Assembly: GCA_029260575.1 (NCBI GenBank)
Contig: JAJDDB010000028.1
Coordinates: 1-64,000, forward strand
Direction of reading: 5' to 3'
DNA from: Phycisphaerales bacterium
GTDB lineage: Bacteria > Planctomycetota > Phycisphaerae > Phycisphaerales > SM1A02
DNA length: 64,000 nt
A program made the position numbers and the translations under genes. The stretch's first letter is position 1. Every line of letters starts with the position of its first letter. Of this stretch, positions 1 through 64,000 are shown in pieces. Below the pieces are notes generated by a model, which was not told where the DNA came from, ran no database searches, and saw nothing but the letters and a program-made list of their open reading frames with translations.

Positions 1-1
1 C

Positions 2-598
2 TACGTGCCTGTGCAGTCTGCGGAGTCGCGCACTCCCGCACTCATTCAGCACAAGGATGCCGTTCGCGCCAGCGCTGAAGCGAGTTTGCGCGTCTATGCG
101 CGGCTGATTCGCGCCAATGCGGGTATTGGCAATGATGATCGGGTGGCGCTTGGACTGAGCGTTGACAATCGATCGCGAGCGCGCATTGCTGCGCCGGCCT
201 CTGCGCCGCTGCTCAATGTGGTGTGCGCGTTTCCGGGCAGTCACCAGTTGCGGTTTGCCGATGAGAACACGCCGAACTCCCGGGCCAAGCCGCGAGGTGT
301 GACCAATCTCTGGCTGGCGATGGCGATCAGTGACTATGGATGTCCGACGCCGAACGATCCGAACGCCGCAATGATGGTCGGCGCGTTCACGAAACAGCCT
401 GCGTATGTCGAGCATGAAATCAAAGATGCAGGCAAGACTGCGACGTATTTCGGCAGGTGGGCGACGGCGCGAGGTCTGCTCGGGCCGTGGTCGCTGCCGC
501 GCAGTATGACGATCGTGGCAGGGGGAAGCGCTGCGCCGAGCGGAACGAAGCACCGGCAGGTCGAACCCGCACGTGAAAATCTGCGCAAGGCGGCATAG
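2..598 (+). CDS. Unknown protein, N-terminus cut by window edge
   Basis: The frame is open to the left edge and the codon before the first GTG (position 5) is a sense codon, so the true start probably lies outside the window. About 198 codons are visible. I do not recognise the family. A block near residues 147-166 is rich in Trp, Gly and Arg (FGRWATARGLLGPWSLP), and the tail is basic and Ala-rich. No membrane segment is seen in the visible part. proC begins 65 bp downstream on the same strand, so the two may be co-transcribed. Confidence 0.6.
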   Translation, partial: YVPVQSAESRTPALIQHKDAVRASAEASLRVYARLIRANAGIGNDDRVALGLSVDNRSRARIAAPASAPLLNVVCAFPGSHQLRFADENTPNSRAKPRGVTNLWLAMAISDYGCPTPNDPNAAMMVGAFTKQPAYVEHEIKDAGKTATYFGRWATARGLLGPWSLPRSMTIVAGGSAAPSGTKHRQVEPARENLRKAA

Positions 599-663
599 AA
601 GCAGTTGATGCGGTCGCGTATTTTGTTCTTGTTGCTGTGCGGTGGTACCGTGCATCGACTGTT

Positions 664-1470
664 ATGACACACACACTCGGCATCATCGGCTGCGGAAACA
701 TGGGGGCTGCGATACTGCGCGGTGCTCTGCACGCTGGGGTATTGGCCGCTAGTGATGTCGTTGTTGCTGAACCTGATGCAGACAAACGATCAAAGCTGGC
801 TGACACCGGCTGCGCCATCGTGGAATCCGCAAAAGACATCGTCAATGTTCAGCAGATCATGCTGGCGGTGAAGCCGCAGGCGTTTGCAACTGTGGCGGAG
901 GCAATTGCGCCGCTGCCTCAGCCGACCGTGGTGATTTCGATCATGGCAGGACTATCCAGCGCGACGATCCGCAAAGCGCTCGGCGAAAACGCCAGAATCG
1001 TACGCGCGATGCCCAACACACCCGCTCAACTCGGCCTGGGAATGACCGCTCTGGCAGTTGGTGACGGCGCAACTGAAGCTGACCTGGAACTGGCAACGAA
1101 ACTCTTTGAAGCGGTGGGGCGGGTGTTGCGTGTTGATGAAATCATGATGTACGCCATCACCGCAGTCAGCGGGTCCGGGCCGGCGTACATCTTCCTGCTT
1201 GCAGAAGCAATGCAGCAAGGGGCCGAGCAGATGGGCTTGTCGCATGCCGATGCCCGAACGCTGGTCGCTCAGACTGTGCGCGGTGCCGGGGAATTGCTCG
1301 CGCAATCTGAATTAACCGCAACTGATTTACGACAAGCGGTGACAAGCCCCGGCGGCACGACCGCTGCGGCGCTGGAACACATGTTCGAAAAGGAACTGCC
1401 GGAGATCGTCACCGAAGCTCTGGCTGCAGCCCGCGATCGGGGCATTGAACTGGATCAGGCGACGGCGTGA
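664..1470 (+). CDS. proC: Pyrroline-5-carboxylate reductase
   Basis: Catalyses the last step of proline synthesis, the NAD(P)H-dependent reduction of 1-pyrroline-5-carboxylate to L-proline, in the cytoplasm. The N-terminus has the Rossmann dinucleotide motif GIIGCGNMG (residues 6-14). Family blocks VRAMPNTPA and AVSGSGPAYIFLL follow, and the C-terminal dimerisation region contains TSPGGTTAAALE. The 268-residue length is normal for ProC. I start at ATG 664 rather than the in-frame GTG nine codons upstream, because MTHTLGIIGCG puts the Rossmann strand at the usual distance from the N-terminus. No other proline genes are nearby. Confidence 0.95.
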   Translation: MTHTLGIIGCGNMGAAILRGALHAGVLAASDVVVAEPDADKRSKLADTGCAIVESAKDIVNVQQIMLAVKPQAFATVAEAIAPLPQPTVVISIMAGLSSATIRKALGENARIVRAMPNTPAQLGLGMTALAVGDGATEADLELATKLFEAVGRVLRVDEIMMYAITAVSGSGPAYIFLLAEAMQQGAEQMGLSHADARTLVAQTVRGAGELLAQSELTATDLRQAVTSPGGTTAAALEHMFEKELPEIVTEALAAARDRGIELDQATA

Positions 1471-1481
1471 CTATGTGCATT

Positions 1482-1562
1482 CCCACGGCAAAGCCGCGGG
1501 CGAATGGCTTGCCACATGCGCTCATTGCAATACCTTTAGCCTCCGGCTCTGCCGGGGGGGGC
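1482..1562 (-). repeat. Dispersed double-hairpin repeat, copy 3
   Basis: Read on the minus strand this intergenic piece is a GC-rich hairpin (CCGGCAGAGCCGG), the linker start GGCTAAAGGTATTGCAATG, about 25 bp of less conserved sequence, then a second hairpin around CGGCTTTGCCG. The same architecture and linker start occur on the plus strand at 54779-54860 and 55773-55852. This copy is the most diverged of the three. It sits between the convergent ends of proC and the ABC permease, so it may also act as a terminator for both. Confidence 0.6.
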
Positions 1563-1577
1563 GGGGACGCCGCGTGG

Positions 1578-2708
1578 TCAATAATCCCGGCGCACAAAGA
1601 TGAACGCCGCCAGGCCGAGCATCACGAATTCGAATATGAGTGATGTGCCGATGACGTACCACATTGACCGCGATTCGTAGAACTCGATCGTTCGTGATTC
1701 TGCCTGTCGATCACGCGTATTGCGTGCAGGAATTAAATCGCCTTCCTCGTTCATTGTGACGTTGTTGCTCATTATGTCGCTGAATGACACATCTGTATCT
1801 CGCTTGAGCCATCGTTCCAGTAACCCAACCGTTTCGCCGGTCTTCGGAAAAACGTACTTCACGGCCTGAATGCGCTTCATCCACGGATCAAGATCTTCCA
1901 GAAGTTCTTTACTCTCTGCTGCAGCCTGTTCCTTATGCGAGATCTGACCCTGCAGGCCGGCCCGTTCACGAGCGTTGTCTTCGGTATCCTCGATCCTGTT
2001 GAGTGATGCAACGAATCGATCGCGATCGTCAACGGCATCCTCGAGCGAGAGCTGCGTCCCGACTTGAATCTGCACAATTGTTAACTCCGCCATATTGATG
2101 CCAAATGTGCTGAACCACAGCAGCAGCGTCAGGAGCAGCGCGGTCAATGCGGAGCGCGTCCACACGCCGATGAACACGTTGAAGGAGTACAGGTAGCTGT
2201 AGAACAGTGTGATGAGCGGGATGGCTGCGAAGATGAGCCAGTTCCACTCGCCGGTGCGCCACCCCATGCACAGGAACACGCCGATGCAGAAGATCGCGAC
2301 CTGCAACAGAACAAAGAGCAGACTCAGCAGATACTTGGTGAAAAACAATCGCAGGCGACTGATTGGCTTGGAGAGCACCAGATCAATGGCGCCGCCTGCA
2401 ATGAAATCCGGAAAGATCGTCGTCGTCGAGATCAGCGCCAGTATTACCGCCGCCCACGCAAGCCAGATTCCGACTATGAACGTGGAGAAAATGCTGCGAT
2501 ACAGCATTCGCGCGATCGGCGAACCCTCGCGAATCTGATCGTTGTCGACATGCCAGATGCCGAAGAAATACGAAATTCCCGTCTCGTCGAATCCCATCGA
2601 CGCATAGCCCAACATCACCATCGTGCTGATCGCAAGCACGACCCAGAACAGCTTTCGCGAATTCAACTCGCGGTACGCATCAATCAACATTGCCTTGAAC
2701 TGTGTCAT
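1578..2708 (-). CDS. ABC-2 type transporter permease
   Basis: Membrane subunit of an ABC exporter, 376 residues. Hydrophobic segments are seen near residues 20-40, 70-100, 125-150, 155-175, 185-210 and 350-372. Between the fifth and last lies a long polar, charged loop (about residues 215-340) predicted to be extracytoplasmic. A single TM close to the C-terminus is typical of the ABC-2/NosY-like permease group. The start ATG overlaps the stop of the upstream ATPase gene by 4 bp (ATGA), so the two are translationally coupled and should form one transporter. The substrate cannot be told from the sequence. Confidence 0.85.
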   Translation of the reverse strand: MTQFKAMLIDAYRELNSRKLFWVVLAISTMVMLGYASMGFDETGISYFFGIWHVDNDQIREGSPIARMLYRSIFSTFIVGIWLAWAAVILALISTTTIFPDFIAGGAIDLVLSKPISRLRLFFTKYLLSLLFVLLQVAIFCIGVFLCMGWRTGEWNWLIFAAIPLITLFYSYLYSFNVFIGVWTRSALTALLLTLLLWFSTFGINMAELTIVQIQVGTQLSLEDAVDDRDRFVASLNRIEDTEDNARERAGLQGQISHKEQAAAESKELLEDLDPWMKRIQAVKYVFPKTGETVGLLERWLKRDTDVSFSDIMSNNVTMNEEGDLIPARNTRDRQAESRTIEFYESRSMWYVIGTSLIFEFVMLGLAAFIFVRRDY

Positions 2709-3685
2709 GACGCCCCTCCGTTACGTGCTGCGCCCGGCTTGTATGCTTTGCCCGTGCTCGGATCGGTAACCGCCCGCAGGAACAGGTCCTCCAGATTCTC
2801 CCGCACCGGCTGCAACGACACGATTGTCGTGCCATCGCTGCGCAGGCGATCGACAATCGGCTGCACCGGGCCCGGCTCCGCGCCTTGCATCACCAATCTC
2901 GTTCGATCTACACCAACCGGCTCGTGCCGCACATCAGCGTTTTCCTTCACCCAACCGGGCGGCGATCCGAGTATCAGTATCTCATACCGCCGGCTTTCGC
3001 TGGTCAGATCATCAAGCGAGCCTTGCATTGCAACTTCACCCTGCACGAGAATTGCCACGCGACTGCACACCAATTCCAGTTCGCTGAGCAAATGCGAATT
3101 CAGAAAGACCGTCCGCCCCTCATCACGCAGCCGCACGAGCACATCGCGAATCTCGCGCCGCCCGACTGGGTCCACACCATCCGTCGGTTCATCCAGCAGC
3201 ACAAGCTGCGGGTCGTTCATCAAAGCCTGCGCCAGCCCAACGCGCTGCAACATGCCCTTGGAATACGATGAAATCTTCTTGTTGGCCCATTCGCTCATGC
3301 CGACCACATCAAGCAGTTCCGCAGTTCGTCGACGACGTTCGGTTCGCGAAACGTTGGCCATCGCTGCGTAGAAATCCAGCACCTGCGCGCCGGTGAGATA
3401 TTGCGGGAACCGGTGATGCTCGGGCAGATACCCGACCCTGCCCAGTGTCGGCTTGTGTCCGACGGGCCGGCCGAGCATCGTGCCGCTGGCCTGGGTCGGC
3501 CGAACGACCGTCATCATGATTTTCACCAGCGTGCTCTTGCCAGCACCGTTGGGGCCGAGCAGGCCGAAAATTTCGCCCGGATGCACCTGCATGTCGATGC
3601 CGCGCAGTGCATGAACTTTTCCGCGATACATCTTCTGGACGTTGTGCAGATCGATTGCCATCTGACCGTTGGATTGCTTGACCAC
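2705..3685 (-). CDS. ABC transporter ATP-binding protein
   Basis: ATPase partner of the downstream ABC-2 permease. Visible motifs are Walker A GPNGAGKST, the signature-like YSKGMLQRV, Walker B LVLLDEPTDGVD and the switch His in NSHLL. The roughly 100-residue C-terminal extension after the nucleotide-binding domain is usual in the CcmA/NatA-like exporter group. The start is taken as GTG 3685, which has AGGGAG 8 bp upstream. ATG 3661 (MAIDLHNVQK) is an alternative. Gene order is ATPase then permease with a 4-bp overlap. Confidence 0.9.
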   Translation of the reverse strand: MVKQSNGQMAIDLHNVQKMYRGKVHALRGIDMQVHPGEIFGLLGPNGAGKSTLVKIMMTVVRPTQASGTMLGRPVGHKPTLGRVGYLPEHHRFPQYLTGAQVLDFYAAMANVSRTERRRRTAELLDVVGMSEWANKKISSYSKGMLQRVGLAQALMNDPQLVLLDEPTDGVDPVGRREIRDVLVRLRDEGRTVFLNSHLLSELELVCSRVAILVQGEVAMQGSLDDLTSESRRYEILILGSPPGWVKENADVRHEPVGVDRTRLVMQGAEPGPVQPIVDRLRSDGTTIVSLQPVRENLEDLFLRAVTDPSTGKAYKPGAARNGGAS

Positions 3686-3792
3686 GAGGCACGCTCCCTG
3701 TCCCTGATGTGTACTTGCCTGTACTTGCCCAGTCTATCGGAAACGACCCCCATCTGGTTTCAGGTGCGGGAGCAGACTATGCTCGGACGGGC

Positions 3793-5832
3793 ATGTACAC
3801 ATCGCTGCACGACTTCCTTCGAGAACTTGAACAGGCAGGTGAATTGAAACGCATCAATTCGCCGGTCAGCTCGTTGTTGGAAATCTCTGCTCTCACCGAT
3901 CGTGTCAGTAAAGCACAAGCTCCGAGTGTCAGCGATGCCGCCCGCCAGTTTGACCCGATGCACGCAGAACAAGGCGGCCATGCGCTGCTGTTTGAGAACG
4001 TGCAAGACTGCGACTTTCCGTTGGCGATCAACATCTTCGGTTCCTATCGCAGAACCGAACTCGCGCTCGGCTGCGCCTCGACGGGCGGATTTCCCGCAAT
4101 CGCTAGAAAGATCGGCGCGCTGGCCCAACCAAAACCGCCGCGCTCGTTTGGCGAACTGCTGCAGATGGGCAAGCAGTTCATGCCGTTGCTGCGCATCTCG
4201 CCGAAGCTTCGGCGCAATGGCCGGTGTCAGGATGTTGTCAAACTCACCGAGCGAGGTGAAGTCGACTTGATGCGTTTGCCGCTGATCAAATGCTGGCCGC
4301 TTGATGGAGATCCCGCTGCGGTCCACTCCGGCATGGATGCGGAGCTGGCCGGCACGTTGATGGGGCAGGGGCGCTATATCACGTTTGCAGGCATGCACAC
4401 AATTCACGCGGATGATCGTGATGAAGAGAAACCGGCCAGCCACAACATCGGTATGTACCGGGCGCAGTTGATCGATAACACCCGTTTGGCAATGCACTGG
4501 CATGTGCATCACGATGGCGCAGCACACTGGCGCAGTTGGAAGAAGCTCGGCAGGCCCATGCCGATTGCGATCTGTCTTGGCGGTGAAAGTGTCTTGCCGT
4601 ATGCCGCCACCGCTCCGCTGCCGCCGGGCATAAGTGAATTGCTCATGGCAGGCTTTCTCAACGGCCGGGGCATTGAACTCGTTCCCGCGAAAACTGTTCC
4701 GCTGCGCGTGCCCGCCAACTGCGAAATTGTGATCGAGGGATATGTCTCGACCGAATGCGGTTCGATCGGATACGACCCGAAATCCGGCGAACCGCTCGGC
4801 CCCGGCGCGGTCTTCGAAGGCCCGTTCGGCGATCACACCGGCTTTTACTCGCTGCCCGATCGATATCCAATCGTTGAAGTCACCGCAATCACCCACCGCA
4901 CCGATGCGATTTTCCCGGCAACGATTGTCGGCCAACCGCCGCAGGAAGATTACTACCTCGGCAAAGCAACCGAACGCATCTTTCTGCCGCTGCTGCAGAC
5001 GCTGATTCCCGATATTGATGACTATCACCTGCCACAATTCGGCTGTTTTCACAACTGCGCGTTCATTGCAATCGACAAGGCATATCCATTGCAAGCCCGG
5101 CGAGTGATGCATGCGGTATGGGGTGCGGGGCAGATGGCGTGGACGAAGATGATCGTCGTCGTTGACGCTGCAGTTGATGTACATGACGAAGCTGCTGTTC
5201 TGCGCGCGATGTTCGAACATTGCGATTTCCATCGTGATGTGGAAATTGTGCACGGCCCGCTGGACATTCTCGACCACGCTGCGCCGCATCTCGGTGCCGG
5301 CTGCAAGATTGGGTTCGACGCCACGCGAAAGATACACGGCGAGCAAACCAACGGTGTCGCTCTTGAGCCGCCGTTTCCGCTTGCGTCGTCACTTGAAAAC
5401 GATCCACAGTGGACGAAACTGCTCGAGCGTTTCCGCAGTGTGCCGGGCGCCGTAGATGTCGCGCTGCCCGAATTCGGTGGTGGCCGCTGTCTGTTCCTGA
5501 GTATCGACAAGGTCGAACCCGGCCAGGGGCCGGCGACACTACACAAATTGTGGAAACACTGCGGTCCCGGCGTTGCTGAACTTACCGTCCTCGTCGATGC
5601 CCGCGTCGATGTACACGACTGGCAGTCCGTGCTGTTTCACATGTGCGCCAATTTCGATCCGGGCAGGGATATCGAACACAACGGCCACCACATCGGCATC
5701 GACGCGACAACCAAGACGCCTGCTGAATCACGTCATGGCGCACCAGTTAGGCCGTACCCGCCGATCCTGGAAATGGACCCGCAAACCGAAGTGCTCGTCA
5801 ATCGCCGATGGAATGAATACGGGTTGAAGTAG
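3793..5832 (+). CDS. UbiD family decarboxylase with duplicated C-terminal module
   Basis: Member of the prenylated-FMN decarboxylase (UbiD) family, which acts on aromatic or unsaturated carboxylates, for example in ubiquinone or futalosine-route menaquinone synthesis. Recognisable blocks are VSTECGSIGYDP, EGPFGDHTGFYS and VGQPPQEDYYLGKATER. At 679 residues it is longer than the roughly 490 of E. coli UbiD. The extra length comes from a second copy of the C-terminal module: blocks IAIDKAYP..VVDAAVDVHD..GFDATRK are echoed later by LSIDKVEP..LVDARVDVHD..GIDATTK. Start ATG 3793 (MYTSLHDFLRELE) matches the usual family N-terminus; an upstream in-frame ATG at 3709 would add 28 atypical residues. 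The partner prenyltransferase UbiX is not in the window. Confidence 0.85.
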   Translation: MYTSLHDFLRELEQAGELKRINSPVSSLLEISALTDRVSKAQAPSVSDAARQFDPMHAEQGGHALLFENVQDCDFPLAINIFGSYRRTELALGCASTGGFPAIARKIGALAQPKPPRSFGELLQMGKQFMPLLRISPKLRRNGRCQDVVKLTERGEVDLMRLPLIKCWPLDGDPAAVHSGMDAELAGTLMGQGRYITFAGMHTIHADDRDEEKPASHNIGMYRAQLIDNTRLAMHWHVHHDGAAHWRSWKKLGRPMPIAICLGGESVLPYAATAPLPPGISELLMAGFLNGRGIELVPAKTVPLRVPANCEIVIEGYVSTECGSIGYDPKSGEPLGPGAVFEGPFGDHTGFYSLPDRYPIVEVTAITHRTDAIFPATIVGQPPQEDYYLGKATERIFLPLLQTLIPDIDDYHLPQFGCFHNCAFIAIDKAYPLQARRVMHAVWGAGQMAWTKMIVVVDAAVDVHDEAAVLRAMFEHCDFHRDVEIVHGPLDILDHAAPHLGAGCKIGFDATRKIHGEQTNGVALEPPFPLASSLENDPQWTKLLERFRSVPGAVDVALPEFGGGRCLFLSIDKVEPGQGPATLHKLWKHCGPGVAELTVLVDARVDVHDWQSVLFHMCANFDPGRDIEHNGHHIGIDATTKTPAESRHGAPVRPYPPILEMDPQTEVLVNRRWNEYGLK

Positions 5833-5880
5833 AGCCAGCTGCTCACGGTTCACTGAAGGCCGCGCTATGCTTGAATTGCA

Positions 5881-6459
5881 ATGTCGATAACGTGGACATT
5901 TACATTTCGCGCGGTGATTGTGCTCGGCCTGAGCGCGCATGTCTTTCTGATGTACAACCTCGCGCGGGTGCTGAACGGCGGCTTCGGGATGAATCTCGGA
6001 ACGATTGTCCTTGCAGTGCTGTTCTCCGCAGCGATGCTCATTCCACTGTTCTGGGTCGTGTGTTTAGCAGATGTTCCTGAGATGCTTCTTTCACAACGTG
6101 CGCAACGCCGATTCAGCAACGGGCAATGTCCCTCGTGTGGATACAACTGTGAGAACATTTCCAGTGCGACATGCCCGGAGTGTGGCACAGCGCTCCTCGA
6201 GCCTGCGCGATATCAGTGGACCTGGCAAACGCTGCGGCGTTATGTCGTACTCAATGTCATAGCCATGCTTATCGGTGTCGGTTTTGGAGAATCGCTGCTG
6301 ACGTTCGACGAACTCATGTTTCGCCGCGAAGCAAGCACTTTGGAATTGCAGCAGTTTCCAAGTACCGTTCTGCTCTCGCGCAATCGAATCTGGCCGAACA
6401 ACGACAGCAATATTCGGTACGATACGTTGACCGGATTTACCGCCCGAAATTCGCAGTAG
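5881..6459 (+). CDS. Zinc-ribbon membrane protein
   Basis: 192-residue protein of unknown function. Two hydrophobic segments (about residues 9-30 and 40-63) precede a cytoplasmic four-Cys zinc ribbon, CPSCGYN..CPECG, near residues 82-102. A third hydrophobic segment lies at about 119-138. This architecture (TM helices plus a CPxC/CPECG ribbon) is common in planctomycetes. A similar protein is encoded at 16971-17900. The C-terminal 23 bp overlap the 3' end of the convergent mltA. No clear ribosome-binding site is seen. Confidence 0.6.
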   Translation: MSITWTFTFRAVIVLGLSAHVFLMYNLARVLNGGFGMNLGTIVLAVLFSAAMLIPLFWVVCLADVPEMLLSQRAQRRFSNGQCPSCGYNCENISSATCPECGTALLEPARYQWTWQTLRRYVVLNVIAMLIGVGFGESLLTFDELMFRREASTLELQQFPSTVLLSRNRIWPNNDSNIRYDTLTGFTARNSQ

Positions 6460-7702
6460 CGGTCGTAACGCCCGGCTGCGGCGCGTACAGATCGATGTAT
6501 TCCGGCTTCAGAAACACGTAGTACAACCGGCCTTCGGCATACTGTCCGCCGGCCACGATCTCCGCAGTCGGCCCGATCCCCATGAAAATGTCCGCCCGAC
6601 CGGGGGCTTTGATGGCTCCGCCGGTATCCTGATCGAGCATGAACTGGCTGAACCGCCGTTTCGCACCCGTCATCGTCAGCGTTTCCGTATCCACCAGGAT
6701 CAATCCGCCGCGCGGATACACCGATTTGTCAGTCGCCAGCGATCGCTCGCGAGTCACTGGAAAACCAAGCGATCCGGCCGGCCAGTTCCCCTGCGGATAC
6801 TGCTGGAAGAACACGTAACTCTGGTTGGCGTGCATCAATTGGCGCACGCTTTCCGGCTCGCGCGCAAATGCTTTCTTCATTTCCGACAGGCTGACACGAT
6901 TCGGATCGAGCAGTTGCGCTTCGACCATCGCTCTACCGAGGCTTGCATACGGCCGATCGGTCTTTCCCGCATATCCGACGTACATCGCCGACCCGTCGCG
7001 CAATCGCAATTTCGCAGAGCCGTTGACATGCACGATGTATGCCGACATCGCATCGGGCAGCCAGACAAGTTCGCTTCCCTCGAACATGTTGCGCGATTCA
7101 ATCTCTCCGCGCGTGTAATACGGAACAATGTCACCATTCGCTGTGCGGCGCCCAAGCGGCCTCCCGGTTTTTTCATCAGTCACGAGATCATCGGGTCGAG
7201 TGTAAAGTGGATACTGAAACGCACCGGTGCGCTTCAGCGATGCATTCAGCACCGGCGAGTAATATCCGGTGTACAGCACAACGCCCTCGCCGTTATAGCC
7301 CACGCTTTCGTAGACATCAAACATGCGTTCAAGGTCTGCCATGAACGCACGCCGATCGGGCGCGTTGTTCAGCAGATCCTGCATTCCGATGACGCTGGAC
7401 TGGGACTGTGCGTGGGAAATACTCTGCACCGGAAAGTGCGTTTTGCTGGACGGCTTGGTGAACCAGAGCACGCTGCGGTCGACAGCATCCAGCAGAAGAG
7501 GATCGCGTGTCTCAAACGCATGGGCCAGATCCGGCCAGTCGCGCCGATCCAATTTACGGATGGCGGGCATGCCATCGGGCAGCGGCCGGCTGTAATCCGG
7601 TCCTATGACGAATGTTGCAGGCTCAACAGCCGGGTCGGTCTGGCAACCGAGCAAGCCAAGCAGCGAAACGGCGAAAACAGCGATTAGAAGGTAGTGTTTC
7701 AT
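6437..7702 (-). CDS. mltA: Membrane-bound lytic murein transglycosylase A, lipoprotein
   Basis: Cleaves the glycan strands of peptidoglycan, forming 1,6-anhydromuramyl ends. The start at ATG 7702 gives a lipoprotein signal (MKHYLLIAVF..LLGC, lipid-accepting Cys20). MltA landmarks are GVVLYTGYYSPVL, YPLYTRPDDL, and the C-terminal 3D domain with DQDTGGAIKAPGRADIFMG, whose Asp residues include the catalytic one. The 421-residue length is near the family norm. An upstream in-frame extension to 7912 is rejected because it would bury the signal peptide. It faces the preceding zinc-ribbon gene with a 23-bp tail-to-tail overlap. A planctomycete with MltA is consistent with a peptidoglycan wall. Confidence 0.9.
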   Translation of the reverse strand: MKHYLLIAVFAVSLLGLLGCQTDPAVEPATFVIGPDYSRPLPDGMPAIRKLDRRDWPDLAHAFETRDPLLLDAVDRSVLWFTKPSSKTHFPVQSISHAQSQSSVIGMQDLLNNAPDRRAFMADLERMFDVYESVGYNGEGVVLYTGYYSPVLNASLKRTGAFQYPLYTRPDDLVTDEKTGRPLGRRTANGDIVPYYTRGEIESRNMFEGSELVWLPDAMSAYIVHVNGSAKLRLRDGSAMYVGYAGKTDRPYASLGRAMVEAQLLDPNRVSLSEMKKAFAREPESVRQLMHANQSYVFFQQYPQGNWPAGSLGFPVTRERSLATDKSVYPRGGLILVDTETLTMTGAKRRFSQFMLDQDTGGAIKAPGRADIFMGIGPTAEIVAGGQYAEGRLYYVFLKPEYIDLYAPQPGVTTATANFGR

Positions 7703-7937
7703 TGGCGATAACCAGTGTTTCCCAGCAGATTCGAAGATGTGCCCAATTGGACCCTTGTACACATCGGCAGCCCACTGCAATCGCCATGAGAGGCGGGGCA
7801 AGCTGGGAAACGGCTGACTGATATTTCGCGTCCTTTCCAATGGACCAGCGCCAACTTTGGTCGAACAATGTAATTGTGCTGCCCGGCGTACGGATTGCCT
7901 TCGGGGCGGCAATTGAAACAGCAGGGGCTATACTGAC

Positions 7938-8249
7938 ATGATGCTCACGCACAGCCTTACCTCATCGCTCGCATTCGGTCTGCCGGGTGGACCCGAATGG
8001 ATTGTCCTGCTCGTGCTCGGACTCCTGATCTTCGGCAAGCGCTTGCCCGATGTCGGCCGGAGCATCGGCCGCGGCATCGTCGAATTTAAACGCGGCATTA
8101 AGGGCATCGAAGACGACATTGACGAGGAATCCAGCCAACCCGGCCCCCGCAAGGATTCACTGCCGGAGGGTGGAGCCAACGATCTGCCGCAGCCGACTGC
8201 TGCAAAGACCGCTGCTCCCGTCGAGACATCAACGTCACCGCAAGGCTGA
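7938..8249 (+). CDS. tatA: Twin-arginine translocase subunit TatA/E
   Basis: Small subunit of the Tat system, which exports folded proteins. Order of features: short N-terminus, one TM helix (about residues 21-36, WIVLLVLGLLIFG), the hinge KRLPDVGRSIG typical of TatA, an amphipathic helix (IVEFKRGIKGIEDDID) and an acidic, Pro-rich disordered tail. FG before KRLP is the signature phenylalanine-glycine. Total length 103. ATG codons at 7938 and 7941 are both possible starts. tatB and tatC are not in the window. Confidence 0.9.
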   Translation: MMLTHSLTSSLAFGLPGGPEWIVLLVLGLLIFGKRLPDVGRSIGRGIVEFKRGIKGIEDDIDEESSQPGPRKDSLPEGGANDLPQPTAAKTAAPVETSTSPQG

Positions 8250-8336
8250 CACAACACTGCACGCAAGAACACGATCGGTACGATTCCCAATGAGGAATGT
8301 GGCCCGGCTGTCGTACTGCTGCGATGCACCGCTCAC

Positions 8337-10580
8337 ATGCCGGTGCCGGATCATTCATGGATGGATTCGCCCTTGCCGATTGATGCCGATGAATCAACTC
8401 CCCGTGCTCCGATGGTGACATTCGACGATCGCCTACTGGCCGAATCCGTGCGCGCAGCCGAAGCACTTGGCAGTGACGTTGACGCCTCGCATGCAGATGT
8501 GCAGGCAGCGCTGGTTGATGGAACGCTGGAACAGAAGATTGTCGTGCGCGCGAAACACCTGCCCGAAGCAGATCGCCTGCAGCATGCTCTGCACCAGGCG
8601 CGCACCGTCGCGACATGGCTGATTGTCATCGCACTGCTGTTCTCGCTCGCTGCCGGGGCAGGTGCAGCTCGAACAGCGCTCGGCAGCGAACGCAACACTC
8701 CAGTTATCGTACTGCCAGTACTCGGCGGATTGCTCGGCGTGCAATTGCTGTTGCTTGTGGCATGGATGGCGATGTGGTTCATACAGCCGCGCAGCCTCAG
8801 CTCCTCTTCGCTCGGTGGACTGCTCATGCAAGGTGTGCAGTTTCTAGCGCGAGCCGGCACGCGCAGTGCCGAACACATGGCTGCTGTGCAGGCCTACGCC
8901 GGCGTGTCAATGCACAGTTCAATCGCCCGCTGGAAAACCAGCGCAATCAGCCATAGTATGTGGACCGCATTCAACATCGGCTGTATCGCACTGCTGTTGT
9001 CGCTGCTCAGTACGCGCTCCTATTCGTTCGGCTGGGAAACCACCATCCTTCCTGACGATGTGTATGCGCCGTTGATCGAGACCATCGCGTGGCTGCCGCG
9101 CCAACTCGGTTTCACAGGCCCCAATGCAGATGAGATTGCCGCGAGTCAGTGGAGCGGAGTAGGGGAGCCGCCGGTCGATCCGCGAAATGCCTGGCCGAGT
9201 TTTCTCGTCGGGTGCTTGGTTGTGTACGGCGCGCTGCCGAGAATCCTGTTGCTCGGCATGTCACTGATCGGACTGAAAACCGCACAGCGCCGCTTCCGGC
9301 TCGATACGAAACAGCCCGGCTACGTGCGCTTACGCTCTCGGCTGCAACCGCAATCACAGCGCACCGGCATCGTAGATGGTGATGATGCAATCCCGCACAA
9401 CGGTCCAAGGGTTGATCCGGAGAACAAGGAAATCGCTACTGCCGATGTCGGCCAAGCGGCAATTGTCGGCATCGAGATTGATCAGCCGCAAACAGGCTGG
9501 CCACCGAAGTTTCCCGACATCACATTGAACGATCTTGGCCGCATTGAAAGCAGGGACCAACGCGGCGATGCGCTGCGTACATTGCGCGATGCTGATCGTC
9601 GTCCTGCGCATCTCGTAGCTGTGTGCGCATTAACGACGACTCCCGATCGAGGCATTGAATCTATGCTGCAGGCGCTTGCTGATGCTGCGCGGGCGCCCGT
9701 TGTTCTTACATTGACCGCCGGTCATACCATGCGCCAGCGCGTCGATCAGGAAGGACTCATCAATCGCATCAACGATTGGCACCGCCTCGCTGCGCGCACC
9801 GGCATTGACCCCGACCACATAGTGGAAGTTGATCTGGACAACGCGACCGATGCCAGTCTGCAGCGGCTTGCGGGAATCCTTGGGCAGTCCCAACAACCTG
9901 CACAACAAAGCAGGCACATCGACCAGGCGTTCGATGTCATCAGCGGCCACTGCTGGAAATGGAACGGCCGGCCGAGTGAATCCGAACAGTTGGCACTGCA
10001 CACCGAAATCGCAAGGCTGTACCGAAAGCAGTCGCACTCCTGGCTGGGCGATATACAGAAGTTCACCGGTACATCTGCCCGGGTTCTGGACCAGATTCAG
10101 GAACAGGCACGACACAGTATGTCGCTGCTTCCGGGCAACTTACGTGCAACTCCAATGTGGGCACTTGCCGGCGCAACTGCCGGAGCAATCGGCTGTCTGG
10201 CCGTCGCATCGATCATCACCCCAGCGGCGCTTGTTGCCCTGCCCGGCTGGGCGACAGTCGGCGGCGGCTTGTCGACTGTCCTGCATCTCGCGCACAAACT
10301 TTCGGGATCGCGCGATGCCAATTCAGACGACGATGCAAACGAAGGGCAAGCACGCGATTCAGACGACGGCTTTGCTCAGGCCGTCGCTGCCGCAACAGTC
10401 TTTGCGCTGTTGCTTGAATTGCAGGGTCGATCTGAAGCAACCATCACCGCAATTCTCGAACAGACAGTATCGCCTGAGAATGTACCGCCGCAGACTGCCG
10501 ACCACGTTCCGGGCTGGCTCGATGATGTCCGCCATCGACTGGATCTGGCACTGGCTGCGCATACCGGAGCAGCATCATGA
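8337..10580 (+). CDS. DUF2868 family membrane protein
   Basis: 747-residue protein matching the layout of DUF2868 proteins, which in many bacteria are encoded just before a DUF3482 GTPase, as here. Predicted membrane segments lie near residues 90-112, 122-147, 205-228 and 290-315, with another hydrophobic stretch around 605-645. Between them is a large soluble region (about 350-600). The function is not established; the pairing suggests the GTPase works on or through this membrane protein. The stop overlaps the next start by 4 bp (ATGA). ATG 8361 and ATG 8412 are alternative starts, and no ribosome-binding site decides between them. Confidence 0.75.
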   Translation: MPVPDHSWMDSPLPIDADESTPRAPMVTFDDRLLAESVRAAEALGSDVDASHADVQAALVDGTLEQKIVVRAKHLPEADRLQHALHQARTVATWLIVIALLFSLAAGAGAARTALGSERNTPVIVLPVLGGLLGVQLLLLVAWMAMWFIQPRSLSSSSLGGLLMQGVQFLARAGTRSAEHMAAVQAYAGVSMHSSIARWKTSAISHSMWTAFNIGCIALLLSLLSTRSYSFGWETTILPDDVYAPLIETIAWLPRQLGFTGPNADEIAASQWSGVGEPPVDPRNAWPSFLVGCLVVYGALPRILLLGMSLIGLKTAQRRFRLDTKQPGYVRLRSRLQPQSQRTGIVDGDDAIPHNGPRVDPENKEIATADVGQAAIVGIEIDQPQTGWPPKFPDITLNDLGRIESRDQRGDALRTLRDADRRPAHLVAVCALTTTPDRGIESMLQALADAARAPVVLTLTAGHTMRQRVDQEGLINRINDWHRLAARTGIDPDHIVEVDLDNATDASLQRLAGILGQSQQPAQQSRHIDQAFDVISGHCWKWNGRPSESEQLALHTEIARLYRKQSHSWLGDIQKFTGTSARVLDQIQEQARHSMSLLPGNLRATPMWALAGATAGAIGCLAVASIITPAALVALPGWATVGGGLSTVLHLAHKLSGSRDANSDDDANEGQARDSDDGFAQAVAAATVFALLLELQGRSEATITAILEQTVSPENVPPQTADHVPGWLDDVRHRLDLALAAHTGAAS

Positions 10581-11995
10581 CTGAACATGCTGCGCTCAAC
10601 GTTGCGGTGGTCGGCCACACCAACACCGGCAAGACATCGCTGATGCGCACGATCATGCGCGATTTCACATTTGGCGACGTTTCCGATCGCCCCGCGGTCA
10701 CGCGCTCTGTCGAAGGCGCGCGGATCATCATTGATGGCGCAGGTACGATTGCCTTCTTCGACACACCCGGCATGGAAGATTCCCCAGCCCTTCTGGAACA
10801 ACTTGATGCACATGCGCATACGCGACAGCGCAGCGGTATCGAACAGATCCGTACGTTCCTGGAAAGCGACGCTGCAACCGATCGATTCGCTCAGGAATCC
10901 AAAGCTTTGCGACAGGTTCTGGCAAGTGATGTCGCGCTGTATGTCATCGATGCCCGTGATCGGGTTCTCCCAAAGTTTCGCGATGAACTGGACATTCTCA
11001 GCCGATGCGCCCGCCCGGTCGTTCCGGTTCTGAACTTTATTGCAACTGATCAAGCCCATACTGCGCAGTGGCGGGCCGCTCTGGCAGAACTCAACCTACA
11101 TGCAGTCGCGGAGTTTGACACTGTTGTTTTCGATCACGTTGATGAGATTCGACTCTTCGAGAAAATGCGCACGCTTCTCGATTCGCATCGGCACATTCTG
11201 GACGCTGCGATGCGCCGCCAACAGGCGCACCGTCGACAACTGACCGATGATTCGTGCGCGCTTGTCGCTGATCTACTCATTGATATTGCAGCACATCAGA
11301 CAACCGTTCCGCTTGCAGATCATAATGAAGCTGAGAGCCGGGTGGAACAATTCAAGAATCGCGTGCGTCAACGCGAACAACAATGTGTTGACGATCTGCT
11401 GCATCTGCATCGCTTTCGCGATGAGGATTACGCATCTGCGCCGTTGCCGATTGCCGACGGCCGTTGGGGGCCGGACCTTTTCAGCCCGGCTGCGTTGAAG
11501 CAATTCGGAATCCGAACCGGCGGTGGAGCTGCTGCCGGAGCTGCAACGGGACTGGCGCTGGATGTTATGTTCGGCGGACTCAGTCTCGGGGCGTGGACAG
11601 CCCTTGGCGCTTCGATCGGCGCAGCGCTCGGCGTCGGCCGTACCCATGCCCGGCGGCTGCTCGACCGGGCGCGCGGGTACAGTGAACTTCGCTGCAATGA
11701 TGGCACGCTGACGCTGCTGCTCGTGCGCCAGAGCTCTCTTGTGCAGGCGCTGCTGCGGCGCGGACACGGCGCTGTCACGCCGATCGCAGTTGGAGACAGT
11801 TCCACCAGCCGATTGGAGCGCTCCAGTTGGACCCGGCCGGTTCTCGAATCGCTTGTTGAAGCCCGGATATCGCCGGGATGGTCATCGATGGCTGAAAACA
11901 GCTCGGCAGATCTGATGAGCGCCAAGCGAAGCCAGCTCGTACGCAACATTGCCGAGCGGATTCGCAACAATCTCACAGATCAGGACACGATGTAG
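10577..11995 (+). CDS. DUF3482 family GTPase
   Basis: 472-residue GTP-binding protein paired with the DUF2868 gene. The N-terminus has the P-loop GHTNTGKTS (residues 13-21), a switch-I region and the G3 motif DTPG. The usual G4 NKxD is not obvious; NFIA occupies that place, as expected for a divergent TRAFAC-class GTPase. The C-terminal half carries a glycine/alanine-rich hydrophobic patch (GGGAAAGAATGLALDVMFGG and following, about residues 314-357) that could insert into or lie on the membrane. Start ATG 10577 overlaps the upstream stop, which implies translational coupling. Biological role unknown. Confidence 0.8.
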   Translation: MTEHAALNVAVVGHTNTGKTSLMRTIMRDFTFGDVSDRPAVTRSVEGARIIIDGAGTIAFFDTPGMEDSPALLEQLDAHAHTRQRSGIEQIRTFLESDAATDRFAQESKALRQVLASDVALYVIDARDRVLPKFRDELDILSRCARPVVPVLNFIATDQAHTAQWRAALAELNLHAVAEFDTVVFDHVDEIRLFEKMRTLLDSHRHILDAAMRRQQAHRRQLTDDSCALVADLLIDIAAHQTTVPLADHNEAESRVEQFKNRVRQREQQCVDDLLHLHRFRDEDYASAPLPIADGRWGPDLFSPAALKQFGIRTGGGAAAGAATGLALDVMFGGLSLGAWTALGASIGAALGVGRTHARRLLDRARGYSELRCNDGTLTLLLVRQSSLVQALLRRGHGAVTPIAVGDSSTSRLERSSWTRPVLESLVEARISPGWSSMAENSSADLMSAKRSQLVRNIAERIRNNLTDQDTM

Positions 11996-12032
11996 GAGCC
12001 TTTACCCGCGCATCGCATGGTCAGAAACTGCG

Positions 12033-12061
12033 GTGACATCCGCTGCATACACAGCTATACT
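12033..12061 (+). promoter_or_regulatory. Predicted sigma70-type promoter of tRNA-Val
   Basis: GTGACA at 12033-12038 and TATACT at 12056-12061 are separated by 17 bp. The -10 box ends 19 bp before the first base of the tRNA, leaving a short 5' leader. Both boxes are close to the housekeeping consensus (one mismatch each). Prediction only. Confidence 0.55.
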
Positions 12062-12080
12062 TTGTCCGTAAGCAGAATCA

Positions 12081-12154
12081 GGGCGATTAGCTCAGTTGGC
12101 TAGAGCGCACGGATCACACCCGTGAGGTCGAAGGTTCGAGTCCTTTATCGCCCA
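12081..12154 (+). tRNA. tRNA-Val (anticodon CAC)
   Basis: Folds as a complete cloverleaf: acceptor GGGCGAT pairs with ATCGCCC, D-arm GCTC/GAGC, anticodon stem CACGG/CCGTG with loop ATCACAC (anticodon CAC at 12114-12116, U33 before it and A37 after), five-base variable loop AGGTC, and T-arm GAAGG/CCTTT around TTCGAGT. Discriminator base A. The 3' CCA is not encoded (CTT follows), so it must be added enzymatically. It reads GUG valine codons. Confidence 0.95.
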
Positions 12155-12205
12155 CTTCATATAGCGTTGCTGAACGCATCACCTATGCGTCCGGGGTCAG
12201 CGCGA

Positions 12206-12221
12206 AAATGAGCGTTCGAGC
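12206..12221 (+). promoter_or_regulatory. 16-bp motif shared upstream of both PEP-CTERM genes
   Basis: AAATGAGCGTTCGAGC occurs here and, identical, at 46208-46223. Both copies lie upstream of genes for PEP-CTERM-tailed exported proteins, in the same orientation relative to the gene, but at different distances (219 and 54 bp from the start codon to the end of the motif). Function unproven. Confidence 0.3.
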
Positions 12222-12439
12222 TGGCATATCCCGCCTGTGAAATCTCTTGTGCTTCAAAAGACTAGCGTAGCTGTAAATACCTTTGATTCATCGGCGTGCG
12301 CTGTTATGTTGATATACATGCTTTGCGGTGTTGTTGTGCTGCCGCGAAGAACGGATGAGAGAGGCCAACTCGCGCTGCACATTTGGAGTCCAAACAGTTG
12401 GTTCACTCCTGCGGCGCCCAGCACTGGAGGAAATTTCTC

Positions 12440-13105
12440 ATGCGCCTCTCTCGCGTCAGCGCAGTCACTGCACTTCTCGTGCCGATCTTTATGTTGTCAA
12501 ATGCGCACGCTGCCACCATAGTGAACGGCGATCTTGACGGCCCGGTTTCAACCGGCTCAGCAGCGCCGGGTTGGTTCAACTGGCAGAAAACGCCGGACAC
12601 GTGCGATGCCAATGGGCCGTTCAACAACACGCCGAATCCCTGGGCTTTGTCTCCCAACGGCGGGACCTTTGTCCGAACCGCAGGGGTCTCTGGTGTGAAC
12701 TCTGAAGCCTTCGCTCAAAATGTGACCGACTTTGTGCCGGGTGTGTTGTATGACCTTTCGTTTTACCAGACGAACCTCGGCTTCGAGCATCCCGTATCCG
12801 GTGCATGGAACGGAACTGACGGTTATTACGATGTTCTTATTGATGGTGTGTTGGCGGACTCGACGCCGGTGCTGACCAAGCCGGCAGTGAACACCGATCC
12901 GATCTCGTGGTCGTTTACGACAGTCAGTTTCGTCGCGCCAAGCGCCGCCTTTGAACTTGCGTTGGTTGGACAATCCGCATCAACTTCCGGCCTGGCCGCA
13001 TATATGGGAATCGACGGCATCTCGGTTCGTGTAGCGTCCATCCCCGCGCCTGGCGCATTCTGCATCTTCGTGCTGGCTGGTATTACATCGCGGCGAAGGC
13101 GTTAG
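12440..13105 (+). CDS. Exported protein with PEP-CTERM-like tail
   Basis: 221-residue secreted protein of unknown role. GGAGGA lies 8 bp before ATG 12440 and sets the start; an upstream in-frame ATG at 12383 lacks one. Residues 1-24 form a signal peptide ending NAHA. The middle is a beta-rich jelly-roll-like domain with few charges. The C-terminus (PAPGAFCIF..ITSRRRR) is the planctomycete version of a PEP-CTERM sorting tag: PxPG, hydrophobic stretch, Arg cluster. Such tags are thought to be processed by exosortase, which is not seen here. A 16-bp sequence 219 bp upstream recurs before the other PEP-CTERM gene at 46277. Confidence 0.75.
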   Translation: MRLSRVSAVTALLVPIFMLSNAHAATIVNGDLDGPVSTGSAAPGWFNWQKTPDTCDANGPFNNTPNPWALSPNGGTFVRTAGVSGVNSEAFAQNVTDFVPGVLYDLSFYQTNLGFEHPVSGAWNGTDGYYDVLIDGVLADSTPVLTKPAVNTDPISWSFTTVSFVAPSAAFELALVGQSASTSGLAAYMGIDGISVRVASIPAPGAFCIFVLAGITSRRRR

Positions 13106-13171
13106 AAATCATTGCGCAGGCAACACTTGCTGGTCCAACCGAATCGGAACGGAGTTCAACAGTAGTAGGAA

Positions 13172-15949
13172 CTATGGGCAATCGCCCCAGGCTGCGAGCA
13201 GATCGAGCAGGTCGAAAACGTCGACAACGCAATCGGCATTACTGTCGGCCGCACATGACGGTGGGCATGGCAGATCGCATGCGCCCCACGCTCCTAAGAG
13301 ATCCAGCAGGTCGAACACATCAACGACAGTATCGCCATTGGTATTGCCCGTGCAGGAGTTGCACGGAACCAACGTAGCCAGGAATGCGCCGCGCCCATGC
13401 GTGAACGCCACGAGCGTGTTCTCATCTTTCCAGTCCAGTGACTCGACAATGGTATGCACAAACCCATCATTGGCTGGGTTCCAGGTGCTCCCGCCATCGT
13501 TGCTGACGAAAAGCCCCAACTCGGTTGCCACATAGAGTTGAAGCGAATTGCATGGGCGAACAGCAATCCAATGCGCGGGAATGTCCGGCACACCGGTCAT
13601 CGAAATTCCGTCGATGGATTGCCAATTCTGACCACCATTTATTGTACGCAGCACATGCGGAACACCGAAGGTCGAATACGTCAGATACGCAGTGTCAGCG
13701 TCGATCGGGTCCACTGCGATGCTGCTGACGTGGGCGCCGAACAAACCGTTTGCGAAGATCGTCCAACTCGGATCGGCATCAAGCGCATTCGTCGAGCGCA
13801 CAACGTAGCCCTTGTTGAAACCGAGATACACGATGTTGCTGTTCGATGGCGCGATTGCGATTGCACTGATTGTTGCTGGCCCGCCAAAGTCAGGACCGAC
13901 GACTTCCCACGACCCGGCGGCATTCGTTGTTCGCCACGGCCGACGTCCACCCGTCCATAGAACATCAGGATTTGCTTGATCCATAGCGATTGGTGTAATG
14001 AACAGGCCGTCACCGTCGGTAATACCTGTGATCGCATCTGCAAACGTGGCGCCGCCGTCTGTTGATTTCAGGATGCTCGGCCATGGGAACAACTCGATGT
14101 AGAGCACATCACTGTTCGTCGGATCGATGTTTACGTAGCCTCCATCGCCACCGTATATCAGATCCCAGTCCTGCGCAGGATCCCGGCTCAGTCCGCGGTT
14201 GGTCCCGTTGTCTTGAGCGCCTGCGACAAACATATCGATGTTGCGCGCGCTGTCGCCGTGATAGAACTGCGTGACACCGTACCCGTTATTCAATGGTTCC
14301 CATACGATCTCTGGTAAAGGAAGATCGCCGGGGAGCGGACAATCTTCAAGACTGGTCGCGGCTTTCGCATTCGTGGTTCTGAAGATGCCGCCATCATTCG
14401 TGGCATACATGATCTGATTGGTTGTTCCGTCATACTCCGGATGGAACTGGATCATGTGATGATCTGCATGAACGAAATACGGGGGTAGCGGATCGAACGT
14501 ATAGAAGAACCAATACGCAGGGATTTCGAAGTTCTGTCCGCCATCGTCGGACCGGAAGATATCCACACCGCCCACCCACACGATGTCAGGATCACTGGGG
14601 TCGACAGCAATGATGTTGTCATACCATCCCTGCGAATACACGGGGAAACCTTCCAGACATGCTGTTGCCAGCGAGAGATTACTCAAGAGCCACGGACCCG
14701 TGAGACTGCTGAAGTCGACTCTGCCGGTCCAGTTCAAGCCACCGTCGACCGATCGGTAGACGTTGACCAGTTGGCCGAATTGACCACCGGTGCCGTTGTC
14801 AGCCATGAGCAGATACATAATGTCATTGTTGGACGGCGCAAACGCGATCGTCATGCGCCCCTGGCTCGCAGGCACACCATACGTCACCCATGAATTCCCA
14901 GCATCATCGGAGCGAAAGAGTCCGTCCGGGCCATTACTGCCAAAGGTCGCCCACACCTGATCGGGATTGGAGTCCGGGCGCACCTGAAGATCGGTACACC
15001 CGATGAGCGAACCGTTGGAATTCCACGTTGCTGACTGATATGTCGGATTGCCGAGCACGAGCGACCAGTTCTGCCCTGCGTCAAGACTTCGCCAGACACC
15101 GGTGCGCATGCCCGCATAGATTCGATTCGAATCATTTGGGCTGATTACGACCTTGTTGACATAATGAAACGAACCGGTGGGAACACCCGAGACAGTGCCG
15201 GCAAGCTGCGTCCATGTTGCGCCTGCATCATCAGACGTAAAGATTCCCAGACCGGGACTGCCTCCAGCGAAGACGCCTTCACCAGTTCCGGCATACAGGA
15301 CATTGCGATCATTCGGGTCGACGGCAAGGCTCACAACAGCGAGGTTAAGCATCAAGTCATCCGTTGCGCTCCAACTTTCGCCAGCATCGATTGTCTTCCA
15401 CACGCCGCCGCTAACACCTCCGGCATACATAATGTTCGGATCGACCGGATCAAAGACGAGCGCACGCGTGCGCCCACCAATATTGCCCGGGCCGAGTTCC
15501 TGCCAGCTTGTGATGCTGCCGGGTACTGCACCTCGATTGCGCTGCAGCGTTGCTTCACGAAGTTTGAGTTTCTCAAGCACTGTTTGAACCGATTCAATGG
15601 GATATACCCAATCTGCTCTACCTTGTGGAGCGCGTTGATCGAGGAAGAACTGTTGACGCTCCTGCGGTTGATGAAACGGTTTTGGACCCTGCGCGAGGAC
15701 CTTCCGGCCCTTTTGTTCAATAGCGAGGCGTCCGGCTTCAGCGCGCTGCTCAGTAATCCAGCGTTCAGCATCGGCCTCAGTGGGAAGCTGTTGGGTAGCC
15801 GCCGGCTCTACGATTCGCATTTTGGATTCGTGATTCCGAGCACATCCACTGACGAACATGCACGAACCCAGCGCGACTACATACGCAATTCGTTTGTTTA
15901 TCCGATCATGAGTGGATATGTATTTTCGACAATGTGGCAACTTTGACAT
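13172..15949 (-). CDS. Secreted BNR/sortilin-like propeller protein with dockerin tail
   Basis: 925-residue surface or secreted protein. The N-terminus looks like a lipoprotein signal (hydrophobic IAYVVALGSCMFVSGC, Cys36). The body carries many Asp-box (BNR) repeats of the form SxDxGxxW, such as TSDDAGATW, SLDAGQNW, SVDGGLNW, TINGGQNW and SNDGGSTW, expected to fold as a beta-propeller like sortilin/VPS10 or photosystem assembly factor domains. The last 60 residues contain two dockerin-like repeats (TNGDTVVDVFDLLDLLGAWG and SNADCVVDVFDLLDLLAAWG) with Ca-binding Asp/Asn positions and flanking Cys. Similar tails end the proteins at 59708 and 62026, which suggests a shared surface-anchoring mechanism. 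Substrate unknown. No clear ribosome-binding site. Confidence 0.8.
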   Translation of the reverse strand: MSKLPHCRKYISTHDRINKRIAYVVALGSCMFVSGCARNHESKMRIVEPAATQQLPTEADAERWITEQRAEAGRLAIEQKGRKVLAQGPKPFHQPQERQQFFLDQRAPQGRADWVYPIESVQTVLEKLKLREATLQRNRGAVPGSITSWQELGPGNIGGRTRALVFDPVDPNIMYAGGVSGGVWKTIDAGESWSATDDLMLNLAVVSLAVDPNDRNVLYAGTGEGVFAGGSPGLGIFTSDDAGATWTQLAGTVSGVPTGSFHYVNKVVISPNDSNRIYAGMRTGVWRSLDAGQNWSLVLGNPTYQSATWNSNGSLIGCTDLQVRPDSNPDQVWATFGSNGPDGLFRSDDAGNSWVTYGVPASQGRMTIAFAPSNNDIMYLLMADNGTGGQFGQLVNVYRSVDGGLNWTGRVDFSSLTGPWLLSNLSLATACLEGFPVYSQGWYDNIIAVDPSDPDIVWVGGVDIFRSDDGGQNFEIPAYWFFYTFDPLPPYFVHADHHMIQFHPEYDGTTNQIMYATNDGGIFRTTNAKAATSLEDCPLPGDLPLPEIVWEPLNNGYGVTQFYHGDSARNIDMFVAGAQDNGTNRGLSRDPAQDWDLIYGGDGGYVNIDPTNSDVLYIELFPWPSILKSTDGGATFADAITGITDGDGLFITPIAMDQANPDVLWTGGRRPWRTTNAAGSWEVVGPDFGGPATISAIAIAPSNSNIVYLGFNKGYVVRSTNALDADPSWTIFANGLFGAHVSSIAVDPIDADTAYLTYSTFGVPHVLRTINGGQNWQSIDGISMTGVPDIPAHWIAVRPCNSLQLYVATELGLFVSNDGGSTWNPANDGFVHTIVESLDWKDENTLVAFTHGRGAFLATLVPCNSCTGNTNGDTVVDVFDLLDLLGAWGACDLPCPPSCAADSNADCVVDVFDLLDLLAAWGDCP

Positions 15950-16278
15950 GTTTCTGCTTTCGAGACAATCCTGCTGCTGATTCCAACGCGTTCACTCATT
16001 CTATTGCGACAGGCTCGGCTGCGTTGCGGCTCATGTGCCTGAACCTTCCGAAGATGACCAGGATTGTGACTCTGACGCTCTCACGGCTGTCAGGACGAGC
16101 GTTGATGTGCCAGACTCACCAAATGTCACTCTCTATCTTTACGTGAAAGCGACCATTTCGATCATCTTCGCAAACGCGCGGGAAGTTGTATTTCGTGCTG
16201 TGATCTTCGAAACTACATCAGTTCAATGGCGCTGAAGGAATATCAATCCATGGCCTCAACAGTGTGTGGAGTCGAGCT
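15950..16278. other. Intergenic region between divergent genes
   Basis: 329 bp between the starts of the propeller protein (minus) and the acetyltransferase (plus). It must hold both promoters, but I see no pair of boxes good enough to report, no hairpin of note and no conserved repeat. Confidence 0.4.
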
Positions 16279-16863
16279 ATGACACACCCGGAAGTATTGA
16301 TCGGCAACTACTGCGTGCAGCAGATGCAAGAGCAGCCGTTCGCTGAAATCCTGCAGAAGTTCTTCCAGATCGCGTTTCCCGACATTGTCGAGTTTCCATA
16401 TCGTTGTCTGCTGAATGAAGAGCAGATCACCGCTCGTGAAAGACTGCGCGATCAGGTTCGAGATAAACTGTGTATGCGACTGGTCGTCACTCTCGGTGAG
16501 GAAATCGTCGGTTGGTCACTCGGCACGCAATCCTCAAGTGAAACCTATCGCATGGCAAACTCCGCAGTCCTTCCGGATCACCGCCGCAAAGGTATTTACT
16601 CTGCACTACTTCGATACACGCTCGACCGATTGCGAAGTGAAGGATTCCAAACGGTCACCAGCCATCATCACGCGACCAATAACGCGGTCTTGATCGCCAA
16701 GCTTCGCGCAGGGTTTATTCTGACCGGCATGGAAGTGACCGACAACTACGGCACACTGGTCAACACGACATATTTTTTCGACGAACGTCGACGACACGCA
16801 CTAGGCGTGCGCGTTGGTGCTGAACGCCCGCACGGCGTTGTCCGCTCGCTGATGCAGTTTTAG
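16279..16863 (+). CDS. GNAT family N-acetyltransferase
   Basis: 194-residue protein with the acetyl-CoA binding signature of the GNAT fold, VLPDHRRKGIYSALL (V-x-P-x-x-R-x-x-G-x-A/S pattern), in the middle. It is preceded by the strand EEIVGWSLG and followed by the helix SALLRYTLDRLRSEG and the strand FQTVTSHHH. The acceptor substrate cannot be deduced. ATG 16279 is preferred to the in-frame GTG five codons earlier. It is a lone gene between secreted-protein genes. Confidence 0.75.
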   Translation: MTHPEVLIGNYCVQQMQEQPFAEILQKFFQIAFPDIVEFPYRCLLNEEQITARERLRDQVRDKLCMRLVVTLGEEIVGWSLGTQSSSETYRMANSAVLPDHRRKGIYSALLRYTLDRLRSEGFQTVTSHHHATNNAVLIAKLRAGFILTGMEVTDNYGTLVNTTYFFDERRRHALGVRVGAERPHGVVRSLMQF

Positions 16864-16970
16864 ACGTGCAGCCAGGCCCTCCTCCTGAAAAACTTGACTC
16901 GGAAGTAAGACTGCCGGGCAACTCTGCGTCCTACAATGACGATACGCCGATCAAAGGGATAGCCCTCTGA

Positions 16971-17900
16971 ATGAGCCTCTCACTCACCATCACGATTCTG
17001 CTCACATGCCTCTGGGCGATCATCACCGGCTCCGGCTTCGTGCTGCTCTTGCTGGGGCTGCGCGGCCGACAGGCAGACTTCATGCCACGCTGCAGAAACT
17101 GCCGGTACGTCATAGACGGCGGATTCGACCCGGCACGCTGTTCTGAATGCGGCGCACATCTGGCTGAAACAGGCACACTCCGAATCGGCCGACGACGCCT
17201 GAATGAAACGCCGCTGGTCTTCGGCATCATTCTGCTCGTACTCGGAATCACGCCTGTGATCGCACTATCAGTTCGAACGAATGCGCCGAACGTTATAGCA
17301 ACAGTCGCAGCACCTCTCGGCGCCGCGAACAGCGCAGCCATCGCAACACAGCCAGCACCTCTGGACAACCGATTCACACCGCATCAGTTGATTGTTCCCC
17401 AAAACAATGCACGAGATTCATTCAACGCATTGCGGTTATCTCATGCAGGTGTTCTGGATCAGACAATGCTTGAAGCTGGATGGATTCCTGATACGTTTGC
17501 AGCGGCGAGCGAGGCTGATCCTGAACACCCTGCCACGGTTCTTGCAGGTATCAGTTCCGCAGACTCCAACAATGTGCAGCGAATCGACAGCAATGAGTCC
17601 AGAACATCTATACAGTCGGCGGAGTATTTCACGCAGCCAGCCCTGTATTCTGTCGTCTTACAGAGTGATGCATACGACGACTTTCCGGTCGGGCCGACAT
17701 CTTCAATTGAACTCGCTCCGCTGGTGCCTGCTTTGAAACCACTTGTGCCGCAAGTTCGCGAGCTGCATGTGCCGGCTGTCAACCACTATCCAGTCTCGAT
17801 CACGTATGCATGGACGCCGTCGCAAGTCAAGCTGCAGGAACCCGTTGACACTCGATTGAAGTCTTCTGCGGTGAAGCCGCCGAGACTGCGCCGCCGCTGA
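16971..17900 (+). CDS. Zinc-ribbon membrane protein, paralogue-like
   Basis: 309 residues. One TM helix at about 7-30, a four-Cys ribbon CRNCRYV..CSECG near residues 41-61, a second TM helix at about 81-101, then a roughly 200-residue low-complexity tail rich in Ala, Pro, Ser and Thr that should be extracytoplasmic, ending in basic residues. The TM-ribbon-TM order resembles the protein at 5881-6459, but the tail differs. Function unknown. It is followed 43 bp later by the dihydropyrimidinase gene on the same strand. Confidence 0.6.
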   Translation: MSLSLTITILLTCLWAIITGSGFVLLLLGLRGRQADFMPRCRNCRYVIDGGFDPARCSECGAHLAETGTLRIGRRRLNETPLVFGIILLVLGITPVIALSVRTNAPNVIATVAAPLGAANSAAIATQPAPLDNRFTPHQLIVPQNNARDSFNALRLSHAGVLDQTMLEAGWIPDTFAAASEADPEHPATVLAGISSADSNNVQRIDSNESRTSIQSAEYFTQPALYSVVLQSDAYDDFPVGPTSSIELAPLVPALKPLVPQVRELHVPAVNHYPVSITYAWTPSQVKLQEPVDTRLKSSAVKPPRLRRR

Positions 17901-17943
17901 TTCGCTACCATGCGCGTTGTCCTGGATCTGAAGGGAAACGCGT

Positions 17944-19335
17944 ATGGCGCTGCTGATCACCAATGGCCGAATCATTACTGCAACCGATGACTATGTCGCA
18001 GACATGTACTGCGCTGATGAATCCATCGCGCGCATTGAATCCACGATCGATCCGCAAAGCGTGCCTGACGCCGAAGTCATCGACGCCACCGGCAAGTTCG
18101 TCTTCCCCGGCTTCATTGATCCTCACGTACACATTTACCTGCCTTTCATGGGAACGTATGCAAAGGACGACTGGAAATCAGCTTCCCAGGCCGCACTCGT
18201 CGGCGGCACCACAACCGCAATCGAAATGATCTGCCCCGGCCGCGATGACCAGCCGATGGATGCGTTCGAGACCTGGCTGGAGAGAGCACAAAGCAGCGCG
18301 GCCTGCGACTTCACATTCCACATGGGCGTCGTCCGCACCGATGAAGCCGCCATGCAGCAGTTCCGCGACATCGTGCTACGCGGCGTGGCATCTTTCAAGG
18401 TCTTCCTTGCATATAAAGGCGCGCTTGGCGTCAGTGATGAAGATCTCTACCGCACGCTGACTCTTGCGAAGCAGCTCGGCGTCATTGTCACCGCACACTG
18501 CGAAAACGAAGAACTCGTCGCACAGAAACAGGCTGAGCTGATCGCAGTGGGAAAGACCGGCCCGGAATTTCACGAACCATCGCGCCCGCGCATAGTTGAA
18601 GCCGAAGGCGTGCAACACCTGATGACGTTCGCCGAATTGACCGGCGCACATGTGTATGCAGTGCATACGTCCAATCAACTTGCGATCGAGCGCGCTGTGA
18701 AGGCAAAGCAGCGGGGGGTCAACGCGTGGATTGAAACTGTCGTGCCGTATCTCGTGCTCGATAAGACGTATGCAGAGAAGCCGAACTTTGAAGGGGCAAA
18801 GTTTGTCATGAGCCCGCCGTTGCGAGACAAAGAGGAACAACCGTATTTGTGGAACGCACTTCGCGCAGGCATCATCTCAACCGTCGGCACCGATCACGCG
18901 CCGTTCGATTTCGTCGGACAGAAGGACATGGGCAAGCCGCCTGCGAGCAACTTCATGATGATCCCCAACGGAATTCCTTCCATCGAAGATCGCATCAACC
19001 TGCTGTACACACACGGCGTCGCCACCGGCCGCATCGACCTGAACACGTTCGTCCGCTGCGCATCAACCAATGCAGCAGACATCTTTGGCCTGACACAGAA
19101 GGGGCGCATTGCCGTTGGTGCCGATGCGGACCTGTGTATCTACGACCCGAACTACACCGGCACTATCTCAGCGAAAACACACCTGATGCAGACTGATTAC
19201 AGCGCTTTCGAGGGCATGCCAATCAAAGGTCGGCCGAGCGTTGTGACAGTGCGCGGCAAAGTCATGGCGCGTGATGGTCAATTCACCGGCAAACTCGGAC
19301 ACGGCCAGTTCCTGCATCGCGAACCCACGCATTGA
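17944..19335 (+). CDS. Dihydropyrimidinase / hydantoinase
   Basis: Cyclic amidohydrolase that opens dihydrouracil or hydantoin rings in pyrimidine catabolism. The binuclear metal site is complete: HVH (His61, His63), the Lys expected to be carbamylated in FLAYKGAL (Lys158), His185 in TAHCEN, His241 in VHTSN and Asp317 in GTDHAPF. The 463-residue length is usual for bacterial D-hydantoinases. AAGGGA lies 8 bp before ATG 17944. No dihydropyrimidine dehydrogenase or beta-ureidopropionase is nearby, so the pathway assignment rests on the family alone; allantoinase is less likely given the AYK motif context. Confidence 0.88.
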   Translation: MALLITNGRIITATDDYVADMYCADESIARIESTIDPQSVPDAEVIDATGKFVFPGFIDPHVHIYLPFMGTYAKDDWKSASQAALVGGTTTAIEMICPGRDDQPMDAFETWLERAQSSAACDFTFHMGVVRTDEAAMQQFRDIVLRGVASFKVFLAYKGALGVSDEDLYRTLTLAKQLGVIVTAHCENEELVAQKQAELIAVGKTGPEFHEPSRPRIVEAEGVQHLMTFAELTGAHVYAVHTSNQLAIERAVKAKQRGVNAWIETVVPYLVLDKTYAEKPNFEGAKFVMSPPLRDKEEQPYLWNALRAGIISTVGTDHAPFDFVGQKDMGKPPASNFMMIPNGIPSIEDRINLLYTHGVATGRIDLNTFVRCASTNAADIFGLTQKGRIAVGADADLCIYDPNYTGTISAKTHLMQTDYSAFEGMPIKGRPSVVTVRGKVMARDGQFTGKLGHGQFLHREPTH

Positions 19336-19343
19336 CATAATCT

Positions 19344-21239
19344 TCATTCTTCATCCGACTTCTTTTTCTTCTCACCACCCAGCAAACCCTTCAGCGCTCC
19401 GCCGACGTCATCACCAATCTTTTTTGACGCATCGTTCAGCAGATCATCGCCGAGTTTGTCGCCTAGCTCTTCACCAAGTTTCTCGCGCAACTCATCCGTC
19501 GCTTTGCCCGCAAGTTTGTCCGCTTCTGCTTGCGCGCGACTTGCTAATTCCGATGCACCTGCCTGCAGCAGCGCATCAGCAAGCAACTGATCATCCAGAA
19601 AGATTGCGGGATTATCCATCGGCCCGCGCAATCCGATCGGAATCAGGAGTTGACGCACCGGCGCAGGCTTCATCCCCGGCATCGCAATTGTCGTGTCATG
19701 CAGCGTTACCTGCAACGGCAGATCAATGTACCCAACACCTTTCTGCCCCCATGAGCCCGCAAGATTGATATCAATCGTCCCATCACGCAACAGGGGATCA
19801 TCACCAATGCGCAGCGACTTCTCCAATGACGTTGCAGGCAGACCGAGATACTTGAATGCAATTGAATTACTCGACTCTGCCTGACCGACAATTGCCTTTG
19901 ACAAATCTCCAAGCTTCACCGACGCTGCAAGTTTCTCGCTTCGCGTCGTAATCGAAATCTCCGGCGGCCCATCCAACAACCCCGGATGCGTCGACAGATT
20001 CTTCGCGCGGATATCAATGATCTCACCTTCGAGATGCACCGTCTTCACACCATCCGCTTCGAGTTCCAGAATCGTCAGCGTCGGCCAGCCATCAATCAAA
20101 TGCTCCGCAATCACGCGGCCATAACCCAGTTCTTCGGCCCGCCGTCTTACGCGCTCCGACCATGACTCATCATCTTCAGGAGGGCCCGACATGCGCTCCA
20201 ACCAATCGCGCACCTGCGCGAGCCGTTTCTTCCACTGCTCCGCCTGCTGCAAGTAATCATCAATCGTCTTCTCGCCCTCAGCCGTTTCAGGTTCGTCTGA
20301 AGGTTGTGGTTCCTTATTGACGAGTTGCCCCGGTCGGGCGCGTTTGCCGCCACTCGTCGCTTCGCGCATGACGATCCTGTCAAACGTAATCCGCTTGCGC
20401 AGTAAATCAGTTGCGGTAATGTCCGCTTCCAGCTCGTCAGCAGCGAACAGGTTCGTATCCAGCGCATTCGGATCAGCCATTGCAAGTCCGGTGATGCGCA
20501 ATTTGCCGGCACCCAGATCAAGTTCCGCTCCGTCAAGATCGACAGTCGCGCCGTTGGCCTGTTCCAGCCCGCGCTGCAATCCCATCGTCACGATCGGCCC
20601 GCTCAGGAACTGGTACACGAGAATGACTGCAACAACGGTCAACACTGCAAGTGCTGCGCCCAGCGGGCGAATCGGGTTGCCGATGCGCCGTTGCATAAGC
20701 TGGGCGTATGTCTTCTTGCCGTGCCCGCCGCCGATGAATATCCACGTCAGCGCTTTCACCCAGAACTTACTTGCGTACTTCTTGTAGCGCTCGGAGTGTT
20801 CCTGCACATCCGCCATCTTCTTTCGGAACTTCTGCACCGCCCGCACGAGCAGCATGCCGACGATCAGACCGACAAGCGCGCCGATGATCAATCCGCCGGT
20901 CGTTGCGTAATGATCAAAGCCGAACAGCGCCAGCACTGGCGTGTTCACCAGCCAGCGGAAAAGACTTTCCAGCGGTCCGTCCATCAGGAAACGCCCGAGG
21001 TGAAATGATGCAGGCAGCAGCAGATAACACAGAAGTTTGGACGCCACGCCGACGAGTCCCGCTACTGCTAGGTTTGCGTTGAGGATGATGAGCACCAGCA
21101 GCAGGAAGATCGTCACGCCGGGCCCGTTCATGAATCCGGGCACAAACCCAATCATCGCGCCGAGTACAGCAGCAGCAATGATCTGAAACGGCGTCGCCTT
21201 GCCACGAAGTATGGAACCGATCTTGCGAAGGATGAACAT
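19344..21239 (-). CDS. Probable TIGR03546-TIGR03545 fusion membrane protein
   Basis: 631 residues. The N-terminal ~160 residues are a multi-helix membrane domain resembling TIGR03546 (FQIIAAAVLGAMIGFVPG, then several TM helices). After a basic cytoplasmic linker, a TM at about 195-215 leads into an AsmA-like/TIGR03545-like region (VDLDGAELDLGAGKLRITGL and a series of short beta repeats). The C-terminal end is a Lys/Glu/Asp-rich helix. In gammaproteobacteria the two families are separate neighbouring genes; here they appear joined. Suggested role is envelope biogenesis or lipid handling by analogy with AsmA, which is inference. The stop lies 8 bp from the convergent dihydropyrimidinase. Confidence 0.6.
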   Translation of the reverse strand: MFILRKIGSILRGKATPFQIIAAAVLGAMIGFVPGFMNGPGVTIFLLLVLIILNANLAVAGLVGVASKLLCYLLLPASFHLGRFLMDGPLESLFRWLVNTPVLALFGFDHYATTGGLIIGALVGLIVGMLLVRAVQKFRKKMADVQEHSERYKKYASKFWVKALTWIFIGGGHGKKTYAQLMQRRIGNPIRPLGAALAVLTVVAVILVYQFLSGPIVTMGLQRGLEQANGATVDLDGAELDLGAGKLRITGLAMADPNALDTNLFAADELEADITATDLLRKRITFDRIVMREATSGGKRARPGQLVNKEPQPSDEPETAEGEKTIDDYLQQAEQWKKRLAQVRDWLERMSGPPEDDESWSERVRRRAEELGYGRVIAEHLIDGWPTLTILELEADGVKTVHLEGEIIDIRAKNLSTHPGLLDGPPEISITTRSEKLAASVKLGDLSKAIVGQAESSNSIAFKYLGLPATSLEKSLRIGDDPLLRDGTIDINLAGSWGQKGVGYIDLPLQVTLHDTTIAMPGMKPAPVRQLLIPIGLRGPMDNPAIFLDDQLLADALLQAGASELASRAQAEADKLAGKATDELREKLGEELGDKLGDDLLNDASKKIGDDVGGALKGLLGGEKKKKSDEE

Positions 21240-21260
21240 GTGGGGATTGTACGTTCAAAC

Positions 21261-21332
21261 GAGCCGCGCCCGTCAGGAAGCGGGGACACCTCCGGCAAAC
21301 ACAGCGAACCCGCTCCCTTACGGTCGCAGCTC
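21261..21332. repeat. REP-like inverted pair
   Basis: Two 24-bp arms face each other: 21261-21284 begins GAGCCGCGCCCGTCAGG and 21309-21332 is its inverse complement with about 20 of 24 positions matching, separated by 24 bp. The core (GAGCCGCG.CCGT..GG.AGCGGG) resembles REP elements that occur in many copies in bacterial genomes, where facing pairs are known as BIMEs. No transposase of the RAYT type is in the window. Confidence 0.55.
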
Positions 21333-21628
21333 GTTTCCACACGTGCCATCTTCCCCGGCACATATATATAGAAGCGCTCGCCGATCGTGTGCGTCCGCAC
21401 CGTGCGGTACTCAATCGTCTTGACCTATCCGGGGGTCCGCAGGATCAACTCGGCATAGGGTTGGCGAATGGACAGGGCGAGCATGCCCCACCTATCGGCT
21501 GAGAATCGGACGGGGTGGAGGTTCTCCCTAGTACGTCTGGTAGCATTGCAGCGTTCATGGCGTTTGTGAGCACATCGACGTGGTGGGTTTCACTTCGTTC
21601 TAGCTATCTCGATTCGCTGGAGGAATCA

Positions 21629-21850
21629 ATGCGCAAATACAACGAAAAGCCGTCAGGTGATGGCGGACGAAAACAGAGGCAGCTTGGATTAATCTTCGAG
21701 TGGTGTTATCGCGGAGCAGTCATCATACTGCTCGGATTCATCGCATATCGGGTTGGAGATCATGTCGAGGTGTCGGGATATGTATCCACAGACTCGTACA
21801 TTTCCGGTGGCAGTACGATCCCCGTCAGAATTGTGGAACGTGGATACTGA
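21629..21850 (+). CDS. Small single-TM protein, unknown
   Basis: 73 residues. GGAGGA ends 4 bp before ATG 21629, which decides this start over the longer in-frame option at 21515. A basic N-terminus (RKYNEKPSGDGGRKQRQ) is followed by one TM helix (about residues 21-40) and a short polar, beta-prone tail. I do not recognise it. It lies in an accessory stretch next to another orphan gene and looks less GC-rich than the housekeeping genes around. Confidence 0.5.
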   Translation: MRKYNEKPSGDGGRKQRQLGLIFEWCYRGAVIILLGFIAYRVGDHVEVSGYVSTDSYISGGSTIPVRIVERGY

Positions 21851-21869
21851 ACGAATTCCATGAAGCCAT

Positions 21870-22598
21870 CTAGAGCTTCTGTGTACCCAATTCAATAAGC
21901 CGCTTACCCGAATTGCCAATCAAGAACAGGCACTCGAAATGCGTCGACCAGATGTGCTTGATTGAATGGCATGCATCGTCTGCTACCGTGTAGAGTTCGG
22001 GGTCACAGCCGTACCTAAAGTCATCGAAGTAGACAAGCAACGCTGTGCTTTCGGGATAGTCTTTGCGACACTTCTTCTGAATTCGAGAATTGATTTTGCT
22101 GACTTCATTCTTGACATCGCAATCGGCCGGTTCGTTCGAGATGCTAATTGGTCGACCATGTTCGTCATGAAGAACATCTCGTGTGGTACTCCGGCATCCG
22201 GAGCCGATCGGATGCTTCATTCTAAAATTCTCATCGTTGTCAAATGTCGTGCAAGTGATCTCCAACCATTCGAATGGAAGCGATGTCGATTCAACTTCGA
22301 CATCGGGACGCTTGAATTTAGGGTTCGAAATCTCGATGAGATTCCGAAATCGACTATCCCGCCATTGTGTGTGTTTGCGCTCTAATAGGAATGCCAGTGG
22401 TTGAATCTCTTCATGGAAGAGCTTGAATCGTCCAGTGTGACGTAAGACTGCGTCGTCAGCAGATCTCCGTACGAGTTTGTATAGCCCTTTGTGCCATAAC
22501 AAGAACTTTTCCGGGGTGCGCAGAGTTTCGATGTCTTGATTGTCCGATAAGGCTCTCAACGCAACTGTGGTATTCTCAGCCTGGTCTTGCGGGTGCAT
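21870..22598 (-). CDS. Unknown cytoplasmic protein, possibly nuclease-like
   Basis: 242 residues with start at ATG 22598. No membrane segment or signal peptide. Family not recognised. The middle contains PDVEVESTSLPFEWLEITC, which loosely recalls the D..ExK core of PD-(D/E)xK nucleases but lacks the Lys, and later TALLVYFDDFRYG. Codon use is visibly more AT-rich than in neighbouring genes, suggesting horizontal transfer. Its 5' flank is the 21-bp repeat array beginning 133 bp upstream. Confidence 0.5.
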   Translation of the reverse strand: MHPQDQAENTTVALRALSDNQDIETLRTPEKFLLWHKGLYKLVRRSADDAVLRHTGRFKLFHEEIQPLAFLLERKHTQWRDSRFRNLIEISNPKFKRPDVEVESTSLPFEWLEITCTTFDNDENFRMKHPIGSGCRSTTRDVLHDEHGRPISISNEPADCDVKNEVSKINSRIQKKCRKDYPESTALLVYFDDFRYGCDPELYTVADDACHSIKHIWSTHFECLFLIGNSGKRLIELGTQKL

Positions 22599-22730
22599 GT
22601 GGCCATCATAGGCAGTTAGACTCGCCGCCCAGACGCGCGCTTTTGCCGTGAAAGCGCGCACTTTCGCCGCGTCGTTCGCAAACGTCCCATATCGCCGAAC
22701 ACTTCCCCACAACGCCTACAACTATCCCAC

Positions 22731-22961
22731 GACGTGACGCGCCGTTCGTACGAGGTTCCGCGACGCTCCGACGAGGTGACGAGCGTCTCGGAAGAGGTAG
22801 CGAGAGTCTCGTGAGAGGTCGGAAGAGTCTGCGAAGAGGTCGAGAGCCGCTCCGAAGAGGTTCGCCGTCGTTGCGAAGAGGTCGAGAGCGTCTCGGAAGA
22901 GGTCGGGAGAGTTTCCGAAGAGGTCGGGAGCGTCTCGGAAGAGGTCGAGAGAGTCTCTCGA
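22731..22961. repeat. Array A: eleven 21-bp degenerate palindromic repeats
   Basis: Eleven consecutive units of exactly 21 bp, without a single inserted or deleted base, starting at 22731, 22752, 22773 and so on to 22941. Ten of the eleven begin GAGGT (the first GACGT). A typical remainder is CGAGAGCGTCTCGGAA. Sequence varies a lot between units, but most keep a dyad centred near unit position 12-13: the last unit is a perfect 17-bp palindrome (8-bp arms TCGAGAGA and TCTCTCGA), the fourth has CGAGA.TCTCG, the seventh TTCGC..GCGAA. Intergenic. Because 21 is a multiple of 3, reading frames stay open on both strands, but none has a credible start. Confidence 0.85.
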
Positions 22962-23047
22962 CCTCGTTTCTGGTGCGGAAACCGCGATTTCAAAAGAACA
23001 GGCCGGACCTTGGAATTTCAGGGACAGGCACCATTTCGGATACGGAT
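22962..23047. other. Spacer between repeat arrays A and A-prime
   Basis: 86 bp without clear 21-bp units. It contains GGGACAGGCACCATTTC (about 23020-23036), a sequence type I know as widespread in intergenic regions of many genomes. It looks like an insertion that split one longer array: array length plus spacer keeps the phase to within 2 bp. Confidence 0.35.
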
Positions 23048-23131
23048 GAGGCATCGTGCGTATCCGACGGGGTGACCGACTCTTCGCACGAGGTAACGAG
23101 CCGTTCGTACGATGTTCCGCGACTCTCGGAA
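23048..23131. repeat. Array A-prime: four more 21-bp units
   Basis: Units at 23048, 23069, 23090 and 23111, again without indels, opening GAGGC, GGGGT, GAGGT and GATGT. The last unit has arms TTCCG and CGGAA with an inner GA/TC pair. The third has ACGA and TCGT arms. The first is spanned by a larger inverted repeat, CGGATACG..CGTATCCG (arms at about 23038 and 23057). These are the same family as array A. Confidence 0.7.
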
Positions 23132-23269
23132 CCTCACTCACAGCCCGTAAACCGTGTTTTGAGATATAGCATCCATTTGTGTTCTGTCGCGGCTCACGGC
23201 TGCACGCGGCCCGCCGATAACCGTTGCATCGCGGAACGCTCCGCGGAACGGGTGATGGGTGAGCGGTGA

Positions 23270-23690
23270 AGGAAATCCTGCGATGCGGCGGGCGGCTCGG
23301 TGTTCACGTATTTGGGCGAGACGCCGCCGAGCGAGATCGGCGAGTGGAAGTTCGAAAGCAGCACCACGCGGACAACGGTGGATGTGGAGATGCCCGCGAC
23401 CGTCGCAGCAGGAACAAAGGTCTGGCTGACTGCGTTCTGGTCCTGCTCCTGAAGAGAAACCAGAGAAGCCAAAGAAGGCGAAGCGCGCACCGCTCAAGCA
23501 CGACCCGAAGTATGTCGCAGCAGCGCGGGAATTGAAGGATCGTTATCTGGATGAAGTGAATTCGGGGCGCATGCTGCCGTGTGCGGATGGGAAGTACGAT
23601 GTGGCGAGGCAGTTGCAAGCAGCGCCGACGGTGTTTAAGACGAACAGTATTGAGACAGCTGAGGAAGTGCTCTTGCTTGATGCAGCGTGA
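23270..23690 (+). pseudogene. Frameshifted remnant of a planctomycete-type protein gene
   Basis: Two pieces of protein-like sequence in different frames. The first (23270-23452) reads GGSVFTYLGETPPSEIGEW..VWLTAFWSCS then stop. The second, in another frame and overlapping the first at about 23448, reads PEEKPEKPKKAKRAPLKHDP..AARELKDRYLDEVNSG..LLLDAA and ends at TGA 23690. The first piece resembles the C-terminal beta-domain common in planctomycete hypothetical proteins. No start codon with a ribosome-binding site is present, and a stop lies directly upstream. It may be one gene with a frameshift or two joined fragments. Confidence 0.45.
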
Positions 23691-23692
23691 TG

Positions 23693-24352
23693 TCATTCAT
23701 CCGCGTGGTGTTTGATGACTGTGCCCTCGTTGAGGAAGATCACGTTCTCGCAGATGTTCGTACTCATGTCTGCGATGCGTTCGAGTTTGCGTGCGACGGA
23801 CAGTACATCCAGCAGTGCCTGGATGTCATCAACATTCTGTTTGATCTGCTCCTGCACCCACACGAAGATTTCCTTTTGCAGGTCGTCAACGCGATCGTCA
23901 CTCTTGCACACACGTCGGGCGAGGGCAGTGTCGCCTTCGGTCATGGCGATGAGTGAATCGCTGAGCATCTTCGTAGTTGCGTTGGCCATGGTGATAAGGC
24001 CGTCGGGCAGACTGATTTTCTCCAGCCGCTGCAGGTCAATTGCCCGCTTGGCAATGCTGCGCGCGTTGTCTGCGATGCGCTCCAGTTCGGTATTGATGCG
24101 CATAATTGACAGCACAAACCGCAAGTCGCCTGCTACTGGTGCTGACAGTGCGAGAATCCGCAGACATTCTTCTTCGATGTTGACTTCCATCTGATCGACA
24201 TCCGCATCGCCGCTGCGCACTACGTGTGCAGCTTCAATGTCGCGCTTCAGGATGCTGTCAACAGCCATGCGAAAACGTTCTTCGACTAGCGCGCCCATCG
24301 AAAGAATATTGCGCTTCAGTTCGCGGATTTCTGCGGGGAGATTGATTGGCAT
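23693..24352 (-). CDS. phoU: Phosphate transport system regulator PhoU
   Basis: Cytoplasmic negative regulator that links the Pst transporter to the PhoR kinase. 219 residues, all-helical, with two PhoU repeats, each with the metal-binding E/D-rich pattern: INTELERIADNARSIAKRA (about residues 88-106) and VARKLERIADMSTNICENV (about 185-203). Last gene of the pstSCAB-phoU operon, 33 bp after pstB. Length and order match the family exactly. Confidence 0.95.
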   Translation of the reverse strand: MPINLPAEIRELKRNILSMGALVEERFRMAVDSILKRDIEAAHVVRSGDADVDQMEVNIEEECLRILALSAPVAGDLRFVLSIMRINTELERIADNARSIAKRAIDLQRLEKISLPDGLITMANATTKMLSDSLIAMTEGDTALARRVCKSDDRVDDLQKEIFVWVQEQIKQNVDDIQALLDVLSVARKLERIADMSTNICENVIFLNEGTVIKHHADE

Positions 24353-24385
24353 GTGTCGCTCAATTCCGGGTTCGGGAGACGAAAG

Positions 24386-25291
24386 TCATCCGAATCGGCC
24401 GGAGACATAATCCTCTGTCTGTTTGTTATGCGGCGTGGTAAAGATCTGGCCGGTCTCGCCGAACTCGATGAGTTTGCCTTCATAAAAGAATGCGGTTTCA
24501 TCAGACACGCGTGCTGCCTGTTGCATGTTGTGTGTGACGATGACAATTGTATATTTTTCGCGCAAACGCGCGATCAGTTCTTCAATGCGCAGCGTGGACC
24601 TGGGGTCGAGCGCGGAACATGGCTCATCCATCAGCATCACTTCGGGGTCGGTCGCAATCGCGCGGGCAATGCACAGGCGTTGTTGTTGTCCGCCGGAAAG
24701 CCCGAGGGCTGAATTTTTGAGGCGATCCTTGACTTCATCCCAGATCGCAGCGTGCCGCAAGCTTTGTTCGACGAGTTCATCCAGATCGCGCTTCTTGAGT
24801 TTCAGGTGCAGCCGTGGGCCGAAGGCGATGTTGTCATAGATCGATTTTGGAAACGGGTTGGGCTTTTGAAAGACCATGCCGACGCGCCTGCGCAGATCAA
24901 CGACATCGACGGACCTGGCAAGCACGTCCTGGCCGTTCAGACTGAGTGTGCCGGTAGCGCGAGCGCTGGGCACAAGATCGTTCATCCGATTCAACCAGCG
25001 CAGGAATGTACTCTTGCCGCAGCCGGACGGACCAATAAACGCAGTAACGCGGCGCTCAGCAATATCCATATCAATGTCATGCAACGCCTGGAAGCTGCCA
25101 TACCATGATGACAACGTGCGAACTTTGATTGCTGTGGTTGTTGGTTCGGGCTTCTGCACGTTGGCTCCATCAACTCGTGGCGAAGGCTCTGCGGGGCGGA
25201 TGATAGGGCGGTCAATTTCTATTGTCGGACGATCCGACCGTTCATCCATGACAGAATCGAGCAGTTGTGTCTTCACAGGCAGGTGGCTCAT
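24386..25291 (-). CDS. pstB: Phosphate ABC transporter ATP-binding protein PstB
   Basis: Energises high-affinity phosphate uptake. Walker [11 protein letters not shown]-loop [15 protein letters not shown] (the NPFP.SIY string is specific to PstB), signature LSGGQQQRL, Walker [14 protein letters not shown] and switch His in VTHNMQQA. The N-terminal ~50 residues are a polar extension absent from E. coli PstB. Start ATG overlaps the pstA stop by 4 bp. Confidence 0.96.
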
Positions 25292-26604
25292 TGCAGCGGT
25301 CTCTGGAATTTCTGGCGGATGAACACCGCAGTCGCATTGAACGTCAGCAACACAGCGAGCAGCACGATAATCCCCGACGCAGCAACCCGCCAGAATTCCT
25401 CCTGCGGACGCCCGGCCCAGTTGTAAATCTGCAGCGGCATCGCAGTAAAGTCATCGAGCAGATTCTGCGGTGTAAAGCGAATGAACACGACGCCGGCGAT
25501 GACGAGAATCGGCGCTGCTTCGCCGATCGCGCGGCTCATCGCAAGAATACTTCCGGTCATGATGCCCGGCACCGCTGCGGGAAGCGTCATCTTCCAGATC
25601 ATCTGCCACTTTGTCGCGCCGCTGGCCAGCGCGCCTTCGCGCAATGAATCGGGCACAGCACGGATCGATTCCTGCGCAGACACTACAACAATCGGCAGGA
25701 TTACAAGCATCAGCGTCAAACCGCCAGCAAGTACACCGCGCCCGAGCGGAAACTTGAAGTAGTACCAGTCTTCGGAATCGCCGATCGTGAATGCGGGATC
25801 ATCAAACGCGCCGAAAACGCCGAACATCTGCACGAACGCAGTCAGGCCGATGATGCCGTACACAATCGACGGAACGCCTGCCAGGTTGGTTATGTTTAGC
25901 TGCAGAAAGCCGTGCATCCACCGCACGGTACGATTCGTTGGTTTGTACTCTTCGAGAAATATCGCCGTTGCGATTCCGATCGGCAGAGCGAGCGTTGCGC
26001 AAGCAACACAAATCCAGATCGAACCCCACATGGCCGGCCCCATGCCTGCTTTTTCTGCGTTGCGCGATGGGGGGTTGCTGATGAAATCGGTAAACGCAGA
26101 CAACGCAAAGATGCGCTGTGATTGAATCAGACTTTCCCATTCATCATCATCGAGATCTTCAACTGCAATGACTGCTGCGGGGAGATTCTGTTCGGATTGG
26201 GTACGCTCCCAGTCAATGTCTTCAATGTCGCCGAGATCTTCCGCTTCTGCTTCACCCAGCGCCGGTTGCCAATTCATGTCTGTCAGCAGCGCGAGGCCGG
26301 CCGCAATGTTTTCAATTTGCTGAAGCGTGTCAGCTCGCTCATCTTCAGGAAGAAACTCCAGATATTCCATCTGTTCAGCACGGTACTGCTCAGCAAGAGC
26401 AGGCCAGTCCAGTGTTTTCAATTCATCTAATTGCGGCGCGCGGGTGATGAGATATGTGTACCCCTTGCTGATGACGGACAGCAGCAGGATGCCGAGCACG
26501 ATCACCGAAATGGAAGCTGCGCCGATGCAGATGTACTTGAACAGCGAATCTTTGAACTTCCGACTGGCCAGGCTGCGCACGGGCATGTTCTTCGATGCAT
26601 TCAT
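25288..26604 (-). CDS. pstA: Phosphate ABC transporter permease PstA
   Basis: Inner-membrane permease of the Pst system. 438 residues, longer than the roughly 300 of E. coli PstA because of an insert of about 140 acidic residues (about 45-190: [18 protein letters not shown] and similar) between the first TM and the conserved core. That region should be extracytoplasmic. The core has six TM helices and the permease loop [23 protein letters not shown]. Overlaps pstC and pstB by 4 bp at each end. Confidence 0.93.
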
Positions 26605-27602
26605 TCATACACCTCACGGAATCGCCGTCGAATGATGGTGCCGATGAGCGTAATGATGAACGTGATGATGAACAGCGTCGCCGCTACTGCATAGGCAGAG
26701 TAATACTCCGGCCCAAAGTTACTCGCGTCCCCTAGGAAGATCTGGACCATGTACGCAGTCATAGTCTGGCCTTGCCCAGTCACATTGAAGCTGCTCTGAG
26801 CCCAATTCCAGAGACTCTGGCCATCCTGAAACGTGAGAATACGAGCCAGATTTCCCGCCGCCAGCGCGACGATCATTGTCTCGCCGACAGCTCGAGCAAT
26901 TGCAAGAAGTGATGCTGCGACAATTCCCGACAGACCGGCCGGTGTCACGACTTTCACAGAGACATCAAACTTCGTTGCACCAAGGCCATATGCGCCTTCG
27001 CGCAGGCTGCGCGGCACGGCCTGCAGAGCGTCTTCGGAAAGCGATGTCACGATGGGCAGGCACATAATCCCTACCGCAAGGCCGGCGGACATGACGTTGT
27101 AGATATCGAAACCGTCGTACATCGTTTGCAGAAACGGCGTGATCACAGTCAGTGCAAAGAATCCGTACACAACTGTCGGAATTCCGGCCAGAACTTCGAG
27201 TACTGGTTTGAGAATCGACCGCACGCGCCGCGGTGCATATTCGCTGAGATACAGCGCAGTGATCAAACCGAATGGAATCGCGACGAACATTGCAACGCCG
27301 GTAACGAGAAACGTCCCGCAGATGAGCGGCCATATTCCGAAGTGTTTTTCCGCGCCAAGCAGGGGATTCCACTGCGTGCCGGTGATGAATTCGCCGAAAC
27401 TGACTTCATCAAGCGTAAAGAAGTGCGCCGCTTCATGGGCCAACACGCCGATGATGGCAATTGTCGTGACAATCGAAATCGTCGAGCAGAAGATCAGGCT
27501 CGCTTTGATTGACCCTTCAATGAACACGCGCATCGAGCGCGACCTGACGCGTCCTCGTTTGAGGATGTTTGCGTCATTCGCTGATGCGGGCATTGTGGTC
27601 AT
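26601..27602 (-). CDS. pstC: Phosphate ABC transporter permease PstC
   Basis: Second Pst permease, 333 residues, six predicted TM helices. The ATPase-contact loop reads DALQAVPRSLREGAYGLGAT, and GIPTVVYGFFAL is a Pst permease hallmark. An unusual segment (about residues 240-275) between the last helices is polar. It pairs with PstA. No good ribosome-binding site precedes the ATG; the intercistronic hairpin after pstS lies just upstream. Confidence 0.94.
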   Translation of the reverse strand: MTTMPASANDANILKRGRVRSRSMRVFIEGSIKASLIFCSTISIVTTIAIIGVLAHEAAHFFTLDEVSFGEFITGTQWNPLLGAEKHFGIWPLICGTFLVTGVAMFVAIPFGLITALYLSEYAPRRVRSILKPVLEVLAGIPTVVYGFFALTVITPFLQTMYDGFDIYNVMSAGLAVGIMCLPIVTSLSEDALQAVPRSLREGAYGLGATKFDVSVKVVTPAGLSGIVAASLLAIARAVGETMIVALAAGNLARILTFQDGQSLWNWAQSSFNVTGQGQTMTAYMVQIFLGDASNFGPEYYSAYAVAATLFIITFIITLIGTIIRRRFREVYE

Positions 27603-27649
27603 CTATAGCTCGGCCGGCGCGGGTCGTCGGAGGAGATTCTCAGGCAAAT

Positions 27650-27677
27650 CGGGGCAGCGCCTTTCAGCACCGCCCCG
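27650..27677 (-). terminator. Intercistronic hairpin between pstS and pstC
   Basis: GC-rich inverted repeat with arms CGGGGC and GCCCCG closed by smaller GC pairs around CTTTCAG. No T-run follows, so it is more likely an attenuator or mRNA-stability hairpin than a full terminator. In many bacteria such an element after pstS lets the binding protein be made in excess of the permease. Confidence 0.45.
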
Positions 27678-27707
27678 GGATGTTCAATGCAGCAAACCAA
27701 ACCTCGG

Positions 27708-28712
27708 TTACTTATACAGTTCCGTCACAGGGCCGTGCAGTTGTTCGCCGTTAGCGTCAAGAAAATGCGTGCCTGTCCTTCCGTTGGTGAAATTCGTTTC
27801 CGCCTGCTTGCGGACAGCTTGGGGAAGCTGCACATAGCCGACATCTTCCGCCAGTTCCGGACCCTCGTTGAGGTAGAACAGGACGAAATCCCGCACCTCC
27901 GGCCGTTTAGCGGATTCGGCATTGACGTAGATGAACAGCGGGCGGCTGAACGGGGCGTAGTCACCTTCCTCGATCGTCTTTGCAGTGGGGGTAACGGCCT
28001 TGCCGGTGTCGGGGTTGACGATCGGAACCGCCTTGAGCTTCTTCTTGTTTTCAAAGAAGTAAGCACAGCCGAAGAAGCCGATGGCGCCTTCCTGCCCAGA
28101 GACACCACGCACGAGAACGTTGTCGTCTTCGGAGACGGACATGTCGCTGCGGATGGAGCCGGCCTTGCCTGCCACGACTTCCTTAAAGTAATCAAACGTT
28201 CCCGAATCGGTGCCCGGAGAATAAATCGAAATCTTGATCTCCGGCCACTCCGGGTTGATCTCTTTCCAGGTCTTTGCTGCTTTGTCCGCAAGGAAAATCA
28301 TCTTGAGCTCGTCAACCGTTAGTGCATCAACCCAGTAGTTGGCGCGGTTGACCACAATCGTCAGGCCGTCATACGCAACCGGCAGTTCGATGAACTCGAC
28401 GCCGTTGGAATTTGCCGCTTCATATTCCTTGGCTTTAATCGGGCGCGAGGCGTTGGAGATGTCAGTTTCGCCGACGGCGAAGCGCTTGAAGCCGCCGCCG
28501 GTGCCTGAGATGCCGATCTGTACGTCCACACTGGGGGCGATTTCTGCGAATTCCTCCGCAACCGCCTCCGTGATCGGAAAGACGGTGGAGGAGCCGTCGA
28601 TGTCCACCGCGCCTCTGAGGTTGCCGGTGTCCATGGGCTGGCAGCTGGCAGCCAGTGCGGCTGCGGTGACGATTCCTGCGCCGGCCAGCGCGTTGCTCAG
28701 GTGTTTGAACAT
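27708..28712 (-). CDS. pstS: Phosphate-binding lipoprotein PstS
   Basis: Captures phosphate outside the inner membrane and hands it to PstCAB. Start at ATG 28712 is supported by AAGAGGA 8 bp upstream; a longer in-frame start at 28739 is not needed. The signal ends in the lipobox LAASC (Cys24). Phosphate-binding loops are visible: [23 protein letters not shown] and [11 protein letters not shown]. 334 residues. A Pho-box-like palindrome lies 58-76 bp upstream. First gene of the pst operon. Confidence 0.95.
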
Positions 28713-28769
28713 GAGTGTTATCCTCTTCCCTTGTGTCACCGAATTTCCATTCCTGATGACGCCGGTATT

Positions 28770-28788
28770 CTGAACAGTTTGTGTTCAG
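28770..28788 (-). promoter_or_regulatory. Pho-box-like site upstream of pstS
   Basis: Minus-strand sequence CTGAACACAAACTGTTCAG: 7-bp inverted arms with a 5-bp centre. Two CTG triplets are 11 bp apart, as in the E. coli Pho box (CTGTCAT repeated every 11 bp). It lies 58-76 bp before the pstS start. A related element precedes the porin gene at a similar distance. Likely bound by the PhoB encoded nearby (inference). Confidence 0.6.
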
Positions 28789-28860
28789 AGTGCGCTAAGA
28801 ACCTGCGTTCAATGCGCTGTATTCACATTCGCTGCTCAGGAATGCGTTGTCGCAGGAGGT

Positions 28861-28902
28861 AAAGAAAGGGGGCCGGCACCGGACGAGCTGTACCGGCCTC
28901 CC
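28861..28902 (-). terminator. Rho-independent terminator after the porin gene
   Basis: On the minus strand, GGGAGGCCGG pairs with CCGGCCCCC around a 15-base loop and is followed by TTTCTTT. It lies 43 bp after the porin stop and before the pstS promoter region, so it separates the two transcripts. Confidence 0.6.
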
Positions 28903-28944
28903 GAGTCCGTCAGAATCTTGCGGAGGTCTTCGCGCCTCACCGGC

Positions 28945-30342
28945 TTAGAAAGCCAACTGGTATTGAGCACGGAATGCGAACTGTCCATCCTCATCACCCG
29001 TGTCATCCAGCAGGCCGAGGCCGGTGCTGGGGTCGAGCATCGTGTACGACGCTGCATCGTCATCGATGTGGTCCAGCACGAACACGACATCAACCGTGAA
29101 CTTGGCATTGTGCTTCTTCTGATACCAGTTCAAACCCAGTGTGATCAGATTGATTTCATCATCAACCAATCCGGGAACTGCATCATCAAGCGCAATGAAT
29201 TCGTACCGGAAGAACGGCTCAAATTCATCATCGATATTGTACGCAATCTGCGCCTGCGCGCCCCAGTGCTGGAAGTCCATCACATCAAGATCAATGTCGC
29301 TGTAATAGACCGCACCGGACAAACTCAGCCCATCATTCTCATACAACACATCGCCAGTCAGCAGCAATACGCTCGTGTCATCAAGGCGGGGTGTGTCTGA
29401 TTCACCCAGTTGATAGTGCACAGCAGCTCCGAGGAACAGCGCCTGCGGCTCGCCCGACCACGATGCATAGTCCTTCATCTGATCCCACTCGCCCATAGCC
29501 ATGTAGTCAAAGCGAGCGGTGATGCCATAATCAACCATGTTATTGCCGGTGTCGAAGTCGCTGCCCTGCGCGTCGATGCCGTCGTTGAACGAGGCAGCGA
29601 ACTGAATGTTGTCGCCTTTGTACTGGGCCATGATGCCTTCAGAACGATCGACGTTGAACATCTCCAGCACCAGTCCGCGTTCCACAGCCATTTGCCTGCT
29701 CGAACTCATGATATTTTCGCGTGCAAACGGCTGCTTCCAGCGACCGGCCTGCACCATCCAGCCATTGTCGAATGTATAGTTCAGGTAGTAGTCTTCAACG
29801 ATCACCCCGCCGAAATCTTCGGGATCACCATCGTCATCTTTGCCGGACTCATCGCGATCACCCGCCAGGCTGAAGGTGTAGCCGATCTTTGGATCGCCGA
29901 TGTGGCCTTTGCCCTGGAGTTTGGCCCGGCGCACCTGGAATCCGAACTGATCTTCATCAATGCTGCTGCCGCCGCCGTCGCGGTTGTTCCAGATGTAACG
30001 CACCTGCAACTGGCCGTTCAGTTTCAGCAAGTATTTTCCATCGCCGCTGCGAATGAAGAACCCGCCGTCATATCCCGCAGTCGCGCCGCTTTGCAGCAAG
30101 CTCGCGCGTGTGTCTGCATCTGCCAGTACATCATGCACAAGCGTGCGAATTTCTTCCGCCCGGGCTTCGGTTATCCAATCCTGCTGCGTCTCGGCTTTGA
30201 CTTGATCCAGTTCCGATCGCAATTCTGCAATCTTAGCCTCCAACCGGCTGACAACATCGTCAGGTACTGATGTGGATTCAGCGTATCCCGAGCAGGTCAA
30301 CAGCCCTGCAGCCACCACGGCAGTTACACAATTCATGCGCAT
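28945..30342 (-). CDS. Phosphate-selective-type porin
   Basis: Outer-membrane beta-barrel protein resembling the OprO/OprP family. Signal peptide (MRMNCVTAVVAAGLLTCSGYA), then a coiled-coil/periplasmic segment (VSRLEAKIAELRSELDQVKA, about residues 30-55), then about 380 residues of alternating beta strands with typical porin phrases (GGFFIRSGDGKYLLKLNGQL, QFGFQVRRAKLQGKG, GRWKQPFAREN), ending in Phe. Start: ATG 30342 with AAGGAT about 9 bp upstream; TTG 30348 and ATG 30336 are alternatives. Its place between phoBR and pstS and its upstream Pho-box-like site support a role in phosphate entry across the outer membrane. Confidence 0.85.
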   Translation of the reverse strand: MRMNCVTAVVAAGLLTCSGYAESTSVPDDVVSRLEAKIAELRSELDQVKAETQQDWITEARAEEIRTLVHDVLADADTRASLLQSGATAGYDGGFFIRSGDGKYLLKLNGQLQVRYIWNNRDGGGSSIDEDQFGFQVRRAKLQGKGHIGDPKIGYTFSLAGDRDESGKDDDGDPEDFGGVIVEDYYLNYTFDNGWMVQAGRWKQPFARENIMSSSRQMAVERGLVLEMFNVDRSEGIMAQYKGDNIQFAASFNDGIDAQGSDFDTGNNMVDYGITARFDYMAMGEWDQMKDYASWSGEPQALFLGAAVHYQLGESDTPRLDDTSVLLLTGDVLYENDGLSLSGAVYYSDIDLDVMDFQHWGAQAQIAYNIDDEFEPFFRYEFIALDDAVPGLVDDEINLITLGLNWYQKKHNAKFTVDVVFVLDHIDDDAASYTMLDPSTGLGLLDDTGDEDGQFAFRAQYQLAF

Positions 30343-30406
30343 TATCAATTATCCTTTTGATATGAGGCAAACACAGGCGGTTGTCTTGTTGTGCGATACC
30401 ATCACA

Positions 30407-30430
30407 CTGAACTGTTCAGGAACAGTTCAG
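30407..30430 (-). promoter_or_regulatory. Pho-box-like site upstream of the porin gene
   Basis: Perfect inverted repeat with 11-bp arms CTGAACTGTTC and GAACAGTTCAG separated by AG. On the minus strand CTGAACT and CTGAACA are repeated 11 bp apart, the spacing of a Pho box. It lies 65-88 bp before the porin start, almost the same place as the site before pstS. Confidence 0.6.
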
Positions 30431-30480
30431 GTCGTGTTGGCCTTTCACCAAACATGCAATACACCTTGGAAGTGCTGCTC

Positions 30481-31884
30481 TCAGCCGCGCGGCAGGATGA
30501 TCACAAACCGGCTGCCATGACCAAGCGTGCTGGCCACATCCACCCGTCCGCCCTGCGATACTGCAATGTGCTTCACAATCGCCAGCCCCAGCCCGGTTCC
30601 GCCTGCTTCCCGGCTGCGGGCTGAATCCACCCGGTAGAACCGCTCGAACAATCTGGATAAGTGTTCTTCAGCGATACCTGGCCCTTCATCAACGACTGCG
30701 ATCTCGACTTCATCATCAGAGACCATCTGCGATTCAATCGTCACGGTCGTCTGCGGCGGGCTGTAGGCAATGGCGTTCGAAACGAGATTGCCGACTGCCT
30801 GTTCGATCAAACCGCGCTGCACCTCCACGCGCAAATCAACATGAACCGACAACTGCAGCGTGACTTTCTTCGCTGCCGCGGAGAATGAGAACTGCTCAAT
30901 GACATTCGTACTGATGTCCCGGATTGAAGTGACTATCCTCTCAATTGACTTCGGTGATCTCGGCCGTTCGAATTCCGTCAGGGCCATCACATCATCAACA
31001 ATCGCTGCCAGCCGATCGACGTTGTGTTGAATGATGTTCAGAAACCGAGTGGATTGTTCCTGATCATCCATACCGACTTCCAGCAGCGTCTCGACATACC
31101 CCTTAAGGTTCGTGATCGGCGTGCGAAGCTCATGCGAGACATTCGCTGCAAATTCACTGCGTAGCGATTCAAGTCGGCGCAGCTCCGTCACATCATTGAG
31201 CACCATAAGCACGCCGGCAGCTGCATCGTCGGATGTCGTCATCGGTCCACTGGTCGCCTGTACGATTTTCCTCGGGGCACCGTGCAGTTGAAGCTCGGTC
31301 TGCTGCGGCTGAGGTTCCGCCAATGCCCGTCGAACAAACTCATGCAACTGCGACTGACGAATCACTTCCTGCAGGAGTCTGCCGCGCACAGAATCCGCCC
31401 GCAACTCTAGCAAGTGTTCTGCAGCACGGTTGACCATCACCACGCGCTGCTCGGTGTCGACCGCCAGCACTGCATTACTCATCGACTGCAGGATCGCGCG
31501 TTGTTGGCGCTGCTGCATCTGCAACTCCGCCAGTCGCGCATTGAGCCGAACCCCCATGTCGTCCAGCGCAACCGCAAGCGTCACCAGTTCAGTCGACGAT
31601 GCTGACGCCACGCGCACTGAGAAATCGCTTCGTCCGAAGTGTTCTGCTGCTGTAGACATCTGCCGAGCTTGGCGTGCAATGACCAGGCTGGCAATCCACA
31701 CAGCGACCAACGGAAGCAGCACAGCAACGAACGCCGCCACAACAACAGTCAGCTTGAGCGCACCCGAATCCGCTTCGGCAACTGCCGGCCATACAGCAAC
31801 AATCAGCGTGCTAACAACAACCACCTCAGCGGCGAGCACGGGTACGCCGACCTGTACTGCTAACGGACGCGAGCGCTGGATCAT
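30481..31884 (-). CDS. phoR: Phosphate-sensing histidine kinase PhoR
   Basis: 467-residue membrane kinase that phosphorylates PhoB under phosphate limitation. Two TM helices (about 11-33 and 44-67) enclose a very short periplasmic loop, as in other PhoR proteins. Then come a HAMP-like linker (about 70-125), a PAS domain (about 130-235), the H-box NVSHELRTPITNLKGYV (phospho-acceptor His), the N-box NLVSNAIAYSPP, and G-boxes DEGPGI and GGTGLGLAIV. Overlaps phoB by 4 bp. Confidence 0.93.
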   Translation of the reverse strand: MIQRSRPLAVQVGVPVLAAEVVVVSTLIVAVWPAVAEADSGALKLTVVVAAFVAVLLPLVAVWIASLVIARQARQMSTAAEHFGRSDFSVRVASASSTELVTLAVALDDMGVRLNARLAELQMQQRQQRAILQSMSNAVLAVDTEQRVVMVNRAAEHLLELRADSVRGRLLQEVIRQSQLHEFVRRALAEPQPQQTELQLHGAPRKIVQATSGPMTTSDDAAAGVLMVLNDVTELRRLESLRSEFAANVSHELRTPITNLKGYVETLLEVGMDDQEQSTRFLNIIQHNVDRLAAIVDDVMALTEFERPRSPKSIERIVTSIRDISTNVIEQFSFSAAAKKVTLQLSVHVDLRVEVQRGLIEQAVGNLVSNAIAYSPPQTTVTIESQMVSDDEVEIAVVDEGPGIAEEHLSRLFERFYRVDSARSREAGGTGLGLAIVKHIAVSQGGRVDVASTLGHGSRFVIILPRG

Positions 31885-32600
31885 TTTGAGGGAGCTGTCT
31901 TGGCGAACATTGTCCCGAGGCGATACCCGACGCCACGGACGGTTTGAATCATCGCCTCAAGATCGCCAAGCTTACGGCGAATCGTCGTGACATGCACATC
32001 CACAGTTCTGCTTGACAGCACAGTGTGTTCGCCATGCACCGATGCGATGATCTGGTCTCGCGTTCGTACAAACCCCGGCCGGGTCGCAAGACACTTCAGA
32101 ATGCCGAACTCCGTTGGGGTGAAATCAACAACATCACCTCGAATCGTGACGTGATGTCGATCAACATCAAGAATCAGATCGCCACCGGCGAGTACATAGC
32201 GGTTGCTCTTGGGGTCGCCATCTTCGTTTTGCCGCCGAAGGATATTCTTCAACCGCGCCACCAGAACTTTCGGACTAAACGGCTTGGTCACATAGTCGTC
32301 AGCGCCAAGCTCCAGCCCGGTGACGATGTCCGATTCTTCACCCTTAGCTGAAACAATCAGAATCGGAATCGACCGCGTTTGCTGCTTCCATTTCAATTGC
32401 CTGCAGACCTCCAGACCATCCACATCCGGAAGCATCAGATCGAGAATCACCAGCATCGGCGGACGGCGGTCGATCTCTTCCAGCGCAAGACGCCCCGATC
32501 CAATTGCTCGCGCTGCATAACCCTCGCGCGAGACGTGAAATCGAATCAGCTCAGCGATATCCGGCTCGTCCTCGACGATCAATATGCTTGACTCGGTCAA
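31881..32600 (-). CDS. phoB: Phosphate regulon response regulator PhoB
   Basis: OmpR-family regulator, 239 residues. Receiver domain with the acidic pair EDE, phospho-acceptor Asp in LVILDLMLPDVDG and the conserved Lys in DDYVTKPF. C-terminal winged helix ends VRGVGYRLG. The start codon is TTG at 32600, chosen because AGGAG lies 8 bp upstream; a rare start may keep its level low. It begins a phoB-phoR unit (ATGA overlap) running toward the porin and pst genes. Confidence 0.93.
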   Translation of the reverse strand: MTESSILIVEDEPDIAELIRFHVSREGYAARAIGSGRLALEEIDRRPPMLVILDLMLPDVDGLEVCRQLKWKQQTRSIPILIVSAKGEESDIVTGLELGADDYVTKPFSPKVLVARLKNILRRQNEDGDPKSNRYVLAGGDLILDVDRHHVTIRGDVVDFTPTEFGILKCLATRPGFVRTRDQIIASVHGEHTVLSSRTVDVHVTTIRRKLGDLEAMIQTVRGVGYRLGTMFAKTAPSK

Positions 32601-32647
32601 ACGCGAATCTCCTGAAATCTATCGACCCACCACAGATTTTCGGCCTT

Positions 32648-32660
32648 CTGTTCACAGTTC
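32648..32660 (-). promoter_or_regulatory. Possible weak PhoB site upstream of phoB
   Basis: Minus-strand GAACTGTGAACAG shares the GAAC/CTG half-site vocabulary of the two stronger Pho-box-like sites but lacks the clear 11-bp repeat. It lies 48-60 bp before the phoB TTG, where autoregulation would be expected. Tentative. Confidence 0.3.
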
Positions 32661-32743
32661 GCGAGAATCGTAGGCCGGCTGTGTGAGCATCGCGTTAAGA
32701 CACTGTGAGCAATGCTGCAAGTTCCACCCGCCGAATCGATATC

Positions 32744-34213
32744 ATGGCCACGATGGAACAACTGGCGAATCTTATCAACGGTCAGCAGGTTTCCGCACAT
32801 TCGGGCAAATGGCTGGACAACGTCGAGCCGGCAACCGGCGCCGTCTATTCGCAGATTCCCCACAGCGATCAAACTGACATCAACGCAGCCGTCACAGCTG
32901 CGAACAATGCATTTGCTGAATGGTCCGCCATGCCCGTTGCCAAGCGCTCCGCGCATCTGCAGGCTCTGGCCGATCTGCTTGAAGAGAACCTCGAAGACTT
33001 CGCCCACGCAGAATCTATCGACACCGGCAAGCCTGTTTCGCTCGCCCGAACAGTCGACATTCCACGCGCCGTAGCCAACCTGCGGTTCTTTGCCGCCGCA
33101 GTTGCCCACACACAATCCGATGCCTATTTCACCGACAACCACGCGATCAACTACACACTCCGCAAACCCGTCGGCGTCGCAGGGTGCATCAGCCCGTGGA
33201 ATTTACCGCTGTACCTCTTTACTTGGAAAATCGCCCCGGCTCTGGCAATTGGCTGCACCGTCGTCGGCAAACCGTCGGAAATCACACCGATGACCGCGCA
33301 CAAACTTGGAGCACTCACAATCGATGCGGGATTCCCGCAGGGTGTTCTCAACATAGTCCACGGCAGCGGCGCAACAGCCGGTGCTGCGCTTGTCGAACAT
33401 CCAGATGTCCCGGCGATATCGTTCACCGGCGGAACAGTCACAGGGCAGGCGATCGCGCGCACCGCCGGGCCGATGCTCAAGAAATTGGCGCTCGAGCTCG
33501 GCGGCAAGAACCCATTCATAGTCTTTGAAGATGCGAATATGCCCGAAGCTCTGGATCATGCAATTCGCGCTGCCTTCACCAACCAGGGCCAGATCTGCCT
33601 GTGCGGCTCACGCATTTTTGTGCAGCGCTCGCGTTACGACGAATTTGTCGCCGGCATGATCGAACGCGCGCAAGATTTCAAACCGGGCGATCCGCTCGAC
33701 CACGAAACTCGCTTCGGATCACTCGTGTCCGCTGAACACAAACAGAAAGTATGCAGCTATATTCAATTGGCCAAAGACGAAGGCGGCACTATTGAATGTG
33801 GCGGCAAAGAGCCCGATGCCGATGCATTACCACCGCGCGTGCGCGGTGGCTGTTTCCTCGAACCGACGATCATCACCGGCCTCAACGCGCAATGCCGCAC
33901 GAATCAGGAAGAAATTTTCGGCCCCGTTACAACGATCATGCCGTTCGATCACGAAGAAGAAGTATTGCAGCGGGCTAACGGAACACCATACGGACTCGCT
34001 GCAATGCTGTGGACCAACGATCTTGATCGCGCCCACCGCATTGCTGGCCAACTTGATGCGGGTACCGTCTGGGTCAATTGCTGGCTGCTGCGCGATCTGC
34101 GCGTGCCCTTCGGCGGCATGAAACAAAGCGGCCTCGGCAGGGAAGGCGGCACCGAGGCTTTACACTTCTTCACCGAACCAAAAAACATCTGCATTCGCGT
34201 GCGGCACAATTGA
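32744..34213 (+). CDS. Aldehyde dehydrogenase, 2-aminomuconic semialdehyde type
   Basis: NAD-dependent aldehyde dehydrogenase, 489 residues. Visible are the NAD site around SPWNLPLYLF and FTGGTVTG, the catalytic Glu in LELGGKNP, the catalytic Cys in GQICLCGSRIFV and EEIFGPVTTIMPF. The closest groups I recall are 2-aminomuconic and 2-hydroxymuconic semialdehyde dehydrogenases (ALDH8-like). The next gene, a 2-aminomuconate deaminase homologue 30 bp downstream, supports the kynurenine/2-aminophenol branch. ATG 32744 is preferred to GTG 32705; ATG 32753 is also possible. Divergent from phoB. Confidence 0.85.
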   Translation: MATMEQLANLINGQQVSAHSGKWLDNVEPATGAVYSQIPHSDQTDINAAVTAANNAFAEWSAMPVAKRSAHLQALADLLEENLEDFAHAESIDTGKPVSLARTVDIPRAVANLRFFAAAVAHTQSDAYFTDNHAINYTLRKPVGVAGCISPWNLPLYLFTWKIAPALAIGCTVVGKPSEITPMTAHKLGALTIDAGFPQGVLNIVHGSGATAGAALVEHPDVPAISFTGGTVTGQAIARTAGPMLKKLALELGGKNPFIVFEDANMPEALDHAIRAAFTNQGQICLCGSRIFVQRSRYDEFVAGMIERAQDFKPGDPLDHETRFGSLVSAEHKQKVCSYIQLAKDEGGTIECGGKEPDADALPPRVRGGCFLEPTIITGLNAQCRTNQEEIFGPVTTIMPFDHEEEVLQRANGTPYGLAAMLWTNDLDRAHRIAGQLDAGTVWVNCWLLRDLRVPFGGMKQSGLGREGGTEALHFFTEPKNICIRVRHN

Positions 34214-34243
34214 ACGTGACATTGCAAAGGAACGAGCACCACC

Positions 34244-34681
34244 GTGACTGACTCGAAACTCATGAGCAATCGTGCACCGGAACCTGTCGGCGCATATCCA
34301 CACGCCAGACGCGTCGGCAATATGTTGTACCTGTCCGGCGTCGGCCCGCGCAAACGTGGCTCAAAGGACATCCCCGGCGTCATGCTCGACAATGCCGGAA
34401 ACGTCACCAATCACGATATTGAAGCTCAATGTCGCTCCTGCTTTGACAACATTCGCGCTGTACTCGAAGACGCCGGCTCAAATTGGGCCAACATCATCGA
34501 TGTTCTGGTCTTCCTCACAGACATGAAGCGCGACTTTGCAACGTACAACCAAGTCTACGCAGAATACTTTGCCGGTGAAGGCAAACCCAACCCGGCGCGC
34601 ACAACGATCGAAATCAATGCGCTGCCAACACCGATTGCGATTGAACTCAAAGTTGTTGCGACAATTGACGCCGGCGCTTAG
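34244..34681 (+). CDS. 2-aminomuconate deaminase-like RidA family protein
   Basis: 145-residue YjgF/YER057c/RidA-fold protein. The N-terminal block RAPEPVGAYPHARRVGNMLY and SGVGPRKRGSKDIPGV, plus the tail ARTTIEINALPTPIAIELK with the RidA Arg/Glu pair, match AmnD-type 2-aminomuconate deaminases, which convert 2-aminomuconate to 4-oxalocrotonate. It follows the semialdehyde dehydrogenase directly. A general enamine/imine deaminase role remains possible. The stop overlaps the convergent next gene by 4 bp. Upstream kynurenine-pathway genes are not in the window. Confidence 0.8.
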   Translation: MTDSKLMSNRAPEPVGAYPHARRVGNMLYLSGVGPRKRGSKDIPGVMLDNAGNVTNHDIEAQCRSCFDNIRAVLEDAGSNWANIIDVLVFLTDMKRDFATYNQVYAEYFAGEGKPNPARTTIEINALPTPIAIELKVVATIDAGA

Positions 34682-35262
34682 AACTCGACTGAGAACATAC
34701 CCATCACGCCGATGTCGGTCGACTCGCGCCACGTCTGGCTGCTGATCCGCAACGAGAAATGCGAGTTCCAGTCGGTTTGCCACTGCATGCCGGGGATCGT
34801 CAGCACGCGGCGCTCGTATCCATCTGCCCAACCGCCCGTATCACCAGAGGCCGTACCTCCGGATTCGAACAGTCCCATCGAAGCAATCGAGCCGGTCTGC
34901 AACTGCAACGCAAATGGAATGCGCACATCCCGCCAGCCTTCAAGGCCTGAATCGTTATCTTGTGCTCCTGCCGCAACAACATCACTCACCTCGTTGAGGT
35001 ATGCAATCGAATCATCGCTGTTATCTACATGATCATTTGCAGCACCGCTCGGTTCAAAACGCAGGTCCAGCGTTGCAAGCGTCGGATTGACAATGCGCAA
35101 ATCAGAATGAACAGGCAGTCCCGACGTCTGATGTGATGTCAACAACGTTGCGTGTTCTGCACCACCACCAAAACGCACCGGCGTATGCCGCGCGCCGAGC
35201 ATCCAACCGGCTCCGACCATCGCTGACAGTATGACGAGATGTGTGAACAATCGGCTTTTCAT
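34678..35262 (-). CDS. Exported or membrane-anchored protein, unknown
   Basis: 194 residues from ATG 35262. Residues 1-25 (MKSRLFTHLVILSAMVGAGWMLG) form a signal peptide or anchor. The rest is polar and beta-prone with no Cys, and contains HSDLRIVNPTLATLDLRFEP and the terminal WRESTDIGVMGMFSVEF. No family recognised. The frame runs upstream to 35469, but that part lacks a signal and overlaps the neighbouring gene, so the short form is preferred. Confidence 0.5.
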   Translation of the reverse strand: MKSRLFTHLVILSAMVGAGWMLGARHTPVRFGGGAEHATLLTSHQTSGLPVHSDLRIVNPTLATLDLRFEPSGAANDHVDNSDDSIAYLNEVSDVVAAGAQDNDSGLEGWRDVRIPFALQLQTGSIASMGLFESGGTASGDTGGWADGYERRVLTIPGMQWQTDWNSHFSLRISSQTWRESTDIGVMGMFSVEF

Positions 35263-35377
35263 CTTTGTAGCCCACCCATGTGCATGATGACCCAATCCCC
35301 GAATTGAAGCGACGAAAAGCATCGCCTCGTAAGATGCATCGACCGGCCCAATCGCCGACTTTGGTCCGAATAGTCGA

Positions 35378-37624
35378 TTACCACACTCCCAGGCCGAGGG
35401 TTCGAATAAAACCAGCCCTGGCCAGCCGCCTGCGCCATCGGAAGCCTGAAATCGGGCGTACCGTCTCACTTTCGCCGGTAACCCTGATCAGGAAACGATG
35501 TAACGCATGAAATACCAGTTCCTTGCGATCACCATCCACAATGTTGTGGCGGTCAAACGGCAGCATCGTCAGCAGCCGAAGATCCGAGCTGACCGACCGC
35601 AACGCCCTTTGTGCTGCCTCCGGCACAACCACCGGATCATGATCACCCTGAATCAGCAGCAGGGGACTCGTGATCGCATCAAGCCTCTGCCGACACGCAC
35701 TCGAAGCTGCACGCACTTGCTGGATCGATGCCAATGGATGATGCGCATAACTCATCTCAGGCGTTTCCGTATTACTTGCAATCAGACGCGCTGGTGGTCG
35801 GTGTATACCGACGCTCGTAAGCGCACGGCGCATTCGCATGATCGACGGAACAAGCGCAGCTCGTCGATCGCGCAGCTGCAACGGGGGGTTGATCGCAAAG
35901 ACCCCAGCCGGCGGCACATCCGGGCTTGCTGCCAGCAACATAGCAAGCACACCGCCCAGGGAAATGCCGCCGACGAGTACCTGCGTGCACGACTGTTGCA
36001 ATAGGCAATATCCGTGTCGAACTGCATTCAACCATGCGCTCCAGTGCACATCAGACAACTGTCCGGGTGCTGTACCATGCGATGGCAACCGCACGCTGTA
36101 CACGTTGTAGCCGAGGCCATGCAGATATTCAGCAAGCGGGCGCATCTGCTGCGGCGATGCAAGGTATCCATGCACCAGCACAACACCGGCATGCGCGTGT
36201 GAATGCTCAAGAAGAAACGGTTGTACAAGTTCAGCCGGTTTATTTGCGCCGTTGCGGCTGCATTGCGCGCATTCACTGTCAAAGGCGCGAATACTGTCTG
36301 TGTGCAGAATCTGTGCGACACGACGCTGCAATTCTGATGATGGCAAATTGATGAACTGCCGAACCGCACGCAGCACCAGTCGAATCGGCTCCACCTCGTT
36401 GGCCAGAACCTGCACGGTGTTCGTGAGCCGGATGGAATCGAAATCAGTAGCGCCGCATAACTTGGCCGTGTTGATCGTCAGCGTTGAGCCGTCCTGCTGC
36501 ACAATCTTTTGCTGCTGGGCAAGATGCATCGCCCGTATGTAAGGTTCGTATTCAGCATTGGTTACGATCTGGGTTATGCCGTCGCGCACATCCTTATGCA
36601 GCCGAACGCTGCCATCTGCTGTGATTGTCCGGACCGCAAGCAGAAGCGCTCTGCGAACATCCATCTCATCAATCGTCTCAATTTCGCGCTCGCGCAATGC
36701 CGTCGCCAGCAGATGATCGCAGTTGATCTCAATCCCGGTGTACACGCTATGCATCACCGCGTTTGTGTACCGTCGCGCCTGCCGGCGCAGCAGCATCGCC
36801 GCATGACGATGTTCTGCGTACCGCGACATAATCCGACGAACCACCGTTCTCGGCAGATCAAGATACTGATCTGCCGAAACAGCCTCGCCAAAGTGGATGT
36901 TGATCGAAGCTCGCTTCAGCAACAGGCTGCTTTCAAATGCGACTTCCTCCAGCAGCTTGGCGTTCATGTTCCTGGATACTTTTGCCATCAGCCGCGAGAT
37001 GATCGTGTCACTCGCCCGCAGAGGATGAAAAGAAATTGACACCGGCTGCAGCACCACCGGCTGCGTGCAGATCTGTTTCGGATGCCGCAATCCGAATTCC
37101 TTCTCGTAAAACTCGCGCCGCAACATGTCTTCATCAGCGCACGCCTGAAGGTACCGCTGCCGGCTGATCTCCGCCTTCAGTGCCAGCAGCGCCGCGCCGG
37201 TGTGTGGCGGCCCCGCGTGCGCAGGATGTTCGAGATACTGCCGGCCGTTGCGAACGGTCTTCTTGTTCTTTATCAATCCGCCTTCTGCGTAGATGACCCA
37301 GTCGTGCGCATGGGTTATCAATTGCCGAATGATCATGCGGTTGCGATGTGGGTGTTTGACGGACATGACACCGACTGATTGCAGAAACCGTCCGCCGGCC
37401 CCTTCGAACAATCCATGCATGCCCAGCGTATGTGGAATACTGCCACGCGCTTTCTGCACGACATACGGCATCAACGCCGTTTCAAGCCGCGTGAAGTGAT
37501 TCGGCACATAGATCGTCGGCTGATCGACCAGGTTCTCCTGGCCGGTGACGTTCAGGCGCATGCGCAGCAGCCACGCCACTGTGTCGCAGCTTTTCATGAT
37601 GAGATCGTGATACGTCAGAGCCAT
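35378..37624 (-). CDS. Acyltransferase-alpha/beta hydrolase fusion
   Basis: 748 residues joining two enzymes. The N-terminal ~300 resemble a PlsC-like glycerolipid acyltransferase: the catalytic motif reads NHFTRLE (HX4E instead of HX4D), followed by YAEGGLIKNKK in place of the usual FPEG block. A middle helical region of about 150 residues has no clear match. The C-terminal ~270 are an alpha/beta hydrolase with oxyanion loop VLVHGYLASP, nucleophile elbow GGISLGG (Ser), acid in QGDHDPVV and His in FDRHNIVDGD, so the triad looks complete (monoacylglycerol lipase/serine aminopeptidase type). As the last gene of the beta-oxidation operon (18 bp after the dehydrogenase) it probably feeds or recycles acyl chains. 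Confidence 0.75.
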   Translation of the reverse strand: MALTYHDLIMKSCDTVAWLLRMRLNVTGQENLVDQPTIYVPNHFTRLETALMPYVVQKARGSIPHTLGMHGLFEGAGGRFLQSVGVMSVKHPHRNRMIIRQLITHAHDWVIYAEGGLIKNKKTVRNGRQYLEHPAHAGPPHTGAALLALKAEISRQRYLQACADEDMLRREFYEKEFGLRHPKQICTQPVVLQPVSISFHPLRASDTIISRLMAKVSRNMNAKLLEEVAFESSLLLKRASINIHFGEAVSADQYLDLPRTVVRRIMSRYAEHRHAAMLLRRQARRYTNAVMHSVYTGIEINCDHLLATALREREIETIDEMDVRRALLLAVRTITADGSVRLHKDVRDGITQIVTNAEYEPYIRAMHLAQQQKIVQQDGSTLTINTAKLCGATDFDSIRLTNTVQVLANEVEPIRLVLRAVRQFINLPSSELQRRVAQILHTDSIRAFDSECAQCSRNGANKPAELVQPFLLEHSHAHAGVVLVHGYLASPQQMRPLAEYLHGLGYNVYSVRLPSHGTAPGQLSDVHWSAWLNAVRHGYCLLQQSCTQVLVGGISLGGVLAMLLAASPDVPPAGVFAINPPLQLRDRRAALVPSIMRMRRALTSVGIHRPPARLIASNTETPEMSYAHHPLASIQQVRAASSACRQRLDAITSPLLLIQGDHDPVVVPEAAQRALRSVSSDLRLLTMLPFDRHNIVDGDRKELVFHALHRFLIRVTGESETVRPISGFRWRRRLARAGFIRTLGLGVW

Positions 37625-37642
37625 GATGTGTCTCGCGCCCGC

Positions 37643-39619
37643 TTAGTCAGCCTCCGGGCAGCACGGCACAATGCCTTCCTCCAGCCAGAGATAGCGATCA
37701 TCCAGAATATCGCGGGCAATTCGATTGCTCGGCGTTCGTGCGACATCACCTAACAGCCGGAAGTGCTGCTGCACGCGCTGCCGCGCTTGAATGCAGAACA
37801 GGTCCGCAAGTTCCACGCAGTTGCTGCGCTTCGCATCTTCTGCCAGCGACAGAGCGTGCGCACACGTTGCAGACATCGCAAACAGCTCGGTCGCAATATC
37901 CATGAGCCGCCCCAGCAGAACCTGTCGTTTTTCGAGCTTCTGCTGATACCGAGTCATTGCGTGAAACAGCGCTGTTGCCAGCCGATTTGAACATCGATCC
38001 AAATATCGGAAATGCTGTGCAAGTTTCCCCGCGCTGCGGTGCCGTGCAAGACCAAGCGCCCCGATGCGCCGCTCCACATACCACTTTGAGTAATGGCCGA
38101 GTAGTGGTACACCCGCACGCAGCTTCGCACTCATAGGTGAAGCCGGGTTCAGCATCACCATCGACCGGCGCAGGTGCGGATCCAGCGCTTCGCGAGCCAG
38201 GAACAGCCGCATGATGTCGCTAGTGCCTTCGATAATTGTGTTGATACGACAATCGCGCATCATTCGCTCAAGTGGGTACGGCGTTTCTCCACGCTCGCGC
38301 AGGCTGATCGCGCGTTCGTACCCACGACCAGCCCGAAGCTGCATCGTCTCATCAATAATTCGCCACGACGCTTCCGAGCAGAACAATTTGGCCATCGCCG
38401 CTTCAATGCGAATATCACGTCCCTGTTGGGCCCAGTGCGATGTCAACCATGCCAGTGACTCCATCGCAAATGTTGTCGAGGCAATGAACGAGATCTTTGC
38501 TGCGCCAGCTTCATGTTTGCCGATCGGCGAACCCCATTGCTCGCGCTTGCGTGACCACCTTCGAGCAATTGAAAGACACTGTTTGCCCATCCCTGTGCAT
38601 GCAGCAGGCAGCGTCAGCCGCCCGGTGTTCAGCGTCTTCAGCGCGAGTTTCAACCCTAGTCCTTCGCCCCACAACAGATTTTCTGCAGGAACGCGTACAT
38701 CTGTAAATTGCAGAATGCCGTTCTGAATCGCACGCAGACCCATGAAGTCACAGCGATGCACCGTCTTCACACCCGGCGAATTCGCTTCGACAATAAACGC
38801 AGTGATCTGTGGAATCACTTTGCCGCGCCGAACCTTCGGCTCCGTCTGCGCCATTACCACCAACAAGTCAGCAATCGGCCCGTTTGTCGTCCACTGCTTG
38901 ATGCCGTTGAGAATGTAATGCGTGCCGTCATCGGACAACTTCGCAGTCGTGCTCATGCGAGCCGGATCGGAACCAACATCTGGTTCCGTCAGCGCAAATG
39001 CAGACAAAGCGCCCTCCGCAATCCTCGGCAGGAAGCGCTGTTTCTGTTCATCTGTACCGAACATCTTCAGCGGCTGCGGGACGCCGATGGACTGATGCGC
39101 AGACACAAGCACAGCAGTCGACCCGCAATGCGAAGCAATTGCCATGATCACACGGTTGTAATTCACCTGCGACAGACCAAGCCCGCCGTACTCTGCAGGA
39201 ACCTTCATGCGAAAGACGCCAAGATCCGCCAAGCCCTTTACAACAGCATGCGGAATGGTGCGCGTTTCATCCGCCAGTTCCGCATCAAGCGTGTCCTGCA
39301 ACAGCTTAGAAACCTTCGCCACAAGAACATCACCGATGTTCCTGTCATCCGCATCCTGCGTCGGAAACGGAAGCAGCTCCTTGGGATCGAAAGTGCCAAG
39401 CAGCATCCGCCCTGCAAAACTGTCACGATAATGCGCCTCGCGCGCCGACTCAGCAACTTCCATTGACTGCCGCTGCGATTCGGACATGTTTGAAGTGTCA
39501 ATCGTCACCTGCGCCGCATCGTCAGCAGCAACATGACGATTGGTCGCGCCATTGGTCGTGCCGTTTGACGAACCAGCCGATGCAAGTTCCCGCTCGTGTT
39601 GAATCATCTCAGGCGACAT
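37643..39619 (-). CDS. Acyl-CoA dehydrogenase, very-long-chain type
   Basis: FAD enzyme of the first beta-oxidation step. 658 residues: the usual three-domain core (about residues 80-465) plus an extra C-terminal helical domain, as in VLCAD/ACAD9 rather than short-chain enzymes. Landmarks: FALTEPDVGSDPARMST (FAD/substrate loop), KQWTTNG, and INTIIEGTSDIMRLF with the catalytic Glu. The N-terminal ~60 residues are Asn/Thr/Ser-rich and probably disordered. Sits between the FadJ-type gene (3-bp gap) and the acyltransferase fusion. Confidence 0.9.
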   Translation of the reverse strand: MSPEMIQHERELASAGSSNGTTNGATNRHVAADDAAQVTIDTSNMSESQRQSMEVAESAREAHYRDSFAGRMLLGTFDPKELLPFPTQDADDRNIGDVLVAKVSKLLQDTLDAELADETRTIPHAVVKGLADLGVFRMKVPAEYGGLGLSQVNYNRVIMAIASHCGSTAVLVSAHQSIGVPQPLKMFGTDEQKQRFLPRIAEGALSAFALTEPDVGSDPARMSTTAKLSDDGTHYILNGIKQWTTNGPIADLLVVMAQTEPKVRRGKVIPQITAFIVEANSPGVKTVHRCDFMGLRAIQNGILQFTDVRVPAENLLWGEGLGLKLALKTLNTGRLTLPAACTGMGKQCLSIARRWSRKREQWGSPIGKHEAGAAKISFIASTTFAMESLAWLTSHWAQQGRDIRIEAAMAKLFCSEASWRIIDETMQLRAGRGYERAISLRERGETPYPLERMMRDCRINTIIEGTSDIMRLFLAREALDPHLRRSMVMLNPASPMSAKLRAGVPLLGHYSKWYVERRIGALGLARHRSAGKLAQHFRYLDRCSNRLATALFHAMTRYQQKLEKRQVLLGRLMDIATELFAMSATCAHALSLAEDAKRSNCVELADLFCIQARQRVQQHFRLLGDVARTPSNRIARDILDDRYLWLEEGIVPCCPEAD

Positions 39620-39622
39620 GTG

Positions 39623-41806
39623 TCACATTCCCCGGTTTGAATAATCATGCCCGTAGAAGCGCCCGCCATTGGACGCAATGCGATTGATGCACGGCGACGG
39701 AGCAAATCGCTCGCCGTACATCGTGGCCAGTTCATTGAGGCGATCGCGCACCGCCGGCACACCACGATCATCCGCATACCGAAGCAGGCCGCCTCGAAAC
39801 GGCGCAAACCCTGTACCCATCACCATCGCAAGATCAAGTGCTTCCGGATCTGTCGCAACACCTTCATCAAGACACCGCGCTGCTTCGTTGACCATCAACA
39901 ATACAGCACGGTCAACAATGTCAGCATCAGGCAGACTCCGTTCGCAGATGCGCTCATCCTGCCGAGCCTGTTCAGTCAATGCGCGAATAGCAGGGTTCGG
40001 CTTGCGTGTTCCCTTGTGATACACATAGATGCCTCTGCCGGTCTTCTTGCCGAGGTATTCACCCGTCGCTGCAATCGCGCCCAGCGCAGCGGGAACATGC
40101 ATACGCTCGCCATACGCATCTTCCAGAACCTTGGCAACGGTGTGCCCAACGTCAATACCCACTTCATCAACAAGTGTCAGTGGACCCATCGGCATGCCGA
40201 AGTGTTCGAGTAACTCGTCAATATGCGACGGCTCTGCGCCTTCTTCCATCATCCACGCAGATTCCACGAGATACGGCACAAGAATTCGGTTCACCAAGAA
40301 ACCAGCACACGCGCCGACCACTGCAGGCGTCTTGCCCATCATCTGCACCAATTGCACAGCTGCTGCAACAGTATCAGGGCTTGTCGTTGATGCAGGAACA
40401 ATTTCGACTAACGGCATGCGATTCACGGGATTGAAGAAGTGCAGCCCGATGAAACGGTGCGGGTGTTTCATCGTCGATGCCAATTCACCAAGCGGCAACG
40501 ATGATGTGTTCGTGCAAATGATTGCGTTCGGCGAAACATTCGCTTCTATTTCCGCAAGCACTGCCCGCTTGATCTCCAGGTTTTCGACAATCGCTTCAAT
40601 GACAACATCAGCGCTGGCAAAGCCGCTGTAATCCGTGGTCGTGGTTACACGATGCATTGCCAGGTTCTTGCGGCCGGGCGTCATCTTTCGTCGCTTCACC
40701 TGTGCATCGAACATTCGCGAGATAGTCGCGGTGCCTTTGGAAAGCGCTTCATCGTTCATATCTTTAAGGCGCACGTTCATCCCAGCATTCGTGCAGGCCC
40801 AGGCAATGCCGCTGCCCATAATGCCCGCGCCGAGCACCGCCGCGTTGTGGAGTTCATGTTTCGGACCGCCCGCCGGCATCGCAATCTTCTTTGCTTTCTG
40901 CCCGGTCTGAAACAGCCACACGAGATTCCGGCTCACCGGCCCGCAGGCAAGGGCAGCCAGTGCATCAGCTTCCACGCGACCGCCAGCCGCCACGCTGCCG
41001 TGCCTATACGTCCTGCGCATCACATCTATCGCAGCATACGGCGCGGGATAGTGACCGTTCGTCTGTTTGCTGATCGCCTTCGTTGCCTTGCGATACATCA
41101 TCGCCCGGCCCAAACCGACCGATTGCATAATGCGCATCAACTTCCGCTGCACACGCACACGACGCTTTTCGACCTTCATGCGACCCGAACGACGCAGTAC
41201 CTTTTCAATGAAGGTGGTCGTGTGCTGTTCAACAAATGCCTGCGCAATGACGCTGTCCGCAAGACCGGTTCGATGCGCCTTCTTCGCTGTGACTGAGCGC
41301 CCCGTCAGAATCATGTCCATAGCCCGCGGCAGTCCAATGAGCCGCGGCAATCGTGTTGTGCCATTCCACGCAGGGATGATGCCGAGCTTTACCTCCGGCA
41401 GCGCCAGCGTTGTCTTCGGATCATCCGTCACAAGTCGATAATGACACGCAAGTGCCAGTTCCAACCCGCCGCCCATGCACGAGCCGTGAATCACCGCAAC
41501 AGTCGGCACCGGCATCGCAGCCAGTTTTGCGAACACCGCCTGCCCGCGCAGCGCGATCTCCCGCGCCTGGTCCGGCGAGTCAATTCGCGAAAGCTCATTG
41601 ATATCCGCACCGGCAATGAAGTTGCTTGACTTGCCGCTGCACACAGCGACCGCTTTGATTTCTTCGTTGCCCGCAAGTACATCAAGTTGCGTATCAAGTT
41701 CAGCCAGCGATGCTGCGCTGAACGTGTTGACCTTCTCGCCGGGCGTGTCGAACGTGAGCCAGGCAATCCAGTTGTCGTCAATATGGAGCGTCCATGCGGT
41801 TGTCAT
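39623..41806 (-). CDS. fadJ: Bifunctional enoyl-CoA hydratase/3-hydroxyacyl-CoA dehydrogenase
   Basis: 727-residue FadB/FadJ-type fusion performing steps two and three of beta-oxidation. The hydratase domain comes first (FIAGADINEL, GSCMGGGLELALACHYRL with the oxyanion-hole Gly). Then the NAD-binding dehydrogenase (AVLGAGIMGSGIAWA, HFFNPVNRMPLVEIV with the catalytic His) and a helical C-terminus. Start ATG 41806 (MTTAWTLHID) lies 2 bp after the thiolase stop; an extension to 41857 would overlap thiolase and is rejected. Assignment to fadJ rather than fadB rests on general resemblance only. Confidence 0.9.
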   Translation of the reverse strand: MTTAWTLHIDDNWIAWLTFDTPGEKVNTFSAASLAELDTQLDVLAGNEEIKAVAVCSGKSSNFIAGADINELSRIDSPDQAREIALRGQAVFAKLAAMPVPTVAVIHGSCMGGGLELALACHYRLVTDDPKTTLALPEVKLGIIPAWNGTTRLPRLIGLPRAMDMILTGRSVTAKKAHRTGLADSVIAQAFVEQHTTTFIEKVLRRSGRMKVEKRRVRVQRKLMRIMQSVGLGRAMMYRKATKAISKQTNGHYPAPYAAIDVMRRTYRHGSVAAGGRVEADALAALACGPVSRNLVWLFQTGQKAKKIAMPAGGPKHELHNAAVLGAGIMGSGIAWACTNAGMNVRLKDMNDEALSKGTATISRMFDAQVKRRKMTPGRKNLAMHRVTTTTDYSGFASADVVIEAIVENLEIKRAVLAEIEANVSPNAIICTNTSSLPLGELASTMKHPHRFIGLHFFNPVNRMPLVEIVPASTTSPDTVAAAVQLVQMMGKTPAVVGACAGFLVNRILVPYLVESAWMMEEGAEPSHIDELLEHFGMPMGPLTLVDEVGIDVGHTVAKVLEDAYGERMHVPAALGAIAATGEYLGKKTGRGIYVYHKGTRKPNPAIRALTEQARQDERICERSLPDADIVDRAVLLMVNEAARCLDEGVATDPEALDLAMVMGTGFAPFRGGLLRYADDRGVPAVRDRLNELATMYGERFAPSPCINRIASNGGRFYGHDYSNRGM

Positions 41807-41808
41807 GA

Positions 41809-43098
41809 TTATGCAGCCTCCAATGCCACTGCAGCACCCTGCCCGCCGCCGACACAAAGCGTTGCCAGCCCTCGGCCGCCGCCGCGCCGCTTCAATTCCT
41901 TGAGCACCGTCAGAATCAACCGGCTCCCCGTTGCGCCGACAGGATGCCCGAGCGCGATCGCGCCGCCGTTTACGTTCAACGTGTCCATATCAATCGTTCC
42001 AACTGCGTGACTGCGATGCAGACACTGCTCAGCAAATCGCTTGGATTCAAACGCTCGCACATTGGCCAGCACCTGCGCCGCAAATGCTTCGTTGATTTCC
42101 ACAACGTCAAAGTCATCCATTGACATCTTCGTGCGATCGAACAGCCGCCCAGCCGCATACACAGGCCCGAGGCCCATTCGACTGCCATCAAGAGCTGCGT
42201 ATTCCCAGTCGGTAATGTACCCAAGCGGTTGCATGCCAAGTTTCTTTGCGGTTCGTTCTGAGGCAACCAGCAGCGCCACCGCGCCATCCGTCACCGGGCA
42301 CGCGTTGCCAACCGTCACCGTTCCTGCATCACGATCAAAGTACGGCCGCAGTTTCGCCAGAGCTTCAATCGTCTGACCATCACGTGGGCCGTCGTCCATC
42401 TGCAGCGGCGTGTCATATCGTGGCGGCGGCATGATCGTCTTGATCTCGTCCGCCATCACACCGTTGTCACGTGCCTGCAAAGCCTTGAGATGACTGTGCA
42501 GTGCGAAAGCATCCTGCTCGCTGCGGCTGATGCCAAACTCACGGGCAAGGATCTCTGTGGTTTGTCCCATGTTCAATTCGCACACCGGATCGGTCAGCCC
42601 CTGTTGCAGCGCGATGATCGGCGCCAGGAATGACGGACGAAACGATGCAAGTGTCTTGACGCGCTTGCCAAGCGTGCGCGCTCGCATGAGCCGTACAAAA
42701 AGTGCGGTCATCTTTGCGTTCATGATAAGTGGAATCTGGCTCATGCATTCGGTGCCGCCCGCCAGGACAATGCTCGATCGTCCGCTGCGGATCTGCTGCA
42801 CTGCCGTTGTTACTGATTGAATGCCGCTGGCGCAATTACGGTGTACCGTCAGCGCGATCGTGTCGTCGGGCAGACCGCACTTCAGCGCGATGACGCGCGC
42901 GATGTTTGCTGCGTGCGCCGGCTGCGCAACATTGCCGAACACCACTTCGTCAACAGACGTAGGTGCTATACCGGTGCGCGTGAGCAGTTCCCGTGCGACG
43001 ATCGCTCCGAGATCGTCTGCCGTGACGTTCTTCAAAGCGCCGCCGGCCTTACAGAAGGGGCTGCGCACGCCATCAAGGATGGCGATTCGCTCTCTCAT
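41809..43098 (-). CDS. fadI: Acetyl-CoA C-acyltransferase (thiolase)
   Basis: Last step of beta-oxidation, cleaving 3-ketoacyl-CoA. 429 residues. Acyl-accepting Cys in NCASGIQSV, His in NGGAIALGHPVGATG, second Cys in LCVGGGQG. The size and the short insertion after the nucleophile loop suit the FadI/trifunctional-beta group. First gene of the operon fadI-fadJ-dehydrogenase-acyltransferase/hydrolase. Start ATG 43098; GTG 43119, next to a purine-rich AGAAGAGAAGAG run, is a real alternative. Confidence 0.9.
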   Translation of the reverse strand: MRERIAILDGVRSPFCKAGGALKNVTADDLGAIVARELLTRTGIAPTSVDEVVFGNVAQPAHAANIARVIALKCGLPDDTIALTVHRNCASGIQSVTTAVQQIRSGRSSIVLAGGTECMSQIPLIMNAKMTALFVRLMRARTLGKRVKTLASFRPSFLAPIIALQQGLTDPVCELNMGQTTEILAREFGISRSEQDAFALHSHLKALQARDNGVMADEIKTIMPPPRYDTPLQMDDGPRDGQTIEALAKLRPYFDRDAGTVTVGNACPVTDGAVALLVASERTAKKLGMQPLGYITDWEYAALDGSRMGLGPVYAAGRLFDRTKMSMDDFDVVEINEAFAAQVLANVRAFESKRFAEQCLHRSHAVGTIDMDTLNVNGGAIALGHPVGATGSRLILTVLKELKRRGGGRGLATLCVGGGQGAAVALEAA

Positions 43099-43437
43099 CG
43101 CAACCACGTTCTCTACCACCTCTCTTCTCTTCTATACGGACACAGTGGCCGTGCGGTTCTTCCAGCGCATGCCGGATTGCCGCCAGACGAGGGTGTATTG
43201 ACATCCCCGGCTACACGGAAATGGGCCTCACACAGCGTGCGGTTGCAAGTGCCATTCCATGAAAACCGTGCGAACCGCTGTACGCACGTCGCAATTCGGA
43301 AATTCTCGGACGCGCCGCGGCGGCATTTCATGCCATTCAGCGGCCATGCAACTGTGCGGAGAGAACTTCACCTGGTTCACCCGCTCTGCGTACACTGCTG
43401 CCACGATGAAACCAGCCTCATGCCGGAGCGAACGTCC
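43099..43437. other. Intergenic region between fadI and nhaA
   Basis: 339 bp between divergent genes. The plus strand has TTGACA near 43198, a possible -35 box, but no convincing -10 at the right distance. No repeats or strong hairpins seen. Reading frames here lack starts with ribosome-binding sites. Confidence 0.4.
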
Positions 43438-44823
43438 ATGACACCGAAGGTGCAGGAAAGCCCACCAATTACCGCACTGCTTCGGCCGTTTCAGCGTTTC
43501 CAGAGGTTGGAAACTGCTGGCGGCATCCTTCTCATCGCCTGTACCGGGATCGCGCTGTTCTGGGCGAATTCGCCGTGGGCCGACACATACGAACACCTTT
43601 TGCATATTCCGCTTACCGCCAAAGCGGGTGATTTCGAGATCAGCAAGTCACTTCTGCATTGGATCAACGACGCCCTCATGGCCATCTTTTTCTTTGTCGT
43701 AGGACTGGAAATCAAACGTGAACTTCTCGTCGGTGAACTGGCATCACCGAGCAAAGCATTGCTGCCGGCCTGCGCCGCAATCGGCGGAATGGCCGGCCCC
43801 GCGCTGATCTTCGCTGCAATCAATTGGAACGGCGACGGAATCGGCGGGTGGGGTATTCCCATGGCGACCGACATTGCCTTTGCCATCGGCGTGCTTTCAT
43901 TGCTCGGTAAACGCGTACCACTCGGTCTCAAGGTCTTCCTGACGGCCCTTGCCATCGTTGATGATATCGGCGCTGTGCTTGTCATCGCAGTTTTCTACAC
44001 CGAAGACCTCTCGACGACAGCGCTCGGGTTTGCCGGCGGATTTCTTGCGCTGATGATTGCCACCAATCTGCTCGGCGTACGGAAACCACTCATTTACCTC
44101 TTGCTCGGCATCTGTCTTTGGATAGCGTTCCTCAAATCGGGTGTACACGCAACCGTTGCAGGTGTGCTCGGCGCGTTCGCCATACCTGCGTCGCTGCGCA
44201 TCAACGAGCAGAAATTTCTCAATACATCGCGAAGCAATCTCGAACAGTTCGAACACGCAGACCGAGCGGGAAAATCTATTTCCAACAACGAGACCAAACA
44301 GGCAGCAGTGCATCATCTTGAACAAGCGTGCGAGAATGTGCAGCCGCCTCTGCTGCGCATTGAACACGCGCTCGTTCCCTGGGTGGTGTATTTCATCATG
44401 CCGATCTTCGCATTGGCGAACGCAGGCATAAGCGTTAAAGGCGATTTTCTCGATGCACTGCGCGAGCCGGTGGCAGTCGGGATCGGACTTGGCTTGATCT
44501 TCGGCAATCAGATCGGAATCTTCCTTGCGACGTGGCTTTGCGTTCGACTCGGACTTTCCACGCTGCCTGCCGGCTGTACATGGCGACATATCTATGGTGC
44601 TGCGTGCCTCGCCGGCATCGGTTTCACAATGTCGCTGTTCATTGCAAACCTTGCCTTTGATGCGGATGCGCAGCTGCCGATCTCCAAGGTCGGCATTCTC
44701 ACAGGCTCGTTCATCGCAGCGATCATCGGCCTGCTTGTGCTGCGCTTCGCAGCTGCGCCAGCGCCACGAATGTCTCAATCTGCGGACGAACGCAATGATC
44801 ATGACATACACTTTCCGCCATGA
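43438..44823 (+). CDS. nhaA: Na+/H+ antiporter NhaA
   Basis: Exports sodium in exchange for protons. 461 residues, about 12 TM helices. Key motifs: VGLEIKRELLVGEL, PMATDIAFAIGVL (Asp of the discontinuous helix) and ALAIVDDIGAVLVIAVFY, with the paired Asp that bind the ion. A polar loop of about 90 residues (NEQKFLNTSRSNLEQ..HHLEQACENVQPP) is longer than in E. coli NhaA. Start ATG 43438 has GGAG 10 bp upstream; ATG 43420 is possible. The frame is open far upstream, antisense to thiolase, without meaning. Fits a marine or saline lifestyle. Confidence 0.92.
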   Translation: MTPKVQESPPITALLRPFQRFQRLETAGGILLIACTGIALFWANSPWADTYEHLLHIPLTAKAGDFEISKSLLHWINDALMAIFFFVVGLEIKRELLVGELASPSKALLPACAAIGGMAGPALIFAAINWNGDGIGGWGIPMATDIAFAIGVLSLLGKRVPLGLKVFLTALAIVDDIGAVLVIAVFYTEDLSTTALGFAGGFLALMIATNLLGVRKPLIYLLLGICLWIAFLKSGVHATVAGVLGAFAIPASLRINEQKFLNTSRSNLEQFEHADRAGKSISNNETKQAAVHHLEQACENVQPPLLRIEHALVPWVVYFIMPIFALANAGISVKGDFLDALREPVAVGIGLGLIFGNQIGIFLATWLCVRLGLSTLPAGCTWRHIYGAACLAGIGFTMSLFIANLAFDADAQLPISKVGILTGSFIAAIIGLLVLRFAAAPAPRMSQSADERNDHDIHFPP

Positions 44824-45224
44824 ACCAGCGCCTCACAATCGCAACTCCCGGCCAGGGATTGATCGAATGCACCAAAGCTGTGCAACAGATCGTGCAACAA
44901 TCCGGCATCCGCGAAGGCGTCTGCACCATCTTCGTGCAGCACACATCCGCAAGTCTGACGATCCAGGAAAATGCTGACCCATCAGCCCGCCATGATCTCG
45001 AGCAGTGGCTCAATCGTCTGGTGCCCGAAGATGATTCGCACTTTACACACACAGCAGAAGGCCCCGACGATATGCCTTCGCACATCAAAGCAGCGCTGAC
45101 CGCAACAAGTCTCTGCATTCCGATCATGGATGGCAGACTCGCGCTCGGCACCTGGCAGGGGATCTATCTCTGGGAACACCGCAGCCGTGGACATCAACGC
45201 AATGTCGTCGTGCATGTGCGGTGA
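44820..45224 (+). CDS. yjbQ: YjbQ family protein (UPF0047)
   Basis: 134-residue conserved protein. Family hallmarks FVQHTSASLTIQENADPS and DGRLALGTWQGIYLWEHR are both present, with the conserved His residues that line the active site. Members can show weak thiamine-phosphate synthase activity, but the physiological role is unclear. The start overlaps the nhaA stop by 4 bp, so it is made from the same mRNA. Confidence 0.88.
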   Translation: MNQRLTIATPGQGLIECTKAVQQIVQQSGIREGVCTIFVQHTSASLTIQENADPSARHDLEQWLNRLVPEDDSHFTHTAEGPDDMPSHIKAALTATSLCIPIMDGRLALGTWQGIYLWEHRSRGHQRNVVVHVR

Positions 45225-45276
45225 GTCATTCCTCACCTTCGCCATCGGTCGCATGTTCAAAGTCTGAGCTGCGGGG

Positions 45277-45858
45277 TCACGCAGAAAAATACTCCGGTTC
45301 GTTGCCCGGCTTCCATTTGATGTTGCAGCCGATGCTCGGCTTCTGCGGTTCGGGTACCGATCGGCTGGCCAGCACCGCATCAACAGCCGCGCGAAGGTCT
45401 TCACCCGTCACCCAAATATCACTGTTTGGCCGGCTGTCATCAAATTGTCCGCGGTAGACAAGCTTGTGATTGTCATCGAACACATAGAAGTCCGGCGTGC
45501 ATGCAGCGTGATATGCCCTGGCGACATTCTGCGTGGCATCGTAAAGATACGGAAACGTGTAGCCGGCGTTCTGCACTTCCTTGATCATCAGGTCCGGGCT
45601 GTCATCGGGATATTTTGCAGCATCGTTGGAATTGATACCGACGACGGCAACGCCTTTGGCCTGATAGTCGCGGGCGAACTTCGCCAATCCCTCGCGGATG
45701 TGGATCACAAACGGGCAGTGATTGCACATGAATACGACAACCAGCGCAGGCGCATCTTCAAAGTCGCCACGGCGAACCATCGCGCCTGCAGTGTCCGGCA
45801 GGGCGAACTCCGGAGCGTCAGTTCCCAGTTCCAACATCGTCGAAGCAGTAGCGGCCAT
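45277..45858 (-). CDS. Thioredoxin-fold / AhpC-TSA-like protein
   Basis: 193 residues, cytoplasmic (no signal peptide). The active site FMCNHCPFVIHI is a CxxC in the usual place after the first strand. The block APEFALPDTAG is typical of the AhpC/TSA-ResA group, with ACTPDFYVFD carrying the cis-Pro. Probable thiol-disulfide oxidoreductase. Start ATG 45858 was chosen because AGGA lies 9 bp upstream, while ATG 45867 would sit directly on it. Confidence 0.8.
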   Translation of the reverse strand: MAATASTMLELGTDAPEFALPDTAGAMVRRGDFEDAPALVVVFMCNHCPFVIHIREGLAKFARDYQAKGVAVVGINSNDAAKYPDDSPDLMIKEVQNAGYTFPYLYDATQNVARAYHAACTPDFYVFDDNHKLVYRGQFDDSRPNSDIWVTGEDLRAAVDAVLASRSVPEPQKPSIGCNIKWKPGNEPEYFSA

Positions 45859-46276
45859 CGGGTGCATTCCTTTCCGGTGTGAGTTGTGCGAATCAATCCA
45901 ATCGACCCGCTGCAGGACCATTCAGCCAGCGGGTCCTCAGATGGTAGGGCACCGACCATGCCTGACGTGAATCATGCACACAAACCCTCCCAAAGTCCCG
46001 AAAATGCAAGTGCTGGGCCTAATTGTCGTTCAGAATCAGTGAAAGACTGTCCACAGCGTTGACTTTCACCCGCCAAACGCCCAAACTTGTGAGTGTTGGG
46101 GATTGGGGAGAGATCACTTTTGATCTCACATCGGTTTCGAAGAGAGAGAGCGATATCGCTATGCACAGTCGCTGCCCCAATTTGGAGCGTCCTGTCAACC
46201 ATCTTTGAAATGAGCGTTCGAGCAGGTCGCACGAGGACGCGGCGTCGGATGCGAAGAGACCCCTTGGAGGAATGAA
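45859..46276. other. Intergenic region with hairpin and shared motif
   Basis: 418 bp between divergent genes. It holds a small perfect hairpin (GAGATCA, loop CTTT, TGATCTC; 46110-46127), the 16-bp motif at 46208-46223 shared with the other PEP-CTERM gene, and GGAGGA before the start at 46277. The hairpin has no T-run and is not a typical terminator. Confidence 0.4.
46208..46223 (+). promoter_or_regulatory. 16-bp motif shared upstream of both PEP-CTERM genes
   Basis: Second copy of AAATGAGCGTTCGAGC (first at 12206-12221). It ends 54 bp before the start codon. Identity does not extend far on either side. Role unproven. Confidence 0.3.
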
Positions 46277-47146
46277 ATGAAGACTCTGACTTTGACCCTC
46301 GCAGCTGGAACCATTCTCGCAATGACCAGTGCGGCAACTGCTGATGTGATCGCACTCGAAGATTTTGACGGCGGCGCGCTCAATCTCAACGGCACGACAA
46401 ACGTGCTTGACTACGGCGCGGGCGGCGGCAACGCCGGCGACACATTCGGTCGCGTCAAGGGATTGCACCTTGCAGGCGGCACTGGAATGTCAAATGATCT
46501 TGCTGATGATTCCGTTGTCGATGTCGGCGGTTCAGGAATCTTCGCTGGCGATTCGCGTGGTATTGCAGGCCAGAATACATCCGCCTTCTTCGGCATGGTC
46601 GATTCCGATGGCAACGTCGATGGCCTCGGGAACGGTCTGAACAATGCTGTGTGGTCCTTCGACATCTCTTCTGCGACAGCGATCACCAGCATTGATATGG
46701 ACATTGCTGCAATGGGCGACTTCGAAGAATCCTCGACAGATGGTTTCCTCGTCGAAGCACAGGTTGATGGCGGCGGCTGGACTGAAATCTTCAAGGGCCG
46801 AACGTTCGATGATGCAAACAACTTCTCGCGAACGTATCGCGCAATGGACGGCGGCGGCGTTTTCTCTGAAAATGATCCACTCGAACTGTTCATTGATGGT
46901 CTTGCAACCGGAACATTGCTCGACAAATCAGACGCTACAACAGGCGACTTTGATTCATTCTCATCAATCGGCCTTGCAGGCGCAAGCGGCGGGAAGCTCG
47001 AAATCAGAATCAGCTGGGCCGGTTCACCGTCGGGTAGCGAAGCGATGGGCTTTGACAATATCACCGTCAACGGCGTTCCCACACCCGGTGCCCTCGCACT
47101 GCTCGGCCTCGCCGGCATCGCCAGCCGTCGACGTCGTCGCGCCTGA
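46277..47146 (+). CDS. Exported protein with PEP-CTERM-like tail
   Basis: 289 residues. GGAGGA precedes ATG 46277 by 6 bp. Signal peptide of about 22 residues ends ATAD. The body is acidic, Gly/Asp/Ser-rich and beta-prone, with a lectin-like ending (GFDNITVNGV). The C-terminus PTPGALALLGLAGIASRRRR is a clear PEP-CTERM-type tag: PxPG, hydrophobic helix, Arg cluster. Probably cell-surface or matrix. Not homologous in the body to the protein at 12440 by eye. A strong terminator follows. Confidence 0.8.
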   Translation: MKTLTLTLAAGTILAMTSAATADVIALEDFDGGALNLNGTTNVLDYGAGGGNAGDTFGRVKGLHLAGGTGMSNDLADDSVVDVGGSGIFAGDSRGIAGQNTSAFFGMVDSDGNVDGLGNGLNNAVWSFDISSATAITSIDMDIAAMGDFEESSTDGFLVEAQVDGGGWTEIFKGRTFDDANNFSRTYRAMDGGGVFSENDPLELFIDGLATGTLLDKSDATTGDFDSFSSIGLAGASGGKLEIRISWAGSPSGSEAMGFDNITVNGVPTPGALALLGLAGIASRRRRRA

Positions 47147-47175
47147 TCGCCATAAGCTTAAGACAAATCACTCAA

Positions 47176-47204
47176 CGCCCATGCAACATCGCATGGGCGT
47201 TTTT
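47176..47204 (+). terminator. Rho-independent terminator
   Basis: Perfect 9-bp stem CGCCCATGC / GCATGGGCG with a six-base loop AACATC, followed by TTTTT. It lies 30 bp after the PEP-CTERM gene stop. Canonical form. Confidence 0.9.
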
Positions 47205-47231
47205 CATTGCGCATCTGTTGCGGACGCACAT

Positions 47232-48950
47232 TTACTCGTCGTTGTCATCACCTTCAAGAAGCTCCGACCACAGCCGGTCATGTGATTCACCGTGTCGCGT
47301 TTCAAGTTCAGACTGCGTCGGTGCATCCCAGATCACACGGTCATGCCCGAGCAGCGTACCCGTCGCAAAGGCGATATCTATCATCGAAATCTGGTGATCC
47401 GCAAGTGCGCGAATCTCCGCAGACTGCGCATCGGCCAGCCTTGCTGCAGCATCGAGGACATCCGTACTGGTGCGCACGCCGACGTTGAACTGCCGCTGCT
47501 CTGCTTCATAGGTTCGCCCCTCAAGAATCGCAGCCTGCCGCGCTGCAAGAATGCGCTGCCAGTTCTGCTCCAGCAGATCCAGAGCATCAAAGACTTCCTG
47601 ACGGATCGCAAGATCACGCTGCGCTTTTGTTGCCAACCGCTGCAGCCGCGTCAGAATCGCACGATGCACGCGCGCTTCCGCAGCTTCATTGCCCAGCGGC
47701 ACGCGCACATTCGCGCCCAGCGACCAGTTCTGAAACCGGTTGTCAAACACTTGATCGAATGCGCGGTTGTACGAAGTCCCCAACCCGCTGAGGCTGTAGG
47801 AATAATCCACGGTAAACAGCGGCAGCGCCTGATTCCGTTCGAAGTCAACCGTGCTCAGATCGCTTGCCAATTGCAGTTCCAGCTCCAGCATTTCCATACG
47901 ATTGACAATTGCGTACTGCGCAAGTTCATCAGCATCCAGTTCGAGTCCCGCAGGATTGGGATCGGTCACGGTCAGCAGCGCTGTCGGGCCGTTAATCGGC
48001 AGATCATTGCGGTTCATAATGCGTTTGAGATCACGCTGTCGTTGCCGCACAAGTGTCTGCGCAATGATGATCGCTTCCAGCCGCTGGGCCACGCCGGACT
48101 GCGCTCGGGTGACTTCTATTTCCGGAATGTCACCGGCATCAACTTTCCGCTGTGCCTGGTCAAGCTGCGCGATAGCCAATTCGTATTGCTGCTGCCGAAC
48201 GATCAACTCCCGTCGGGCTGCGTATAGATTCCAGTACGCGCGATCTGCGTTGGCAAGAATGCGGATTGATTCCAGTTTCGTGCGCGCATCCGTAATCGTC
48301 TTTTGATTGCGCGCAATCCGAATTGAATGCGTGTTCGCCCTAATGCCGCCGCCGCGCAACAGTGGCTGCGTGATCGAAAATCGCAGATCAGCATCATACG
48401 CAGGATTGAGCAGTGAAAACGGATTGTTTGTCTCAGTCTTGCTGAATGGGAAGTCAACCGTCACCGTGCCACCGGTGCGCAGCGGAATCTCCACGCCGAG
48501 GCTGAAGTTGTCAAAATCCGCAAGCGATCCCTCGGTCCCCAGCGCAGTGGGGGAGTCGGTATGCGTCGTCCGCGCAGAGCCCACAAAAGTCGCTTCGAAC
48601 TTGGCTTGTTCTTCATCAACTGTTGCCTGCGCGATCGTTGGATTCACGAGTTCCACGCGCAGATCGAGATTGTTCACAAGCGCTGCAGCCCGCACATCAC
48701 CCAGCGCAAGATCAAGCACCGCAGGCGGCGCGGCCGGCATCATCACTTGCGCAAGCATCGCCTCAGTCGCCTGTTCAATATCCACCGGTTCCATCGCAGA
48801 GCGCTCGCGCAGATCAAGTTCCTCAATCACATGCGTGCGCTGCGCCGGCACGTCAACCTGATATGAGCTGTCATCAAACAAACTCTGACAACCAGCCGCA
48901 CCAAGCCCGATTACGGCGGTGCCGATACTCCAGAACTGTACTGCTCTCAA
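47232..48950 (-). CDS. TolC family outer-membrane efflux lipoprotein
   Basis: 572 residues. Lipoprotein signal with lipobox GAAGC (Cys21). Two TolC-like halves of long coiled-coil helices and barrel strands (for example RAYWNLYAARRELIVRQQQY and LDQAQRKVDAGDIPEIEVTR), with the family repeat signs R.DL...RQEVFDAL and RQFNVGVRTSTDVLDA. It forms the outer channel of a tripartite efflux pump. Last gene of the adaptor-ATPase-permease-TolC operon, 61 bp after the permease. Confidence 0.88.
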   Translation of the reverse strand: MRAVQFWSIGTAVIGLGAAGCQSLFDDSSYQVDVPAQRTHVIEELDLRERSAMEPVDIEQATEAMLAQVMMPAAPPAVLDLALGDVRAAALVNNLDLRVELVNPTIAQATVDEEQAKFEATFVGSARTTHTDSPTALGTEGSLADFDNFSLGVEIPLRTGGTVTVDFPFSKTETNNPFSLLNPAYDADLRFSITQPLLRGGGIRANTHSIRIARNQKTITDARTKLESIRILANADRAYWNLYAARRELIVRQQQYELAIAQLDQAQRKVDAGDIPEIEVTRAQSGVAQRLEAIIIAQTLVRQRQRDLKRIMNRNDLPINGPTALLTVTDPNPAGLELDADELAQYAIVNRMEMLELELQLASDLSTVDFERNQALPLFTVDYSYSLSGLGTSYNRAFDQVFDNRFQNWSLGANVRVPLGNEAAEARVHRAILTRLQRLATKAQRDLAIRQEVFDALDLLEQNWQRILAARQAAILEGRTYEAEQRQFNVGVRTSTDVLDAAARLADAQSAEIRALADHQISMIDIAFATGTLLGHDRVIWDAPTQSELETRHGESHDRLWSELLEGDDNDE

Positions 48951-49011
48951 CGCCCTGACCCCTTTACCAAATCACATCCGCCTGTCGCCGTCGCACAATG
49001 CGCCCCAGCGA

Positions 49012-50262
49012 TTACTCGTGCCGCAAGGCATCAATTGGATCGAGCCGCGACGCCTTGATCGCTGGGAACATACCGAAGACCACGCCGACCAACGCGCAGA
49101 ACCCGAAGCTCATCACAACAGCCCACCACGGCACGACCGCATATTCCAGATCAGCGCCGGGCAGTTTCGTCATGGCCAGCGCGCCCAGTTCGCCGATTGC
49201 TACGCCGATGAACCCGCCGACCACCGATAGTGTGACCGCCTCCAGCAGAAACTGCATCAAGATGGCAGCCGGCGTCGCTCCGACCGCTTTGCGCAATCCG
49301 ATTTCGCGCGTGCGCTCTGACACCGACACCAGCATGATGTTCATAATGCCGATGCCGCCGACCAGCAGGCTGATACTGACAATACCGCCTGCGATCGCAG
49401 TAATCGCCGCTGCGACCACCTGAAACTGCTCGATAAACTGATCAATTGATTCCGCCCGGAATGTGTCCGGGTCGCCCGGCTCCAGACCGCGCATCTTGCG
49501 CATCACAAATCGAACTTCCGCCTGCGCCTCCGCAGCAAGCTCCGGCGACATAACCTGCGCAATGATCATGAAAAAGAAATCCGGATCCTTCATGCGCGCA
49601 GCTGTCGAAAATGGAATGATCATCTCCACATCTGAACCGCCCGGGCCGAAGTCCGCATTGAACATGCCCGCTTCAAAATCCTTGAGCACGCCAACGACCA
49701 GGAACCTGCGTTCATTGATCAGGATGTGCGTGTTCGTCGGGTCACTATTGAGTCGGAGCCGTTCAATACCCTTTTCATTGATCAGGCATACCTGCCGTGC
49801 GTTGTCGTTATCGGTGCGCATCAGTTGCCTGCCGAGCACAACTTCACGACCCTCGATTTCATGCCACGCCGGCCAGACTCCTGTCACCGATGCATTGGCT
49901 TGCGTCTTCGTTCCGACCTGCACGGTCGCACTCAAACCCGTATTCGGTGTCAGTCGCCGAATCGATGCGCAATTTGCTTCAATCGCTTCAAGCTCATTGA
50001 CCTTCATCCGCACATCGGTCCAGCCATAGCGATTGCGGGCTTCATCCGGAAAGTCGTGCAGAATGAACATCTTATTTGCGCCGATCGCTTCGAACTCGCT
50101 GAGGATTTTCCCTTTGAGTCCTGCGAGCGCTGCGATAACTGTCGTCACCGACGCCACGCCGATGATGATGCCCAGCGCCGTTAGGAACGATCGCGCCTTG
50201 TTGATCCAGATCTGCCGAAGCGCCAGCGCGATCGCCTGAATGTAAAACAGTGGATTCAACAT
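49012..50262 (-). CDS. MacB-like ABC transporter permease
   Basis: 416 residues. One TM at about 20-45 with the MacB-type phrase KARSFLTALGIIIGVASV, a periplasmic MacB-PCD domain of about 220 residues, then three TM helices at the C-terminus, the second region reading SVSERTREIGLRKAVGATP (FtsX-like signature). In E. coli MacB the ATPase is fused; here it is a separate upstream gene 12 bp away. The substrate could be a drug, siderophore or peptide. Confidence 0.88.
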   Translation of the reverse strand: MLNPLFYIQAIALALRQIWINKARSFLTALGIIIGVASVTTVIAALAGLKGKILSEFEAIGANKMFILHDFPDEARNRYGWTDVRMKVNELEAIEANCASIRRLTPNTGLSATVQVGTKTQANASVTGVWPAWHEIEGREVVLGRQLMRTDNDNARQVCLINEKGIERLRLNSDPTNTHILINERRFLVVGVLKDFEAGMFNADFGPGGSDVEMIIPFSTAARMKDPDFFFMIIAQVMSPELAAEAQAEVRFVMRKMRGLEPGDPDTFRAESIDQFIEQFQVVAAAITAIAGGIVSISLLVGGIGIMNIMLVSVSERTREIGLRKAVGATPAAILMQFLLEAVTLSVVGGFIGVAIGELGALAMTKLPGADLEYAVVPWWAVVMSFGFCALVGVVFGMFPAIKASRLDPIDALRHE

Positions 50263-50274
50263 AGCTTGCGTCGC

Positions 50275-51030
50275 CTATCCACCCACCGGGCCTGCCGATG
50301 TCGGCGGCGCGACGAGCGGCGCCGCTGCGCGCTCCGTCATCCGCACTGGCGCAGAGTTCATTCGATCTTCTTCAACCATGCCATCCGCCAGCCGGATGAT
50401 CCGATGACAATGTTCCGCAACATCATTTTCGTGCGTCACTATCACAATTGTCTGACCTTCATCGTGCAACTGTTCAAACAGCGTCAGAATCTCGCGCGTC
50501 GTCGCAGAATCAAGATTCCCGGTCGGTTCGTCAGCCAGCAATATAGATGGTTCGTTCAGAATCGCCCGGGCAATGGCTACGCGCTGCTTCTGTCCGCCCG
50601 AAAGCTGGTTCGGCCGATGGTGCATGCGATCCCCAAGCCCCACGCGCTCCAGTGCCCGCGTGGCCAGACGTCGCCGCATCCGCCACCCCGTGCGCGAATA
50701 CACCAACGGCATCTCGACATTCGCCAACGCCGTCATGCGCGGCAACAATTCAAACGATTGAAACACAAAGCCGACGCGCTTGTTGCGGACTGCTGCAAGC
50801 TCTGCCGCCGACATTGTGCTCACGTCATGGTCTGCCAACAGGAACGTGCCGGTGGTGGGGGTGTCCAGACAACCAAGAATGTTCATGAACGTGCTCTTGC
50901 CCGAGCCCGATGAACCCATGATCGCAACCCACTCGTTGTCATCAATGTCGATTGTCACGCCGCGCAGCGCATAGATCGTCTCCACCCCGACGCGATACAC
51001 CTTCCACAGATCACTGGTCTGAATAATCAT
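50275..51030 (-). CDS. MacB/LolD-like ABC ATP-binding protein
   Basis: 251 residues. Walker [11 protein letters not shown]-loop [19 protein letters not shown], signature LSGGQKQRV, Walker [13 protein letters not shown], switch His in [10 protein letters not shown]. The [12 protein letters not shown] wording is typical of the LolD/MacB branch. The stretch after residue 220 is an Ala/Pro-rich tail. Overlaps the adaptor gene by 4 bp. Confidence 0.92.
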
Positions 51031-52412
51031 GAACCAGTTCCATCAGCAGCAAGTGATGTCGTCGACTCCGCATCCGCACTGTCGTCAGCTTCTTCATCAT
51101 CAGTTGCGATCGCAGCGTCGTCTTCCGTCGCAGGTGCGTCGTCATCGGTATCAACGCGCACCGCCGCGCCATCGCTGAGTTCATCCAGCAGCGCCTTATA
51201 CGGGCCAACTACAACCGTGTCGCCGGGTTCCAATCCCTTGACAACAAGTTGATGTGTCAAATCACTTGCGCCTGCATGCACCGCCTGAAACTCTGCTTTG
51301 CCATCAACGACTTTGTACACGACGTACGCAACGCTCTTGCGCTTATTCACGAGTTCGCTGTTGCGAACATCATCCGGCAGATCTTCGATTGCGCGATCCA
51401 AAATCGCCTGACTAGGCACGACAATGCCGTTGTGTTCCGCTACTTCAACATCAGCATTCGCAGTGTGCCCGCTGCGCACGAGCTTGCCCTGCAGGTCGAG
51501 TTCAATCTCAGTCGCAAAGAACCCGCCGCCGCTTGCCGACTGCGAACGCTGCAGCGCGATATGCGTTACCGTTCCGCTGAACACTTCATCAGGGAAACCA
51601 TTGATGTACACCCGTGCAGTCTGACCAAGTCCGACCTTGGCTATGTCGTTTTCCGAGACTTCCGCAGTCAGCAGCATGCGGTCCAGGTCAGCGATCGTGA
51701 GTATCACAGTACCCGGGTTGTTCATCGTGCCGACCAGCACAACCTCGCCGACCTCTGCGTTGAGCGCACTGATCACGCCGTCCATCGGCGCGGTGATTAC
51801 GGTCTTGGACAGCGCTTCCGTTGCAAGATCAATGTCTGCCTTCGCGCTGACCAGTGAACTTTCAAGAACCGATATGTTGTATTTCGCAGCCTCGACGTTG
51901 GCATCCAGATCCTGCGCCCGTTCCATCGCATCATCTAGTTCACGACGACTCACATCGCCGCTGTCATAAAGCTGCTGCTTGCGCTCCAACTCACGCTTGG
52001 CAAAGTTCAGATTGCTCAGTACGCCCTGCAGCCGGGCCTGCTCGGATTGCAGTCGAAAGGATTCGCCATCGCGCCGCGCCTTCGCTGAGTCCAACGATGC
52101 AAGCAGGTTTCGATCATCAAGACGAACGACAACATCACCCTTCTTGACGTGCTCGCCTTCCTCGAACGGCAACTCTTCGATCTTCGAAGAAATCTCCGAC
52201 GAAAGCTGCACCTGCTTTTTCGGTTCGATCGTCCCCGGTGCTTTGACCATCTCGATGAGCGTTGACACCTCAGCGACTTCGACGCGAACGAGTATCCCGC
52301 TGGTATCGCCCGAAGACGAAGAAAATCCGCCCATCGAGCCCGGACCGACCGCCAAAGCCCCACCCAGCACGACCACAACCAGCACGAACAGCACTATGAG
52401 AGTGAGTTTCAC
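51027..52412 (-). CDS. Efflux periplasmic adaptor (HlyD/MacA-like)
   Basis: 461 residues. One N-terminal TM (LTLIVLFVLVVVVLGGALAV), then the membrane-fusion order: barrel-sandwich half (GTIEPKKQVQLSSEISSKIE), a long coiled-coil hairpin (about residues 115-220), the second half (VITAPMDGVISALNAEVGEVV) and beta-barrel domains, ending in a very acidic, probably disordered tail of about 50 residues. Start is GTG 52412 (VKLTLIVLF): AAGGGGAA lies 9 bp upstream, whereas the longer in-frame start at 52577 has no signal. First gene of the efflux operon. Confidence 0.88.
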   Translation of the reverse strand: MKLTLIVLFVLVVVVLGGALAVGPGSMGGFSSSSGDTSGILVRVEVAEVSTLIEMVKAPGTIEPKKQVQLSSEISSKIEELPFEEGEHVKKGDVVVRLDDRNLLASLDSAKARRDGESFRLQSEQARLQGVLSNLNFAKRELERKQQLYDSGDVSRRELDDAMERAQDLDANVEAAKYNISVLESSLVSAKADIDLATEALSKTVITAPMDGVISALNAEVGEVVLVGTMNNPGTVILTIADLDRMLLTAEVSENDIAKVGLGQTARVYINGFPDEVFSGTVTHIALQRSQSASGGGFFATEIELDLQGKLVRSGHTANADVEVAEHNGIVVPSQAILDRAIEDLPDDVRNSELVNKRKSVAYVVYKVVDGKAEFQAVHAGASDLTHQLVVKGLEPGDTVVVGPYKALLDELSDGAAVRVDTDDDAPATEDDAAIATDDEEADDSADAESTTSLAADGTGS

Positions 52413-52639
52413 GTCCCAAGTTCCCCTTATGACGGTACGAACCCCAAATCCTCGGCCGGTCAATTGTTGGGAGGACAGGCCCCCAAGTTGCACAACAAAC
52501 GGCCTGGAATCTGCCCAGCCAGCCACTGTACAACGGCCCAACAATAGGCATCCACCTACATTGTGTACATTTCGCACCGAGGAATCCGAAGCAACAGGCA
52601 GCCGGACCGATCAGCACCAACCGGCCGAGAGACTTTTCC

Positions 52640-53284
52640 ATGCAGATCGAATGTGACAGTTGCGAACGAATGATCGACATCCCCGCCGAGCACAAAGGCG
52701 CCAAGATCACCTGCCCGTACTGCAGCGATGTGAATCGCATTCCGCAACCGACCGAAACCGTCGCCGCCGCCAGCACTGCAGATCAGGGCGAGCAGCTTGG
52801 TAATCTGCCCGATCGCAGCAGCGCTGAAATAAACGTCTGCCTCGTGCGCCCCGCAATGTTTCGCGCGCATCCGTTCCGCTTTCTTGCGGTCTCGTTTCTC
52901 ATCATCGGCGGATTCAGCCTCGCGCTCTGGCCGCAGGTCAGCGACCGCCCTCCCAACTGGATCCTTTGGCCAGGCCTCCTCATCGGCCTCTTCGGCGTCG
53001 GCTGGTGGAGCATGTGGTGGCTGGCCACGCACTGGTGGATCAAACTCTCCGTCTCCAACAAACGCACCATTCGCCAGGAAGGCATCGTGCAACGGCACAC
53101 CACCGAAGTATTGCACGATCACGTTCGCAGCGTCGACATTCAACAGACACTGCTGCAGCGCATCCTCAACGTCGGAACAGTCGGCATTGATTCCGCAGGA
53201 CAGGACGATGTCGAAATCGTCATCGCCGACATTCCTGATCCGTACGAAGTCAAGAAAATCATCGACCGCTATCGCAAGATGTAA
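52640..53284 (+). CDS. Zinc-ribbon and bacterial PH domain membrane protein
   Basis: 214 residues. N-terminal ribbon CDSC..CPYC (about residues 5-28), linker, two TM helices (about 80-97 and 107-127), then a bacterial PH domain (YdbS/bPH2 type: WIKLSVSNKRTIRQEGIV..TTEVLHDHVRSVDIQQTLLQRILNVGTVGI). Function of bPH2 proteins is unknown; membrane association is common. Divergent from the efflux operon by 227 bp. Confidence 0.78.
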   Translation: MQIECDSCERMIDIPAEHKGAKITCPYCSDVNRIPQPTETVAAASTADQGEQLGNLPDRSSAEINVCLVRPAMFRAHPFRFLAVSFLIIGGFSLALWPQVSDRPPNWILWPGLLIGLFGVGWWSMWWLATHWWIKLSVSNKRTIRQEGIVQRHTTEVLHDHVRSVDIQQTLLQRILNVGTVGIDSAGQDDVEIVIADIPDPYEVKKIIDRYRKM

Positions 53285-53326
53285 ACCTCACATATGGCCC
53301 CGGGGTTACTCGGGGGTCTTCACCAA

Positions 53327-53752
53327 CTACTCCGGCAACCGCGGCAACGCAGCCAAATCCGGCTCCACAAACCGCGTCTTGGCCTCCGGCATCATGCGAC
53401 ATGCAGGCGAATAGAACAACCGCAAGATGTGCTTGCTCATCAACTGTGGATGCATGTCGCAGAATTCGTCCGCCTTGCTGACCGGATGCGACTCGCTGTA
53501 CGCCTGCATCGTTACATGAATCAACCACAAAAACGCATGCGTCGTTGTCTCGTGATATCCCGAAGTGGGGGAGTTAGGCACGTTGTTCGCAGCGTTGTAC
53601 TTCTTCACACCCTTGCGCATGTGCTGCAGCGCTTCTTCAAAGCCATGTCGCTGCAGATACGTGTACGCCACCCGCACATGCGCCCGATACGTCCACAACG
53701 CAATCGGCAACGTTAGACCCTCAAACTGTCGCACCAATTCCACATCATCCAT
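53327..53752 (-). CDS. Conserved protein of unknown function
   Basis: 141 residues from ATG 53752 (MDDVELVRQFEGLTLPIALW). Helical, no signal or TM. Recurring features of this family that I recognise without a name: TYRAHVRVAYTYLQRHGFEEAL, YHETTTHAFLWLI, the FCDMHPQLM block, and a conserved Pro-Glu-Ala..EPDL ending. The in-frame extension to 53950 covers the regulatory region and is rejected. A broken copy of its 5' end lies at 54691-54750. Divergent from the HMA gene. Confidence 0.65.
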   Translation of the reverse strand: MDDVELVRQFEGLTLPIALWTYRAHVRVAYTYLQRHGFEEALQHMRKGVKKYNAANNVPNSPTSGYHETTTHAFLWLIHVTMQAYSESHPVSKADEFCDMHPQLMSKHILRLFYSPACRMMPEAKTRFVEPDLAALPRLPE

Positions 53753-53839
53753 GCACCGCAGTGTATCTATTGACGCAACTCTGCCGGGCACCATGACTTG
53801 CAGACGACGAATTTCATTTTGCTTTTCGGTGGATTGCCT

Positions 53840-53856
53840 ATACCCACCGGGGGTAT
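53840..53856. promoter_or_regulatory. CsoR-type operator 1
   Basis: ATACCCACCGGGGGTAT: 6-bp inverted arms ATACCC/GGGTAT around a 5-bp G/C-rich centre, the form of operators bound by CsoR/RcnR-family repressors. It lies 75-91 bp before the HMA gene and 88 bp before the divergent gene. Confidence 0.65.
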
Positions 53857-53864
53857 GATACTGC

Positions 53865-53881
53865 ATACCCATAGGGGGTAT
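53865..53881. promoter_or_regulatory. CsoR-type operator 2
   Basis: ATACCCATAGGGGGTAT: same arms, different centre. Its axis is 25 bp from that of operator 1, so two repressor tetramers could bind side by side. Ends 49 bp before the HMA start. Confidence 0.65.
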
Positions 53882-53930
53882 CCTGCCCGTCGCGGCAGAC
53901 ACCGCCTCCCAACCCGAAAGGAACCAAACC

Positions 53931-54200
53931 ATGGCTTTTAGCAAGCCCAACGATCAATCCACGTCCGAAGCCCCGAAGAAACGTGATCGCACCATTGAGG
54001 TCAAAGGCATGACCGGTGATACGTGCGTTTCAAAGGTGAATACCGCCTTGAAGGACGTCAAGAATCTCAGCGTCGACTCCGTCAAGGTCGGCACGATCAA
54101 ACTTCGTGCTGCAACCCGCGATGAAGCTCAGGAAGCATGCGGTGCCGTGACGAAGGCCGGGTTCGAGGCAACCCTCGTCAAACCCGTCGCCACAGCCTGA
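53931..54200 (+). CDS. HMA-fold protein lacking the CxxC pair
   Basis: 89 residues. A heavy-metal-associated (ferredoxin-like) domain after a Lys/Ser-rich N-terminus. The metal loop reads GMTGDTCVSKV: where a copper chaperone has M-T-C-x-x-C, residue 29 is Gly and only Cys32 remains. Strands and helices around it (RTIEVKGMT, VSKVNTALKDV, VDSVKVGTIKLRAATRDEA) otherwise fit. It therefore probably cannot hold Cu(I) as CopZ does; a bridging thiol or another ligand is possible. AAAGGA lies 8 bp before ATG 53931. Two CsoR-type operators precede it and a CsoR-like gene follows 99 bp later. Confidence 0.75.
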   Translation: MAFSKPNDQSTSEAPKKRDRTIEVKGMTGDTCVSKVNTALKDVKNLSVDSVKVGTIKLRAATRDEAQEACGAVTKAGFEATLVKPVATA

Positions 54201-54265
54201 ACACCGAACTGAATCCCAGACGTTCCGATCGTTGCCCCAGCCCCCAACGGCCGGTCGGAGCGTCG

Positions 54266-54299
54266 AAGGATTCTGTATGCTTTCGAGGACAGAATCCTT
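54266..54299 (+). promoter_or_regulatory. Perfect inverted repeat abutting the CsoR-like start codon
   Basis: 11-bp arms AAGGATTCTGT and ACAGAATCCTT with a 12-base loop ATGCTTTCGAGG. The second arm ends one base before ATG 54300. The probable ribosome-binding sequence GAGGA is split between loop and arm, so folding of the mRNA could block translation. Alternatively the repeat is a DNA operator. Not GC-rich like the CsoR sites upstream. Confidence 0.55.
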
Positions 54300-54668
54300 A
54301 TGGCCAAACGAAAAACCAAGAAGAAGAACACACGACGGTCGGCCCGTCCCTCTTCTGGAGGAGCAAGTGCGGCGGCTGACGATCTTGCATCCGGCATTGA
54401 CCCCGAAGCCAAGGCCGCGATTCTCGTGCGCCTCCGCCGCGCCAAAGGGCAGGCTGCCGGCGTTGAGAACATGATCGAAAACGATCGCGACTGCGCCGAC
54501 ATCATGACGCAAATCATCGCCACCCGCGCATCCATGCTCGCCGTCGCAAAAACCCTGCTCAAGGAACACATGCTTCGCGCGCACCACCTCGCCAAAAATA
54601 ACGGCGAGATCGCGATGGATGACATGTACCAGGAACTCGTCGACCTGCTGACGAGAATGGCGCGGTAA
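54300..54668 (+). CDS. CsoR/FrmR family repressor with altered ligand set
   Basis: 122 residues. Basic, Lys/Arg-rich N-terminal tail of about 35, then the all-helical DUF156 fold. Of the CsoR copper ligands Cys-His-Cys, the first (Cys65 in RDCADIMTQ) and second (His90 in LLKEHML) are present with the correct 25-residue spacing, but the third position is Ala94. This leaves the Cys-His pair seen in FrmR-like sensors, so formaldehyde, nickel/cobalt or another signal is as likely as copper. Presumed to bind the operators upstream of the HMA gene. Confidence 0.85.
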   Translation: MAKRKTKKKNTRRSARPSSGGASAAADDLASGIDPEAKAAILVRLRRAKGQAAGVENMIENDRDCADIMTQIIATRASMLAVAKTLLKEHMLRAHHLAKNNGEIAMDDMYQELVDLLTRMAR

Positions 54669-54750
54669 TCGAACGTCGCGCCCGGTACGTTCACTGCTCA
54701 AACGGCAATGTACAATCTTCAAACTGTCGCACCAATTCGGCGTCGGTCAT
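54667..54750 (-). pseudogene. Broken partial copy of the gene at 53327-53752
   Basis: From ATG 54750 the frame reads MTDAELVRQFEDCTLPFEQ and stops at TGA (54691-54693). It matches MDDVELVRQFEGLTLPIAL of the gene 1 kb away. The stop sits exactly where the other has Trp (TGG); after it TYRA continues as in the intact copy and then similarity fades into the 3' end of the CsoR-like gene. The bases before the start codon (CAGTGTAT on the plus strand) are also shared. No function expected. Confidence 0.7.
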
Positions 54751-54778
54751 GACAATCAGTGTATGCAATCGACATCGT

Positions 54779-54860
54779 CACCCCCGGCAGAGCCGGGGGC
54801 TAACGGTCTGGCAATGTGTACCCGCAACAAAACCCTTAGCCCCGGGCTCCGCCCGGTGGG
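54779..54860 (+). repeat. Dispersed double-hairpin repeat, copy 1
   Basis: Hairpin CCCCCGGC..GCCGGGGG, linker GGCTAACGGTCTGGCAATG and CCGCAACAAAACCCTTAGC, then hairpin CCGGGC..GCCCGG. Nearly identical over its whole length to copy 2 at 55773-55852, which has the same orientation. Copies 1 and 2 flank the metallophosphoesterase gene. Confidence 0.75.
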
Positions 54861-54982
54861 ATTGCTTGCACAATACGTATCGCCGACACCGCCGCAATCC
54901 ACCCAACCACAAACGCGCACAAATGCCGCCACCCAAGCCACCGCCGAACAACAACAAACCCGCCCGGTCAACGATTCATCGC

Positions 54983-55732
54983 CTATCCCGCGCCAATCTC
55001 CACTGCAGACAGATTCGCCAGCATTTCCTCAGCACCCGGACGACGCAACACGTGTTCGGCCGCAAAGAAATCCCCCTGCGGGTACGCCGACTGCCGAATC
55101 CGCGCTGCTGCATCTGCCAGGTCATACTCGGTGCGGCGGAATTCCACATCCGGCCCGAGTAATACCCAATGCGCCCCCAATTCACCAAACGGCATCCCCA
55201 CGCTTCCTGCATTGACCACCCGCACACGGCCAACCATGCGATCAAACGCCATGTGCGTGTGTCCACATACCACGACGTCCACACCCGGCAACTCCATGAT
55301 CGGCCGCAGCACCTCCGTCGGCGTGTGCTCTGTAAATACCTCCGAGTCATCGCGCGGCGTCGCATGACAAAACAACACGTTCCCCAACCCGTCAACAGAT
55401 ATTTGCATCGTTGCTGGCCAACGCTTCAACCATGATTCGTACTTCGGACACACTTGCGCTGCCGACCACTGTACGATCTCGCGAAAATTCGCCGGCGTCT
55501 TCGACACGCCACCCGCCGCCTCCGTCAGCACCGCTGTCTCACCATTACCAAAGAGATAGTGCACTGGCAGATCAAGTTGTTGCACGAGTGCAAGACACTC
55601 ACTCGGCATCGGCCCAGGCACAACATCGCCGCCGATGACAATCGCATCCACATCTGCTGCACGAACCGCAGCCAGCACTGCTTCCAGCGCCGGCAGGTTG
55701 CCATGAATGTCATACAGCGCCGCGATTCGCAT
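54983..55732 (-). CDS. Metallophosphoesterase
   Basis: 249-residue calcineurin-like phosphoesterase. Metal-binding motifs in order: YDIHGN (DxH), GGDVVPG (GD), FGNGE (GNxD/E), FCHAT, and GHTH. Size and the single-domain form suit the YfcE/MJ0936-type nucleic-acid or cyclic-nucleotide phosphodiesterases. The substrate cannot be named. Flanked on both sides by the double-hairpin repeat, with array B upstream, so it may sit in a region prone to rearrangement. Confidence 0.85.
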   Translation of the reverse strand: MRIAALYDIHGNLPALEAVLAAVRAADVDAIVIGGDVVPGPMPSECLALVQQLDLPVHYLFGNGETAVLTEAAGGVSKTPANFREIVQWSAAQVCPKYESWLKRWPATMQISVDGLGNVLFCHATPRDDSEVFTEHTPTEVLRPIMELPGVDVVVCGHTHMAFDRMVGRVRVVNAGSVGMPFGELGAHWVLLGPDVEFRRTEYDLADAAARIRQSAYPQGDFFAAEHVLRRPGAEEMLANLSAVEIGAG

Positions 55733-55772
55733 GAACGATGGTACAACGATTCACATGCATCGTGCCCACCAT

Positions 55773-55852
55773 CCCCCCGGCAGAGCTGGGGGCTAACGGT
55801 CTGGCAATGTGTGCCCGCAACAAAACCCTTAGCCCCGGGTTCCGCTCGGGGG
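55773..55852 (+). repeat. Dispersed double-hairpin repeat, copy 2
   Basis: Same element as copy 1, with CCCCCCGG..CTGGGGG, the linker GGCTAACGGTCTGGCAATG and a final hairpin CCCCGGGTTCCGCTCGGGG. Changes in one arm are partly matched by G-T pairs in the other, so the hairpin is maintained. Confidence 0.75.
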
Positions 55853-55929
55853 TGCACGAGGTTTTTATGCGGACTGTGGCGCACGACAAACTGGTCATGC
55901 CGCGCCGAAACTGCGCGATTCTGACGGAA

Positions 55930-56160
55930 AAAGAGGTCTTTCTTCCGCGCACAGAGTTCTTTTCGCCGCGTAAAGAGTTCTTTCTTTGACGTAGGGACTT
56001 CTTTCCGCTTCGTTAAGGCGCGGCAACGCCGCAGAAAGAGTTCTTTCTTCAGCGAAAAGAGTTCCTTTCGGCGCATAAAGACATCCCTACTGGCCGTACT
56101 GACCTCTTTACGCGGCGTTCATACGCACTTCTCCGGCATAGGGAAGTCTTTTGGTCGCAG
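55930..56160. repeat. Array B: eleven 21-bp degenerate repeats
   Basis: Units start every 21 bp from 55930 to 56140 without indels; two weaker units may precede (from 55888). A typical unit is AAAGAGTTCTTT followed by CTTC, one variable base, GCG and one more base. The first half is an imperfect palindrome (AAAGA..TCTTT), kept in variants such as AGGGA..TCTTT through G-T pairs. The fifth unit has lost the motif and is itself a hairpin (GCGGC..GCCGC). Same period and copy number as array A; the two share AAGAG(G/T)TC. Intergenic, in a 507-bp gap. Confidence 0.8.
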
Positions 56161-56239
56161 AATCGCGCTTACACATGGAAAGAGTGGATACGCCGATCGA
56201 TGCGGCTTTGGCAGAGTCGGAGCACCTGTTCGGCTTCGT

Positions 56240-56857
56240 TCATTCAGTGTCGCTTAGGCCGTATTGATGCAACAGAGATTCTGCGACACCAAATGAGGCT
56301 CTGAATATCGTGTCTGCTAAAGACATCAATGCTAGATTATGACCGGCAATAACGATTTCGCCATCATTCGCGAACCGCACAAATCTGACGGAAGCCTTGC
56401 TGTCTTTTTCGTGCATGCACTTCGCATATACTATGACGCGCACCTCTGCATCACTGAGATCCCAACGCCCAGCCCGGCTGATCTTCTCAACGTATTCGTA
56501 GAATGCTGCAAGCACCGCATTCATGTCATCTTGTAAATGAACGCAAGACTGTACTGCGACGTGCAGGCCCGCAAGCCACATCAACTCACACTCTCGTCGC
56601 AGGGATTGAGAATCCTTAGCATCAGCATTTGAGAAGCCTACGAATAACTCATCGAGTCGCTCCAATTCAACCTTGGACAAGAGCGCCGAAGCTTCAGAAT
56701 CCATAAAATCTTTGAGACCCTTGTTGAGATACGCTGCGGGCTTATCAACCATCATCTCAAGGGAGTCTGCAACAATCGCGCAGGAATCGACGTGTCGATC
56801 TGTGCTTTTCTTCGAGTGTTCATTTAGAAGTAGTATATCTACGTTCTTGACGGACAT
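56240..56857 (-). CDS. Unknown helical protein
   Basis: 205 residues from ATG 56857; GGAAGCGGGAA lies just upstream. Predicted mostly alpha-helical and soluble, with Cys at scattered positions. I do not recognise a family. More AT-rich than neighbours. Divergent from sucC with only 37 bp between starts, so their promoters overlap each other's 5' ends. Array B lies 79 bp past its stop. Confidence 0.5.
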   Translation of the reverse strand: MSVKNVDILLLNEHSKKSTDRHVDSCAIVADSLEMMVDKPAAYLNKGLKDFMDSEASALLSKVELERLDELFVGFSNADAKDSQSLRRECELMWLAGLHVAVQSCVHLQDDMNAVLAAFYEYVEKISRAGRWDLSDAEVRVIVYAKCMHEKDSKASVRFVRFANDGEIVIAGHNLALMSLADTIFRASFGVAESLLHQYGLSDTE

Positions 56858-56894
56858 GTTTCCCGCTTCCGGGGCTTCCGCTACCATCCGCACC

Positions 56895-58094
56895 ATGAAA
56901 ATCCACGAATACCAGGCCCGCGAGTTGCTGGCTGATGCGGGCGTTCCTGTTCCCACCGGCCACATGGTGCAGTCCGTTGATGAAGCCGCCACCGTGGCCG
57001 GCCGACTGTTCGACGAAGGCGCATCCATGATCGTCATCAAGGCCCAGGTTCACGCCGGCGGGCGCGGCAAGGCCGGCTTCGTCAAGCTCGTCAAGAGCCG
57101 CAATGAAGCCCGCGATGCTGCCAAGTTCATGCTCTCCAACAAGATGGTCTCGCCCCAGACCGGCCCCGATGGCTTGGAAGTCAAGCGCCTGTTGCTGGCT
57201 GATGCGGTCGATATCGACAAGGAGTTCTACCTTGCGGTGACGGTCGACCGCGCCAACAACACCGCAACAATGATCGCTTCCGCAGAAGGCGGCGTGGAAA
57301 TCGAAAAGGTCGCAGAAGAAAATCCCGATGCGATTCTGCGCGAACCGCTGCATCCTTTATTGGGATTGCAGCCGTACCAGGCCCGCAAGCTCGCGTTCGA
57401 CCTCGGCTTCAAGGGCAAGCAGGTCAACCAGGCAGTCAAGTGCATGCTCAACCTAGCGGAGTTGTTCCGAACATCTGATGCGTCGCTGGCGGAGATCAAC
57501 CCACTGGTGCTGACTCCTGCGACCGATGCGCATCCTGATGGACAGGTGCTTGCCATTGATGCCAAGTTCAACTTCGATGACAACGCAATGTTTCGCCAGA
57601 AACGCATTGCGGCCATGTTCGACCCGACCGAAGAAAATCCCGCAGAGCTGCGCGCCAACAAGTTCGGCCTGAGTTATGTCGCACTCGATGGCAACATTGG
57701 TTGTCTCGTCAACGGGGCGGGGCTGGCGATGAGCACGATGGACATCATCAAGCTGCACGGCGGCGAGCCGGCCAACTTCCTGGATGTCGGCGGCAGCGCC
57801 ACCGAAGAAGCTGTCCGCGAAGCCTTCGAGATCATTCTCGAAGATGACAAGGTCAAGGGCGTGCTCGTGAATATCTTCGGCGGCATTATGCAGTGCGACA
57901 AAATCGCCCGCGGCATTGTCGGAGCAGCAAAGGAAATTGGTTTCAAAGTCCCCCTGGTCGTGCGCCTGGAAGGCACGAATGTTGAGCTGGCTCGCGAAAT
58001 CCTCGAAGATGCCAAGGCCGACATCGACATGATGCAAAGCGCGACGGATCTGACCGACGCCGCATCCAAAGTCTGCGCCGCGGTGACGGGATAA
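56895..58094 (+). CDS. sucC: Succinyl-CoA synthetase beta subunit
   Basis: ADP-forming subunit of the TCA-cycle enzyme. 399 residues. N-terminal ATP-grasp with MKIHEYQARELL, IKAQVHAGGRGKAGFVKL and the C-terminal CoA-ligase domain with GGSATEEAVREAF and LVNIFGGIMQCD. Start ATG 56895 is the family-standard MKIHEYQ; the upstream in-frame frame to 56673 is spurious. The alpha subunit sucD usually follows directly, but here a GIY-YIG gene does, so sucD must be elsewhere. Confidence 0.95.
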   Translation: MKIHEYQARELLADAGVPVPTGHMVQSVDEAATVAGRLFDEGASMIVIKAQVHAGGRGKAGFVKLVKSRNEARDAAKFMLSNKMVSPQTGPDGLEVKRLLLADAVDIDKEFYLAVTVDRANNTATMIASAEGGVEIEKVAEENPDAILREPLHPLLGLQPYQARKLAFDLGFKGKQVNQAVKCMLNLAELFRTSDASLAEINPLVLTPATDAHPDGQVLAIDAKFNFDDNAMFRQKRIAAMFDPTEENPAELRANKFGLSYVALDGNIGCLVNGAGLAMSTMDIIKLHGGEPANFLDVGGSATEEAVREAFEIILEDDKVKGVLVNIFGGIMQCDKIARGIVGAAKEIGFKVPLVVRLEGTNVELAREILEDAKADIDMMQSATDLTDAASKVCAAVTG

Positions 58095-58157
58095 CAGAAG
58101 AGAATTCACCACAGAGAGCACGGTGTGCTTCTCACTAGAGTGATGCGGGAAAATCCC

Positions 58158-58904
58158 ATGCCCGGAACAATTACTCGATTTTCCGCCAAGACGTGCGAGC
58201 AACTTAAGCATTACGTGTACCTCTACATTGATCCACGAAATGGTCGTCCGTTCTACATTGGCAAAGGGTGCAGGAACCGATGTTTTTCGCATCTAAAATC
58301 CAAAACACAGAGCGACAAGACAGCAACTATTGGCGAACTTCAGAAACTCGGCATTCGTCCACGAATTGAGTTACTGAAATATGGCTTGACAGAATCACAG
58401 GCTCTCTTGGTCGAGGCAACGGCGATTGATCTTCTGGAAGTCGGCAATCTGACTAACACAGTCCGTGGTTTTGGATCACGAGTTGGATCACGCGGTACAG
58501 TCGAACAGGTTGCAGCGCAACTCGATGCGCCGGATGTCAAGATCACTGATCCTGTTATTCTTATCACGATTAACAAACTTTTTCACCACGACATGACACT
58601 GCAAGAGTTGTATGACGCGACGCGCAGCGCATGGAAACTTGGGTCAAAACGAGAGACTGCCGAATACGCGTTGAGCATCTACAGGGGGGTTGTTCGAGAA
58701 GTCTTCAGGATTGAGGCGTGGGTGCCAGGCGGCTCCACAATGAAATCACGCGATACAGAAGGACGGCCGAATCCACGGTATGATCGTTGGGAATTTGTCG
58801 GTCAGGTGGCGGAGGACCCCGTGCGGCGCAGGTATCTCAACCGCTCGGTTCGTCATTTGGTAAAGCCCGGAGCCCAAAATCCAATTCAATATGTAAAATG
58901 CTGA
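58158..58904 (+). CDS. GIY-YIG nuclease domain protein, LEM-3-like
   Basis: 248 residues. N-terminal GIY-YIG core: HYVYLYIDPRNGRPFYIGKGCRNR (the two Tyr and the catalytic Arg), then HLKSK, the Glu-bearing helix ESQALLVEATAIDLLE and NxxxG-like LTNTVRGFGS. This variant matches the LEM-3-type GIY-YIG subfamily. The C-terminal 130 residues are unassigned. ATG 58158 has GGGAAA 6 bp upstream; ATG 58143 is possible. Lower GC than sucC, so it may be an insertion between sucC and the rest of its operon. DNA repair or anti-phage roles are both conceivable. Confidence 0.72.
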   Translation: MPGTITRFSAKTCEQLKHYVYLYIDPRNGRPFYIGKGCRNRCFSHLKSKTQSDKTATIGELQKLGIRPRIELLKYGLTESQALLVEATAIDLLEVGNLTNTVRGFGSRVGSRGTVEQVAAQLDAPDVKITDPVILITINKLFHHDMTLQELYDATRSAWKLGSKRETAEYALSIYRGVVREVFRIEAWVPGGSTMKSRDTEGRPNPRYDRWEFVGQVAEDPVRRRYLNRSVRHLVKPGAQNPIQYVKC

Positions 58905-58975
58905 TGCAACCGCCATGGATTGGCGAGGACCCAAACGTGAACGGACCCTCACGATGAAGCAGAGAGGATCCGTTT

Positions 58976-59488
58976 ATGACCAGGAAACAATTCACCGTGT
59001 GCGCAGTCGTCATGACGCTTGGCGTTCTTGTCGGCGCGGTCGTCGGCATGCCGCAATCACTGCCTGACGCGACCGAACACAAATCCGTATGGCGTACGCT
59101 CGACACGTTGCACAAAGCCGCATCCGAAGCAGATGGTGAGACATACTTCAATCTGTTTGCGCCCGATGCAGTATTCATCGGCACCGATGCGACTGAACGC
59201 TGGACGCTGGATGAATTCAAAGCATTTGCCGAACCGCGGTTCGATGCAGTGGGCGGCTGGACGTACACGCTCAAGCCCGGCACCCGAAAGATTCGCATCG
59301 AAGGCGACATCGCCTGGTTCGATGAACTGATGCAAAACGAAAAGTACGGAACCTGCCGTGGTTCGGGCGTGCTGCGGAAGGTTGAAAGTGAATGGAAACT
59401 CGAACAGTATGTGTTGTCGCTCACTGTGCCCAATGATGTTGCGCTGGCGGTCGTCGAACTCATCCGTGATGCCGATCCCCAACAGTAA
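58976..59488 (+). CDS. Exported SnoaL/NTF2-like protein
   Basis: 170 residues with a signal peptide or N-terminal anchor (residues 1-25) and a cone-shaped NTF2-like domain: TLDTLHKAASEADGETYFNL, FAPDAVFIGTDATERW, FKAFAEPRF and IEGDIAWFDE. This resembles the nuclear-transport-factor-2/SnoaL-like group often annotated as a ketosteroid isomerase-like protein. Catalytic function unknown. GAGAGGAT lies about 5-8 bp before the start. Confidence 0.7.
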   Translation: MTRKQFTVCAVVMTLGVLVGAVVGMPQSLPDATEHKSVWRTLDTLHKAASEADGETYFNLFAPDAVFIGTDATERWTLDEFKAFAEPRFDAVGGWTYTLKPGTRKIRIEGDIAWFDELMQNEKYGTCRGSGVLRKVESEWKLEQYVLSLTVPNDVALAVVELIRDADPQQ

Positions 59489-59523
59489 TGGCGTGATTCG
59501 TAGCGACCGTTTCTGTCGGGAAA

Positions 59524-59612
59524 TAGGGGCGGTCCGACGGGCTCAATGTTGCGACCAAGTCACTTACGCGTCACGGCATACTCAGTACAACGTCCACACC
59601 AGACCGCCCCTA
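59524..59612. repeat. Long-spaced inverted repeat
   Basis: Perfect 11-bp arms TAGGGGCGGTC (59524-59534) and GACCGCCCCTA (59602-59612) separated by 67 bp. The loop has no obvious coding capacity. It could be a small non-autonomous mobile element or a structured RNA. It lies in the 219-bp gap between convergent genes. Confidence 0.4.
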
Positions 59613-59707
59613 ATTGGTCACGACTGACCCGATGTCAGCCGAGACACGGATCCACCCCCAAAGTCCATAGCAATTCACACTCGTACGGCATGTGTCACCT
59701 CGCTGAT

Positions 59708-60511
59708 TCACTGAGAACTGATGATCGCCAGCAGTTCGAGCAGATCGAACACGTCAATCTCTGCATCACCTGTCAGATCCGCCGGGCAGGAACCCCGACC
59801 GTCGCAGCCATGTCCGTCTTCCCAGACCGTCATAAATTCATCAATGTCATCCGTGTTGACAACACTGTCGCCAGTCAGATCGCCAGTTAGTTGTCTCGCA
59901 TGAATCGTTACACGGTGAATCTGAATTCCCGAGAGGATGATCGTTCGTCGATTGAAAGCACGGACATCAACTGTGAGCGAACCATCGTGCACGACACCTT
60001 CAAATAATTCGTGCGATTCCCCCTGCTCGAACTCGTTGTCGAATCGGCCGGTAATTCGAATGGGCGGGCTGTGCTGGATCGATACCTCAAGCGACGAATC
60101 CTGGTTGCGACGATCTCCTGACATGCCGTAGACAATCACTTCGTAAAAACCTGGCTCAAGACCGTTGAACTCGACGGTCACACTGCCACCGGCCTCGGCT
60201 TGAACACCGTCGAGCAAGAGACGTCTCGCATCATTGCCAAACCGTGATGCTGATTTGACAAGGGTCGTTGTCCCAGCGACCTGAAGCGATACATCTGTGG
60301 CAATGTCGTTTGTGTCTTGAAGGCTGTACTTCGTTCGGATTCCGCTCGGATTCAAACCTACTGAGTTCCAGAATCCTCCCTGTCCTGCTGCAGCGAAATC
60401 CGAAGTGATGGCACCTGTAACTTCCGTGCCGAAATCGACGTTGATTTCCTGCGCGATGCACTCCGTCACTGTCAGCGCAGCGGCAAGAATTGAAAAACAT
60501 ATGCGATACAT
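59708..60511 (-). CDS. Secreted protein with dockerin-like tail
   Basis: 267 residues. GGAGG lies 7 bp before ATG 60511, deciding the start over 60553. Signal peptide MYRICFSILAAALTVTECIAQ. The middle is a beta-rich, malectin-like domain (INVDFGTE..., VEFNGLEPGFYEVIVYGM, LSGIQIHRV). The C-terminus has two dockerin-like repeats (LTGDSVVNTDDIDEFMTVW and LTGDAEIDVFDLLELLAII), a shorter version of the tails at 13172 and 62026. Probably surface attached or part of an extracellular complex. Confidence 0.7.
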   Translation of the reverse strand: MYRICFSILAAALTVTECIAQEINVDFGTEVTGAITSDFAAAGQGGFWNSVGLNPSGIRTKYSLQDTNDIATDVSLQVAGTTTLVKSASRFGNDARRLLLDGVQAEAGGSVTVEFNGLEPGFYEVIVYGMSGDRRNQDSSLEVSIQHSPPIRITGRFDNEFEQGESHELFEGVVHDGSLTVDVRAFNRRTIILSGIQIHRVTIHARQLTGDLTGDSVVNTDDIDEFMTVWEDGHGCDGRGSCPADLTGDAEIDVFDLLELLAIISSQ

Positions 60512-60659
60512 GGCAAACCTCCGTTTATTGAGTGCTTGACGGAGTTCTAACACCAGAAATCCTTGTCAAAGCACGGGTTCGCCTGTGGATAATATGACGA
60601 ATATATGAAATATAGAGCAAAAAAATATCTTTTCAATAGCCTTTGCAGCAGAACGCTCC

Positions 60660-61922
60660 GTGGCTAGAATTGTGGCTGTGAAGAACCTAGGTCTAAGACA
60701 CGACCGCTTCGGCCACGAAGACCCCCCCAGCCACGTCGAGCGACGCATCGCTGCGGTAGGAAGTCAATTGGCCGATCGGTTCAGCAAGGTCCTGGACGAC
60801 CTTCCCGGTCGGCCGCGCAGACCAAATGAGTTAACCGACACGCTTGGCGTCAATCGAAGCATCTCCGGCCGGCTGCTCACCGCCACCGACGCCAATGATC
60901 CGCTGGCGGTCGTTCACACCATCCCCGGCCCTGATCCGTTGCGCAAGCTGCTTAAGGCAGCGCGACGCAAGGGCGTCGATGCCGCCATCATCGATGATGC
61001 TGAAAGCACTGTCCGCGAGCTGGAACTACTCATTCGAGAGGTTGCCGGCGATCGACCGGCTCTCGATGCCATCATCTCGTCGCTGTTGCCGACAGCTCGC
61101 GCCAAGTTTGAACTCAATTCCAAGTACACGGTCTTCCGCGGTACCAGTCTGATCAAGGGTGTCATGGCCGATACCTGGTTGCACACCGCGATGGTGCATC
61201 CATCAGCGAAAAGTGATCAGCATCACGATGTCGCGCATCTCTACGGCACGTTGGGGCTGCGGCGCCTGCGCCCCGGCATCGGCATCAAGTTCACCTACAA
61301 ACAGTTCGGCACGCCAAAACAGCCGTGGCGCACACTCGACGGTAGGCCGGCCGAACAATCAGAGGGAAACGAACTCGATCAATTCTGCACGCTGCGACCG
61401 GCGGTCCTGACGCAGACCAATACTGGCGAGGGCGCTATTTTCGCGCTGGCAGGTGACGCCATCGGACCGCAGTCGGCCGTAGACAAGATCGTCAGCGAGG
61501 TGCGCCCCCAGGCAATGGGTCGCTTCGCCGCTGATGCGCCCCGCAATCGCAAATCGCTGTTCGTCTCGCCTGGAATTCCAGTCAAGGCGCTCGTCTTCGA
61601 TGTGCTGCTGCATGAAGATGTCTACCCCGGCGCAGAGCCCGGCCTGTTGATCTACGACACCACCGTCGAAGGCATGGCCAGTGTCAACGACCCGGCACGC
61701 GATGCTGATCGGCTTGATCTGAGAGAATCGCTGGTGGTGCTCGGCCGCGGCATCGAGCAATGCGAACTCGATGTCATGCCGAAGTATCAGGCCATGCTCG
61801 GTCGTGCCGGCGACCTGCTTGGCTGGGATCTCGCCCGGTTCCGGGGATATCGCTGCACGATTCAATACCCGATGCACGGTTCGCAGGCGTGCATGGTTTT
61901 CACTGCTCCGCCCGCGCCGTGA
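60660..61922 (+). CDS. Conserved protein of unknown function, HTH-like N-terminus
   Basis: 420 residues, cytoplasmic. Start is GTG 60660. After a basic N-terminal segment, residues 30-90 look like a helix-turn-helix (PNELTDTLGVNRSISGRLL). The rest is mixed alpha/beta with no motif I can place; GLRRLRPGIGIKFTYKQFGT and a Cys-containing ending are visible. The AT-rich 148 bp upstream hold the promoters of this and the divergent dockerin gene. A regulator is possible but not shown. Confidence 0.55.
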   Translation: MARIVAVKNLGLRHDRFGHEDPPSHVERRIAAVGSQLADRFSKVLDDLPGRPRRPNELTDTLGVNRSISGRLLTATDANDPLAVVHTIPGPDPLRKLLKAARRKGVDAAIIDDAESTVRELELLIREVAGDRPALDAIISSLLPTARAKFELNSKYTVFRGTSLIKGVMADTWLHTAMVHPSAKSDQHHDVAHLYGTLGLRRLRPGIGIKFTYKQFGTPKQPWRTLDGRPAEQSEGNELDQFCTLRPAVLTQTNTGEGAIFALAGDAIGPQSAVDKIVSEVRPQAMGRFAADAPRNRKSLFVSPGIPVKALVFDVLLHEDVYPGAEPGLLIYDTTVEGMASVNDPARDADRLDLRESLVVLGRGIEQCELDVMPKYQAMLGRAGDLLGWDLARFRGYRCTIQYPMHGSQACMVFTAPPAP

Positions 61923-61951
61923 ATGACCCCGTCAGATGCCGCGCACGAAGA

Positions 61952-61984
61952 AAGCGAGGCAGCCCACACGATGCCGCCTCGCTT
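61952..61984. terminator. Bidirectional terminator between convergent genes
   Basis: Perfect 9-bp stem AAGCGAGGC/GCCTCGCTT with a 15-base loop. The minus strand continues with T-rich sequence (TTTCTTC), the plus strand with TTCAT. It lies between the stops at 61922 and 62026. Confidence 0.65.
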
Positions 61985-62025
61985 CATAGACGTGGATTGA
62001 CCGGTCTCAAATCGAAACCAGTGTA

Positions 62026-64000
62026 TCAGACGCACCCACCCCAGGAACTCAGTAATTCCAGAAGATCGAAGACATCCACGACGCCATCCGGGCCTGTTGT
62101 GGCGCTGTTCGTGATGTCAGCGGGGCAGTTATTCGGGTCGCCGCACGGCCCCCATGCACTGAGCAGTGCAAGCAGGTCAAACACATCGACAACATCATCC
62201 GGCGGTCCGCTCGAAGCATCTGTGAAATCAGCAGGACATGGCACACGCACTTCATACTGCCGCATCATCTCGTGATCTTCATGTTCGAGAATGTGGCAGT
62301 GATACGGGAATAACCCGGTGTAATCTTCGAAGCGCGCAATCACGCGCACCGTTTCGAACGGCCCGACCTGTACAGTGTCTTTCCAACCCACCTCCGTTGC
62401 GGTCGGTCCGGTTGCCACGCCGGTACGATTGACATCGTCGCCGCGCACGGCGTTCGGCTGGCGATCAAGTACCTGGAAAAACACGAGGTGCATGTGCATC
62501 GGGTGCATCATGCCTGACATATTGGTGAATTCCCAGATTTCTGTGTCGCCGAGATTGACGAATTCACTGATGTGATCCCAGTGGTGGCCGTTGATCAGCC
62601 ATTGCGAACCTGCACACGGCTCAGACACTTTCTTCAGTTCAAAATTGCGCGAGATTTTCGAGTCCACTTCATTCAGTGTCTCAATGACGCGCAAGCTGCC
62701 CGGCACCGCATCTGTATCGCCGGCCGACGCGCCGACAATGAATTTCATTACATTCGGAATAACGCCGACGCCCGGCGTTCCGGGGAATGGCGCGGGTGCG
62801 CTATTTTCCAAAATGATCTCGGTACCCGGTGTATACAGTGCGAAGTCAACAATGACTTCCACGCGTTCAGCCGGCGCCAAAGTCAGTACCGTCATCGTTG
62901 TTGGCGTTTCCAGCAGACCACCATCCACAGCAATTAGGTCAAACGACCCGCTGTTGCTCAGCGACAATGTCAGCGTGCGCGCGTTGCAACCATTGAGCAA
63001 TCGCAAGCGGTACTTGCCCTGATCCACATCCATGAACGGGGTGACTACACCGTTGACGACCATGAAATCGCCGAAGTAATGATCTTGCCACGCTGCCGGA
63101 TACTCCAGCGAGCCATCCACGTTGAACGATCGATCCTGCATCACGATCGGCACGTCATACGCCCCGTCCGGCAGATTCAGCGCCGCATCGTTTCCGTCGT
63201 CAATGAGGTAGAAACCCGCAAGTCCGAGATAGACGTTCAGCCGGGTAATACCCAGCGCGTGATCGTGATACCACAGCGTCGAAGCGTCCTGGATGTTCGG
63301 ATACTCATACAACTGGCTCTCGCCCGGCAGAATTGTGTCCTCCGGATTGCCATCGAACTCTGCGGGAATGTGGCCACCGTGCAAGTGCGTCACAACACGC
63401 GGCGAATTGCCGAGGAAGTTCGGCCCGTGCGGGCACAAATCCACCGGCAACAGGTGTTCGGTGCGCAGCACATTGAGTTCATCGCGCAGATCGTTGATGA
63501 AGTTCACTTCAATCGGCTGACCGGACACCGCTTCGATCGTTGGGCCCGGATATACACCTTCGTAACCCCACAGCCGGGTGTCCGGCAGATCACGATGCAG
63601 CTTCTGCTCAAATTCGACGATTTCCATGTCGTAATGCGGCACGCCGCCGGGGAATGAATCCGGCACCATCACCGCAGGAACCGGCATCGCATCCACAAAC
63701 GGTTCGAGCACCAACGGGCATAACCCGACTGTGCATGCAACCAAATCGCCCTGATAGGTGCCGCCGGAGAAGGCGCACGCAGTACTCGCGAGATCCTGAC
63801 ATGTTGTGTCATCGAAACAGCACGCGCCCGTCACCGGTGCACACGAATTGCCCGTGCAATCTGTGCCGCTTCCCTGATACGTGCCGGTCATGTTGATGCA
63901 ATCCACTTCAGTGAGCACCTGACAGGAATTCCCGGGCAGACAACATGCGCCGACCGCTACGGGAGCTGTGAAATCAATGACGAGCTCCGGCCGATCCGCC
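62026..64000 (-). CDS. CotA-like multicopper oxidase with dockerin tail, partial
   Basis: The frame is open through the right edge, so the N-terminus is missing. From the N-terminal side: Cys-rich repeats of the form GACC..C..TxC...GTYQG..C (three visible), then a three-domain laccase/bilirubin-oxidase core with all copper ligands: THLHGGHIP, WYHDHALGI, HPMHMHLVFF and YHCHILEHEDHEMM (the Met is the likely T1 axial ligand). The tail has two dockerin-like repeats (DDVVDVFDLLALLSAWG and DGVVDVFDLLELLSSWG) ending in Cys-Val. Exported enzyme oxidising phenols, metals or bilirubin-like substrates with O2; which one is unknown. Confidence 0.88.
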   Translation of the reverse strand, partial: ADRPELVIDFTAPVAVGACCLPGNSCQVLTEVDCINMTGTYQGSGTDCTGNSCAPVTGACCFDDTTCQDLASTACAFSGGTYQGDLVACTVGLCPLVLEPFVDAMPVPAVMVPDSFPGGVPHYDMEIVEFEQKLHRDLPDTRLWGYEGVYPGPTIEAVSGQPIEVNFINDLRDELNVLRTEHLLPVDLCPHGPNFLGNSPRVVTHLHGGHIPAEFDGNPEDTILPGESQLYEYPNIQDASTLWYHDHALGITRLNVYLGLAGFYLIDDGNDAALNLPDGAYDVPIVMQDRSFNVDGSLEYPAAWQDHYFGDFMVVNGVVTPFMDVDQGKYRLRLLNGCNARTLTLSLSNSGSFDLIAVDGGLLETPTTMTVLTLAPAERVEVIVDFALYTPGTEIILENSAPAPFPGTPGVGVIPNVMKFIVGASAGDTDAVPGSLRVIETLNEVDSKISRNFELKKVSEPCAGSQWLINGHHWDHISEFVNLGDTEIWEFTNMSGMMHPMHMHLVFFQVLDRQPNAVRGDDVNRTGVATGPTATEVGWKDTVQVGPFETVRVIARFEDYTGLFPYHCHILEHEDHEMMRQYEVRVPCPADFTDASSGPPDDVVDVFDLLALLSAWGPCGDPNNCPADITNSATTGPDGVVDVFDLLELLSSWGGCV

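Follow-up and report, generated by a model that had tools for sequence, protein, structure and literature searches.

How can a tandem array whose letters have drifted far apart keep every unit at exactly the same length, and is that spacing tied to any function? Array A raises this question in the window, by which we mean the whole 64,000-nucleotide stretch analysed here, with which contig C28 of a draft genome of 4.1 Mb begins. The array and its immediate surroundings comprise the following features.

22731 to 22961, plus strand: array A, eleven 21-bp units with the dyad-symmetric consensus GAGGTcg.GaG.gtcTC.gAA
22941 to 22965, plus strand: terminal fold-back in the last unit of array A, with an 11-12 bp stem and a 1-3 nt loop
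23063 to 23130, plus strand: a further short run of related units, about three in number and of the GAGGTAACGAGCCGTTCGTAC type, not in phase with array A
23118 to 23160, plus strand: fold-back and tail, TTCCGCGAC.CTCGGAACCTCACTCACAGCCCG..AACCG.GTTT, common by alignment to the sister array on contig C27:440 kb
23270 to 23449, plus strand: C-terminal remnant of the array-linked family gene, with the N-terminal part missing

The original prediction described eleven units of exactly 21 bp, free of indels and nearly all opening with GAGGT, and our data bear this out. Unit starts fall at 22731 + 21n (n = 0..10) over 231 bp in all, ten of the eleven units begin with GAGGT and the first with GACGT, and mean pairwise unit identity is 0.66. 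Autocorrelation reaches 0.70 at lag 21 and again 0.70 at lag 42, with peaks at 21, 42 and 63 and weak ones at 11 and 31, and the seven-unit column score is 0.73 compared with at most 0.386 in composition-shuffled 20-kb pieces (periods 19-23). Array A is dyad-symmetric on its own (z 3.4, p 0.005). Its last unit forms a 25-bp near-perfect palindrome, GAGGTCGAGAGAGTCTCTCGACCTC (22941-22965), and the fold-back that closes the array is terminator-like; the units at 23063-23130 share 85% identity with array A over 47 bp. No sigma-70-like promoter was found near array A, and an Rfam scan of the whole window returned one tRNA only, array A having no match above the gathering score. Further upstream, the motif GCTCCCT.ACGGTCGC.GCTC occurs both in the window (~21308-21332) and in the relative G009 (L093:3175-3196); in G009 it merges gradually into a 21-bp expansion of recent origin.

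Array A is one of many such arrays in its genome. A census of 983 kb, with an array threshold of seven-unit column identity >=0.46, detected 18 arrays of period 21 together with one of period 20, three of period 18, one of period 27 and one of period 33, a density that is approximate because part of the sample (contigs C2, C3, C23 and part of C27) was picked for holding hits. The same scan also gave many matches at periods 12-15, which were taken unsorted. As judged with a simple codon-usage gene caller, repeats of 18, 27, 33 and 36 bp lie inside genes and strong period-21 arrays are nearly all intergenic. Period 21 is the predominant period among the intergenic arrays of this genome. Unit sequence varies between arrays. 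Array A has a single clear sister (C27:440 kb), and the arrays at C3:66 kb and C27:621 kb are 84% alike. Several individual arrays have peculiarities of their own. A lone intergenic array of similar style (L086:3978-4400, contig C27 ~304 kb) has period 20 and about 20 units; in another (L241:9783-10118, contig C27 ~670 kb) the opening units run in the opposite orientation to the others, and the 21-bp phase persists across the switch; four gene-less arrays (L089:8705, L071:3592, L090:9159 and L081:18982) lie 3' of genes that by eye end in PEP-CTERM-like sorting motifs; and an ORF that, by eye only, resembles a REP-associated transposase lies close to the array at C27:133 kb. The window itself holds a second array.

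55913 to 56168, no strand assigned: array B (units 55923-56153), the second period-21 array in the window, with no family gene detected nearby

The array B stretch is an indel-free imperfect 256-bp palindrome centred on 56040.5, with perfect GCGCGATTCTG ends, and its axis is the best of its kind within the window. We considered a long hairpin spanning the whole array as a general rule and rejected it, since the arrays show no excess over unit-order shuffles (Stouffer 0.7), array B being the exception. A transposon-like organization with terminal inverted repeats was likewise set aside, clear repeats being present only in array B.

Beyond this genome, matches to the GAGGT pattern in 60 relatives were mostly coding-heptad-like, and DNA and protein searches of plasmids returned nothing similar to the arrays or to the protein described below. 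Three Nostoc genomes (G061-G063), in which the protein family is absent, contain many period-21 arrays, with GAGGTACTTCAAAGTCGTGTT as one example of a unit, and very many period-7 arrays too, 52 of them in the 200 kb examined of one genome. No SbcD match above the family cut-off was found in the 61 relatives sampled, which possibly indicates a background tolerant of palindromes; loss of SbcCD as the cause of the arrays was rejected as non-discriminating, because all 61 genomes behaved alike.

The period-21 arrays are linked to a gene family. When sister genomes were searched with the region of another array, the adjoining gene was returned instead of the array, and each further copy of the gene so found had a different period-21 array upstream. 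In the present genome, a protein-profile search placed family members beside five arrays and the remnant beside array A, while 12 of the 18 arrays had no family gene detected within 1.8 kb. The remnant at 23270-23449 has 46% identity over 56 aa to the C2 member and 41% to the C27 member (tblastn 6e-10), and array A, judged by this similarity, stands 5' of a decayed family copy reduced to its C-terminal 60 codons. The window starts with a further member.

11 to 595, plus strand: another family member, 38% identical to the C27:105 kb member across 164 aa

The region upstream of this member is not visible because its 5' end is cut by the contig edge. An array-independent test of the linkage was obtained by searching the protein alignment against 294 genomes of the phylum, which returned 30 loci, 28 of them evaluable. 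A period-21 array was present 5' of the gene in 26 of the 28 (the exceptions are L361 and L369), in a set of which several loci came from genomes used to build the profile, and in all 26 period 21 was the best among periods 15-31. Arrays of this kind stood on the 3' side of the gene in about 4 loci, and the expectation by chance from the array density (18 per 983 kb) is about one locus in 28. The distance from array end to gene match has a median of 290 bp, the gene usually lying 40-600 bp downstream. Single loci in a WOR-3 MAG (L168) and a Tannerellaceae MAG (L139), both of which came solely via the GAGGT pattern, also have the gene with an array on its 5' side. The family numbers 22 copies here and 44, 40, 37 and 21 in four genomes of one sister genus, and is absent (zero copies) in 45 of 61 relatives. 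In genome G126, the ORF that follows the family gene at two loci (L362 and L371) apparently codes for tail-fibre-like repeats and is conserved with the gene over 1.49 kb.

The family protein, of about 220 aa, is predicted to fold into an N-terminal helical bundle and a C-terminal fibronectin-III (FN3) domain (mean pLDDT 89.6), the latter matching 4yfd (VIA-align Z 11.9, rmsd 2.0, 92 residues). Pfam, NCBIfam and PADLOC gave no family match for the protein, and a Foldseek search with only the helical domain (pLDDT 91) gave no significant relative in PDB or BFVD, a result that does not imply a novel fold. Because the helical domain lacks a significant match to solved structures, the fold gives no indication of DNA binding. 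The C-terminus of nearly all family members is -AA (or -AG), an ending that recalls a tag for degradation or sorting.

Arrays at the family loci have 6-14 units (median 10), unit identity within arrays is 40-70%, and what the units share is dyad symmetry, as in AAAGAGTTCTTT, GGGAACTCCC, GGAGCGCTCC and CTCGTACGAG. Measured against column-permuted arrays, this symmetry has a Stouffer z of 7.6 in 21 arrays of this order and of 6.2 in those from other phyla; the control, tiled intergenic 21-mers, gives a dyad z of 0.0. In 28 gene-oriented arrays, a set that partly overlaps the 21, the Stouffer value is 10.7. Two ideas had been put forward for array A, a transcribed string of hairpins and a binding array that presents the same helix face at every unit. 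The first found no specific support: in the 28 gene-oriented arrays dyad mismatches of the G-T and A-C types are about equally frequent (176 and 158), and the sense strand is the better folder in 12 of 28. This absence of strand preference points to DNA more than to RNA as the level at which the symmetry matters. The second idea is compatible with the dyad symmetry, as far as can be judged from the letters. The arrays also fold better than their column-permuted versions (Stouffer -9.6), and their intrinsic curvature is weak (Stouffer 2.9, from wedge angles). Covariation inside units was rejected as a general property (Stouffer 1.1; array A alone z 3.3), and a comparison of core and spacer conservation (31/36) was set aside as biased by the way the core was chosen. 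Finally, a 3-base phase test of within-unit variability gave a combined p of 0.98, and open frames in the arrays match the prediction from column composition, with no one frame open across arrays. The lack of 3-periodic variation, together with open frames at the level set by composition, shows that the arrays are not protein-coding.

Comparison of orthologous loci reveals how the arrays change. In the best-aligned pair, whose proteins are 86% identical, the array has accumulated 55 substitutions over 239 bp and two gaps, one of exactly 42 bp and one of exactly 21 bp; in the flanking stretch ahead of the gene the gaps measure 1, 1 and 4 bp. The other two pairs are weaker because their non-unit gaps lie at ragged edges or were split by the aligner: in the second, gaps of 1 and 4 occur where the array edge is ragged, and in the third the gaps are 4, 5 and 16, the last two of which sum to 21. 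The original prediction of a constraint on spacing is thus strengthened by the unit-sized gaps of the best pair and by the predominance of period 21 in intergenic arrays. Indels that break the phase in close relatives had been named as the observation that would speak against it; the best pair has none, and the two poorer pairs contain non-unit gaps, so that this part of the claim stands for the best pair only. Two paralogs of genome G126 that are 85% identical have the dyad core TGAAAGTTTC in common and differ in the other half-unit, and their nucleotide similarity begins at the gene start, so that the pairing of array and gene is one of position, with a faster turnover in the array.

The fixed 21-bp period, the dyad symmetry, the non-coding nature, the 5' placement before one family and the amplification of that family are established. 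The explanation that we favor, tentatively and at somewhat less than an even chance, regards the array as a multi-site element, helically phased and acting at the level of DNA, which controls the adjacent gene or is bound by its product. Array A would then represent the non-coding part, on the 5' side, of a gene-array module whose gene has decayed. Symmetric sites placed in a row exactly two helical turns apart could allow many dimers to load side by side on one face of the DNA, and the loaded array might control transcription of the adjacent gene, and the bound protein may be either the product of that same gene or a DNA-binding protein in shared use. Spacing would be kept while letters drift, and unit number would change by whole units. 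In favor of this reading are the 5' arrays at 26 of 28 protein-selected loci and in the two MAGs, the dyad symmetry with its lack of strand bias, the non-coding nature, the unit-sized gaps of the best orthologous pair and the dyad core common to the G126 paralogs. Several observations speak against a DNA element: 12 of 18 arrays here are gene-less, the period-21 arrays of Nostoc occur without the family, the family loci L361 and L369 have no array, the gene of array A has been lost, and the search near array A gave no sigma-70-like promoter. A single sequence-specific binder is further opposed by the unit sequences of paralogs, which differ beyond the tolerance expected of such a protein. Our confidence in the DNA-element reading is limited by the many gene-less arrays and by a fold without a hint of DNA binding. 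A broader proposal, which we regard as somewhat doubtful, is a previously undescribed, phylum-spanning system in which each genome encodes dozens of paralogous helical-FN3 proteins, each paired with a separate array of palindromic 21-bp units 5' of its gene, conserved in spacing and locus-specific in sequence, and in which each protein would recognize its cognate array.

The strongest rival is a non-adaptive, length-ruled process, in which fold-back-assisted slippage or template switching makes and symmetrizes tandem copies with a preferred length of two helical turns, much as in the fixed-length heptamer arrays of cyanobacteria, and the gene inserts beside them or is carried along. It would account for the many gene-less arrays, for near-identical paralogs with partly different arrays and nucleotide similarity from the gene start, for inverted units within one array (C27:670 kb) and terminal fold-backs, and for the period-7 and period-21 arrays of many sequences in Nostoc; the lack of SbcD matches over the cut-off in 61 genomes may provide a permissive background. 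However, a 5' position in 26 of 28 loci is far too regular for such a process, and the best orthologous array has no non-unit gaps despite its 55 substitutions, and we consider this account rather unlikely. An RNA element appears clearly unlikely. According to this model, transcription of the array would yield a string of repeat RNAs which bind and restrain the downstream protein, or are processed by it, in the manner of type III toxin-antitoxin systems. Type III loci do share the gene order, with repeats immediately 5' of a gene for a small protein and a repeat sequence that varies by locus (PMC4627078); the arrays fold better than column-permuted ones, and a terminator-like fold-back closes array A. 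Nevertheless, the dyads show neither a clear excess of G-U over A-C nor a sense-strand advantage, the units are too diverged for one inhibitor RNA, and the protein contains an FN3 domain and is matched by neither PADLOC nor Pfam.

Orthologs differ by whole units, and up to 44 members per genome, nearly all of those examined with an array of their own, could form a set of copy-number switches, the unit number upstream tuning the expression of each paralog as in contingency loci with promoter tandem repeats; a unit identity of 40-70% slows slippage, however, and makes this improbable. Highly improbable is the proposal that the arrays encode heptapeptide-repeat proteins. It starts from 21 bp being a multiple of three, equal to seven codons, and from several frames that are open through individual arrays, and it conflicts with the absence of 3-periodic variability, with open frames at the level predicted by composition and no single frame open across arrays, and with the location of the arrays between genes.

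If the pairing envisaged by the DNA-element reading is functional, a family of about 40 copies per genome that is invisible to Pfam, NCBIfam and PADLOC would carry a built-in, locus-specific DNA address readable from sequence, and direct tests would become possible. It would also offer a handle on an older puzzle, that of bacterial intergenic repeats favoring unit lengths such as 7 bp. If it is not, the arrays remain a clear example of a repeat process governed by length and independent of sequence.

We found no description of this array class or of the gene-array pairing in the literature searched, and the arrays can be placed relative to several known systems. In type III toxin-antitoxin loci, tandem repeats upstream of the toxin gene encode an RNA antitoxin and the repeat sequence varies by locus (PMC4627078). 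The resemblance to these loci (ToxIN, CptIN, TenpIN) lies in the repeats directly 5' of a small protein gene, an arrangement seen in 26 of our 28 loci. In contrast to them, the arrays described here have 6-14 diverged units of fixed 21 bp and no strand-specific RNA signal, and the protein combines a helical bundle with FN3 and has no ribonuclease match. It has no sequence-family match to ToxN/AbiQ, and in structure matches FN3 in the C-terminal half only, the helical domain being unmatched. The short tandemly repeated repetitive (STRR) heptamer arrays of cyanobacteria and related heptamer repeats are intergenic and dispersed, with a fixed unit length and many unit sequences (PMC4692102, PMC4679880). 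Our arrays resemble them in being intergenic, dispersed, fixed in length and variable in sequence, and three heptamers make 21 bp; array A, however, has no 7-bp period, and a linked gene family is not described for heptamer repeats in the parts of these two reports that were consulted. With CRISPR the arrays share regularity and an adjoining protein family, but they consist of contiguous palindromic 21-bp units, without spacers and without a cas-like protein. Iterons of plasmid replicons are direct repeats about two helical turns apart, located 5' of a gene whose product may bind them; the family linked to our arrays, in contrast, has no Pfam or NCBIfam match to a replication initiator (Rep), reaches 44 copies per genome and is accompanied by units that are far more diverged. 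For each of the type III toxin-antitoxin, iteron and CRISPR classes, at least one defining feature is either absent from the arrays and their linked family or not demonstrable there. REP/BIME elements, associated with RAYT transposases, are intergenic palindromic repeats in which REP units are interspersed and have one common sequence, whereas the units of the arrays described here run head-to-tail and most arrays have a sequence of their own.
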